Made by a program: the position numbers and the translations under genes
Shown here: positions 1 to 36,910 of the stretch, in pieces
Position numbering within the stretch: position 1 is the first letter of the stretch
Layout of the letters: each line of letters opens with the position of its first letter
The notes under the pieces: generated by a model
What the model was told of the DNA's origin: nothing
The model's input: only the letters and a program-made list of their open reading frames with translations
The model's database searches: none
IMG/VR virus record: IMGVR_UViG_3300044756_000031
Span: 1 to 36,910 of that record
Direction: 5' to 3' (one strand)
Source: a virus
DNA: 36,910 bases

Positions 1-68
1 TGCTTCGGGTCGGTCTTCTCATCAATTCCGCCGTGAAAGCCGAATTGAACTAGCTGGCCGCGCGCCAT
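1..68 (-). CDS. N-terminal fragment of the large tail hub/stabilisation-like virion protein (cut by window edge)
   Basis: The ATG at 68-66 overlaps the TGA of the upstream gene (TGATG). The fragment reads MARGQLVQFGFHGG then IDEKTDPK and runs off the window. An N-terminal F-x-GGID...DP...P signature followed some 20 residues later by RPGY/H is typical of P22 gp10-like and related large phage tail proteins. The missing RPG part is found at the right edge of the window (RRPGHQQ just before the first Met of the right-hand ORF). The two fragments are therefore one gene split by linearising a circular map. An in-frame join needs a missing length of 2 modulo 3, probably 50-70 nt. Family assignment is by motif only. 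Confidence 0.75.
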   Translation of the reverse strand, partial: MARGQLVQFGFHGGIDEKTDPK

Positions 69-481
69 CACCACACCCAGACGTCGCAGGTCGCAGAGCC
101 GTAAGCCCCAGCAAGCGCAATGGTGGTGAGCTTTACAAACTTGTCTTGGTTTGAGGCCGTACGATCGACGACCCAGCCAGGGAAGGCGCCAACGAAGTTC
201 TTCAGTTCCACACCGACGAAGCGGCGCCCGAGCTTGTGAGCCAAGACCATCGAGTTGGCGAGGACTTGGCCCTGCAAGATGACGAGGCCATCGCCGTAGG
301 GCAATGCTCTTGACGCCGCCCCAGAGCTCGCCGCGTTCTGCTGAATGCGGTCCAAGCCTCGATCGCCCGTGATTTCGCGCGGCACAGCGGGGACACGCGA
401 CGCGGTCACGCTTGCGCCCGTCGCGCTCGAGACTATCGTCGGGACCTTACCAGACACCGTCGCCCCGCTTTCTGGCGGCAC
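68..481 (-). CDS. Small tail/virion protein between adaptor and hub protein
   Basis: A 137-aa protein with a GTG start at 481, overlapping the end of the adaptor gene by 35 bp. A second GTG at 457 gives a shorter overlap and is also possible. The N-terminus is Ser/Thr/Val rich. The middle has a RIQQNAA segment, and the C-terminal half has VLAHKLGRRFVGV followed by a DVWVW end. This resembles small proteins encoded between the adaptor and the gp10-like protein in small podoviruses (a pattern like HGLGR-x-P-x-GW ending DLWVF), so a virion role is likely. No catalytic motif is seen. The exact function is not known. Confidence 0.7.
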   Translation of the reverse strand: MPPESGATVSGKVPTIVSSATGASVTASRVPAVPREITGDRGLDRIQQNAASSGAASRALPYGDGLVILQGQVLANSMVLAHKLGRRFVGVELKNFVGAFPGWVVDRTASNQDKFVKLTTIALAGAYGSATCDVWVW

Positions 482-1142
482 GGACGCGCTGAACGCGTCG
501 CAATCCTGCGCTGCGGTTCGGGGCCATCGTCTTGACTTCGTTTTCGATCATCGCGGCTTGCGACTCGTGCGCCTGCGCGGTCTCTGCGTTGTCGTCTTTG
601 TAGCAGAGGTAAGCTGCCGCTTTGCAGATGGCGTATTCTTCGTAGCCCTCGATCCCATCGAAGGTGTCGGCGTCGTTGACTAGGTCGGAGTAGGTCGGGA
701 CGTAGTTGACACTCACGGCGTAGACGGCCGTAGGTGTCGGGACGAAATTGATTTTGTTCCCCTGCAGCTGGTACGACGTGGGATACGTGCGGATCCAACC
801 CGGCGCCCTTTTGAACCGGTTACGCTCCGGCTCTTCGTAGGGATAAATCGCCTCCACTTCTGTCGCGCTAAACTGCCAGTCGACGGAGATGATTTCGAGG
901 AAGTCGGATGCGAGTGCGTAAGCGCTCGTACCGCTTACCGTCGCAATCGCCTGCGGCGGATCTTTGCGATAGAAACCAGACCTGGCGCGCACCAAGAGCC
1001 TATAAACATGACGCGCACCATTATTGATGATGCCGTTCAGTTCGACGTCCGTAACAAGAGCCTGGGCCTGGTCGAGCGTCTCCTGATTGGCACGCTGTCG
1101 CGCCGCATTCCGCATCGCTCCTAGCGTGACGGTGGACGCCAT
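447..1142 (-). CDS. Head-to-tail adaptor (P22 gp4-like) candidate
   Basis: A 231-aa protein with an ATG start at 1142. The N-terminal half is helical (RQRANQETLDQAQALVTDVELNGIINNG has been shortened here to its key part, LVTDVELNGIINNGARHVY), followed by a beta-rich centre with a YPTSYQL...FVPTP segment. It ends in a helix rich in Glu/Ala (CKAAAYLCYKDDN) and a basic tail (RAARKRGDG). This helical start, central QG-x-KI-x-F-x-P-TP segment and position after the capsid and before the gp10-like protein fit phage head-completion/adaptor proteins that sit under the portal ring. Assignment rests on layout and general pattern rather than a diagnostic motif. Confidence 0.65.
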   Translation of the reverse strand: MASTVTLGAMRNAARQRANQETLDQAQALVTDVELNGIINNGARHVYRLLVRARSGFYRKDPPQAIATVSGTSAYALASDFLEIISVDWQFSATEVEAIYPYEEPERNRFKRAPGWIRTYPTSYQLQGNKINFVPTPTAVYAVSVNYVPTYSDLVNDADTFDGIEGYEEYAICKAAAYLCYKDDNAETAQAHESQAAMIENEVKTMAPNRSAGLRRVQRVRAARKRGDGVW

Positions 1143-1148
1143 GTGGGG

Positions 1149-1838
1149 TTACCGCGCGAACATGCCGACGAGGAGCTCGTAGCTCATGGCGGTGGCCGAG
1201 TTGCCGACGAACCAGAGGTGCATGGTAAGCGACGCGAGCGGCGGAACGATGACGGGCGGCGTGGAGAAGATGTGCGCGCCGGGCTGGCCCGCACCTTCAA
1301 CCGCCGTACCGCCGGGCGTGCCCGTGTACGTCTGACCGAAGGCCAGCGTCATCTCGTCGCCGACGATCGTAAGGCCGCCGATGTTGCCGCGACCGACGAC
1401 TTTCTTAGCGCTGGAGCTCGCGGCGATGGCCGAGGCCGTTGCCGAGCTCTGGTAGTTGAGAGTGGCGGCACTCGAGAGTGGCGTGTTGCCGTTCGGGTTG
1501 TTGAGCGTCGCCGCGGTCGTGTTGTTCGTGCCGAGGGCGCGAGCAACGGTGTCGAGTACCAGCGCGTATTGCGCTGACGTTGTCGACGCCGGCGCCACGG
1601 TCACGATGAAGCGGATCATGTCCAGGTAGAGGGACGTGCCGTTCGTGCCGGGGTTGTAGATGTAGAGGAAGGGGACGGTGTCCGAGAACGACGTCTGGAT
1701 GTTGTATGAGACGCCAGTGCCGGGCGTAGGCGTCCCACCGAGCAAGTAGTCGCCTTCTTCGGTGGCGCCATAAATCGTGTGTCCAGGCGCTTGGTTCTGC
1801 CAGATCGTAGCGCCATTGGGAATCTTCGGAGCAGCCAT
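1149..1838 (-). CDS. Virion structural protein, function unknown
   Basis: A 229-aa protein. The ATG at 1838 was chosen over an upstream in-frame start because it is preceded by GAGGAA and starts MAAPKIPNG two bases after the previous stop. It is Ala/Thr/Gly rich with predicted beta structure (SDTVPFLYIYNPGT, SLYLDMIRFIVTV) and ends in a beta-rich segment (ASLTMHLWFVGNS). Composition and its place in the head gene block point to a capsid-associated or head-completion protein. No enzymatic motif is present, and I do not recognise a named family. Confidence 0.7.
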   Translation of the reverse strand: MAAPKIPNGATIWQNQAPGHTIYGATEEGDYLLGGTPTPGTGVSYNIQTSFSDTVPFLYIYNPGTNGTSLYLDMIRFIVTVAPASTTSAQYALVLDTVARALGTNNTTAATLNNPNGNTPLSSAATLNYQSSATASAIAASSSAKKVVGRGNIGGLTIVGDEMTLAFGQTYTGTPGGTAVEGAGQPGAHIFSTPPVIVPPLASLTMHLWFVGNSATAMSYELLVGMFAR

Positions 1839-1840
1839 GT

Positions 1841-2053
1841 CTATTCCTCGTAGTCCTGCTCGCTCATGCAAGCTTCAATCGCCGCTTTGAGCGACTTTAC
1901 GAATCCCTCTTTGTCGTCGTCCTTGACCGCTTCGAAGGCGTCCGCGAGGTTCTTCTCGTAGTCGCCCGAGCTGTCGTCGGCGTCCGGCTCGTCGTGCATC
2001 TCGCCCCCGAGGTCCGGCTTGATCGTGAGCACGTGAACGTCGGGGCCCTTCAT
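1841..2053 (-). CDS. Small acidic protein in head operon
   Basis: A 70-aa, strongly acidic protein with its ATG at 2053 overlapping the TGA of the upstream gene (ATGA). The N-terminus is short and beta-like (VHVLTIKPDLGG), followed by a DEPDADDSSGD linker and a C-terminal amphipathic helix (FEAVKDDDKEGFVKSLKAAI). Small acidic proteins of the form A-x-K-x-GD-x-EGF-x-x-A-L-K-x-A-I are frequent next to phage capsid genes, but their role is unknown. Translation is clearly coupled to the upstream gene. Confidence 0.65.
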   Translation of the reverse strand: MKGPDVHVLTIKPDLGGEMHDEPDADDSSGDYEKNLADAFEAVKDDDKEGFVKSLKAAIEACMSEQDYEE

Positions 2054-2448
2054 CCGGTCACCGTGTCGTTCGAGACAACGAGCTGGAACGAGATGGAGTT
2101 GGCCGCGTTGGCCGCGATGTCCGTGAGCACGCCAGAGCCGTTGATGCTTCGGATCTGAAGTGTGCCGTTAGACAAGGAGATGGTGCCCCACTGCGGGAAC
2201 ACCGCGGTGGCGGCGGACATCGCAAAGCCAAAGCTCTTGCTCACGATGTACAGCCATTGGCGGTCGAGCGTGACGGTGTAGAGGCCGGTGCTCGTGTACG
2301 CGACGGTCCATCCGGCGGTGCCGGTGTTGGAAGCCGCCACGATGGCGCTGGAGCCGTTCGGGAAGAACGTTCCGCCAACGAGGTACCTGCGCTTCCCGAC
2401 GCTGTGCATCACCTCCGTGTTGGAGGTGTTGGAGAGCGGCGCTGCCAT
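2050..2448 (-). CDS. Head-associated protein after capsid gene (decoration-like)
   Basis: A 132-aa protein whose ATG at 2448 overlaps the capsid stop (TAATG). It contains GKRRYLVGGTFFPNGSSAI and repeated short beta strands (GWTVAYTSTGLYTVTL), and ends SFQLVVSNDTV. Proteins with an S-x-GKR-x-Y-x-x-GTF-x-PNGSSA start and an all-beta prediction occur beside capsid genes in several podoviruses. A capsid decoration or cement role is the natural guess but is inferred only from position and predicted fold. Confidence 0.65.
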   Translation of the reverse strand: MAAPLSNTSNTEVMHSVGKRRYLVGGTFFPNGSSAIVAASNTGTAGWTVAYTSTGLYTVTLDRQWLYIVSKSFGFAMSAATAVFPQWGTISLSNGTLQIRSINGSGVLTDIAANAANSISFQLVVSNDTVTG

Positions 2449-3674
2449 TAGAAGGCACCGCGCGCGTTGTTGCCCGGAGCCTCACAGCCCAGTTGCCACA
2501 AGGCACGAAGGCGCCACTCGTAGCCGTCGGACGTGGATTCCCGCAGCATCTTGTTTCCGTCTTCGTCAGCGAAGTGCGGAACGCCTTTGAGCGACTTCAG
2601 GACCCACGTGTCCAGTTGGAGCAAGTGGAAGCGGCCCTTCTTCTGGTTCGGGTCCGCCATGACCTTGATCGGTCCCTTGTCGCCTTCAAGAATCAGAGCC
2701 TTGTAACCGATGGTGCCGTCCGTTGCGGACGTCATCTCGAAAGTGGCTTTGCCGCTCAAGTTCTTGACGATGTCTGCGCGATCCAAGTTTTGAATCAACG
2801 CGACGTCCGGGTTTCCACCTTCTCGACCGAGACGCGCAGAGCAGTCGACCAAGGTATCTTCTTTCGCTGCGCCCGCAGACGCCGCGAAGCGAACGCCACC
2901 GAGGCGCGTCGTGTCGACAGAGCGATCGACTCCGAAGAAGAGCGTAGAGGTCGGCGCCGAAGCGGGCACCCAAGCTTCCAACCCACTGATAGCTCCGCCG
3001 AAGTCGCCAGCGCGGAAGATGTAGTCCGTATTCGCAGCAGTCGTGATGACCGTGTTCCAGGCTGCCGACGTCGCGGAAATCTTGCCCGCGTCGCGATCCA
3101 CTGCCGAGATAATCTCCTGGTTGGCCTCAACGCTGCCGGACGTACCGTCCGTTGTTGCGAGCTGCACGGCCATGCCGACTTCGAAGAAGACAATCTGCTG
3201 CGCGTCGAGGAGGGGAACCGTCTTGGATGCGATGGACGTCGTCCCGTCGAACTGCGCTCGCGCGCCGCCGCCGTTGCCGTACAGCTGGTGCGACAGAGAG
3301 CGACGGAAGTTGATCGTGCTGCCCGTCATCTCGCCATTCACGGCGCTGATGAGGCTGTTTTCGCTGCCCTCACCCGCCAAGAGCGCTTCGCCCGTAATGC
3401 CGCAGACGTGATAATCCTTGGCGCGCGTAAGCAGGAAGCCCGCGTCAGAGCTCGAGCTCTTATTCGTCTGCGCCGTGCCGAAGACGAACGAGCCGCCCTG
3501 CGGTCGACCGTACCGGATCGTGATTCGGGCGTTGTTGCCGCCGAACTTCAGGTCCTTCCGAATCATGCCAAGAAAGGCAGAGTCGGGATAGGTCAGCTCA
3601 TAGAGCTTCTTTTGGTCGTACTTCGTCTTGAGGATGTACTGGAGAGCCGTAACGGTACTGTCGCCTGCAGCCAT
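2448..3674 (-). CDS. Major capsid protein (HK97 fold expected)
   Basis: A 408-aa protein, full length for a major capsid protein. The ATG at 3674 is preceded by GAGG-rich sequence. The N-terminus MAAGDSTVTALQYILKTKYD leads into a capsid-like region with YELTYPDSAFLGMI, FGGNNARITIRYG and a T-A-Q-x-NKSSSS segment. Then comes FRRSLSHQLYGNGGG, the pattern of a widespread group of phage capsid proteins (RSL-x-x-x-LYGNGGG). The C-terminal domain ends in WRLRALWQLGCEAP. It sits directly after scaffold and before a decoration-like gene. Assembly is as the capsomer subunit of the procapsid. The call is firm from pattern plus synteny, although no structure search was possible. Confidence 0.9.
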   Translation of the reverse strand: MAAGDSTVTALQYILKTKYDQKKLYELTYPDSAFLGMIRKDLKFGGNNARITIRYGRPQGGSFVFGTAQTNKSSSSDAGFLLTRAKDYHVCGITGEALLAGEGSENSLISAVNGEMTGSTINFRRSLSHQLYGNGGGARAQFDGTTSIASKTVPLLDAQQIVFFEVGMAVQLATTDGTSGSVEANQEIISAVDRDAGKISATSAAWNTVITTAANTDYIFRAGDFGGAISGLEAWVPASAPTSTLFFGVDRSVDTTRLGGVRFAASAGAAKEDTLVDCSARLGREGGNPDVALIQNLDRADIVKNLSGKATFEMTSATDGTIGYKALILEGDKGPIKVMADPNQKKGRFHLLQLDTWVLKSLKGVPHFADEDGNKMLRESTSDGYEWRLRALWQLGCEAPGNNARGAF

Positions 3675-3736
3675 GAGAGCGCCTCGAAACCTTTGGAGAG
3701 GTCCGCGCGCGCTTCACGTGTTAGAGGCCTATTCCT

Positions 3737-4633
3737 CTAGGCTTGGCGTAACATCGGTGCAATCGCTCGAGCGATTTCGTCGTCGAGCTCGGCTTCAGTC
3801 TTCTGACGTCCGCCGCTGCTAACCCGCTGCCCCGCGTCACCGTTCGTGAGCGTGCGCACTGCCGGGTTCGCATTCCGACTGTCGACTGGCGTACTGGCTT
3901 GGCTTGCCGGAGACTTGGACCGCTTTTGCAATGCAGTCCTACGTGATTCTCGAACATCGTGTTCGGCTTTGGTCGCGTCGTCAAGCATTTTCAGCACAAC
4001 TGATTCCGTTGGCTGTCTACCTTGGTTGCGGAGCGACTGCGCAATAGCGGAGACGGATGCGCGGAAAGCGCCGGGCGATAGTTCGTAGGCGTAGGGGAAC
4101 TCGTCCGCGCGCTTCTCCAGTGTGTTCTCAATCCACTGATAGGCCTTTTCGACTTTGGCGGCCTGCTGTTCTGCAGTGAGTTGCTGAAGCTGAGTCTTTG
4201 TCTCTTCGAGCTCACGAGCCATGCGCGCAGCAGCCTGCGCCTCGGGGCTCGATTGGTCGATGTACTCCCGAGTGAGCTGGGTGTAGTCGAGGCCGCGCGC
4301 TTTGAGAGCGTCGAGGCCGCCCTTGCGAATGGCCTCCGCTTCGGATGTGCGTTGGCGTTCCCAGTCCTGACGCTCCTGCGCTAAGCGCTGGCGCTCCGAT
4401 TCCGCGCGCGCGATGTCCTGGCGCACGCGCTTCGACTCTCGCACCTCGGCAGCGCGGCGCTCCGTAGCGGCAGCACGCTCGACACGCTCAGCGCGGCGCG
4501 CAGCGTCAGCCTCCGCGGCGGCTTGTTCCGGTGTCTTTTCGGGAGGCGGAGCCGAGGCGTCGGGGGGAGGCGCGGCCTCGGGAAGGCTCGACGCATCGGG
4601 AGTCGTCTCAACAACTTGCGCTTCATCACTCAT
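3737..4633 (-). CDS. Scaffolding protein
   Basis: A 298-aa protein with an ATG start at 4633, 12 nt after the portal stop. The N-terminal 35 residues are Pro/Ala/Asp rich. Residues about 35-175 form a long charged helix or coiled coil (EAAAEADAARRAERVERA type). A basic, disordered C-terminal region carries KSPASQASTPVDSRN. This composition (low-complexity acidic start, central coiled coil, basic end that can bind capsid), and the position between portal and capsid, are typical of phage internal scaffolds. The stop codon lies in a small hairpin (TAGAGG...CCTCTA, 3722-3739) in the 62-nt gap before the capsid gene. Confidence 0.85.
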   Translation of the reverse strand: MSDEAQVVETTPDASSLPEAAPPPDASAPPPEKTPEQAAAEADAARRAERVERAAATERRAAEVRESKRVRQDIARAESERQRLAQERQDWERQRTSEAEAIRKGGLDALKARGLDYTQLTREYIDQSSPEAQAAARMARELEETKTQLQQLTAEQQAAKVEKAYQWIENTLEKRADEFPYAYELSPGAFRASVSAIAQSLRNQGRQPTESVVLKMLDDATKAEHDVRESRRTALQKRSKSPASQASTPVDSRNANPAVRTLTNGDAGQRVSSGGRQKTEAELDDEIARAIAPMLRQA

Positions 4634-4645
4634 GGCTTTGAATCC

Positions 4646-6568
4646 TCACTGGAGCATCGGTGGGGGTGGCGGCGGACCGCCGTTACCGCCGGGCATCATG
4701 CCGGGCGGAGGGGCGGCGGGGAGAGGTTTGGCGCCTGGGGGCGGAGGGCCTGGCGGTGGGCCAGGCGGCGGCATTGGGCTTCCATCGCCGGGCTTCGCAC
4801 CTCTTTTGATCTCCGCCGCACAGAGCACAATCCAGCGGCGCATCGTCTCGAGCTTCGCTTCCGGCATACCGTCGCAGCGCGATTCCAGGTAGATCTCGGA
4901 GGCGACACGTAACGCCTTGACCAGGTCCATCTCGGGCTCGGGACTTTGGAACTCGTTGCGCTCAATGATGCCGTCGAAGATTTTTTCCACCAGGCGTCGT
5001 GTGGCGTTCTTCCGTTTGCCGATTTCTCCAACGTCAGGGCCGCCACCATCGGGAACAATGAGGTCCATGAGCTCCTCATTGTCGAACATCGCTGCTTTCG
5101 CGAGCTCCTGAACGAACTCAATGCGGCCGGCGAGCTGGTTGGGCATCTGGGACGATGTTTGGATTTCCAGGTGATAGGAGTCCGGAGGAATCATGACGTT
5201 GGCGAGGTCCACCGTGTCCAAGACGCCCGCGCTTACCGTCTTGAGCTTGAAGGGTTCGTCCTTTGACTCGGACAGTTCGCGCAGAACGTCCAGCGTGAGC
5301 TCTGCGGCCTCGACGACGAACGCCTCTACGCCCTGGTACTTGTCTAGAAATCTTTCGGCCTGCTGGTCGCCGTAAGCGCGCAACGCTTCACCGCTGTTGA
5401 GGCCCGCCGGCTTCTGGCTGGTCGCGGCCAACTCACTCAATCCCGGCTGCTGAAAGGACATCTGCCGCAACCACTGCAAGAAGTTGTACGTGTCTTCCGG
5501 GATGGCTTGGACCTGCTGATAGTTCGGCGGTGTGCCGGCGCCGCTCCACTCCACGATGCCCGTCGCCTCGTCGTTCAGACTGTCCGTGTTCACGTCGGCT
5601 GTTCGCGGAACCATCCACTTGCCTTTGATGCCGTGAGCCACTTCGCTGAACTCATCCAGCATGTCGTTGATTTCGAACTGAAGGCCGGCAATTTCTCGCG
5701 CCAGGCCAGTCCCATAGAAACCAAACAGGCCCTCGTCCCACTGGAAGTGCGCAAACGGGAAACGCGACTTCTTCCAGTCAGAGAGGTCTAGGGTCTTTCC
5801 ATTGATACAAATGGAATGCGCGCCGTCGGTGGCAGAGGGGCCCGACGGCAAGTGCCAGCCTTCCGCGAGCAAGATCTGGTCGCCTGTCTCGTCGACGCCA
5901 ACTTCGAAGTCTCCAGCGTCCTCACGAGTCAGGCGCATGATGGCCTCTTCGGCCCCCTTCACGTCGCCGAACTTGTCCAGCGCGACGAGGCGGTCGTAGT
6001 ACTTCAGCTGGTAGAGGTTACGCGGTTTCCCATACAGGCCCTCGCCATCATCCACGAGCAATTCGCTCGTAAGAACCCTGTCGTACTCCGCGCCGGTGCC
6101 TTCCCTGTTCGGGACAATCTTCACGAAGCCGTCGCCGAACACCATGCCGTCACGGCAGTAGCTGCGTAATCCCTTGTAGAAGCCCCCAAGATGCATCGCG
6201 GAATAAACGACTTGGTCCATCTTCCGGGCCTTGCGTCGCAACTGCCAGTCAGCGGTCGTTAGGAAGGTCGCCTTCGGGCGGGACTTGGCCACAATCTTGG
6301 CGCAGCACGCGTCCACGACAGACTTCACAACGTTCAAACTGAGCTGATACTTGGGCACGATCTGGCGAGCCAAGGACATCATCGTCCCAAAGCCCATGTA
6401 CTGCTGTCCGCCGTACATGCTGGCGTAGAGCAAGTGCTCCGTGCGCCTGTAGTCCTGATACATGCGCAGGCGCCGAATGATCGCCATCATGGTGTTCGAG
6501 ACGTCGTCGCCGTCTTTCTTCCACCATCTCAAATCAGACTTTGGATCTAGCGTACTGAGACTGCTCAC
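4646..6568 (-). CDS. Portal protein with proline-rich C-terminal tail
   Basis: A 640-aa protein. The GTG start at 6568 overlaps the previous TGA (GTGA). It forms the dodecameric DNA gate at the capsid vertex. Supporting features: an N-terminal helical region (IRRLRMYQDYRRTEHLLYASMYGG), RSRPKATF-like segments following a KSVVDACCAKI helix, a central wing/stem region with FEINDMLDEFSEV, and a helical clip with QPGLSELAATSQKPAGLNSGEALR, which matches the S-G-x-A-L-R motif of podovirus portals. Length and position before scaffold agree. Residues about 595-640 are almost entirely Pro/Gly/Ala, an odd disordered tail. No protease fusion is seen. Confidence 0.9.
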   Translation of the reverse strand: MSSLSTLDPKSDLRWWKKDGDDVSNTMMAIIRRLRMYQDYRRTEHLLYASMYGGQQYMGFGTMMSLARQIVPKYQLSLNVVKSVVDACCAKIVAKSRPKATFLTTADWQLRRKARKMDQVVYSAMHLGGFYKGLRSYCRDGMVFGDGFVKIVPNREGTGAEYDRVLTSELLVDDGEGLYGKPRNLYQLKYYDRLVALDKFGDVKGAEEAIMRLTREDAGDFEVGVDETGDQILLAEGWHLPSGPSATDGAHSICINGKTLDLSDWKKSRFPFAHFQWDEGLFGFYGTGLAREIAGLQFEINDMLDEFSEVAHGIKGKWMVPRTADVNTDSLNDEATGIVEWSGAGTPPNYQQVQAIPEDTYNFLQWLRQMSFQQPGLSELAATSQKPAGLNSGEALRAYGDQQAERFLDKYQGVEAFVVEAAELTLDVLRELSESKDEPFKLKTVSAGVLDTVDLANVMIPPDSYHLEIQTSSQMPNQLAGRIEFVQELAKAAMFDNEELMDLIVPDGGGPDVGEIGKRKNATRRLVEKIFDGIIERNEFQSPEPEMDLVKALRVASEIYLESRCDGMPEAKLETMRRWIVLCAAEIKRGAKPGDGSPMPPPGPPPGPPPPGAKPLPAAPPPGMMPGGNGGPPPPPPMLQ

Positions 6569-6822
6569 TTGGGCACCACTAGCGCCCTGGGGCGCGGGTA
6601 GGGCGGAATGGCAGCTCCGCTAGAACGAGTCGCTTTAGTCCAAAACGCATACCACTCTTTCTCGCTCGCGTCGCCCTCGGTGCCTTCCTCTGGGGGTTTG
6701 CGCTCGGGCGGTGGCAAAACCGGTGGTGCCCCAAGCTCTATCTCGTACTCCGGCGTTTTGAGATGCGACACGCCAAGCGCCCTCATTTCACTAACAATTA
6801 CCTTCAAGTCTTCCGGCTTCAT
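6565..6822 (-). CDS. Small hypothetical protein between terL and portal
   Basis: An 85-aa protein whose ATG at 6822 overlaps the terL stop (ATGA); its own stop overlaps the portal GTG. The N-terminal helix MKPEDLKVIVSEMRALGV is followed by a proline-rich linker (PPVLPPPERKPPEE) and a conserved-looking segment EKEWYAFWTKATRSSGA. Similar small proteins with a short helix, a Pro-rich spacer and a W-x-x-x-x-SSGA-like end are often encoded between the terminase and portal genes. Function is unknown. Confidence 0.7.
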   Translation of the reverse strand: MKPEDLKVIVSEMRALGVSHLKTPEYEIELGAPPVLPPPERKPPEEGTEGDASEKEWYAFWTKATRSSGAAIPPYPRPRALVVPK

Positions 6823-8183
6823 GACGCCATCCTTCGCAGCAGTCTGCCGCTTCTACGGCGATCGTCTCGTAGCTCGAGATCGGCTTCGCGCTCGAGGCGC
6901 GCAATCTCCTTCGCTTCGTAGTCCTCGGAGGTTCGCGCTGGGGGCGGCGCTTCCTTGTCGCGCGCGAGATAGGACGGGCACGCCCGCCAGCCATAGAGAA
7001 CGCCGTCGGCGCAGTGATTGGCCTGACCGTCGACCTCTCCGCCTTTTGCGGAGCGGAGGAGGCTCCCATACTCCTTCAATAAATCAGCGCACCCAGGCAC
7101 ATAAATCTTCAACGTGGCCCTTTTCAGGTCATCGTTGATGAGGCGGATCGCGCCGAGCTTCGCTGTCTTGTCGGCCGCCTCGATCGGGATTTTCCTTCTC
7201 AACTGAATGTCGTGCTGGAACGATTTGCCCATGCCGCCGATGTCGCCGACGGTACGGGTGAAGTGGCGGTCATCATTGGCCAACTCATCGGCCATGTCGG
7301 CGGGGCCTCCGACGAAGTAGCGGCTGCTGAGGACGTACGTGTTGCGATCGTGCGGCAGCCACCCCAACACTGAGATGCTGTTCTGGTCGACGATGCCGAA
7401 GTCGAGCGCGCGGAGGTAGGACCAGGTCCCCTTCGGCAATTCATGTATCTTGCAATTGTCGTTGACGGCGTACAGCAGACCGGCCGCATCCTGCTCCCAG
7501 CGGCCTTCCTCGAGTTGCCGCCTGGTGACAGTGTCGAGCTCGCCTAGGCTCGTTCTGTAGCCGGCCTGGTCTGCGTGGGGGTTGTCCTCGAGGCGCGCGG
7601 ACACGAAGCGGCTGGCGCCGTCAATGAAGCGCGCCTTGACCCAATCGTGGCCGATGCCGCCGGGGTTGGTCGCGGCGCGCATGCGCAGCGGGACCTCGAT
7701 ATCGACACGCCGGCGCAGGCGAGAGAATAAATAACGATAGCTGACCTCATCAAACTGCGTGAGCTCGTCAAAGCCGATGTACTGGAACTCGGAGCTCTGA
7801 TAGCGGTACCGGTCGTTCGCTGTGTCGAGGTAGCCAAACTGGATGGTCGCGCCGCTCGGAAACGTCCAGCGCTTCTTGACGTCGTTCCAGGTAGCGGCGC
7901 TGCCCCGTAGCCATGTATGGGCGCGATCCATGATGGCGCCGGGCAGACTGAGGTCCGCGTACGTGCGCCGCAGGAGCAAAGCAGAGAAGCTCGGGACGTG
8001 AACGAACTTGAGCGCGCCCATGAGCAAGGCATCGCTCTTGCCGCCGCCTGCCGCTCCCCCGTACAGCGCCTCGAGGTCTTCCAGGGCCAAGAACTCAGCC
8101 TGCTTGGCTGTTGGCGTGTGCGGACACCACGCTGTCGCGTTGCTCCGCTCAAGAACCCGCACTAGGGACTGCGGAACACTCAT
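6819..8183 (-). CDS. terL: Terminase large subunit
   Basis: A 454-aa protein with its ATG at 8183 overlapping the previous TGA. It packages DNA into the procapsid. The N-terminal ATPase has a Walker A at residues 42-50 (GGAAGGGKS), a T-A-K-Q-x-EFL Q-like motif just before it, and a Walker B with YIGFDEL. The C-terminal nuclease shows the first Asp in ALDFGIVD, a second in VGDIGGMG and a third in NHCADGVLYGWR, as expected for the RNase H-like terminase nuclease. Length is normal and all catalytic positions look intact, so it should be functional. It lies directly upstream of portal. Confidence 0.95.
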   Translation of the reverse strand: MSVPQSLVRVLERSNATAWCPHTPTAKQAEFLALEDLEALYGGAAGGGKSDALLMGALKFVHVPSFSALLLRRTYADLSLPGAIMDRAHTWLRGSAATWNDVKKRWTFPSGATIQFGYLDTANDRYRYQSSEFQYIGFDELTQFDEVSYRYLFSRLRRRVDIEVPLRMRAATNPGGIGHDWVKARFIDGASRFVSARLEDNPHADQAGYRTSLGELDTVTRRQLEEGRWEQDAAGLLYAVNDNCKIHELPKGTWSYLRALDFGIVDQNSISVLGWLPHDRNTYVLSSRYFVGGPADMADELANDDRHFTRTVGDIGGMGKSFQHDIQLRRKIPIEAADKTAKLGAIRLINDDLKRATLKIYVPGCADLLKEYGSLLRSAKGGEVDGQANHCADGVLYGWRACPSYLARDKEAPPPARTSEDYEAKEIARLEREADLELRDDRRRSGRLLRRMAS

Positions 8184-8467
8184 CGGCAGAAGAACACGAG
8201 CATGGAGACCGCGTTCGGGCTGAACGGCTTTCGAACATCGCGAGAATCCCAGACGTCTCGCCCCTCATGACGGCACCGCGCCCAGAATTGAGAGATGCGC
8301 TCCGACTTCTCCTCAACGCCGTACGCTCTGACAGGCCTCAGGCACTTGCCGCACATCGGCCAGCCTTTGTATTTGTTCATCTCGTCACGCGCGAGCTGGG
8401 CTTCGGCGAGCTGCGTTAGTTCGCGACGGGAGAGCAGTTCAGATCGCAGGCGAGAAGTATGGGCCAC
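8180..8467 (-). CDS. Small zinc-ribbon protein upstream of terL
   Basis: A 95-aa protein. The GTG start at 8467 lies one base after the previous stop and was chosen over a longer overlapping start at 8500. After a basic N-terminal helix with REELTQLAEAQLARDE-like composition comes WPMCGKCLRPV, then a spacer, then FWARCRHEG. The CxxC ... CxH arrangement could hold one zinc. The terminase small subunit is often immediately upstream of terL, so this is an alternative TerS candidate, though zinc ribbons are not usual for TerS. Its stop overlaps the terL ATG, so it is translationally coupled to terminase. Confidence 0.7.
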   Translation of the reverse strand: MAHTSRLRSELLSRRELTQLAEAQLARDEMNKYKGWPMCGKCLRPVRAYGVEEKSERISQFWARCRHEGRDVWDSRDVRKPFSPNAVSMLVFFCR

Positions 8468-8468
8468 G

Positions 8469-8861
8469 CTAGACCTCCGGCTTCGCCGCGAGACTTTCAC
8501 GATAGGCCTTCGTGCGCTTGTCGGGCTTCGCGCCCTTCAAGAGTTGCGCGGCGGTAAGCTCGGTAGTCTGGGCCGCGACAGTCTCTTCGCTAAAGTCGTG
8601 ACCAATGCCGCTGTCACTGCCGTCCACTACTGCGCGGAGCGCCCCCATCGTGTCGCACCATTTGACGTTCGACCAGGGAATGAACCGCTCCACGCCTGGA
8701 CGCTTCGGGTGCTTCGCGAAGACGCCGGCATCCCGCGCCTCAAGCTCGTACCCGTAGCCGTCGGCCCTAGTCGGGGACTCAGTGGCAACGAAGCAAGAGA
8801 CGTTACGGTCCGTCAAAGTGTCTCGGACCGACTCAATGAATACGACTTGAGACAACTTCAT
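8469..8861 (-). CDS. Hypothetical protein in packaging block
   Basis: A 130-aa protein with an ATG start at 8861, two bases after the previous stop. The first 80 residues are beta-rich (LSQVVFIESVRDTLTD, YGYELEARDAGVFAKH, PWSNVKWCDTM), followed by an acidic stretch and a Lys/Ala-rich helical end (QLLKGAKPDKRTKAYRESLA). The KHPKRPGVERFIPWSNVK part, giving a short beta hairpin with PWSNV, is common in small phage proteins near the terminase genes. No catalytic motif is visible and function is unknown. Confidence 0.7.
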   Translation of the reverse strand: MKLSQVVFIESVRDTLTDRNVSCFVATESPTRADGYGYELEARDAGVFAKHPKRPGVERFIPWSNVKWCDTMGALRAVVDGSDSGIGHDFSEETVAAQTTELTAAQLLKGAKPDKRTKAYRESLAAKPEV

Positions 8862-8863
8862 AG

Positions 8864-9277
8864 CTAGGCCACCTTCGGCGCCAGGAGCGCCATGTAGGGA
8901 TTGTAGATCCAGTTGTCGGGGACGCGGACCGCGCCGAGGTCGCGTGTCTTGTGCGTGTAGAAGACCTGGGGACGGTCGGCGAAGGGTTGCAAAAGCAACT
9001 TCGCTATCCCCAAGCGCTGCCAGCGTGGCCGCACAAAGACGTAGTGGACCACGTCGTGACCGAAGCAGGCCCAGCCGCAGATGCTGGTAGGTTCATCTTC
9101 AAGTCTGGCAACAACAGGCCGGCACTCTTCCATGCACCGGTCACGTACCTGCGTGTGTCCCGGCCAGTAGGCTGCGCCGGCGTGCCGCGCCATGTGGCTG
9201 TCGGCGTAGCTCCTAATCCAAGATGACCGTATAAAATTGAGGTCCCCTACGCCGGCGGGCTCGAGGAGGAAAGTCAC
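8864..9277 (-). CDS. GNAT-fold N-acetyltransferase-like protein
   Basis: A 137-aa protein. The GTG start at 9277 overlaps the previous TGA (GTGA); a longer in-frame extension exists but runs across two other genes and is rejected. The start TFLLEPAGVGDLNFIRSSWIRSY, and the segment VVHYVFVRPRWQRLGIAKLLL, match GNAT strand beta4 and motif A, where the acetyl-CoA pyrophosphate loop is Q/R-x-x-G-x-G/A (here QRLGIA). GNAT-like genes are found near terminase genes in several phages, substrate unknown. The C-terminal end PDNWIYNPYMAL is compact. The enzyme could modify a host or virion protein, or could have lost activity. Confidence 0.75.
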   Translation of the reverse strand: MTFLLEPAGVGDLNFIRSSWIRSYADSHMARHAGAAYWPGHTQVRDRCMEECRPVVARLEDEPTSICGWACFGHDVVHYVFVRPRWQRLGIAKLLLQPFADRPQVFYTHKTRDLGAVRVPDNWIYNPYMALLAPKVA

Positions 9278-9546
9278 TGGAGCTTGCTCAGGAGCGGCGG
9301 CGCAGCTCCCGGCTCCTCGTTCGCGGCGGTGACGTAGGAGAGCACAATGTCGCCGGTCGCTGCGTCCGTGGCCATTGCCACGCCGTCGCGGGGGTCCAGA
9401 GCCTCGATGTCCTCGGGACTGATGCGGACCCGCCCTAACTTCCTCAAGACGGCAAACGTCAACTGACGCAGCCTTGCATCGCTGTCTGTCTCCACGTGCT
9501 GCTTCACGTCTTTGCGGAAGTCTGCTCTTCCGTATCGCTTCGCCAT
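9274..9546 (-). CDS. Small hypothetical protein
   Basis: A 90-aa protein with an ATG at 9546 and a good ribosome-binding site (AGGGAG eight bases upstream). The N-terminus is basic and helical (MAKRYGRADFRKDVKQ), with a LRQLTFAVLRKLGRVRIS segment resembling a short DNA-binding or oligomerising helix pair and an EDIEALDPRDGVA stretch. Its stop overlaps the GNAT-like gene start. It lies in the packaging block. No family is recognised. Confidence 0.65.
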   Translation of the reverse strand: MAKRYGRADFRKDVKQHVETDSDARLRQLTFAVLRKLGRVRISPEDIEALDPRDGVAMATDAATGDIVLSYVTAANEEPGAAPPLLSKLQ

Positions 9547-9558
9547 AGCCTGAACTCC

Positions 9559-9894
9559 CTAGCTGGGTAACTTGCCTCGTGCCTGCAGCCACGCGAGCAT
9601 CTGCGTTGCCGCGTCGTCGTCGGAGAGATTGGCGCCGTCGCTGCGCTTGCGCGCCTCGTGGCGGATGCGGTGCAAGGCCGCGTGGATGGTCGCGATGGCC
9701 GTCCCGAGTCTGGCCAGGTCGGACGGTTCCGTGCACTCGCCCAGCTTGGCCTCGAGCGTCTCCGACGCCTTCTCCAAGCTTTCTAAACTCGCGTCGTCGT
9801 CGAGCTCGAGACCCAGAGCGCCGGCTCGGTTCACTGCCCGGTCAACTGCGCGTCGCGTGCGCTCAAGTTGGGACGGACGACCGCCAGCGCTCAT
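9559..9894 (-). CDS. Possible terminase small subunit
   Basis: A 111-aa, almost all-helical protein with an ATG at 9894. It begins with a basic GRPSQLERTRRAVDRAV region. The centre (LESLEKASETLEAKLGE and ARLGTAIATIHAALHRIRH) would form a helical hairpin, and the tail is Asp/Ala-rich. TerS proteins often pair a small N-terminal DNA-binding region with an oligomerising helical hairpin, and GRPS/L starts are common. Position at the front of the packaging genes supports this. However, terL lies four genes further on, and a DNA-recognition helix is not obvious. No clear ribosome-binding site is visible. Confidence 0.5.
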   Translation of the reverse strand: MSAGGRPSQLERTRRAVDRAVNRAGALGLELDDDASLESLEKASETLEAKLGECTEPSDLARLGTAIATIHAALHRIRHEARKRSDGANLSDDDAATQMLAWLQARGKLPS

Positions 9895-9942
9895 GCGTCA
9901 GAGTGTGCCGGATGTGCCGGCGCTGGTCAAGCGTTCAGTGAC

Positions 9943-10296
9943 CTACGGCTTCTCGCAGATGCCCCCAGCGTAGACCGGGCCACCATCGAGCCCCAACGGG
10001 TGGCGGCACACTCCGCCCAGGCTGTCACATTCGCTGGCGTAGTCTGGGTCGCCCATACAATTGGTCGTGCAGCGCCCGTACAAGTCTCCAATGCTGGAGT
10101 CCGGCACCCAAGCATGCTCCGCCCAACACACGTCAGGCGCAACGCACCCCTGCGGACACAGCCCAGCGTCAAACCCTCCTGCTGCCACAGAATCGCCCCA
10201 GGACGCGTCCGTGGTACTGGGCTTGTGTTCAGGGCCGATCGTAGGTGGGGGCACGTCAGAGCACCCGGCAAGGAGCAGCAAAGGCCATCCACGCAT
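9943..10296 (-). CDS. Cysteine-rich lipoprotein (putative moron)
   Basis: A 117-aa protein. The ATG at 10296 has a strong ribosome-binding site (AGGAG at 10305-10301). A very short signal peptide, MRGWPLLLLAGC, has a lipobox L9-A10-G11-C12, so the mature protein should be lipid-anchored. After a Pro/Ser-rich linker, eight further Cys (47, 51, 57, 76, 80, 90, 97, 114) suggest four disulfides. Such small Cys-rich lipoproteins are common in myxobacterial genomes. It is the first gene of the late block after the iteron region and does not look structural. It may be a lysogeny or late moron that alters the host envelope, for example in superinfection exclusion, but this is inference. Confidence 0.75.
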   Translation of the reverse strand: MRGWPLLLLAGCSDVPPPTIGPEHKPSTTDASWGDSVAAGGFDAGLCPQGCVAPDVCWAEHAWVPDSSIGDLYGRCTTNCMGDPDYASECDSLGGVCRHPLGLDGGPVYAGGICEKP

Positions 10297-10396
10297 TGGA
10301 CTCCTACCCTAACCCGACCTCGCGCGCGACACAATGGGACCTCCGGAACGTGCCAGTAGTCTGTCCAACCGTCGCTCACCCGACGACGCCACACGC

Positions 10397-10416
10397 CTGG
10401 ACTATATATAGTCCAG
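10397..10416. repeat. Perfect 20-bp palindrome with TATATA core
   Basis: The half-site is CTGGACTATA followed directly by its reverse complement TATAGTCCAG. Outer arms CACGCCTGGAC (10392-10402) and GTCCAGGCGTG (10416-10426) extend the symmetry asymmetrically. The arms carry the same CGCCTGGACT word as the neighbouring iterons. There is no run of T after the stem in either direction, so a rho-independent terminator is unlikely. An AT-rich unwinding element or a dimeric protein-binding site fits better. Confidence 0.7.
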
Positions 10417-10440
10417 TCCAGGCGTGGACTGTGGGTGGAT

Positions 10441-10480
10441 TGTCCTAGCGTGTCTAACGGTGTCCAAGCGTGTCCAGGCG
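10441..10480 (-). repeat. Four tandem 10-bp iterons
   Basis: Read on the minus strand the four units are CGCCTGGACA, CGCTTGGACA, CCGTTAGACA and CGCTAGGACA, with exact 10-bp spacing, about one helical turn. Two more copies (CGCCTGGACT) lie at 10424-10415 on the minus strand and 10394-10403 on the plus strand, flanking the AT palindrome. The array abuts the stop codon of the PrimPol gene. Helical phasing suggests cooperative binding by an initiator or regulator. Confidence 0.75.
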
Positions 10481-12331
10481 TCATGACTTTATCGTGTGAA
10501 GGTGTTGCCAAACGCGCCCAACTTTGACCGAGCTGACGTTCACTCGACCGCCGAGATGGACAAGAGCTTTAGTGAGGTTGCCGCCGCTCAACCCAGTAAC
10601 TGCGCCGAGCTCCGCCTTGCCGAGTCCTAGCGGATGCCCAGAGAGCGCCTCTACGACCTTGCGTGACGTCTTCTCGAGCCACTGCTTGTCGTCCTGCCCC
10701 TTCTTCACGGCACGGGCCTCTGCGATGGCCTCAACACCAACAACGCGCACCGCAAGTCCCCACTTGGAGTCATCAAGGCTTGGTTGGTCCGTGATGCTGA
10801 GCGCCCAATCGTCGACTGGATCGCCATGCGATCGGCTCTTGATGTGCGTGACCTTGACCGGCTCGCCTTTGGCGTTTGTCAGCAGGTAGATGGAGTCACA
10901 CGCTGCGAAGATGGCTTGAGACCCGGCCAGCGCGGCACGTGGATCGCGCTCGACGGAGCCATCGAGGCTGGCCTTGTTTGCGTGGTGAATGACGAGCGGC
11001 CTGCACTTCGTTTCTTCGCTGATGCTTCCGAGCAGGTCCAGAGCGCTGCGCACCTCGGCATCGCTCTGCTTGACGCTGCCGTCTCGAGTCGCATCGAGTG
11101 AGTCGATCAACACAACATCACGACCGGACATGATCTCTGTCCAAGCGTTGCGATGCGCCTCTATCAACTTGATAGGATTGCCGTTTCGCATCTTCGGGTA
11201 CGTGAATAATCTCAGGCTGTCGCCGAGCTCTTCGAGCTGACGTCCAGACGTGTTAGCTAGGCGCTGGTATCGGCGCTGCGTCGTAGCGATGCCCTGTTCA
11301 TTGTCTACGTGCGTGACCTTCTGCGGCTCACAGCCAGTGAACGCGCCCCACGCAGAGGCGCCAACGGCGAGAGACAGCAAGAGCGCCTGACTCACGACTG
11401 TCTTGCCGCTGAATCCGAAACCGCCGATGATGTGCGCAGGTCCTCCGCCGCTCGGCATGCCGATGCGCTCCACGAGGTAGTGAAGGGGCGGCAGTGGTTT
11501 CGCTAGGTCGAGGCCAGTGAGCGGCTTGGTGCCGAGCTCGCCGGCGCCGGGCTCGACGGCATCGGCGGCGTCCATGTTGCGCTCGGCCGACTCGGCGATC
11601 TTGAGCACCTCACGCCCGTCGAGCGGCGGACGACAGCGAGCGTGGTTCACGGCTTCGAGCAGGGGCAGGATTTCGGCCGCAGTCATGCCACGGCGGCGCA
11701 CACTTCCAGCGATACTCGCCAACATGTTGTTGCGCTCGCCCGTTACGAAGTGGTCGGCCAATGGAGCTGCAACCAGGGTTGCGCTCGGTCGCGACGCCAT
11801 GAGGTCGAGCATCCATCGCGGCGCATCAGCGATGCCGCAGCTCCATGGATCGCGTTCCCAGGTGTACGCCTCGCCCGTGTCCTCGTGTCGAGACGGCGGC
11901 GCCATGAGATAGCCGCCCGTCCCCTTGATATCGACGCCGCGCGCCAGCGTCTTTGGGAAGGATGTCCAGCCAGGCGGCGCAAAGAGGTACAGGTGAGTGC
12001 CCCCGTCGCCGCGACCCGAATGCGCGATCGGCGTGTCCGGTATCTCTCGCCCGGCTACGAGCTGAATCCAGCTCGCAATGCCGTCATGACGAGGGTCAAT
12101 GTCCACGCCGAACAGCACCTTACCGTTCGGTCCAAACGGACCCATCGCGATGCCCATGTCTCGACGCAGCGACGGAGCGAACCACTCGTCGAGCGGCGCG
12201 TCATGAGCCTTCGCGTCGTGTACGCCGTGCGTCGTGGTCGGTGTCTTCCCGCTGCATGGGAATACGTGAAAGCCGCTTTGCGTGTAGCGCTCGGCCCAGT
12301 CGCGCATGGGGTTCGAAGAGGCCTGCATCAC
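10481..12331 (-). CDS. Bifunctional primase-polymerase with RecA-like helicase domain
   Basis: A 616-aa protein; GTG at 12331 or ATG at 12328 both overlap the previous stop. The N-terminal PrimPol domain (about 10-180) has the catalytic DID pair (77-79, FGVDIDP), GTHLYLF with its His (113), and VDIKGTGGYLMAPPS (133-147), all classic for bifunctional DNA primase/polymerase. A RecA-like ATPase follows, with a Walker A GFGFSGKT (304-311) and a Walker B DVVLIDS (405-411) plus an IHH sensor (448-450), as in RepA/AAA_25 helicases. A winged-helix end (about 565-610) could bind DNA. It primes and unwinds phage DNA. The iteron region directly follows its stop codon. Confidence 0.9.
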   Translation of the reverse strand: MMQASSNPMRDWAERYTQSGFHVFPCSGKTPTTTHGVHDAKAHDAPLDEWFAPSLRRDMGIAMGPFGPNGKVLFGVDIDPRHDGIASWIQLVAGREIPDTPIAHSGRGDGGTHLYLFAPPGWTSFPKTLARGVDIKGTGGYLMAPPSRHEDTGEAYTWERDPWSCGIADAPRWMLDLMASRPSATLVAAPLADHFVTGERNNMLASIAGSVRRRGMTAAEILPLLEAVNHARCRPPLDGREVLKIAESAERNMDAADAVEPGAGELGTKPLTGLDLAKPLPPLHYLVERIGMPSGGGPAHIIGGFGFSGKTVVSQALLLSLAVGASAWGAFTGCEPQKVTHVDNEQGIATTQRRYQRLANTSGRQLEELGDSLRLFTYPKMRNGNPIKLIEAHRNAWTEIMSGRDVVLIDSLDATRDGSVKQSDAEVRSALDLLGSISEETKCRPLVIHHANKASLDGSVERDPRAALAGSQAIFAACDSIYLLTNAKGEPVKVTHIKSRSHGDPVDDWALSITDQPSLDDSKWGLAVRVVGVEAIAEARAVKKGQDDKQWLEKTSRKVVEALSGHPLGLGKAELGAVTGLSGGNLTKALVHLGGRVNVSSVKVGRVWQHLHTIKS

Positions 12332-12717
12332 GGCGCCTCTCCAGTCTTGAGACGCTCGAGTTCAACGGCTCGATGCCTAGCGATGCTCACGCCGCGCCTG
12401 TTCTCAAACACAAATCCGCTCGCTTCTCGTACGCATTGGAAAACATCCTTCATGACCTCAGCGCCCCCAAAGCGTATGAACTTCCAGCCGTCGCGCTCGA
12501 GATGGCGCTGTCGCTTGCGGTCCTTGGTGATGTCGGCGGGCTTGCTGTGGCCACGCATCCCATCGAGCTCGATGGCGACTTGATACGCCACGTCCGCAAA
12601 GTCGATGATGTAAAGCGCAACGTGGTCGTAGTGATCGACCTTCACGCGATGCTGGAAGGTCAGAGGCGGCGCAGTTTTGCGCCACTCTTCTGCAAAGAGT
12701 CTTTCAATCGGGCTCAT
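12328..12717 (-). CDS. DUF559/Vsr-like PD-(D/E)XK endonuclease
   Basis: A 129-aa protein. ATG at 12717 was chosen because it overlaps the RusA-like stop (ATGA) and follows GGGGGGAGGAG. The core has SPIERLFAEEW (Glu5), YIIDFADV (Asp39), VAIELDGMRGH (Glu50, Asp52, His57) and KDRKRQRHLERDGWKFIRF, the usual pattern of DUF559, a family related to very-short-patch repair endonucleases. The D...E-x-D/N-G core supports a metal-dependent nuclease. In this operon, next to RusA and PrimPol, it may process branched or mismatched DNA during replication or recombination. Specificity is unknown. Confidence 0.8.
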   Translation of the reverse strand: MSPIERLFAEEWRKTAPPLTFQHRVKVDHYDHVALYIIDFADVAYQVAIELDGMRGHSKPADITKDRKRQRHLERDGWKFIRFGGAEVMKDVFQCVREASGFVFENRRGVSIARHRAVELERLKTGEAP

Positions 12718-13088
12718 GACTCCTCCCCCCAAACTTCAACGCGAACACCCGCGACGTGGCCCCGCTCTTGGGCGTAGGACCACTTCAGGTTTGCATCATC
12801 GACCCCCAGCCACATGGCCACCGCGTCCTGAACGTGCTTGAAGGAGCCGGCGAGATTATCCGCGTCCATGCTGCGGCCGCGTGTGGGAATTATTCTCGTG
12901 AGCCACACGCCCGCGACCGGGCCAAAGTTCTCTGCGGCTTTGGGCGAGAAGGTCGAAGACAGTTGCAGATAGCAAAGCGCTTGTTGGCTTTTCTTCCGCT
13001 TATGCTTCTGGGCCCAGTGCTCCCGTTGATTGGCCTCGCTAACCAACTTCACCGGAATCACCACCGTGGCGATGGGGCGGGGGGTCAT
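12714..13088 (-). CDS. RusA-like Holliday junction resolvase
   Basis: A 124-aa protein with its ATG at 13088 overlapping the previous TGA. Key motifs are MDADNLAGSFKHVQDAV (Asp75, Asp77) and LGVDDANLKW (Asp97/98), equivalent to the RusA D-x-DN-x-x-K...D-A-L...GVxxDD signature used for metal-ion catalysis. The N-terminal half (VVIPVKLVSEANQREHW, KHKRKKSQQAL) has the basic region typical of the family. RusA proteins cut four-way junctions made in phage recombination and replication, and help clear branches before packaging. Length is normal. Confidence 0.85.
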   Translation of the reverse strand: MTPRPIATVVIPVKLVSEANQREHWAQKHKRKKSQQALCYLQLSSTFSPKAAENFGPVAGVWLTRIIPTRGRSMDADNLAGSFKHVQDAVAMWLGVDDANLKWSYAQERGHVAGVRVEVWGEES

Positions 13089-13387
13089 CCGCGCACCGCC
13101 CCGCAATGCGGACAGTTCTCCGGCGTGATTACGAAGATAAAATCACCCGACGCAATGGCGATGACGTCGTGCGTCCAGTTGCCCGCGCCGTAGATGATGC
13201 CGATCTCTCTGTCGACGCGCGCCACGAGGGGCGGCGTGCAATGCGACCTGAATGGCCAGTTCTCGTTAGCCGCAAAATAGAGCGGGAGCCCCGGCACGAA
13301 ATTCTCAACATCCCTTCGGTTGTCGAGGATGAGCCGATCCGAGTTGACGTTGGTCGACAGTGCAATGCGGCCGACTAGCTTCCTCAC
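13085..13387 (-). CDS. Hypothetical protein with C-terminal CPHCG
   Basis: A 100-aa protein. The GTG at 13387 was preferred to a TTG at 13414 because it overlaps the stop of the small gene upstream (GTGA) and is preceded by a G-rich stretch. Residues are beta-rich (GLPLYFAANENWPFR, DVIAIASGDFIFVITP), and the C-terminus has one CPHCG zinc-binding-like hook. The single CxxC could bind zinc only as a dimer. No family is recognised. Confidence 0.65.
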   Translation of the reverse strand: MRKLVGRIALSTNVNSDRLILDNRRDVENFVPGLPLYFAANENWPFRSHCTPPLVARVDREIGIIYGAGNWTHDVIAIASGDFIFVITPENCPHCGAVRG

Positions 13388-13509
13388 ACCCGCCCCCCAT
13401 GATGCAGGGGACAAGTCCTATCGGCGCAATGAGGCGGGGCCGCGAGCCAGCAGCCGCATGAGAGTTTGAACAAACGCAGGGTGTTGGCGATGGCGTACAG
13501 GCGGGTCAC
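13384..13509 (-). CDS. 41-residue Cys/His-rich small protein
   Basis: GTG at 13509 overlaps the methyltransferase stop (GTGA), and the stop at 13386-13384 overlaps the next GTG (GTGA), so the ORF fits exactly between two neighbours. The peptide starts VTRLYAIANTLRLFKLSC and contains CGCW, HCAD, TCPLHH; five Cys and three His in 41 residues could bind a metal. No family is recognised, and codon-level support is limited to the perfect coupling at both ends. Confidence 0.55.
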   Translation of the reverse strand: MTRLYAIANTLRLFKLSCGCWLAAPPHCADRTCPLHHGGRV

Positions 13510-14264
13510 AGCTTGACCCCGAAGAGTGCGGTCTGGCCGGCTCGAGATGCAGCGAAGGTGCTGTCGTTGTCTTCGGCAGAGAGGCGCGCTCGTGCGACAG
13601 CGGCGTATTCGGCACTAAGCTCGAAGCCAATGAAGCGTCGACCCGTACGAAGTGCCGCCACGCCGGTCGTTCCGCTGCCGCAGAAGGGATCCAAAATCAG
13701 ATCGTCCGGATCAGTAAACTGCTCAATGATGCGAATCATGAGATCGACGGGCTTCTGTGTTGGATGTGCTCGCTCGGCCGCCATCGGCTGTACGCCGGTA
13801 GCCATCCGTGGGCATTCCCAGTACGCGGCATGCCCACCGTTATTCCAACGCTTGCGGCCCTTGCGGTGCATGATGGCGATGCCTTCGCCCGATTGCGCAG
13901 GACGATCGCCGGTGAACTGCGGGGCGCCGCCTAACCGATGCCAGAACCCGGCGCGGATCCACGCGTCGCCCGTCGCGTCCTGATATCGCCCGAGCTGTTC
14001 GAGCGCGCAGAAGATGATCGCCCAGCGCTCGGCAGCTTCAACAGCTCGAGGCCCGACGACGGCCGGATCGACACCATCGAAGGGGATGTAGCGCGTCTTG
14101 CCCATCCCCTCGTTAGCGACTGCGCTTTTATTACGAATCGCGCCACGAATCGTGCGCGCGTTCTTCGACGTGCGCTGATCGTATGGCGCATCGCTAATGA
14201 CGTGCGTCACGCGCGGCCAGTCGGCGGCCATGCAGTCCCCTTCATGCAGCGTCCAGCGCCTCAT
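13506..14264 (-). CDS. DNA adenine/cytosine-N4 methyltransferase
   Basis: A 252-aa protein. ATG at 14264 overlaps the previous TGA (TGATG) and follows GGTGGTGAAG; a longer start at 14333 would run into the upstream gene. Motif IV comes first (DAPY at 25-28 instead of the usual DPPY), then HPTQKPVDLM (167-176) and the SAM-binding DPFCGSGTTG (192-201) near the C-terminus, followed by FIGFELSAEYA. This order is that of a beta-class amino-methyltransferase. It probably protects phage DNA or marks origins; no partner endonuclease lies next to it. The Pro-to-Ala change in motif IV is unusual but the Tyr is kept. Confidence 0.85.
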   Translation of the reverse strand: MRRWTLHEGDCMAADWPRVTHVISDAPYDQRTSKNARTIRGAIRNKSAVANEGMGKTRYIPFDGVDPAVVGPRAVEAAERWAIIFCALEQLGRYQDATGDAWIRAGFWHRLGGAPQFTGDRPAQSGEGIAIMHRKGRKRWNNGGHAAYWECPRMATGVQPMAAERAHPTQKPVDLMIRIIEQFTDPDDLILDPFCGSGTTGVAALRTGRRFIGFELSAEYAAVARARLSAEDNDSTFAASRAGQTALFGVKL

Positions 14265-14554
14265 CACTTCACCACCATCAGCCGCGTCGGCGAGGTCGTC
14301 CCAAGTTCGGCCGCCTTTACATGCTCCGCCCACCGCCGCTCGCTATCCCGCACCTCCGCCTTGCGCGAGGCCAGTTCGATGCGGGCGTGGTGCGCCTGCG
14401 CGCTGGCGGAAAGCTGATGCCAGGGCAAGCGGTCAGTGCAGCCCCTAATGCTCTCTTCGTAGGCGACGCGGCCCAGCTCGTTCAGTGCCTTTGACTCTGA
14501 TTCATCGACGTTCGCGCGTATGGTCACGGTCGTCCTCCCATTTGTTTCGCTCAT
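14264..14554 (-). CDS. First gene of the leftward unit, small hypothetical protein
   Basis: A 96-aa protein; ATG at 14554 was preferred to a TTG at 14581. It starts MSETNGRTTVTIRANVDES, and the helical remainder includes LPWHQLSASAQAHHAR, a PW-x-x-L-x-x-x-x-x-x-x-R pattern also seen in the rightward operon gene at 16607. The end is Thr/Ser-rich. Its stop overlaps the methyltransferase start. With the predicted leftward promoter at 14705-14732, the mRNA leader is about 140 nt. Function is unknown. Confidence 0.65.
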   Translation of the reverse strand: MSETNGRTTVTIRANVDESESKALNELGRVAYEESIRGCTDRLPWHQLSASAQAHHARIELASRKAEVRDSERRWAEHVKAAELGTTSPTRLMVVK

Positions 14555-14682
14555 CGCTTGTCCAGGTAGAAAATTTTGCAAAAAAGCCCCGTTCAGTTCC
14601 GTAACGCCACAAGCGCCCCAGGCTGAGCCGTGTGTCAGATCAGTCGCTATCGAGACGCGGGAAACAGTCGGTGCACGCGTCC

Positions 14683-14712
14683 TTGACCGTCGACATGATC
14701 CGTGAGTATAAT
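14683..14712 (+). promoter_or_regulatory. Predicted rightward promoter of the regulator gene
   Basis: TTGACC (14683-14688), an 18-bp spacer and a perfect TATAAT (14707-14712). The start site would be near 14719, giving a leader of about 19 nt before ATG 14738. The -10 lies inside the palindrome 14706-14717, which implies repression or autoregulation. Confidence 0.65.
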
Positions 14713-14732
14713 TATACGTATAGCGGCGTCAA
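14705..14732 (-). promoter_or_regulatory. Predicted leftward early promoter
   Basis: On the minus strand a -35 TTGACG (14732-14727) is followed after 16 bases by -10 TATACT (14710-14705), a good sigma70-like match. It faces the methyltransferase-PrimPol unit. The -10 overlaps the palindrome 14706-14717, so one bound protein could block this promoter and the rightward one. Bioinformatic prediction only. Confidence 0.55.
14706..14717. promoter_or_regulatory. Operator-like palindrome O1
   Basis: Perfect 12-bp palindrome GTATAATTATAC covering the -10 elements of the two opposing promoters. The ATAATTAT core recurs in a second perfect palindrome at 15377-15388. AT-rich words of this kind are rare in this GC-rich genome. 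It is the best candidate binding site for the regulator encoded immediately to the right. Confidence 0.6.
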
Positions 14733-14737
14733 ACAAA

Positions 14738-15313
14738 ATGGTCACACCCCTCATAAACATGCCTATGCCGACGGGCTCTAGACTCACGGTCATGCCCGGT
14801 ATCGGCACGCGTGACCTGTCCCCCGCTCAAGTCGAGCGGGTGCGCGCGGCCGTCAAAGCGCTGTGGCAGACCGGCAAGTTCGCCACAAAGACCGCGATGG
14901 CTGTCGCAGCCAAGGTCTACCAGGCGCAGATCTCCAACCTGATCAACGACGTGCCGATGGGCCTGGCCTTCCCGACGGCCGAGAAAATCTCACGTAATCT
15001 GCTGAAAAAGGACGTTCGCGCTGTCATCGGCGACGCGAACGCGCCTCCGCCGAACAAAGAAGAAGTCGACTACGCGATCGAGATGGCAACCAAGGGCCAG
15101 GTGCCACTTGAGGCCATCCAGTCCGTCATGCGCCGGGTCCCGCGCTCGTCGCCCCACGACCGCTGGGAATGGCTGGCGATGTTTAGGGGGGCTGGCATCA
15201 GCGAGCTAGGCAAGCAAAAGCGTGCCCGCAAGCAAGCCGCGTTAGAGGCTGAAGAAGACGCAATCGAGCCGGCCCCGCGCACAAAGCGCAAGGCTGCTGG
15301 CGACGACGACTAG
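14738..15313 (+). CDS. HTH-containing phage regulator (repressor candidate)
   Basis: A 191-aa protein. ATG 14738 was chosen; a GTG at 14702 lies upstream of the predicted transcription start, and ATGs at 14759, 14765 and 14792 remain possible because no clear ribosome-binding site is seen. After a short leader, residues about 28-90 form a helical domain with a probable helix-turn-helix (KTAMAVAAKVYQAQISNLIN, then a helix FPTAEKISRNLL). A second helical domain follows (EEVDYAIEMATKG...HDRWEWLAMF), then a charged tail. No S24 peptidase motif is present, so it is not a CI/LexA-type self-cleaving repressor. Its position beside O1 and the divergent promoters makes it the likely lysis/lysogeny regulator. 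Confidence 0.7.
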   Translation: MVTPLINMPMPTGSRLTVMPGIGTRDLSPAQVERVRAAVKALWQTGKFATKTAMAVAAKVYQAQISNLINDVPMGLAFPTAEKISRNLLKKDVRAVIGDANAPPPNKEEVDYAIEMATKGQVPLEAIQSVMRRVPRSSPHDRWEWLAMFRGAGISELGKQKRARKQAALEAEEDAIEPAPRTKRKAAGDDD

Positions 15314-15361
15314 CCTGATTCCGGCCTAAACCCGGCCATAATCAGCCTTGTCGCTTTTCTC

Positions 15362-15389
15362 TTGCCAACGCCATATTCATAATTATGAT
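15362..15389 (+). promoter_or_regulatory. Predicted second rightward promoter
   Basis: TTGCCA (15362-15367), a 16-bp spacer and TATGAT (15384-15389). It lies in the 83-bp gap after the regulator gene and would start near 15396, right at the ATG 15397, giving a leaderless or very short-leader mRNA for the small-gene operon. The -10 overlaps the palindrome 15377-15388. Confidence 0.45.
15377..15388. promoter_or_regulatory. Operator-like palindrome O2
   Basis: Perfect 12-bp palindrome TCATAATTATGA sharing the ATAATTAT core with O1 (14706-14717). It overlaps the -10 of the second rightward promoter and one alternative ATG (15385). Together with O1 it suggests one regulator controls three promoters. 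Confidence 0.55.
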
Positions 15390-15396
15390 TGTACCC

Positions 15397-15639
15397 ATGA
15401 ACGACGACGACATGGAGACGTTCGAGATGAACCAACTGGCCCAAGACGAGGCGGCCGAGATTGCGGAGGCCAACGACGACTGCGCCCCGTTCCCGTGGAA
15501 TCTGGTCAAGCGCAAGGCGCCGGTGGAGTCGCACGCCGAGCGCATTGCCAAACTTCGCAACGCTGCCGAGGCCGAGCACATCGCGGCGCATGCGGAGCGC
15601 AGCGCCCAGCTCCTTGGGTTGAAAGAAGGCTCGTCGTGA
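15397..15639 (+). CDS. Small acidic protein, first gene of the rightward operon
   Basis: An 80-aa protein (84 aa if ATG 15385, inside the palindrome, is used). It is rich in Asp/Glu/Ala and helical: MNDDDMETFEMNQLAQDEAAEIAEAND, abbreviated here to its acidic start, then a DCAPFPWNLVKRKAP linker and a helix with RIAKLRNAAEAEHIAAH. Acidic small proteins like this can act as DNA mimics or antirepressors, but there is no specific support. Its stop overlaps the next GTG (GTGA). Confidence 0.65.
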   Translation: MNDDDMETFEMNQLAQDEAAEIAEANDDCAPFPWNLVKRKAPVESHAERIAKLRNAAEAEHIAAHAERSAQLLGLKEGSS

Positions 15640-15968
15640 GCCCGCACACCAGGCAGCAGATGAAGTGGATTGACGACTACGGCGAGGTCGTGCGTCTCGC
15701 GCATTACCTCGTAAACGAGTCCGACGAGTGGGATCACCTTTCGGCAAGCCACAAGCTCGTCGAGCTTCTCAACTACCTGGAGAAGCCCTGGCACTACGAC
15801 GAGGATTACCAGCTGATGACGCACAAGATGTTTCGCTGCGACGACTGTCAAACGGTTTGCGAGGTCGAGACTGAGGAGCAGGGCGAGAAGGCCGAAGCCG
15901 GCGACAAGCAGCGCTGCGCCGACTGCGATGAAGAGCGCCGAGCAGAAGCCATGGCGGGTGCCGAATGA
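15636..15968 (+). CDS. Zinc-ribbon small protein
   Basis: A 110-aa protein with GTG at 15636 overlapping the previous TGA. The N-terminal half is helical (MKWIDDYGEVVRLAHYLVNE, SASHKLVELLNYLEKPW). The C-terminal half has FRCDDCQTVC and, after an acidic spacer, QRCADCDEER, a CxxC-CxxC pair that can bind one zinc. The zinc ribbon may contact DNA or protein. The stop overlaps the next ATG. Confidence 0.7.
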   Translation: MSPHTRQQMKWIDDYGEVVRLAHYLVNESDEWDHLSASHKLVELLNYLEKPWHYDEDYQLMTHKMFRCDDCQTVCEVETEEQGEKAEAGDKQRCADCDEERRAEAMAGAE

Positions 15969-16111
15969 CCCGCCTCTCCCGCACCACCTCCCTCCGCGCC
16001 GGCATCCTCTGCGTGCGCATGGCGAGGCTGGTCTCGAATAGAGATCCGGAGTTGGCGACTCGCCTCTACGGATACGCGTGGGAAGCGTTCACGGCGTGGA
16101 GTCAGACATGA
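15965..16111 (+). CDS. 48-residue small protein bridging two genes
   Basis: ATG 15965 overlaps the TGA of the zinc-ribbon gene and its TGA (16109-16111) overlaps ATG 16108 of the next gene, ATGA at both ends. The peptide is basic and helical: MTRLSRTTSLRAG, then MARLVSNRDPELATRLYGYA, ending AFTAWSQT. The double coupling argues it is a real gene. No family is recognised. Confidence 0.6.
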   Translation: MTRLSRTTSLRAGILCVRMARLVSNRDPELATRLYGYAWEAFTAWSQT

Positions 16112-16314
16112 GCGGTGTTGGTTTCCGCGAACGACTGGTGATTGCGCTCTTCGGGCTTAGCCCCGGCGCGGAGGCCGAGTTCTGTGCGCAGGTGGCGCAG
16201 AGGACAGCAAACGAGTGCTGCAAGCAGTGGGGGCACCAACCCAACTACGACTGCCGCCACAACATCAGCGTTACTGGAATGCATTGCATTCGATGCGGGG
16301 AGCTTTGCAAATGA
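16108..16314 (+). CDS. Small Cys-rich protein
   Basis: A 68-aa protein whose ATG at 16108 overlaps the preceding stop (an upstream in-frame start at 16078 is rejected). It has FRERLVIALFGLSPG, then ECCKQW, YDCRHN and a C-terminal HCIRCGELCK. The six Cys and His could bind one zinc. Function is unknown. The stop overlaps the next ATG. Confidence 0.65.
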   Translation: MSGVGFRERLVIALFGLSPGAEAEFCAQVAQRTANECCKQWGHQPNYDCRHNISVTGMHCIRCGELCK

Positions 16315-16610
16315 AACCAGAGTCCAACGTCATCGACTTTGCGAGCCTCGCGCGCGCCCGCAAGGTCCGCTTCATCATTCAAGCCCTGAGCGCCTGGTGT
16401 CGTGAGTACCAGCCGAAGAGCGAGGCGTCCTTGCTGGCAGTCGCCAAGTCTCTGACGCCCGACGGCCGCGCCATCGTCGACACCATGGCCCACAAGCTCA
16501 TGAAGACGAAAGCTCCGAGGCCGAGCTCCGAGACGACCTGGGCGCAAGTCATCGAAGAGTTGGAGTCGCGCGCGGACCAGGCCCACGACGCGGCGGAAGG
16601 TGTGGAATGA
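16311..16610 (+). CDS. Small helical hypothetical protein
   Basis: A 99-aa protein with ATG at 16311 (ATGA overlap). Mostly helical: NVIDFASLARARKVRFIIQA, then LLAVAKSLTPDGRAIVDTMA and an acidic helical end. No catalytic motif. It is coupled to both neighbours. Function is unknown. Confidence 0.6.
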   Translation: MKPESNVIDFASLARARKVRFIIQALSAWCREYQPKSEASLLAVAKSLTPDGRAIVDTMAHKLMKTKAPRPSSETTWAQVIEELESRADQAHDAAEGVE

Positions 16611-16882
16611 AGACGCCGGGACAGAAGGCGTACGAGTGCGCGACTGTGGAAATGCTCACGGCGCGAGCTTGTCCGTGGTCACAACTGGACATCGGCAGCC
16701 ACGCAGCCTGGGAGCGCGTCGCCGTCGCTGCGAAGGCGCCAGAACCTAAGAGCTACGGGCAAATTATCTGCGAGCTCAATGATGAGATTTGGGCCGAGCA
16801 GGGCCCAAACACTCAAGCGTCTTGGGAGAGAGACGCCGAGGCCGTCATCGAAGAATTCAAACGCCGCGAGGGAATCAAATGA
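16607..16882 (+). CDS. Small protein with two W-E-R motifs
   Basis: A 91-aa protein with ATG at 16607 (ATGA overlap). It contains CPWSQLDIGSHAAWERVAVAA and later NTQASWERDAEAVIEEF. The PW-x-x-L-x-x-x-x-x-x-AWERVA pattern is common in small phage-encoded proteins of unknown role, and a second copy of the (A/S)WER half occurs 40 residues on, suggesting an internal duplication. Coupled to both neighbours. Confidence 0.65.
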   Translation: MKTPGQKAYECATVEMLTARACPWSQLDIGSHAAWERVAVAAKAPEPKSYGQIICELNDEIWAEQGPNTQASWERDAEAVIEEFKRREGIK

Positions 16883-17229
16883 GCGCGCAACCATCAACAC
16901 CGACAACCCACATCGCCGCAATCATTACGGCATTACATGGGCGCCCCGTCCAGGTCATCTACCCGCCGTCGGATTCGGAACTCTTCGAGCGCGCCTTCGT
17001 TGCCTACGCGCAAGTGCGCTGGCCGGAAGAGCACGAGGACACCGACGCCATCATGAACGCGGCGCGGCAGGCCGTGCGCGAGCTGCACGGGCGCCTCCGC
17101 TACATGCATGAGGAATTTGCGCGGTTGAAGGCGGAACTAAGCGCCGAGCGCCGACTCAAGCAGCAGGCGTTGGACGCGTGGGACGAGCAGGCGGAGGAGT
17201 TGGCCCAACTCAAGAAGAGCCATCGCTGA
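16879..17229 (+). CDS. Small protein with C-terminal coiled coil
   Basis: A 116-aa protein with ATG at 16879 (ATGA overlap). The N-terminal half is mixed (THIAAIITALHGRPVQVIYPP), and the second half is a long helix or coiled coil (RLRYMHEEFARLKAELSAER then LKQQALDAWDEQAEELAQLK). It likely oligomerises. Function is unknown. Its stop abuts ATG 17229 (TGATG). Confidence 0.6.
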   Translation: MSAQPSTPTTHIAAIITALHGRPVQVIYPPSDSELFERAFVAYAQVRWPEEHEDTDAIMNAARQAVRELHGRLRYMHEEFARLKAELSAERRLKQQALDAWDEQAEELAQLKKSHR

Positions 17230-17477
17230 TGGGCTCGCACTGGCCCTACGAGCGCCTCCACGAGGCCGCCTTCGACCGGCAGCAGGACAGCTGTGGTCAG
17301 GGGACCGGGAAGCTGTACACGCCGGCCCCGCCAATCCTCCTACCGCGCCCACCCTGCTCCATCACTCCGCTCTGCCAGCTCAGAAACTTTCATCTGAACG
17401 ATTGTGACATTGAAAAGCTTGAACTTGTTTTCCAGCCTTACTCAGAACAACCCAAACCTATCAAGAGACCAAAAATC
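17229..17477 (+). other. In-frame extension or leader before the SSB-like gene
   Basis: An ATG at 17229 (TGATG with the previous stop) opens a frame that runs without stop into the SSB-like protein, which would add 83 residues (MGSHWPYERLHEAAFDRQQD... PPCSITPLCQ). The second half (about 17380-17477) is markedly AT-rich and looks non-coding. Either the SSB-like protein has an N-terminal extension, or this is a separate short translated leader carrying a regulatory region. No clear promoter was recognised. Confidence 0.4.
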
Positions 17478-17933
17478 ATGGAACTCCTTCCCGAAAAGCC
17501 CACTGCCAACGACCCGGCCAGCAACAAATGGTTCTGGTACAACGTCGGCGACGAAATCGAAGGCCTCTATTTCGACTACGACCCGGAGGTCAAAAACGGC
17601 AGCTTCATCAAACCGCAGCTCACCCTCAAGACGCCGACGGGCAAGAAGTTCGTGGACGTCCCGAACGACTTGAAGCGCCGTATCGACGGTCCGGCCACTC
17701 GTGGTGAGCTCGAGAACAAATGGATGCGCCTTCGCTTCATCGAAGAGAAGGACATCAAGGGCCGCGAGCACCCGGCGAAAATCATCAAGGTCGAAGTGTT
17801 TGCCTCTCAGGCTGAGGCGGGCCAACCGAAGCCCGCGCAGCATCGCACCATCCAGGCGCCCCAGCGCGAGCCCGGCGACGACAGCGAAGAGGACCCCTTC
17901 GAGAAGCACGACAAGGCGGTTGGGCAGCGGTGA
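17478..17933 (+). CDS. Single-stranded DNA-binding-like protein
   Basis: A 151-aa protein from ATG 17478 (a longer form from 17229 is possible). It starts MELLPEKPTANDPASNKWFW and shows an OB-fold-like pattern (GDEIEGLYFDYDPEVKNG, FIKPQLTLKTPTGKKFV, a WMRLRFIEEKDIKGREHPAK strand-loop-strand). The tail is acidic and ends near DDSEEDPFEKHD, recalling the acidic C-terminal tip of SSB proteins (DDDIPF), which recruits replication partners. It probably coats single-stranded phage DNA during replication or recombination. The fold call is from pattern, not alignment. Confidence 0.65.
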   Translation: MELLPEKPTANDPASNKWFWYNVGDEIEGLYFDYDPEVKNGSFIKPQLTLKTPTGKKFVDVPNDLKRRIDGPATRGELENKWMRLRFIEEKDIKGREHPAKIIKVEVFASQAEAGQPKPAQHRTIQAPQREPGDDSEEDPFEKHDKAVGQR

Positions 17934-17942
17934 CCAGCCACG

Positions 17943-17985
17943 AAACGCACGACGCTGGCCACGAGCGGGTCCGCGTCGTGCGTTT
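17943..17985 (+). repeat. 13-bp perfect inverted repeat between the SSB-like and HNH genes
   Basis: AAACGCACGACGC (17943-17955) pairs perfectly with GCGTCGTGCGTTT (17973-17985) around a 17-nt loop. It lies just after the SSB-like stop, inside the possible GTG-started N-terminus of the HNH gene. The TTT end is short, so it may be a weak terminator, an mRNA-stabilising hairpin, or an insertion-site remnant. Confidence 0.65.
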
Positions 17986-18010
17986 GCCTGGGTGCGGTCA
18001 CGGAGACGCA

Positions 18011-18493
18011 ATGAAGCCTATCGAGCAAAAGCGAGTCGGCGGCCGGTTCGCGCCGATGCACGGCAAGAGCGCCAAGGCGAAGGATGGTAGTCTCGGAGTG
18101 TACGAGGTTTGGCGCGCGATGCGCCGCCGCTGTCTCAACCCGAACGACAAGGGCTATTATCTTTATGGAGCTCGCGGCATTTCGATTTGTGAACGGTGGA
18201 GCTCGTTCACGGCGTTCGAGGCCGACATGGGCGAGCGTCCGCCCAACACGTCAATCGATCGCATCAACAACAACGGCAACTACGAGCCTGGCAACTGCCG
18301 ATGGGCCACGCCGGCGCAGCAGCAAACGAACACGCGGCGCAACAGGCTGTTGACGCTCGAGGGTCGCACGATGAACTACGCAGAGTGGGCGCAGGAGCTT
18401 GGTGTGAGGCGGGGCCAGATCCGTCGGTGGGCCGTTGCTGGGTGGACGACTGAGATGATGGTGGCCGAGGCCGCGAGAAGGGCAAAGCGATGA
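18011..18493 (+). CDS. HNH-type endonuclease with C-terminal HTH (free-standing)
   Basis: A 160-aa protein. ATG 18011 with its own GGAG six bases upstream was preferred over a GTG at 17930 that overlaps the SSB-like stop but contains the hairpin. The core YEVWRAMRRRCLNPND ... YLYGARGISICERW ... TSIDRINNNGNYEPGNCRWAT is typical of small phage HNH/homing-type endonucleases with a beta-beta-alpha metal fold (the R-I-N/D-N-x-G-x-Y-x-P-x-NCRWAT signature). The C-terminus carries an HTH-like MNYAEWAQELGVRRGQIRRW. Such genes spread as free-standing homing elements. The stop overlaps the next ATG. Confidence 0.8.
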   Translation: MKPIEQKRVGGRFAPMHGKSAKAKDGSLGVYEVWRAMRRRCLNPNDKGYYLYGARGISICERWSSFTAFEADMGERPPNTSIDRINNNGNYEPGNCRWATPAQQQTNTRRNRLLTLEGRTMNYAEWAQELGVRRGQIRRWAVAGWTTEMMVAEAARRAKR

Positions 18494-18966
18494 GCACCTG
18501 TATCAACGCAGACCAAAGTGGCTTCTGTCCGTGTTGTCACGAGGCTAATCGCTTGCTTGCCGCTTCGGAGGAGAAGTCGGCGGTGCTGGAGCGGGACCTT
18601 GCAGAGCAACAGGACTACTCGCGCAAGATCGAGAAGACGATGGGGGCCGCCCTGGCCGCGCAGAAGGCAGCCGAGGGCGAGTGTGATGTGGAGCGCGAAA
18701 GAGCGGAGGACTGGAAGCGCTTACACGACGCCCGCATCGAGGCGTACCGCGTACTTGTTGAAGCGCACAACGCGGCGGTCTTTGCGCAGAAGGCAGCCGA
18801 GAGCAAAGTCAGCGGCGTCGAGCGAGCGCTCCAGTTGCTGACCGCTCGCGACCCCGTCGTTTTGCACCCGTCGGTGATGCTCGACCTGTACCGAATGGTC
18901 ATCGACACGATTAGGGAACGCCTCGCCCCGCAGGCCCCCGCCGCCCCGGAAGGAAGTGGCAAGTGA
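18490..18966 (+). CDS. Coiled-coil protein with N-terminal Cys cluster
   Basis: A 158-aa protein with ATG at 18490 (ATGA overlap). It starts STCINADQSGFCPCCHEANR, a CPCCH metal-binding-like hook. Residues about 25-110 form a coiled coil (ERDLAEQQDYSRKIEKT, AEGECDVERERAEDWKRL). A repeated AAQKAAE / FAQKAAES unit is present. The C-terminal helix includes LDLYRMVIDTIRERLAP. Function is unknown. Confidence 0.65.
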   Translation: MSTCINADQSGFCPCCHEANRLLAASEEKSAVLERDLAEQQDYSRKIEKTMGAALAAQKAAEGECDVERERAEDWKRLHDARIEAYRVLVEAHNAAVFAQKAAESKVSGVERALQLLTARDPVVLHPSVMLDLYRMVIDTIRERLAPQAPAAPEGSGK

Positions 18967-19172
18967 AGTGGCCGCCGAAAACAGTCTGGGCGGTTGTTGC
19001 TGATGATCCAGCCATCGGCAGCGTCTGGACCATCAAGACCACGCAGACACTGGCCCGCGAGTCCCTGCTCAACGCTCCCGGCGCTGGACGTCGTTGGAGT
19101 ATTCACAAGTACGTTCTCACCCCCAAGCGCAAGGCGAAGAAGAGGCCGGGGACGGGAGGCGGGTCAAAGTGA
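18963..19172 (+). CDS. Small basic protein
   Basis: A 69-aa protein with GTG at 18963 (GTGA overlap). It starts VKWPPKTVWAVVADDPAIGS, with beta-like strands, and ends in a Lys/Arg-rich tail (YVLTPKRKAKKRPG). The basic tail suggests nucleic acid contact. Stop overlaps the next GTG. Confidence 0.6.
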   Translation: MKWPPKTVWAVVADDPAIGSVWTIKTTQTLARESLLNAPGAGRRWSIHKYVLTPKRKAKKRPGTGGGSK

Positions 19173-19480
19173 GCGACTACACCATCGACACCATCAAAGA
19201 AGCGTTCGAGGCGGCCGACCGAACCGGCATCCCTCAAATCATCAAAGAAGGTTCCGTCGTTCGACTGGTCATTCACCCGACGCGTGGCGTCGTCGCTGAG
19301 TGCGACCAATGCAAGCACCTGCGGCACGTCGCAGCTGGCGCCGAGCATGTGGCCAAGGTCTGGCGAGAGAAAGCCGCAATGCTTCAAAACGAGCTAGACA
19401 TCCTCAAACAGAATCCGCACCTGTTGCGCAAGCGCCGCTCAAAGAAGCGGACCCCGGACGCGGGGAGGGGGAGCAAGTGA
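19169..19480 (+). CDS. Small protein with CDQCKH hook
   Basis: A 103-aa protein with GTG at 19169 (GTGA overlap; a longer upstream start is rejected). It has TIDTIKEAFEAADRTG, then beta strands (SVVRLVIHPTRGVVAECDQC), a CDQCKHLRH motif and a coiled-coil-like helix (EKAAMLQNELDILKQN) with a basic end. A metal-binding role is possible. Function is unknown. Confidence 0.6.
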   Translation: MSDYTIDTIKEAFEAADRTGIPQIIKEGSVVRLVIHPTRGVVAECDQCKHLRHVAAGAEHVAKVWREKAAMLQNELDILKQNPHLLRKRRSKKRTPDAGRGSK

Positions 19481-20160
19481 GCGAGTGCAGATGCAGGGAG
19501 GGCGCGCTCTCCAGCGAATGCGCCTTGTGCGCCGAAGATCGCGGCTATCAGCGCGGGCTCGCCGAACGAGACGCGGAGGTGGCGAGCAAGCTCGAACGGC
19601 TGGAGCAATCGCTCGTCGACAAGGCCAAGCACGACGCAACTACGCCGTGGGTTCATTTGGAGCGAGCTGCGGGCGTTCGCCTGGCAATGACGGCCCTCGC
19701 CGCCACGGGGGCGAAGCCCAGCGCAAAGACTTTGGAGACGAAACCGACGGGGACGGACCGGAGTAGCGGCCGGTATGCATCGAATGATGGCCTCGTCGAT
19801 CGCGCTACCTCGCGCCCGGCCGAGGCTCCGAAAGAGCCGGGCACTTGCCTCTGCGACTTGTCGTGCATCCACATGACGGTCAAGGGCTGCCTATGCGGCT
19901 GTCCGCTGCACGGCATCGCCCCCGGCACTTCACCCCGCGCCGAGCCGGTCGAGGCGGAGCTTGAGATGCTGCGCGCGAAATTGAAGCGCGAGCCGTTCAG
20001 CGTGATCGACGAACTGCAAATCTACATTCAGGCCCAACGGGCCTTGGCCTCGGCGGAGACGGTGCGGGCGGTGGCCGACTTTGTGGAAGACCTGCACATC
20101 GACATCAATCGCGGCGAGGTCGTTGATGCGATTCGCGCGTGGAAGAAAGGCGGACGCTGA
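19477..20160 (+). CDS. Cys-rich protein with helical C-terminus
   Basis: A 227-aa protein with GTG at 19477 (GTGA overlap). It begins VSECRCREGALSSECALCAED, followed by a helical RGLAERDAEVASKLERLEQS. A long low-complexity linker leads to a second Cys cluster (GTCLCDLSCIHMTVKGCLCG, then CPLHG). A C-terminal helical domain (EFSVIDELQIY-like, AVADFVEDLHIDI) ends it. Two Cys clusters could each bind metal. No family recognised. It is the largest gene of the small-gene block before int. Confidence 0.65.
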   Translation: MSECRCREGALSSECALCAEDRGYQRGLAERDAEVASKLERLEQSLVDKAKHDATTPWVHLERAAGVRLAMTALAATGAKPSAKTLETKPTGTDRSSGRYASNDGLVDRATSRPAEAPKEPGTCLCDLSCIHMTVKGCLCGCPLHGIAPGTSPRAEPVEAELEMLRAKLKREPFSVIDELQIYIQAQRALASAETVRAVADFVEDLHIDINRGEVVDAIRAWKKGGR

Positions 20161-20339
20161 TGTCTGAATTGCCGACGGTGGTTTATTACGTGATTGGCCC
20201 GTACGGCTGGGTGTTCTCCGACGACTACGCGAAGCTGCGGCGAGAGTATGGCCGGCTCCGTGTCTATCGGTCCAAGCTCGACCCGCAAACGCGGAAGGAT
20301 GACGAGGGTGACGTGCGCAAAGAATGGTGCGGCCGATGA
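20160..20339 (+). CDS. 59-residue small protein
   Basis: ATG 20160 forms TGATG with the preceding stop. The protein starts MSELPTVVYYVIGPYGWVFSD and is basic and helical in its second half (AKLRREYGRLRVYRSKLDP). Function is unknown. Stop overlaps the 16-codon mini-ORF. Confidence 0.55.
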   Translation: MSELPTVVYYVIGPYGWVFSDDYAKLRREYGRLRVYRSKLDPQTRKDDEGDVRKEWCGR

Positions 20340-20386
20340 CCCCGCACGCGCAGTGGGACGCCCTGGCTTCAGAGGTGACGCGATGA
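20336..20386 (+). CDS. 16-residue mini-ORF coupled at both ends
   Basis: ATG 20336 overlaps the previous TGA and its own TGA overlaps ATG 20383 (ATGA both times). The encoded peptide MTPHAQWDALASEVTR is too short to fold alone; it may serve to pass ribosomes across a gap between two genes (translational bridge) or be a remnant of a PW-x-x-L type gene. Confidence 0.5.
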   Translation: MTPHAQWDALASEVTR

Positions 20387-20637
20387 ACTGTAAGCATTGC
20401 GGCATAAAGCTAGAGTTCCACCCCGAGTTGCTCGGCAACGAACAGATCTACGAGCCGGGTGGCAATTGGGGTGGCGCCACCATCCACACCGTCGAACGCT
20501 GTAGAGACGCCCTCGCCGCCGAGTACCGGAGGATGCGGGAGGCGTTGGAAGTCATCGCGACGTGTCCGCCTGAAGCGGTGCACCTCATGCCGCTCGCCGC
20601 TCAGGCTGCGCTCCGGGGCGCGAAGGGGGAGCCATGA
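20383..20637 (+). CDS. Small protein with N-terminal CKHCG
   Basis: An 84-aa protein with ATG at 20383. The start MNCKHCGIKLEFHPELLGNE is followed by a GGNWGG segment and a HTVERCRDALAAEYRRMREA helix. The N-terminal knuckle plus Cys in ERCRD may bind zinc. Function is unknown; coupled to both neighbours. Confidence 0.65.
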   Translation: MNCKHCGIKLEFHPELLGNEQIYEPGGNWGGATIHTVERCRDALAAEYRRMREALEVIATCPPEAVHLMPLAAQAALRGAKGEP

Positions 20638-20903
20638 AAACGTGGAAGGAGCACCTGAAGCTGCTGGTGTGGATGGCCTCGCCGTCCTCGAAGTTCAGCA
20701 ACGCTGAAAACCGTGAGGCCATCCGCGCCGCGCTAGAGGGTCACGACGCGATGGCGCGCGCGCTCTTGGCGGTGGAGTGGAGCGGCACGATCGACGGCGG
20801 GTTCAGGTGCCCAGAGTGCGGCCGAAGCCAGCGCTATGGGCACCTCGACGACTGCGCCCTTGGCCTGGCCCTCCGCGCTGCCGGTGTGCTCGAGGGGCCG
20901 TGA
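20634..20903 (+). CDS. Small protein with CPECG knuckle
   Basis: An 89-aa protein with ATG at 20634 (ATGA). It starts MKTWKEHLKLLVWMASPSSK, has a helical middle (AIRAALEGHDAMARALLAVE), then FRCPECGRSQRYGHLDDCAL, a CxxC-x-H-x-C pattern that can bind zinc, a type widespread in phage small proteins. The TGA overlaps the xis GTG. Confidence 0.65.
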   Translation: MKTWKEHLKLLVWMASPSSKFSNAENREAIRAALEGHDAMARALLAVEWSGTIDGGFRCPECGRSQRYGHLDDCALGLALRAAGVLEGP

Positions 20904-21274
20904 GCGCCCTGCGCCTCCTCTCCCCTCGCGACATTGCGCACGCCCTTGGGGTGTCGCGTTCGTACGCCTACGAGCTGGCCTCGCAGATGAGGCACCATAA
21001 GATTGGCCGCCTCCTCCGCGTCACCGAAGACGACTTCCGCGCGTGGCTCGCCTCCACTACCCTGCCCTCGTGCACCTCCTCCGTCGCGGACGAGTCTACT
21101 ATCTCGCGTGGTACGAAGACGGCCACAAGCACCGCGAGTCCACGGGGCTCACGGACAAGAAGGCAGCCGAAATCGCGTACCGAAAAAAGCAACGCGAGCT
21201 CGCGGATCCGGCCCATCACGCCGCGCACGAGGCCACCGTGCGATCTGCTGCCGAGCGATTTCTCGAAGAACTAG
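20900..21274 (+). CDS. Excisionase-like HTH protein overlapping int
   Basis: A 124-aa ORF from GTG 20900 (GTGA overlap). Residues 6-50 (LLSPRDIAHALGVSRSYAYE, KIGRLLRVTEDDFRAWLAS) match an HTH_17/excisionase-like winged helix: helix-turn-helix, a conserved basic wing and a final F-x-x-WL. From about residue 52 the sequence overlaps int in another frame by up to 232 nt and becomes low-complexity. The shorter functional product may be the HTH part, and the tail may simply be read-through to the next stop. It would direct excision or help Int bind attP. The int frame is -1 relative to this gene. Confidence 0.6.
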   Translation: MSALRLLSPRDIAHALGVSRSYAYELASQMRHHKIGRLLRVTEDDFRAWLASTTLPSCTSSVADESTISRGTKTATSTASPRGSRTRRQPKSRTEKSNASSRIRPITPRTRPPCDLLPSDFSKN

Positions 21275-22095
21275 AAGACGAGGACGTTGCGGCTGGCACC
21301 CGCAACATGTACGCGACGAAGGTGGCGCACGTCGCGAGGCTCCTGGGTGGGATTCGCCTGGTTGACTTGGCGGTCGCGCACACGTCGGCGTTCACGAAGG
21401 CAAGAACTGCCGAAGGCGCGAGCCGAGGCACGATCCACAAGGAGCTCGTGGCGCTCCGTCGAACGCTCAAGAGCGCCGCTCGAGCGGGAGAGCTATCTCG
21501 CGACCCGCGCGCGGTGATGCCGAAGTACTCGGCGCAGTACAAGCCCAAGGAGCAGATTGTCAGTGACGCGGACCTCTGGGCTGTGATGGCCCATCTAGAT
21601 CCAGGTCGCGCGTGCTGGGTTGCTCTCATGGTGGCGACAAGCGCACGGCTCGGCGAAGCGCGGCGGGTACGCGCTGAAGACTTGGGCGAGAGGAGCATTC
21701 GCCTGCGCGGCACCAAGACGGCCACATCGGCGCGCACCGTCCCAATCCTCTCGATGTTCGAGCCATGGGTCGAGTACGTGCGCAAGCACGCCGACGGCGA
21801 CGGCACTTTGCTCCTGCGCCCGTGGGGCAACATCCGGCGCGACCTGCACGCAGCTTGCGACCGGGCCGGTGTCCAGCGCTTCGGTCCGAACCATCTCCGG
21901 CACACCACGGCGACAAAGCTAGTGCGCGCCGGCGTGCCGTTCGAGCTCGCGGCAAAAGTCCTAGGCCACCGGTCAACCGCGATGCTACAGCGCGTCTACG
22001 GTCATCTCGATGCCAGCGACGTCGGTCGCCTCATTGAGGTCCACCTCAGGTCCACGGAAAGACGAAAAGCCAAAATCCTCAATCAGGGTCGATAG
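21043..22095 (+). CDS. int: Tyrosine integrase
   Basis: A 350-aa protein from GTG 21043; a GTG at 21070 is an equally good start since the arm-binding domain begins VHLLRRGRVYYLAWYEDG. Domain order: N-terminal arm-binding region (10-55), core-binding helices (60-150), catalytic domain (165-340). Catalytic set: Arg202 (TSARLGEARRV), Lys225 (GTKTATSARTV), Arg286 in NHLRHTTAT, His309 (LGHRS), Tyr319 (RVYGHLD). The His normally three residues before Arg286 (H-x-L-R) is Asn283 here. The gene ends GGTCGATAG, so its stop codon lies inside the tRNA-like attP core, similar to phage Mx8 whose attP lies in int. Confidence 0.9.
   Translation: MARLHYPALVHLLRRGRVYYLAWYEDGHKHRESTGLTDKKAAEIAYRKKQRELADPAHHAAHEATVRSAAERFLEELEDEDVAAGTRNMYATKVAHVARLLGGIRLVDLAVAHTSAFTKARTAEGASRGTIHKELVALRRTLKSAARAGELSRDPRAVMPKYSAQYKPKEQIVSDADLWAVMAHLDPGRACWVALMVATSARLGEARRVRAEDLGERSIRLRGTKTATSARTVPILSMFEPWVEYVRKHADGDGTLLLRPWGNIRRDLHAACDRAGVQRFGPNHLRHTTATKLVRAGVPFELAAKVLGHRSTAMLQRVYGHLDASDVGRLIEVHLRSTERRKAKILNQGR
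22037..22055 (+). repeat. Integrase arm-site candidates, left side of attP
   Basis: Two identical AGGTCCAC words at 22037-22044 and 22048-22055, exactly 11 bp apart (about one helical turn), inside the 3' end of int. The same GGTCCA word recurs on the other side of the att core. Direct repeats flanking a core are typical of lambda-type arm sites. Confidence 0.5.
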
Positions 22096-22127
22096 CTCAG
22101 TCGGTAGAGCTGCGGACTTTTAATCCG
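22086..22127 (+). other. attP core: 5' half of a tRNA-Lys(UUU) gene
   Basis: The sequence from GGGTCGA reads as a tRNA acceptor 5' strand, then T-A, the D arm GCTC-AGTCGGTA-GAGC, T, anticodon stem GCGGA, loop CTTTTAA (anticodon UUU) and TCCG. After that the match to a tRNA is lost: no T-arm pairing and no 3' acceptor strand. This is therefore not a working tRNA but the segment shared with a host tRNA-Lys gene, the expected attP identity block. Integration would supply a new 5' half to the host gene, making it downstream of int. Confidence 0.7.
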
Positions 22128-22184
22128 AAACAAGGGTCAATGGTTCGGCGAAGTGAGGGGTTTTGGCTGTCCGCACGATCCGCC

Positions 22185-22226
22185 AGGTCCACTATTCGTA
22201 CGTGGTCGGGTCCAAATAGGGTCCAG
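22185..22226 (+). repeat. Integrase arm-site candidates, right side of attP
   Basis: AGGTCCAC at 22185-22192, GGGTCCAA at 22208-22215 and GGGTCCAG at 22219-22226, the last two again 11 bp apart. They lie between the tRNA-like core and the endolysin stop (22231-22229). Same orientation and same GGTCCA word as the left-hand pair at 22037-22055. Confidence 0.5.
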
Positions 22227-22228
22227 CG

Positions 22229-22900
22229 CTAGGCCCCCGCCGGCACGTCCCCGTGCAGCCGAATCAGATCCACGCAGCCACCGTAGGCCAACACATTCCC
22301 CCGGTACTGCCACCCCACGACGTTGAAGCCGAGCGGGTCGTGCTCGTGGGCCTCGTAGTCCGCCACTATCAGCGGAAGCGCAGTGAACGCAGGAATGGTG
22401 GCCAGGCCCATGACGCCAATTTCTCCGGGCGAACTGTAGCCCCAGAGGTCGTCACCCGTAAGAGTGCGGTACGTGTCCACGAAGAGGGAGATGGCCTCGG
22501 ACGTTTCGGAGCGCGATGCGATGCGATTGCTCGAGCTGGTCTCGCCCAGCTCCACGTCTAGCAAGCCCGGCATGCTATCAACACAATGCGCAACCCGATG
22601 CGCCACGAACTCTCGCGCTTGCTCGTCGGCGTCTTGCGCGCGCCCGTGGCGTATCCGTAAGAAGTGGTACCCGCCAAGACGCTTCATGCCGGCGCCGCGT
22701 AGGCCCGTGCTGAGCACATCGAGCCACCGGTTCAGAGAGCCCACGCCATCGGTCACCTTGAGGAACGCGAAGGCTAGAGCGGCAGCTTCCTCATAACGCA
22801 GCGGCCCGCTGGATGCGTCGAAGCCTTCGGTGGTCACGAGTGCAGCGCCCACGCCAAAATGCTGCACGCGACTCCGACTAACAGACCAGTGAGGCCCCAT
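22229..22900 (-). CDS. Endolysin, GH25 muramidase
   Basis: A 223-aa protein. ATG 22900 was chosen for its GGAGG site 11 bases upstream rather than an upstream in-frame start at 22957 that overlaps the previous gene. GH25 signature: GFDAS near the start (Asp28), AFAFLKVTDG (44-52), GGYHFLR (76-82), LLDVELGE with the catalytic pair Asp115/Glu117, and the C-terminal GWQYRGN plus a CVDLIRLHGD end (Asp211). It cuts the glycan strand of peptidoglycan in the periplasm at the end of infection. No signal peptide is seen, so it should need the holin. Its stop lies beside attP arm sites. Confidence 0.9.
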   Translation of the reverse strand: MGPHWSVSRSRVQHFGVGAALVTTEGFDASSGPLRYEEAAALAFAFLKVTDGVGSLNRWLDVLSTGLRGAGMKRLGGYHFLRIRHGRAQDADEQAREFVAHRVAHCVDSMPGLLDVELGETSSSNRIASRSETSEAISLFVDTYRTLTGDDLWGYSSPGEIGVMGLATIPAFTALPLIVADYEAHEHDPLGFNVVGWQYRGNVLAYGGCVDLIRLHGDVPAGA

Positions 22901-22928
22901 GTCAGACGCTCCCTCCAAAGGGAAATCA

Positions 22929-23129
22929 TCAGTCGTCCTCGCGGTCCCAGCGGTCATCTTCCAACGGAATGAGCGCGAGGCAGTTGTTACGTTGCGTGAC
23001 GGCGTCTTGGCGCAGCTGATTTGCCCAGGCCTGGTTTTGCTGAGCCTGAATCTGAGCAGACTGCTGCTGCCACGCGGTCACTCCAAGCGCCTGGCAGACT
23101 TCGCAATTGCAGGGTTCGATGACGCTCAC
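22929..23129 (-). CDS. Small protein with CNCEVC hook
   Basis: A 66-aa protein with GTG at 23129 (GTGA). It starts VSVIEPCNCEVCQALG, with a compact Cys cluster, then a Gln-rich helix (QQQSAQIQAQQNQAWANQLR) and an acidic end (DDRWDREDD). Between the lysis genes and endolysin. Function is unknown. Confidence 0.6.
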   Translation of the reverse strand: MSVIEPCNCEVCQALGVTAWQQQSAQIQAQQNQAWANQLRQDAVTQRNNCLALIPLEDDRWDREDD

Positions 23130-23350
23130 GGCTTGCCGAACTTGGCGGCTTCTCGATCCGCTGCCTCTTTGTCAGCGGCAGCGCGGTCCGCCGGATCCAA
23201 ATCACTCGCCCCGATCGGCGGCAGCTCCGCAACGACCAGCTCGAGCAAGTCGACGGCGGGCGCAAGGGCGAGCTCCGGGTGCTCGGCTGCAACAGCGGCA
23301 ACCATCTCCAGAGCGTCAGTAACGGCCTTCGTAAACTCTTGCGGGCTCAT
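23126..23350 (-). CDS. Small helical acidic protein
   Basis: A 74-aa protein. ATG 23350 overlaps the previous stop (ATGA). Helical and Ala/Glu/Leu rich (TKAVTDALEMVAAVAAEHPE), with a DLLELVVAELPPIG segment, and a charged end. No motif. Function is unknown. Confidence 0.6.
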   Translation of the reverse strand: MSPQEFTKAVTDALEMVAAVAAEHPELALAPAVDLLELVVAELPPIGASDLDPADRAAADKEAADREAAKFGKP

Positions 23351-23541
23351 TTGGCAAACCTCCAAGCGTCGTAGTCCTTGCGGTTCATCATCATCACCAT
23401 GTGGCCGTCGCGGTCTTCGAAGACCACGGCGCCCTGAGGGTCTTCTTCATCCAAGAGACGAACTGTTGCGGCTTGAGGCATGGGCCCGGCTTGCTTCTGA
23501 ACGAGCGCCGCCGCCTCCTCGAAGTCTTCGCGGGCAGTCAC
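23347..23541 (-). CDS. Small protein, 64 residues
   Basis: GTG at 23541 overlaps the lipoprotein stop (GTGA). The N-terminal helix EDFEEAAALVQKQAGPMP is followed by beta-like strands (AVVFEDRDGHMVMMMNRKDY). No family recognised. It is coupled to both neighbours. Confidence 0.6.
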   Translation of the reverse strand: MTAREDFEEAAALVQKQAGPMPQAATVRLLDEEDPQGAVVFEDRDGHMVMMMNRKDYDAWRFAK

Positions 23542-23735
23542 TCGGCGCCTGCGTCGACGACAAGAGCGGGGGGAGCGCCGGCTTCATCCCAGCGCAACTG
23601 CACATCGTGGATGCACTTGTCCGCTTCTGCTCTGGACTTCGCGTCGTCCACGCACTGGTCCAACTGGAGACCGTACTGGGTGCGGGCGATGGTGGAGCAG
23701 CCGCACAACATCAAAACAGCTAGGAGCTTTTTCAT
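23538..23735 (-). CDS. Small lipoprotein in lysis block (o-spanin candidate)
   Basis: A 65-aa protein from ATG 23735 (a longer in-frame start is rejected). The signal MKKLLAVLMLCGC gives a lipobox-like LCGC, so the lipid-bearing Cys is Cys13. The mature part is short, charged and has two further Cys in LDQCVDDAKSRAEADKCIHD. In lysis cassettes such a small lipoprotein is often the outer-membrane spanin (Rz1-like), but Rz1 partners usually overlap in another frame and no clear inner spanin is found here. A different envelope role is possible. Confidence 0.7.
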   Translation of the reverse strand: MKKLLAVLMLCGCSTIARTQYGLQLDQCVDDAKSRAEADKCIHDVQLRWDEAGAPPALVVDAGAE

Positions 23736-23878
23736 CGTCCCACCGGGAGCACGCGGAGCAGCTCCACGATGATGACCAGAATGACGCTGACCCACAGCGG
23801 GCACTTGCCAGCGGCAGAGGCCACAGCGCAAATGAAGGCCGCGAGGATCAACAACAGAATAACACTTAGGGGAATCAT
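23732..23878 (-). CDS. Putative holin (two transmembrane segments)
   Basis: A 48-aa protein from ATG 23878 (ATGA overlap with the previous gene). Two hydrophobic segments, IPLSVILLLILAAFICAVA and PLWVSVILVIIVELLRVLP, are joined by a short KC-containing turn, with a basic C-terminus. Size and topology match small class II-type holins. It sits in the lysis block next to the lipoprotein and upstream of the endolysin. A membrane-pore role is inferred from topology and context. Confidence 0.6.
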   Translation of the reverse strand: MIPLSVILLLILAAFICAVASAAGKCPLWVSVILVIIVELLRVLPVGR

Positions 23879-24108
23879 GACAGGGGCAACTCCTTTGCAG
23901 TGATGGCTTCGTCCGGGGGCGGAGCCTTTTTGGTCAGCGCACCAAACGCGTTGACGACGTCGGGTCCCAGGGCAGAGATGAAGGATAATGTCTTGGAGGC
24001 TTCGGGATTGGTCCCAGCGATTTTCACGGCCACCTTCGCCATGAAGTTGAAGAGCGCTAGCGCCAAGGCCAACGACTCCGCGGGGTGGTCTTTGATCCAG
24101 TGCAGCAT
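23875..24108 (-). CDS. Small membrane-associated protein in lysis block
   Basis: A 77-aa protein with ATG 24108. It has one hydrophobic helix near the N-terminus (LALALALFNFMAKVAVKIAG) and a charged C-terminal tail. A similar weakly hydrophobic protein before the holin is common in phage lysis blocks. It could be a holin partner or an antiholin; not established. Confidence 0.55.
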   Translation of the reverse strand: MLHWIKDHPAESLALALALFNFMAKVAVKIAGTNPEASKTLSFISALGPDVVNAFGALTKKAPPPDEAITAKELPLS

Positions 24109-24113
24109 GGTTT

Positions 24114-24578
24114 CTAGTGTCCTCCAAACAGGTAGTGACGAATCAGGCCGCCGACGATGGCGCTAGCGAGCACACCAACGACGATGAGCGCGACCTTGCC
24201 GGACGTCTTGATGGCCCCGCGCCATTTCTTGGCGTCGTCGCTCATTTCCGCTTCACGCTTCCACTTGTTGAAGACAGATTTGGAGACCATTTTTCGCGTC
24301 CCTGTTGGGCTGTCCTCCCAATCCTCTTCGGTGATGCTGGTGTGCGTTACGCCCGGACGCTGCTTGATTTGTTCTCGCAGCGTTGTGAGCCCCACGACAA
24401 TCGTAGACTCCAACTTCCGCACCATGCGCTTGACTTCGTCGACGTCGCGAGCGGTCTGCTCCGCCGTCTCGTACATCTTTTCGGCCAGCGTCTTCGCGGC
24501 CTCGGCTCTCTTTGCAGAGCGCTGCGCTGCCTCTGACGCCGCCTCCGCCCACTGCTCTGCGGTCCTGTCGCCGTTCAT
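24114..24578 (-). CDS. Coiled-coil protein with C-terminal membrane helix (XhlA-like holin partner candidate)
   Basis: A 154-aa protein. ATG 24578 overlaps the SGNH gene stop (ATGA); an ATG at 24593 and longer starts are less likely. Residues 8-70 form a coiled coil (EQWAEAASEAAQRSAKRAEA, QTARDVDEVKRMVRKLEST), then a linker and a C-terminal membrane helix (VALIVVGVLASAIVGGLIRH) with a GGH end. N-terminal coiled coil plus C-terminal single helix is the layout of XhlA-type holin-associated proteins. A virion or other membrane role is not excluded. Confidence 0.6.
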   Translation of the reverse strand: MNGDRTAEQWAEAASEAAQRSAKRAEAAKTLAEKMYETAEQTARDVDEVKRMVRKLESTIVVGLTTLREQIKQRPGVTHTSITEEDWEDSPTGTRKMVSKSVFNKWKREAEMSDDAKKWRGAIKTSGKVALIVVGVLASAIVGGLIRHYLFGGH

Positions 24579-26338
24579 TGATCGAGCCACCATCTCCCCG
24601 TGGACGCGAGGCCCCGGATTGAAAACTGTAGACACCAGTTGTGTTGCGCGAGTCCGGTGATGGGCCCAACAAATGGGTCGCTGTCTCGCAGAAGACCACA
24701 TCGCCCGTCGGGGAAGCCGCCCGTCGCGCCGCTCGCCACGTCGCACGTGTCGGCGTAGGCGATGACCTCCGGGGGCGAGGCGCAGGTAATGACAACCTGA
24801 TTCCCGTTCGCGATAGCGACAGATGTGATGGAGATGGGAGTGCCCGCCCCGTTGCGAGCCTCGAAGCCCTTGCCATTCGCCCAGGCGGAGAGAGCGCCGC
24901 TCAGATGCGGCGCTGTGAAGCCCGTATCAAACACGAGCGGGGCAACGGGCACAGCGAATGTGAGCGTGGCGACGTTACCGGCTAGCGTTGCGTTGGTTGG
25001 AATCAGCGGCGTCCAGCCGCCGGTAGATAATTTCGCATATGCCGCTCGTGCGTATTGCTCGCCAAGTTGCTGGTAGCCGATTGCCGTAAGGTGCAAGCGG
25101 TCGCCGAACGGAAAGTAGTAGTTCGGTCCTGAGAGTAGAAGCTTGTCGGGGTCAGCGCAGATAGCCGAGCCCGTGACGTGAAGCCACGGCGCAAGCGCAC
25201 CAGAGCTGAGCACGAGATTGTAAAGGCCGGCCCACTGGATGTTTGCGGTCGTCTGGACGAAGAGCGGATAGGAGGGGGCGTTGGCGCTTGTGTAGAAGAC
25301 GGAGCCGTTCTTCACATACGTGACGACACCAGCCGTGATCTGAATGCGGTAGGTGTCGCCGTCGGCGTTCGCCGCGAATGTGCCTTTTAGCGAGCCTCCC
25401 TCATAGACCAGGACACTCGTGTTCGCGTTGAAGACGAGCGCATAGTTCCACGTCGTATCGTAGGTGTTGCCTGTATAGGCATGATTGAGGCCAAGGACAC
25501 GCCCGGTGATGACGTCGGTGTGCGAGATCTTCGTCTCGATGTAGCCGTCGCCGGAAAGCGTCCCTGTACTGACTGCGCCCGAGTCGTACGCAAACAAGCT
25601 CCCGACCTGCGTCTTGATGACGCTGACACCATTCATCAGCGCTTGGATCTGCGACGGGTAGCCGGTGACCTGCGGCGCGCTCGGCTGCGTGTTCTGCTGG
25701 TTGAAGATGAGTGGAATGCCAGCGGCCTGCCTGGTAATCGCCTGGGCATCAGTCTCGAGCTGGCCTTGATACAAGGGCAACCACCGGTCGTAGAACGTGA
25801 CGCCCCAATCTATTTCGCCGTGCGTGAGCAGCGAGAAGGCAACGCTGTAGCTCGAGTCGATCGCTCGCGCGGCGGTCGCCTCATTCAGCAAGCTCTGGTA
25901 CGCGTTGCCGCTGCCGCCCTTGCCGATGACGGTGTAGCTCGCGGCGCCCTGCCCACAGTTGTGATTGCAGAACGTTTGGCCGGGAATCAGAGACGACAGC
26001 GCATTCACCATCACAACGTCCGGCGATTCGCCGTTGACGTTCGTAGGGTACGGCGTCGTGTTGCTCTGATTGTTCTGCCACTTGTCGAGACGCTCCGGCG
26101 CGATGAGCGGGACCTTGCTCCACGTGCCGGAGGCTGGGTTGCTGTACGTACCGCTCGAATCGTGAAGCTGCACGTTGCCGTGGGCTAGTGTCGACAGGAC
26201 GGGAACGCCCAGAGTGCCGCAAGACAAGCTCTGGCCACTGACGAGGACGCCGAGGAGCGGCCGCACGGCATCCACTGCGCTGGGTCCTGCAAACGGCGTT
26301 GAGAGAGCCTGGCCGTTCCCCGCATAAAAGCCGCTCAT
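24575..26338 (-). CDS. SGNH-hydrolase tailspike (receptor-binding candidate)
   Basis: A 587-aa protein with ATG 26338 (ATGA overlap). The SGNH fold is seen in VSGQSLS (Ser37 of GQS, block I), LLTHGEIDWG (173-179; block III-like HGE-x-D) and GDRLHLTAIGYQ (413-422, Asp-x-x-His block V). Between these, residues about 260-380 form an inserted beta-rich domain resembling a concanavalin/LamG fold (SGDGYIETKISHT, YALVFNANTSVLVYEGG). Residues 440-587 are a second beta-rich domain, perhaps for trimerisation or attachment. Such proteins remove acyl groups from surface glycans of the host. The three catalytic positions are present, so activity is expected. Confidence 0.75.
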   Translation of the reverse strand: MSGFYAGNGQALSTPFAGPSAVDAVRPLLGVLVSGQSLSCGTLGVPVLSTLAHGNVQLHDSSGTYSNPASGTWSKVPLIAPERLDKWQNNQSNTTPYPTNVNGESPDVVMVNALSSLIPGQTFCNHNCGQGAASYTVIGKGGSGNAYQSLLNEATAARAIDSSYSVAFSLLTHGEIDWGVTFYDRWLPLYQGQLETDAQAITRQAAGIPLIFNQQNTQPSAPQVTGYPSQIQALMNGVSVIKTQVGSLFAYDSGAVSTGTLSGDGYIETKISHTDVITGRVLGLNHAYTGNTYDTTWNYALVFNANTSVLVYEGGSLKGTFAANADGDTYRIQITAGVVTYVKNGSVFYTSANAPSYPLFVQTTANIQWAGLYNLVLSSGALAPWLHVTGSAICADPDKLLLSGPNYYFPFGDRLHLTAIGYQQLGEQYARAAYAKLSTGGWTPLIPTNATLAGNVATLTFAVPVAPLVFDTGFTAPHLSGALSAWANGKGFEARNGAGTPISITSVAIANGNQVVITCASPPEVIAYADTCDVASGATGGFPDGRCGLLRDSDPFVGPITGLAQHNWCLQFSIRGLASTGRWWLDQ

Positions 26339-26703
26339 CGCGGCACCGTCTGCGTGACAGAGATAGACCCTTCAACAGGCACGTAGATGCCGCCAGCGCC
26401 ATCGCTCATCTCCACGCCCCACACACCGGGAATGCCGCTCCCTAGAGCAGTCATGATGGTGGCCTTGGTCGCTACGGAGAATTGGACAGTGGCGAGGCCG
26501 GAAGAATCCGACGTCAGAATGATGTTTGTGGGGCTTGTGAGCGTGATGATAACGCTGGCGCTCGAGCGCGAGTTCCGCACCTTCGCCGTGGCGCTCCAGC
26601 CGGAGAGGGATTGCGGCGAGCCAGGAGCGGAGTACATGACGAACGAGAATCCGTCGCCAGTGGTGATGTCTTTGAAGGATAGGTCAGCGGCCAGTGTATT
26701 CAT
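26335..26703 (-). CDS. Small virion protein with Ig-like/BppU-like fold
   Basis: A 122-aa, all-beta protein with ATG 26703 (ATGA overlap). It has FKDITTGDGFSFVMYSAPGS, SGWSATAKVRNS, and a C-terminal GVWGVEMSDGAGGIYVPVEG with a final SISVTQTV strand. This looks like the N-terminal domain of baseplate or fibre attachment proteins (BppU-like) used in many phages to carry receptor-binding proteins. Located between the LamG-like protein and the tailspike. Function is inferred. Confidence 0.65.
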   Translation of the reverse strand: MNTLAADLSFKDITTGDGFSFVMYSAPGSPQSLSGWSATAKVRNSRSSASVIITLTSPTNIILTSDSSGLATVQFSVATKATIMTALGSGIPGVWGVEMSDGAGGIYVPVEGSISVTQTVPR

Positions 26704-27413
26704 GGGATGGAATACCTGGCCTTGAAGTATTTAGTCAGCGAAGTAGCGTTGCCTACCGATAACGGCAAGACCAAGACTGTCTCGTACCAACGCCCTACAA
26801 AACCGTTCGCCAGGCCACCGCCGCCGTTGTTGCAGAGCGTGAAGGTCGCGCCGAGGGCTTGCGCGCCAGCGTTGCCCGTCGTGCCTGCGCCGCCGTCGAG
26901 CGCCCCAATACTCGACGCGCCGTTGAAGACTCCGCGCACGATGTGATCGGCAACAGTGATTTGCGCCGCGTCCGTGAGCGACACACCTGCATAAACCTGA
27001 GTGACGCCAGTGGCTGCGAGTTGCGCCAGCACGGTCTGATTGCCAGCGGCAGAGTCGAAGATGTAACCGCCAGCCCCCGGCGTAGCGCTCGCGGGCCTCA
27101 CAACCGCCCAGACTTCGAACGGCTGCGCAAGGCCAGGCGCCGTCGTCGCAACTAGCGATGTTGCCGCCAGGTTGTTCCAATAGGAGAGTCCGCCGTTCGC
27201 CACAAACGCAGGACGGTTGCCTGCGCCGCCTTGCGTCGCTGTATACCCATTGGGTCCTAGGTCGGTTGCGGTCTGAACGTTGCTCGAGCCATCGGTGACA
27301 ACGTGGTCGCCGCGGTACCAGGCGACGAGGCCGGGGAGCTTGGCGGGGGTAAAGGCGGCAGGCCGCTTCCCTGCGAAACGCCTTGTTCCCCTCAAGCCTC
27401 GACGGTTCTCCAT
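26700..27413 (-). CDS. LamG/concanavalin-like virion protein
   Basis: A 237-aa protein with ATG 27413. After a basic start (ENRRGLRGTRRFAG), FTPAKLPGLVAWYRGDHV, then YWNNLAATSLVA, PFEVWAVVRPAS, and a C-terminal NGFVGRWYETVLVLPLS follow the LamG/lectin-like jelly-roll pattern used in phage fibres (P-x-LVAWY-x-GD signature). Probably a carbohydrate-binding receptor protein or fibre component. The small following gene is coupled. Confidence 0.7.
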   Translation of the reverse strand: MENRRGLRGTRRFAGKRPAAFTPAKLPGLVAWYRGDHVVTDGSSNVQTATDLGPNGYTATQGGAGNRPAFVANGGLSYWNNLAATSLVATTAPGLAQPFEVWAVVRPASATPGAGGYIFDSAAGNQTVLAQLAATGVTQVYAGVSLTDAAQITVADHIVRGVFNGASSIGALDGGAGTTGNAGAQALGATFTLCNNGGGGLANGFVGRWYETVLVLPLSVGNATSLTKYFKARYSIP

Positions 27414-27419
27414 GAGGCT

Positions 27420-27809
27420 CTAACCGTTCGAGGTCTGGCTGGACGCGTAGTAGCGGAGGAAGCCTGAGCCGCTCACGGTGCGGTAGCCCATGCGAACGTC
27501 CACGCCTTTTTCAAGGAGGAAGTTCTTCTCGCCGCCGGCCGGGATAACCCAACACGTTGCGGCAGAATCGCCAATGAGGCCTGTAGTAGCCGGGTTCAGC
27601 GCTTCGGCGTGGCCCTGGGTGTCGGCGAAGGAGACAGCAGTATCGGCGCCGTCGGCGTACACCGTAATGTACGGGTTGCCGGACGCCAGCGCTGTGACAT
27701 CCACACTTGCAGCTGCCGTAGTCGTGGCGGCCACTCCAACAAGACTAGTTGCTGTAGCCCTCGGCGGGATGACCGTTGCGGCTTTTCTCTCCGGGATTGC
27801 GTTAGCCAT
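27420..27809 (-). CDS. Small virion protein
   Basis: A 129-aa protein with ATG 27809. Ala/Thr rich, mostly beta: VGVAATTTAAASVDVTALAS, ITVYADGADTAVSFADTQGH, a DSAATCWVIPAGGEKNFLLE segment, and a DVRMGYRTVSGSGFLRYYAS end. Composition and position (between the ejection proteins and fibre genes) point to a tail or fibre component. No family recognised. Confidence 0.6.
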   Translation of the reverse strand: MANAIPERKAATVIPPRATATSLVGVAATTTAAASVDVTALASGNPYITVYADGADTAVSFADTQGHAEALNPATTGLIGDSAATCWVIPAGGEKNFLLEKGVDVRMGYRTVSGSGFLRYYASSQTSNG

Positions 27810-27812
27810 GAC

Positions 27813-30332
27813 CTAGCGGCCTCCTTCAACACGCTGCGCCGGGGTCACGGTGTGTGACGCGAGACTGACGCTTGCTTGGTGGGGGCCGCTGGATTGCTGT
27901 TCCGGCGGGGTCTGGACTTTCGTATTGTATACCGATTGAAGGGTGGACGTCACGTCGCTTGTGAGGTCTAGATCTGCGGGGATGTCCAGGACGGTAGATA
28001 AGGCTAGGCGCTTTTCGCGCGGCGGAGCTTTATCCATCGAGGCGAGTGTGGTTTGGATGTTCGTCACGGCCTCGCCGTATATGCCGGGGAAGAACTGTTT
28101 TATTGCGGCCGCTTCTTTTGGCGTGAGAGTGCCTGTCGAGATGCCGGAATGGAGTGTTTCTACAGGGCTATGCAAGGCCGCCGCGAGCCTGCGCCACTCG
28201 TTCATTTGCGCATCGGTATACAGGGGCTTCGCCCATTTCGGGTTCAGCGTGCCGTCCTGAGGGGACATGCCCGGAGGTAGCTGGGACGCCAAGAACTGCG
28301 TCATCTGCTGCGACTTCATCGTGATGGCCGTTGTGAGCTTCGGGGCTGCATCGCCGACGCTCCCAAGCGCACCAGCCACTAGACTCTGGTGCTCTTCTGG
28401 ATTCGCAGCGATGCGCTGGAGGTTGACGGCGCTGGCTTCGAAGGAAGCTCGCGACGGCGTTACTTCCAGGGAGGTTGGTAAGGATGCGCGGCTGGCCTTC
28501 CCCTCTACGGCCTCTCCAATGCCGCCAAGCCGCTTGCTTACTTTTGCTTGCAAGCGCTCGAGTGCGGCCAGTCGTTCAATTTGTTTGGCTGGATTCGAGA
28601 GTGTTGAAGCAATACCGCCAAGCACAGCGCCCGGAGCTCCCCCAAGCACAGCGCCGGCCGTACTCAGGTGCCCACCAATCCCGTCGCTATGCCCCTTCAG
28701 CGCCTTGAACTGGTTGATGAAGGTCATGGCCTTCTCGGCCTGGTCGATGTGCGTGGTGAATTTTTCTGCCGCGACGTTGAGCTTCCGCACCTCCGCCATG
28801 CTTTCGGCCGGGAGCTGGTAGGATTTTTCTATCGCGGAACTCAAATCCTTCGTGCTGGAGAGGTAATCTTTCACAGCGCGGTGCGTGAGGTCTTTATCCG
28901 GGTTCGTGATGCCGCGCACGTACGTTGAAGCCTTGCTCGGGTCGATGCCCCGCATCTGGAGATAAGGGTTGGTCGGGTCCCTTCCAATGTCCGTCGTGAG
29001 ACTGGAGTGGAATCTGTTGCTCGCGTCGATCTGCTTCGTCCATGCGCTGTTGATTGCGCGCTGGTCCGCCGCCGCCTTGCCCCACAGCGACTCGTTCTCC
29101 AGTCCGTCGCGAAATCCTGAAGACGCCTTGTCGAGCCATTCCGTTGTGAGCTTCGCGGCGCGCTGCTCGATCGGGTCCTGCATGCGGACAACGGTTTGGT
29201 AGGAATTTCGCGTCAACTTTTGCAAGTCACGCTTCATGTTGTCGAGCGCGGTAAACATGGTCGCGTTGGCGGTAGTGCCCGTCGCGTCCTCGATGAGCGC
29301 TTTGGCGCGATACGCCGCTGTGCTGGCATGCTCAATGGCCTTCGTGTAACCTCCGCCGGCGTCGAGAGTGTCCTGAGCGCCGCCGATCAGTTTATCAATC
29401 TCGTTCAGAGCCCAGGCCTTGGTGTCGGCCTCATTGCCGCGCTTCACGGCGTCCTTGACGTAGCTCGCCTTGAGCTCGCCACGCGCTTCCGCCGTTACCA
29501 ATTTATTCGAAGCGAGTAACGCATCACCAGATTCCCGTATCGCTCTTGCCGTTTCGTCTTGGAACTTCTCGCCGTTGTCGGCCAAGAGCGTTCGCAATCC
29601 CCGATTCTCTTTCGAGGCTAGCGTCTCAATGGTGCTCGCGTCGGCGCCGCTCACGGCACTAGAGGCCTTCGCGTACATCTTGAGGGCCTTGCCGACACCA
29701 GGCGCTGCCGTCCCAAACTCTTTTTCTGCGATGGCGTCGAGGTCTTGAGATCGGAGGCGTGTATTTGAGAGGCGCGAGCCAACAGCAGACCCAAGCGTCT
29801 CGAACGCGCCGCCAGCAGCTCCCCCTAACAAGGCTCCATGCCCGATGCCTGCAATCAGCTTTTCCGCCGTCGTGTCGGTGTGCCCTAGGATGTCTTCGCT
29901 GACTTGGGAGCCCGCCCCATACAAGCCACCTTCAAGGCCCCCACGGAGCACACCGCCGCCGAGACGGGACAAGAGCGGGGCTTCCTCGGCCAAGCTTCCG
30001 CCATCGGTGAGCAGTGCGGGCGCAAGGGCTCCAAGCGCAGTGCCCAGCATCCCTGCTTTGGGGTTAGCCTCTTGTACTCCCCTAATACCCTCTGACCAAT
30101 CGTCGCCGCCGAGCTCCCCTAAGGCGCCGGAGCCGAATCCAAAGGTCAGAGCATCAAGGGCGCCCAGACCTCCAGCCTCAAGCTGACCCGCTGCGCCACC
30201 GTACTCGGCCTGCAGCTGCGCCTGCTGCACTGTCTCCGGCGCAACGGCGTCGAACTTCGCCGCCGCCGGATCCTTCGGGTCGACGGAGTAGACGTTGCCT
30301 TCTTCGTCGCGGATGAAGGCCTTGCCGGTCAT
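27813..30332 (-). CDS. Large internal virion (DNA-ejection) protein
   Basis: An 839-aa protein with ATG 30332 (ATGA overlap). The first 60 residues are a compact acidic start (KAFIRDEEGNVYSVDPKDPA). Then comes a Gly/Ala/Leu-rich stretch of about 150 residues that could insert into or cross membranes (FGFGSGALGELGG, GMLGTALGALAPALL, HGALLGGAAGGAF). A long helical remainder follows (AKASSAVSGADASTIETLAS, and a coiled coil around residues 430-620). A Gly-rich hydrophobic region plus long helices is usual for proteins injected with phage DNA. No lytic transglycosylase motif is seen. Role inferred from composition and gene order. Confidence 0.65.
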   Translation of the reverse strand: MTGKAFIRDEEGNVYSVDPKDPAAAKFDAVAPETVQQAQLQAEYGGAAGQLEAGGLGALDALTFGFGSGALGELGGDDWSEGIRGVQEANPKAGMLGTALGALAPALLTDGGSLAEEAPLLSRLGGGVLRGGLEGGLYGAGSQVSEDILGHTDTTAEKLIAGIGHGALLGGAAGGAFETLGSAVGSRLSNTRLRSQDLDAIAEKEFGTAAPGVGKALKMYAKASSAVSGADASTIETLASKENRGLRTLLADNGEKFQDETARAIRESGDALLASNKLVTAEARGELKASYVKDAVKRGNEADTKAWALNEIDKLIGGAQDTLDAGGGYTKAIEHASTAAYRAKALIEDATGTTANATMFTALDNMKRDLQKLTRNSYQTVVRMQDPIEQRAAKLTTEWLDKASSGFRDGLENESLWGKAAADQRAINSAWTKQIDASNRFHSSLTTDIGRDPTNPYLQMRGIDPSKASTYVRGITNPDKDLTHRAVKDYLSSTKDLSSAIEKSYQLPAESMAEVRKLNVAAEKFTTHIDQAEKAMTFINQFKALKGHSDGIGGHLSTAGAVLGGAPGAVLGGIASTLSNPAKQIERLAALERLQAKVSKRLGGIGEAVEGKASRASLPTSLEVTPSRASFEASAVNLQRIAANPEEHQSLVAGALGSVGDAAPKLTTAITMKSQQMTQFLASQLPPGMSPQDGTLNPKWAKPLYTDAQMNEWRRLAAALHSPVETLHSGISTGTLTPKEAAAIKQFFPGIYGEAVTNIQTTLASMDKAPPREKRLALSTVLDIPADLDLTSDVTSTLQSVYNTKVQTPPEQQSSGPHQASVSLASHTVTPAQRVEGGR

Positions 30333-33082
30333 TCGCTGGAGCCTTCATTGTCGTCGGGCTCGTCGGCTTCACTCTCCACGACAGTCTCCGTGCCCGGCTT
30401 CTTGTTCTTGCCTTTGCCGGTGCTTGGTGTTCCCACACGCACCTCCGGCTTGTAGTTCAGTTGGCGTCCGGGAGGCGTGTAGGGCATGCCTGGCACTGGC
30501 TTGGCCGATGCCGGAAGCTTCGGCTTATCCGCACTCTCTCCGGTGTAGTGAACGCCAGGTGCTACACCGCCGGGCCCGACGGTGACATGGCGTCGCCCTT
30601 GTTCACTCGCGTGCACCCTCAGCTTCGTCATCATCTCGCGCTTGCCGATGTCATCGAAGTTCTTCATGCGCTCGGTGAGCGTGGCGCCGAGACCCGTCGC
30701 GCCGCCCAGCTTGCTGATGAATCCCTCTGGCGCGAGGTTGTGCTTCCAGAGTTCGACGTCGACGATGGGCAGCTTGGATTGGCCTTGGAGCGCCCCTACT
30801 TTGCCGAGCGTAGCGTTGATGAGTGCTCGGGCCCTGGCGCCGGCTGGCGAATCCTCGGAGTAGATGGTTTGTCCGTGGTCTTTCTCGAGCTGCGCAATCT
30901 CCTGATAGGCGCTGTGGATCGTTGCGGCCGCTTCGACGGTGTTGCGGAGCGCGTCGGCTGACTTGGCGCTCGTGGCGATCCAGCGTTGATTGCCAACGTT
31001 CGGTCCGCCGAGGTCTTCGGGGATAACCACCTGTCGATCGCTGTCCGCCGCCGCGCCACCGTTGACGCCGGTCGGCGCTCCGCCGAACACCTGCGGCTTG
31101 GTCATCACATCGCGTTGAATCACATGATTCGCCGCGGCCTGGTCGAAGCCAATTTTATCCTTCGCGTTCTGCTCGCCGATGGCTGCCGCTAGAGCGCCAG
31201 CGTTAGCGCGAATGCGCGGCACGCTAGACGTTTGCGCGACCTCCTCAGCGTGCAACTTTGCGCGTTCCATGAGCGCCATCTTTGTGGCTTGGTCCGCGAG
31301 CTGCTGGTCACCAAACTGCGTTTGCATCTGGCCGAGCAAAGAAGACTGCGCCCCCAGAGCATCCTTGCCCTGCTCCATCTTGAGGCGCTGCTGCTGCATG
31401 TTCTTTTCGACGAGGTTTTTGACAATCTCAAGTGACGGATTCTGGTGCAGCCCTAGACGGGCTTGAACGCCAGCGCCAATCGCCACGCCGATACCAGAGA
31501 AGAACTTTCCCGCCGCGCCAGGGATTGCGAAAACATTGCTATCGTCGATCTTGCGACTGCGAATGTCGTCGACCATGCCTTGCAGTTTTGTAACCTGCGC
31601 CTGCTTGGCGTCGAGTAGGCGCTGTTGCCGCTGTTGCTGGAGCGCTGCCAGGTCGCCGACGGCCTTCTGCTGTGTAGCTAGGTCGTTGGCCTTCGCTTGC
31701 GCGATACCAATGTCGGCCTCGCCCTGCTGGTCAACGGCAGCCTGTTGGCCCCATCGCGCTTGCAGAAGTGCATCCTGGTCCTCGTCTGAGACGGGCGTGC
31801 CGTACTTCGTTTGCCACATCGCTGGAGTGCGGCCCCCAGGAATGACGGTCATCGGGTTGAAACCACCGGGGCCAATGCTGGGCTCGCCCTCATCGCCCGC
31901 GTCGGCGCCAACATTTCCGCCAGCGTCTCGCGCTGTCGCCGGAACGTTCGTTCCGCCGCCTCCACCAAGGTTCGGCGCGCCGGGCAACAATTTATGAACG
32001 CCGGGGTCAAGCGCCGCAAGCCTCTGCTTGATCGCGTCGATCTTCTGGGGAAGCAGCTTGGGGTTTTTCGTGACGTCGACCGCTCCCGCTCCCAGGTCGC
32101 GCAGGTCTTTACGAGCTTCATTGCCCATCTTGACGATGCCGCCGGGGATGGTGCTCGGGTGCGCGAAGACCCGTCCTGCTTCATACGGGAGCGAACCCGT
32201 GCCGCGCTCGACGAGACCGGGCGTGGCTCTTGGGTCACCAATCGTAGAGCCGGGGTTATCGCCTGCGCGCTCGCCGACGGCCTGCATTTGATCCAAATCG
32301 GAGATGCCGCCAAGCAGTGCGCTGGGCGCAACAGGCCGTCGCTGCACGTCTGATAGATTCTGCGGGAGCTCTTGGAGAGCCCTTGGCTGCACGTCCTCGT
32401 CCATGACCGGAATCAACGCCGCTGCTGTAGCGTGCACGTCGCCGCTTTTCACAGCCTTCTGGCGGGCTTTGATGCGCGCTTCTTCCTCGATCGTGGGCTG
32501 GCCTGACTGAATGCGCTTGCCGTTCTCGCGCGCTCGAGCTCGAGCCTCTCGCGCGGCCGTGTAGGCTGCGCCCTCGTCGGCGGCGGAGGCGCTCTCTGCG
32601 CCACCGAGCTGCGCTGCGCCCTTGCCTTCGGGGGCTCCGGCCGCGAGCAGATCGTAATCCTTGTTGCGATACATGCCGAGGGGCGAAGGCGCTTGCGTAT
32701 CGTTATCGATCACCGCCGGCGCTCTTGTATCCTGCGGCATCTGCGCCATGCGATCGGCGTAGGCACGAAGGTCCGCAATGTCCGTAGAGGCTGGAAGTGC
32801 AGACGCTTGCACCGGCGGACCGACGGGCGCGGCCCTGGTCGCTGTCGGCATCGCCGCCATGCGGTTACCGTAGTTCTGCAGATCGGCAATGTCCGCAGGG
32901 CTGGGGCCGCTAGGGGTTGTAGGCGCTATCGGCTCTGGGCCACTAGCGGTAGGCATTTGCGCCATACGATCGGCATAACTATTCAGGGCCTGAACATCCG
33001 TCGGCGGGGTGCCGAACTGCGCTTTCCACGCAGCGGCTTGTTCGGGCGTGAGGCTGCCCAGCACATCGAAGGGGTTGCTCAT
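30329..33082 (-). CDS. Large internal virion (DNA-ejection) protein with N-terminal repeats
   Basis: A 917-aa protein with ATG 33082 (ATGA overlap). N-terminal region: three copies of L-x-x-Y-(A/G)-(D/N)-RMA-(Q/A)-MP at residues 33-44, 68-79 and 105-116, spaced 35-37 residues in Pro/Ala-rich linkers. A long region of helices follows (QGEADIGIAQAKANDLATQQ, LQQQRQQRLLDAKQAQVTKL, KMEQGKDALGAQSSLL) and a Gly-rich hydrophobic segment (FFSGIGVAIGAGVQARLG). The C-terminus is basic and Pro/Lys rich. It is probably a structural protein of the tail or an ejection protein, by composition and neighbours. Confidence 0.65.
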   Translation of the reverse strand: MSNPFDVLGSLTPEQAAAWKAQFGTPPTDVQALNSYADRMAQMPTASGPEPIAPTTPSGPSPADIADLQNYGNRMAAMPTATRAAPVGPPVQASALPASTDIADLRAYADRMAQMPQDTRAPAVIDNDTQAPSPLGMYRNKDYDLLAAGAPEGKGAAQLGGAESASAADEGAAYTAAREARARARENGKRIQSGQPTIEEEARIKARQKAVKSGDVHATAAALIPVMDEDVQPRALQELPQNLSDVQRRPVAPSALLGGISDLDQMQAVGERAGDNPGSTIGDPRATPGLVERGTGSLPYEAGRVFAHPSTIPGGIVKMGNEARKDLRDLGAGAVDVTKNPKLLPQKIDAIKQRLAALDPGVHKLLPGAPNLGGGGGTNVPATARDAGGNVGADAGDEGEPSIGPGGFNPMTVIPGGRTPAMWQTKYGTPVSDEDQDALLQARWGQQAAVDQQGEADIGIAQAKANDLATQQKAVGDLAALQQQRQQRLLDAKQAQVTKLQGMVDDIRSRKIDDSNVFAIPGAAGKFFSGIGVAIGAGVQARLGLHQNPSLEIVKNLVEKNMQQQRLKMEQGKDALGAQSSLLGQMQTQFGDQQLADQATKMALMERAKLHAEEVAQTSSVPRIRANAGALAAAIGEQNAKDKIGFDQAAANHVIQRDVMTKPQVFGGAPTGVNGGAAADSDRQVVIPEDLGGPNVGNQRWIATSAKSADALRNTVEAAATIHSAYQEIAQLEKDHGQTIYSEDSPAGARARALINATLGKVGALQGQSKLPIVDVELWKHNLAPEGFISKLGGATGLGATLTERMKNFDDIGKREMMTKLRVHASEQGRRHVTVGPGGVAPGVHYTGESADKPKLPASAKPVPGMPYTPPGRQLNYKPEVRVGTPSTGKGKNKKPGTETVVESEADEPDDNEGSSE

Positions 33083-33951
33083 AGCGCAGCGATTACCGAT
33101 CCGGTGATTTGTGCCGTAGACGCTGTCGCGTTGGCGTTGTTCTGCGCGTTCGCCGAAGCCGCGCCAGACACAACGTTGTTCCAGGCGTTCTCTTGCTGGT
33201 TGGAAATCTGACCAGCGGTCTGGCCGTACCCCAAGAGCGCGAGCATGGACGCCATGTCCTGCTTGTTGAAGTTCTGGCCGTAGGCGCCCATCTGGTTTTG
33301 CGCTTGAAGGGCTTGTGCGCCGTACTGACCCAACGCCTGCGCGTACGCGCCGCGTGCGTTTGCCATCTCACCAGCGCGGAGCTGCGCTTGCTGCCCTACG
33401 CCCGTCTGCTGCATCTGCGCCATCTGATTGGCTGCGTTGCGCTGCGCTGCTGCCCAAGCGCCCGGACCACCGCGCGCGCTGTTGCCCAGGGCCTGCTGCG
33501 CCGCCGTGCTCTGCTGAAGCCCTTGCTGCATCTGCAGCTGCGCAACGCTCGGCGCGTTGCCCATCGCCGCGTCCTGCATCATGCCAAGCATGCCTTGCTG
33601 CTGCTGTGCATTCTGCATGTACTGGCCCCATGCGGTATCGGCAGCGCCGTAGGCGTTGTTCTCTTGCCCTAGATGCGCGCCCGCGTACTGCTTGGCTAGC
33701 GCATCATAAAAGCCAGCGCTGTCGCCCTGCGCCACGTAGTTCTTGGGACCTAGTCCATAATCCGCATACTTGTTGTCGCCGCCCCAAAGGTCCGTGACGT
33801 TCCACTGGTGGCCGTTATCGAACGAGGCTTGCAGGCCCGTGGCGCTCTTGTTCAGGTTTTGCGGGTTGTCCTCGGACGGGTTCGTATCCCACTGTCCTTG
33901 GTTGTTCCCGCCGCCCGCGTCGCTGTTTGTACCACCCCACGGATCCGGCAT
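33079..33951 (-). CDS. Gln/Asn/Ala-rich virion protein (ejection protein candidate)
   Basis: A 290-aa protein with ATG 33951 and a good ribosome-binding site (AGGAGA). It is strongly Gln/Ala/Asn/Gly rich throughout (QYMQNAQQQQGMLGMMQDA, LQMQQGLQQSTAAQQALGNS, NANATAST near the end) with long amphipathic helices. The start has PWGGTNSDAGGGNNQGQW. Small Gln/Ala-rich helical proteins are typical of the first injected protein in podovirus ejection trios (a P22 gp7-like position before two large proteins). No motif-level match. Confidence 0.6.
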   Translation of the reverse strand: MPDPWGGTNSDAGGGNNQGQWDTNPSEDNPQNLNKSATGLQASFDNGHQWNVTDLWGGDNKYADYGLGPKNYVAQGDSAGFYDALAKQYAGAHLGQENNAYGAADTAWGQYMQNAQQQQGMLGMMQDAAMGNAPSVAQLQMQQGLQQSTAAQQALGNSARGGPGAWAAAQRNAANQMAQMQQTGVGQQAQLRAGEMANARGAYAQALGQYGAQALQAQNQMGAYGQNFNKQDMASMLALLGYGQTAGQISNQQENAWNNVVSGAASANAQNNANATASTAQITGSVIAAL

Positions 33952-33965
33952 CGAAATCTCCTGTC

Positions 33966-36910
33966 TTAGGCCTGCACGGCCGCGCCGAGTTTCTTCTGAC
34001 CCGGCTTGGGCACAATCTCTAATCCTATACCACTCAATGTAGCAGATTGACCGGTGGTTTGCGGATACGAACCGGGGTTCGTCGGTGTGAGAATTTCTAC
34101 TTTTATTCTCAAACCACTACAGCGGGGGCTTGCGCCGTTCTGAGCGCCGACACGCATCTTGACCGGTTCGCCTGGGACAAGTTTCGACGCGGTCCACTGA
34201 TAAGACTGCGCGTAGTTGGTGTCTCCATCAAAGGCAAAGGACATCTTCACATCGTGGTTCGTGAGCCACGTGCCGTCGATCTGCGCAAAGCGAACGCGTT
34301 GGAAGCCGAGCGGACCGCCGGAGCTAATGTCTCCAGTGATGAACGACGACGGATAGAAGAAGCCCTCGTCACGCCAATCCGTCGAAAACTGCTTGTAGAT
34401 CGTGCCGTCGGTCTGGGCGACAACGATGGTGCCGTTCCAGTTCACCATTCCGGCGATAGCAAAGACGAGCTCCGAGTCGCTGTCGTAGATCTCATCCCTC
34501 GCCCACATCTTGTAGAACGTGTCCCAGTGCAGGCGGATGCCCGTTGTTAGAGCCGAGCTCGGGACGAGCGAGATGTAGCAAGAGGTTTCGCCGGAGACCT
34601 GCCCCAAGGACTCGATCGCGAGCGGATTGGCCTTCGTGGTGTCCTCAATGAGGGCGCCGACGAAAGTCACGTTCAGGGCCCGGTCCAGGAGGTAGTAGCC
34701 GCGCCTGCCCTGAAACATGACGCCCTGAGAAGTGTTGAAGACGGAGCGCGGGTCGATGCAACCCGTCTCCGTCTGAATCTCGATGGGGGCAGTCCAGTCG
34801 TTTGCAGCTCCGGTGTCTGTGGGGCCCTGGCCAGTGAAGAACCAGATCTGGTCTTCGGAGAACGCGATCCACTTGTCGTCGAGGCCAGCCAGCGCTGTGA
34901 GCGGCGCATCGAACTGCACCTGGTACTCGTCGTTCCAGCGCGGAGCTTCTCGATCCACAAATTCATTGGACAGCCACATCGTTCGGCCGTCGTCGCCGAT
35001 GCCGGCTAGACGTCTCTGATGCTTGACGAGGCAGCCTAGGGCCGGCGGGTTCTGCGCGGCGAGGGTTCCGCCGTTCGTGTAGAGCAAGGCCTGACCGCTG
35101 ATCACAACATCACTGGTCGTGTCGACGATGGTTGTTGAGGCCTGCGCCGAATCGTTGATATTGGCGAGCGGCACGCTGTAGGCCGTCTGGCGGTAGAAGA
35201 GAGACCCGTCCCCATTGACCAACGTCCGGTACACAATAATCTGGACGTTGCGCTTCGTGCTGAGCAGAAGATTAGGAATGGTGAGCGTAACTTTGTTGAT
35301 CGCGCCGACACCGGCGGTCGTGACGCTCTTAGCCGTGCTCGGCTCAGACCTGTAAATCTGCCCCCGATTATCCGTCCACTCGTAGCAAATGCGGTATTGG
35401 TAAACGCCTTGGCCGAGGCCGCCGCCGGGGCTAGCTGGTACCAGCGTCAACGCGTTGGCCTGCGGCGGATGCAGGAACCCCATCTCGCTCACGAACTGAC
35501 CGTCGAAGCTCGACGGGACGCCCCCGCTCAGATGCAACAACTCTCCGTACTCGACGCCTTGCTGATGCTGAGAGGGATAGATGTCTCCGTTAGCAAGCCA
35601 GCCGTCGTCCATGTTGATGTCAACGGCGGTGATGCCTACTCGGGCATTCAGGTTCGCGTCGGCGATAACAGTCCCATACGTGCGCCAGTGCTTGCCGCCG
35701 ACATTCCACACCTGCGTAGGCGCTTGGTCGAGCGAACCCGCGCCGGAGCTGCTGAGTGATACGGGCGGGTAAGCGATGCGCGGCGCGATCGTAGCGATGG
35801 GGCGCAAGGGGTTTGGCGCTGCCCCCAGAGTGCCCTCGATTACGCTCAGGAGATGCGATTGCGCGTAGCGGATCATTACGTACGCGTTCGTCCCGTCGGT
35901 GAAGGGCCGCGACGCCATAAGCAGCGTCGGGACGTTGCCGAGGACGTTGTTGTTTGTGAGCTCGACCGCTTTGCCGTCGCCATTTGCGGTCTGATACAGG
36001 CCGCGAATGTTCGTGCTGGAGACGAACGTAACGCCGGCCTGTATGATTTGGCTCGTCGGCGACACAATCGTAAAAGGCGCCGTGCTGACAGCGCATGTTG
36101 AGGCTGTGAACGCGTACGCCTTGACGTGGAATGTCGCAGGGACTGGGTAGGGCGTCGAGGCGCCATACAGGACCCAAACCTTGCCGGAGGCAGCGTCGTA
36201 GACGCAGCACGGAGTCGTGTAGACGCCGTTCGTATCGCCGGAGCTCACGGTATGCGTGACCGTGATGGTGGCGGGCAATGTTACTGTACATCGGAAGGCT
36301 TTGAAGAGCGGCGTTCCAGCCGAATCAGAGTAGACGCCGACGAAAGCCCCGCTCGTCCCGACGATATCGTAGAAGACGGTCAAAACGTTCTGGTCTGTCT
36401 TGACGTCAACGCGTGAGCCGAAGCCGAGGTTTGGAGCCGTGAGGTCGAGTAAACACGCAACCAGCTTGCCCGCCGTGTCGCTCCACATCGCCACGCAGAT
36501 GGTGCCGACGACGGCTAGGCGCGGAAGGCCCGCATTGCCCGCCCCGTTGCTGATGACGGTCGACTGCAGGAGGATGGTGCCGGACGCAGTGTCCTGGACC
36601 ATGGCGTAGACGTCGCCCAGAGCGCCGCCCGGCGTCTCCTGCGTCCACGCAAAGACGGTGTAGCCGTTACCGACCGCAACCTGGATATCGCTGATATCTT
36701 GCGGCGACTGCTGCACGACGCTCCAGCGTGGGAGAGCTCGCGGCAACTTGTCATGCTTGACCCACGCGTCGGCCTGGCTCGAGAAGCCGTAGAGGTAGGC
36801 GCCGTCCGAGGCGAGCAACTCATCTTTGCTCGTCAGCAGGCGCTTGCAGGCGTTGAGACCAGCACCGTCCACCGTGTTGGAGCTCATTTGCTGATGGCCC
36901 GGACGCCGAC
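33966..36910 (-). CDS. Large tail hub/stabilisation-like protein, main part (N-terminus cut by window edge)
   Basis: The frame is open to the window edge: (V)RRPGHQQ then Met at 36887 and 973 further residues. The RPG-x-QQ element belongs with the FxGGIDEKTDP segment encoded at 1-68, so the true gene starts there. The rest is mostly beta strands (repeated W, G, T rich units such as KLVACLLDLTAPNLGFGSRV, VYTTPCCVYDAASGKVWVLY) and looks like a multi-bladed propeller, similar to P22 gp10-like proteins that cap or stabilise the tail/adaptor stack. The C-terminus GIGLEIVPKPGQKKLG is compact. The full protein would be about 1,020 aa. No enzyme motif is seen. Confidence 0.7.
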   Translation of the reverse strand, partial: RRPGHQQMSSNTVDGAGLNACKRLLTSKDELLASDGAYLYGFSSQADAWVKHDKLPRALPRWSVVQQSPQDISDIQVAVGNGYTVFAWTQETPGGALGDVYAMVQDTASGTILLQSTVISNGAGNAGLPRLAVVGTICVAMWSDTAGKLVACLLDLTAPNLGFGSRVDVKTDQNVLTVFYDIVGTSGAFVGVYSDSAGTPLFKAFRCTVTLPATITVTHTVSSGDTNGVYTTPCCVYDAASGKVWVLYGASTPYPVPATFHVKAYAFTASTCAVSTAPFTIVSPTSQIIQAGVTFVSSTNIRGLYQTANGDGKAVELTNNNVLGNVPTLLMASRPFTDGTNAYVMIRYAQSHLLSVIEGTLGAAPNPLRPIATIAPRIAYPPVSLSSSGAGSLDQAPTQVWNVGGKHWRTYGTVIADANLNARVGITAVDINMDDGWLANGDIYPSQHQQGVEYGELLHLSGGVPSSFDGQFVSEMGFLHPPQANALTLVPASPGGGLGQGVYQYRICYEWTDNRGQIYRSEPSTAKSVTTAGVGAINKVTLTIPNLLLSTKRNVQIIVYRTLVNGDGSLFYRQTAYSVPLANINDSAQASTTIVDTTSDVVISGQALLYTNGGTLAAQNPPALGCLVKHQRRLAGIGDDGRTMWLSNEFVDREAPRWNDEYQVQFDAPLTALAGLDDKWIAFSEDQIWFFTGQGPTDTGAANDWTAPIEIQTETGCIDPRSVFNTSQGVMFQGRRGYYLLDRALNVTFVGALIEDTTKANPLAIESLGQVSGETSCYISLVPSSALTTGIRLHWDTFYKMWARDEIYDSDSELVFAIAGMVNWNGTIVVAQTDGTIYKQFSTDWRDEGFFYPSSFITGDISSGGPLGFQRVRFAQIDGTWLTNHDVKMSFAFDGDTNYAQSYQWTASKLVPGEPVKMRVGAQNGASPRCSGLRIKVEILTPTNPGSYPQTTGQSATLSGIGLEIVPKPGQKKLGAAVQA

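Follow-up and report, generated by a model that had tools for sequence, protein, structure and literature searches.

A probable attachment site carrying the 5' half of tRNA-Lys(UUU) at the end of the integrase gene in a putative temperate phage of Polyangiales

The integrase gene of the virus genome analysed here (IMG/VR record IMGVR_UViG_3300044756_000031, positions 1 to 36,910; this whole 36.9-kb stretch is called the window) ends within a sequence resembling the first part of a tRNA gene, which raises the question of whether this piece is the phage attachment site and, if so, what integration would do to the host tRNA. The record contains genes for a capsid protein, a portal/head-tail adaptor, a terminase, a primase, a tail fibre and an endolysin, together with int (21043..22095, + strand), which codes for a 350-aa tyrosine recombinase (phrog_1, E 4e-41; PF00589, E 3e-16). 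The gene is not split by the site, its catalytic domain lying entirely on one side of the tRNA-like core, and a GH25-type endolysin gene (22229..22957, − strand) follows in convergent orientation with the core. Since phage genes (capsid, portal/head-tail adaptor, terminase, tail fibre, endolysin) are present on both sides, the site represents an uninterrupted attP rather than a prophage end. No complete tRNA gene was found in the window (ARAGORN 0 genes, Rfam 0 hits), a single-protein search of IMG/VR returned no close relative of int, and GenBank phages contained no DNA-level relative of the phage. The collection scan for the integrase used the smaller alignment (A2) and gave five loci; the broad alignment (A1) was too variable.

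The tRNA-like segment (22086..22127, + strand) was found to be an exact match to nt 1-42 of tRNA-Lys(UUU), comprising the acceptor 5' strand, the D-arm and the anticodon arm, and it includes the int stop codon (TAG, 22093..22095, + strand, as read from the sequence), which corresponds to tRNA nt 8-10. Identity with the host gene begins precisely at nt 1 and stops at nt 42, in the 3' strand of the anticodon stem, and the phage and host sequences diverge directly before nt 1 and from nt 43 onward. In a collection of 84,980 species the exact 42-mer occurred at ten loci in nine genomes, each time as the start of a complete tRNA-Lys(UUU), and these genomes were titled Sorangium, Polyangiaceae, Sorangiineae, Myxococcales or uncultured deltaproteobacterium; in IMG/VR, the exact core was absent from the matches listed. 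The original prediction had read the segment as a tRNA-Lys 5' half with the int stop inside, had named it as the attP core and had proposed a search for hosts whose tRNA-Lys(UUU) starts with GGGTCGATAGCTCAG; the first point was confirmed, and the other two are supported. The ten loci are of Polyangiales type. The tRNA-Lys(UUU) gene is single copy in each complete Sorangium genome searched and is presumably essential. One candidate integration was rejected: in bin TY_HY_2_bin.41 the tRNA occurs at the ends of two contigs (L005, L010), but both copies are full tRNAs, and the contigs simply overlap there by about 141 nt.

Taken as a joint figure for the whole reading, we consider it about 87% probable that the virus is a temperate phage of Polyangiales (Sorangium-like) soil bacteria, that the 42-nt segment is its attP, and that its tyrosine integrase recombines at the anticodon stem-loop of tRNA-Lys(UUU), rebuilding the tRNA from a phage-borne 5' half. 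Recombination of attP with the single-copy host gene would yield two junctions, one made up of the host promoter, the displaced 5' fragment and the endolysin-side prophage end, with the endolysin gene just inside this promoter-bearing junction, and the other of the int 3' end and a complete tRNA-Lys whose 5' half comes from the phage and whose 3' half comes from the host. Co-oriented with int, this tRNA would overlap the last int codons including the stop, and because attP carries the exact 5' half, it would be restored from the phage side and cut off from its own promoter. As in other attP sites of the class that exchanges at the anticodon and carries a 5' fragment, a tyrosine integrase gene adjoins the site and the core exactly matches one terminal part of a host tRNA gene (nt 1-42), ending near the anticodon. 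A displaced 5' fragment was seen for other elements at tRNA-Lys(UUU) and at tRNA-Leu; no lysogen of this phage or of a close int relative was found in our searches (best int identity 42%).

Relatives of the integrase point to where the strands are exchanged. Homologues of int (29-44% identity) were present in 27 of 184 Polyangiales genomes, and in 20 cases a whole tRNA lay beside the 3' end of the homologue and convergent with it, meaning that the element supplies the 3' part. All int relatives in the window's own family with a placeable tRNA piece carry the 3' half, which counts against the preferred reading. The relatives' displaced fragments or phage-borne cores mostly begin in or beside the anticodon stem and run to the tRNA 3' end (tRNA-Met nt 30-76 and tRNA-Phe nt 28-74 in genomes; a tRNA-Phe piece of nt 29-74; the tRNA-Phe cores of the IMG/VR relatives L182-L184, from nt 26-29 on). 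One further fragment, in G143, begins at nt 39. Because the relatives' cores mostly start at nt 26-30 and the window core ends at nt 42, the anticodon stem-loop (22112..22127, + strand; loop 22117-22123, anticodon TTT 22119-22121) is common to both, and we infer that the exact cut sites lie within it; the window is thus consistent with exchange at this site too, but with the opposite half of the tRNA. The anticodon stem is a short, near-palindromic inverted repeat, readable in both directions. A third configuration was noticed in the same family, in which the tRNA-Phe 3' half is co-directional with int (L185, L022), which would leave int next to the displaced fragment instead of the rebuilt tRNA.

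To look for natural insertions of the proposed kind, Polyangiales were searched for tRNA-Lys(UUU) 5' halves and about 60 neighbourhoods were inspected. Clear 5'-half insertions at tRNA-Lys(UUU) were found in a group of small-genome Polyangiales species. Empty sites (L086, L087, L090; G045, G046, G049) have the order promoter, tRNA-Lys, tRNA-Glu, attL-type junctions (L081, L083, L085, L091) consist of the host promoter, tRNA-Lys nt 1-42 and the element, and attR-type junctions (L082, L084, L088, L094) consist of an element end, a complete tRNA-Lys and the host tRNA-Glu. On the attL-type side the promoter region (43-86 bp aligned) was 79-96% identical to that of the empty sites, and the attR-type side was 91-98% identical to G045 and G049 over 134-167 bp. 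At one attR-type junction in G048 (L088, the same place as L123) a co-oriented integrase gene ends 27 nt before the rebuilt tRNA-Lys; its product resembles the window's integrase only distantly (30% over 145 aa). A second well-supported case is a 6.8-kb element at tRNA-Leu(CAG) in G151: a 39-nt 5' fragment of the gene has been displaced, and the int stop codon falls within the rebuilt tRNA. These insertions, in related hosts, have the geometry proposed for the window and come from elements other than this phage. They match the original claims that the tRNA is restored from the phage side and that int reads toward or into it. Tandem arrays also occur at tRNA-Lys(UUU) (L089, L091, L092, L093; G048, G054, G055), in which repeated tRNA 5' fragments lie between the elements, and a 5.7-kb unit of one array (L091) contains genes for malic enzyme and phosphoglucomutase as well as the remnant of an integrase.

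Co-orientation of the integrase gene with its tRNA was found in six of the 20 placed members of the G048-type integrase family, and in five of these six (L132, L134, L136, L148, L152) int, running in the sense direction, reaches its stop within the tRNA or past it. The co-oriented state with the 5' half requires about five changes on a tree of 44 integrases, at least four of them on well-supported branches. Two sister integrases (L130 and L132, 57% identical) lie at tRNA-Arg(CCG) in opposite orientations; since no displaced 5' fragment was found within the 99 kb examined around the L132 element (G044), this case is one of geometry alone. Similar GGCAC arm-like repeats were observed near the site in both sisters.

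The window core is flanked by five copies of GGTCCA on the same strand, with start-to-start spacings of 11, 137, 23 and 11. Two lie 11 bp apart to the left, within the int coding sequence (22038-22043 and 22049-22054, + strand), and three to the right (22186-22191, 22209-22214 and 22220-22225, + strand), so that the outermost pair on each side has an 11-bp spacing. When this 190-bp stretch was shuffled 5000 times, 11 of the shuffled sequences (about 0.2%) had a hexamer present at least five times, and other segments of the phage genome that reach five do so with hexamers such as CTGCTG, CTGCGC, TCGGCG and CGACGA. A role of these only moderately unusual copies as arm sites bound by the integrase is therefore plausible but unproven. 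An imperfect inverted repeat around the core (22063-22078 and 22158-22173, 81%) may be a site for an accessory protein or the integrase.

After insertion, the host promoter would remain with the displaced, dead 5' fragment, and the rebuilt tRNA would have to be transcribed from phage sequence, either by read-through from int or from a promoter within the int coding region. No σ70-like promoter above background was detected ahead of the core; this is uninformative, since the genuine Sorangium tRNA-Lys promoter scores equally low and the consensus fails there too. Read-through from int is the simplest inference for the window. The elements at tRNA-Leu carry promoter-like sequences (TTGACG/TTGACA-17-TATCCC/TACATG) within the coding end of int, and their distance from the tRNA is close to that of the host promoter. 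For G151 the motif is TTGACG-17-TATCCC, resembling the host TTGACG-17-TACATG, and the regions upstream of attL and attR are more alike than 99.4% of random segments (0.6% align as well). The int end of these elements codes for protein and may, judging from these motifs, supply the tRNA promoter as well. The resemblance to the host tRNA-Leu promoter was noted at positions 4788-4886 and 11596-11741 of L157 (G151), and in L158 and L159. For the phage studied here, the stranded host promoter would be expected to transcribe antisense into the endolysin gene (22229-22957). Such antisense transcription across 22128-22957 in a lysogen could silence this lysis gene.

The segment could instead be the remnant of a whole tRNA-Lys(UUU) once carried by the phage, its 3' half degenerated and its location at int coincidental or secondary. 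To the right of the core, resemblance to a tRNA is very faint at most (p about 0.02): 22135-22147 (GGTCAATGGTTCG) is weakly similar to the T-arm region of the host gene (GGTCCAGGGTTCG) and is perhaps the trace of an older tRNA 3' half, but it is out of register by about 5 nt. Decay would moreover have left the 5' 42 nt unchanged although the rest is gone, and would have broken the tRNA at the anticodon stem, just where integrases of the window's family exchange strands, in a piece that abuts int and sits between arm-like repeats. We regard this origin as very improbable. We give a slightly smaller chance still to a switch in which, with attP inside int, integration alters the C-terminus of the integrase and hence its activity. 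Phage Mx8 operates in this way (PMC6070905), int overlaps the core in the window, and 17 of the 20 convergent members of the window's int family read through into their tRNA target; in many Polyangiales relatives int continues past the anticodon, so that its C-terminus would be completed by host sequence. In the window, however, the int stop lies before the anticodon, in the phage-supplied half and ahead of the presumed crossover, so that the protein would be identical before and after integration; exchange at the anticodon contradicts such a switch, which could be rescued only by exchange within the first 7 nt of the core. Furthermore, homology to the Mx8 integrase is not detectable, and the tRNA-like piece of Mx8 runs antisense. 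Among the relatives, the integrase 3' ends of L014, L016-L018, L020, L023-L025, L029-L031, L033 and L040-L042 cross the target tRNA antisense, reach their stop in its D-arm (with tails such as GFSIPCSTN and WDYDSPALTD) and would be completed by host sequence upon integration, as in Mx8. With read-through into the tRNA this common, an Mx8-like overlap of int and site looks widespread in Polyangiales.

A further idea would add to the preferred reading, the rebuilding of tRNA-Lys at attP, rather than replace it. We hypothesize that tRNA maturation strips the int stop codon in lysogens only: the int transcript of a lysogen would hold the full tRNA, and RNase P cleavage at nt 1 would remove the stop codon, so that integrase synthesis would drop after integration, whereas the free phage would have no foldable tRNA and an intact int mRNA. 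The position of the stop codon inside the tRNA is consistent with this, as is the sense overlap in five of the six co-oriented relatives, but the idea derives from geometry and seems unlikely to us on several grounds: the G048 integrase gene stops short of the tRNA (L123), RNase P could be blocked by ribosomes standing at the stop codon, lysogens may not express int in any case, and convergent relatives, to which such a mechanism cannot apply, usually show the overlap too.

If the preferred reading is correct, the transcription of a presumably essential tRNA gene passes to the phage, and survival of the lysogen would depend on prophage gene expression. The use of the 5' half recurs in a single bacterial order, among related integrases of which some use one tRNA half and some the other, and the natural pairs that result, including the opposite-orientation sisters at tRNA-Arg(CCG), offer a test both of an integrase orientation flip at the near-palindromic anticodon stem and of feedback of tRNA processing on int.

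Among known systems, Mx8, which the original prediction had suggested as a possible model, shares with the window an int gene overlapping the attachment core, a myxobacterial host and a tRNA-like sequence at the site (PMC6070905; NC_003085). The overlap is the part of that comparison which stands. The tRNA-like piece of Mx8 is the T-arm/3' part, antisense to int, in contrast to the sense 5' half of the window; the two integrases align only marginally (24.6% over 142 aa, E 0.01); and integration of Mx8 exchanges the 3' end of int and thereby alters its protein, whereas the window int stop precedes the presumed crossover. The earlier interpretation is thus partly supported, being largely right on attP and the 5' half, wrong on Mx8 as the nearest model, and conjectural on transcription coming out of int. 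In actinophages with tRNA-dependent lysogeny, lysogens depend on the phage contribution to tRNA-Lys(UUU) (PMC10865867), and the viability of a lysogen would likewise hang on a phage-supplied share of this essential tRNA here; those phages, however, contribute a whole tRNA gene and do not rebuild the host tRNA, while the window contains no complete tRNA of the matching isotype. Archaeal pTN3-like integrases also use the 5' tRNA half, and the rebuilt tRNA is reportedly expressed from the integrase promoter (Cossu et al. 2017, reviewed in PMC8371274), an arrangement that the review describes as rarely seen in bacteria. The window geometry would fit such expression, with no promoter recognised near the core; the archaeal pTN3 integrase is suicidal, its gene being split upon integration, whereas the window int, of a bacterial phage type, would stay whole. 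Also of this kind are the tRNA-gene islands of the Islander collection, of which 159 of 3919 (about 4%) have a 5' fragment (Hudson et al. 2015, PMC4383910): such an element brings in the front part of the tRNA gene, a displaced 5' fragment stays behind, and strands are exchanged around the anticodon loop (the anticodon-centred site A). The window differs in being a free phage genome, not an island, and in having an int that reads into the tRNA with its stop inside, which the text consulted does not give as a feature of the class. The 5'-half style of insertion is rare but already known.
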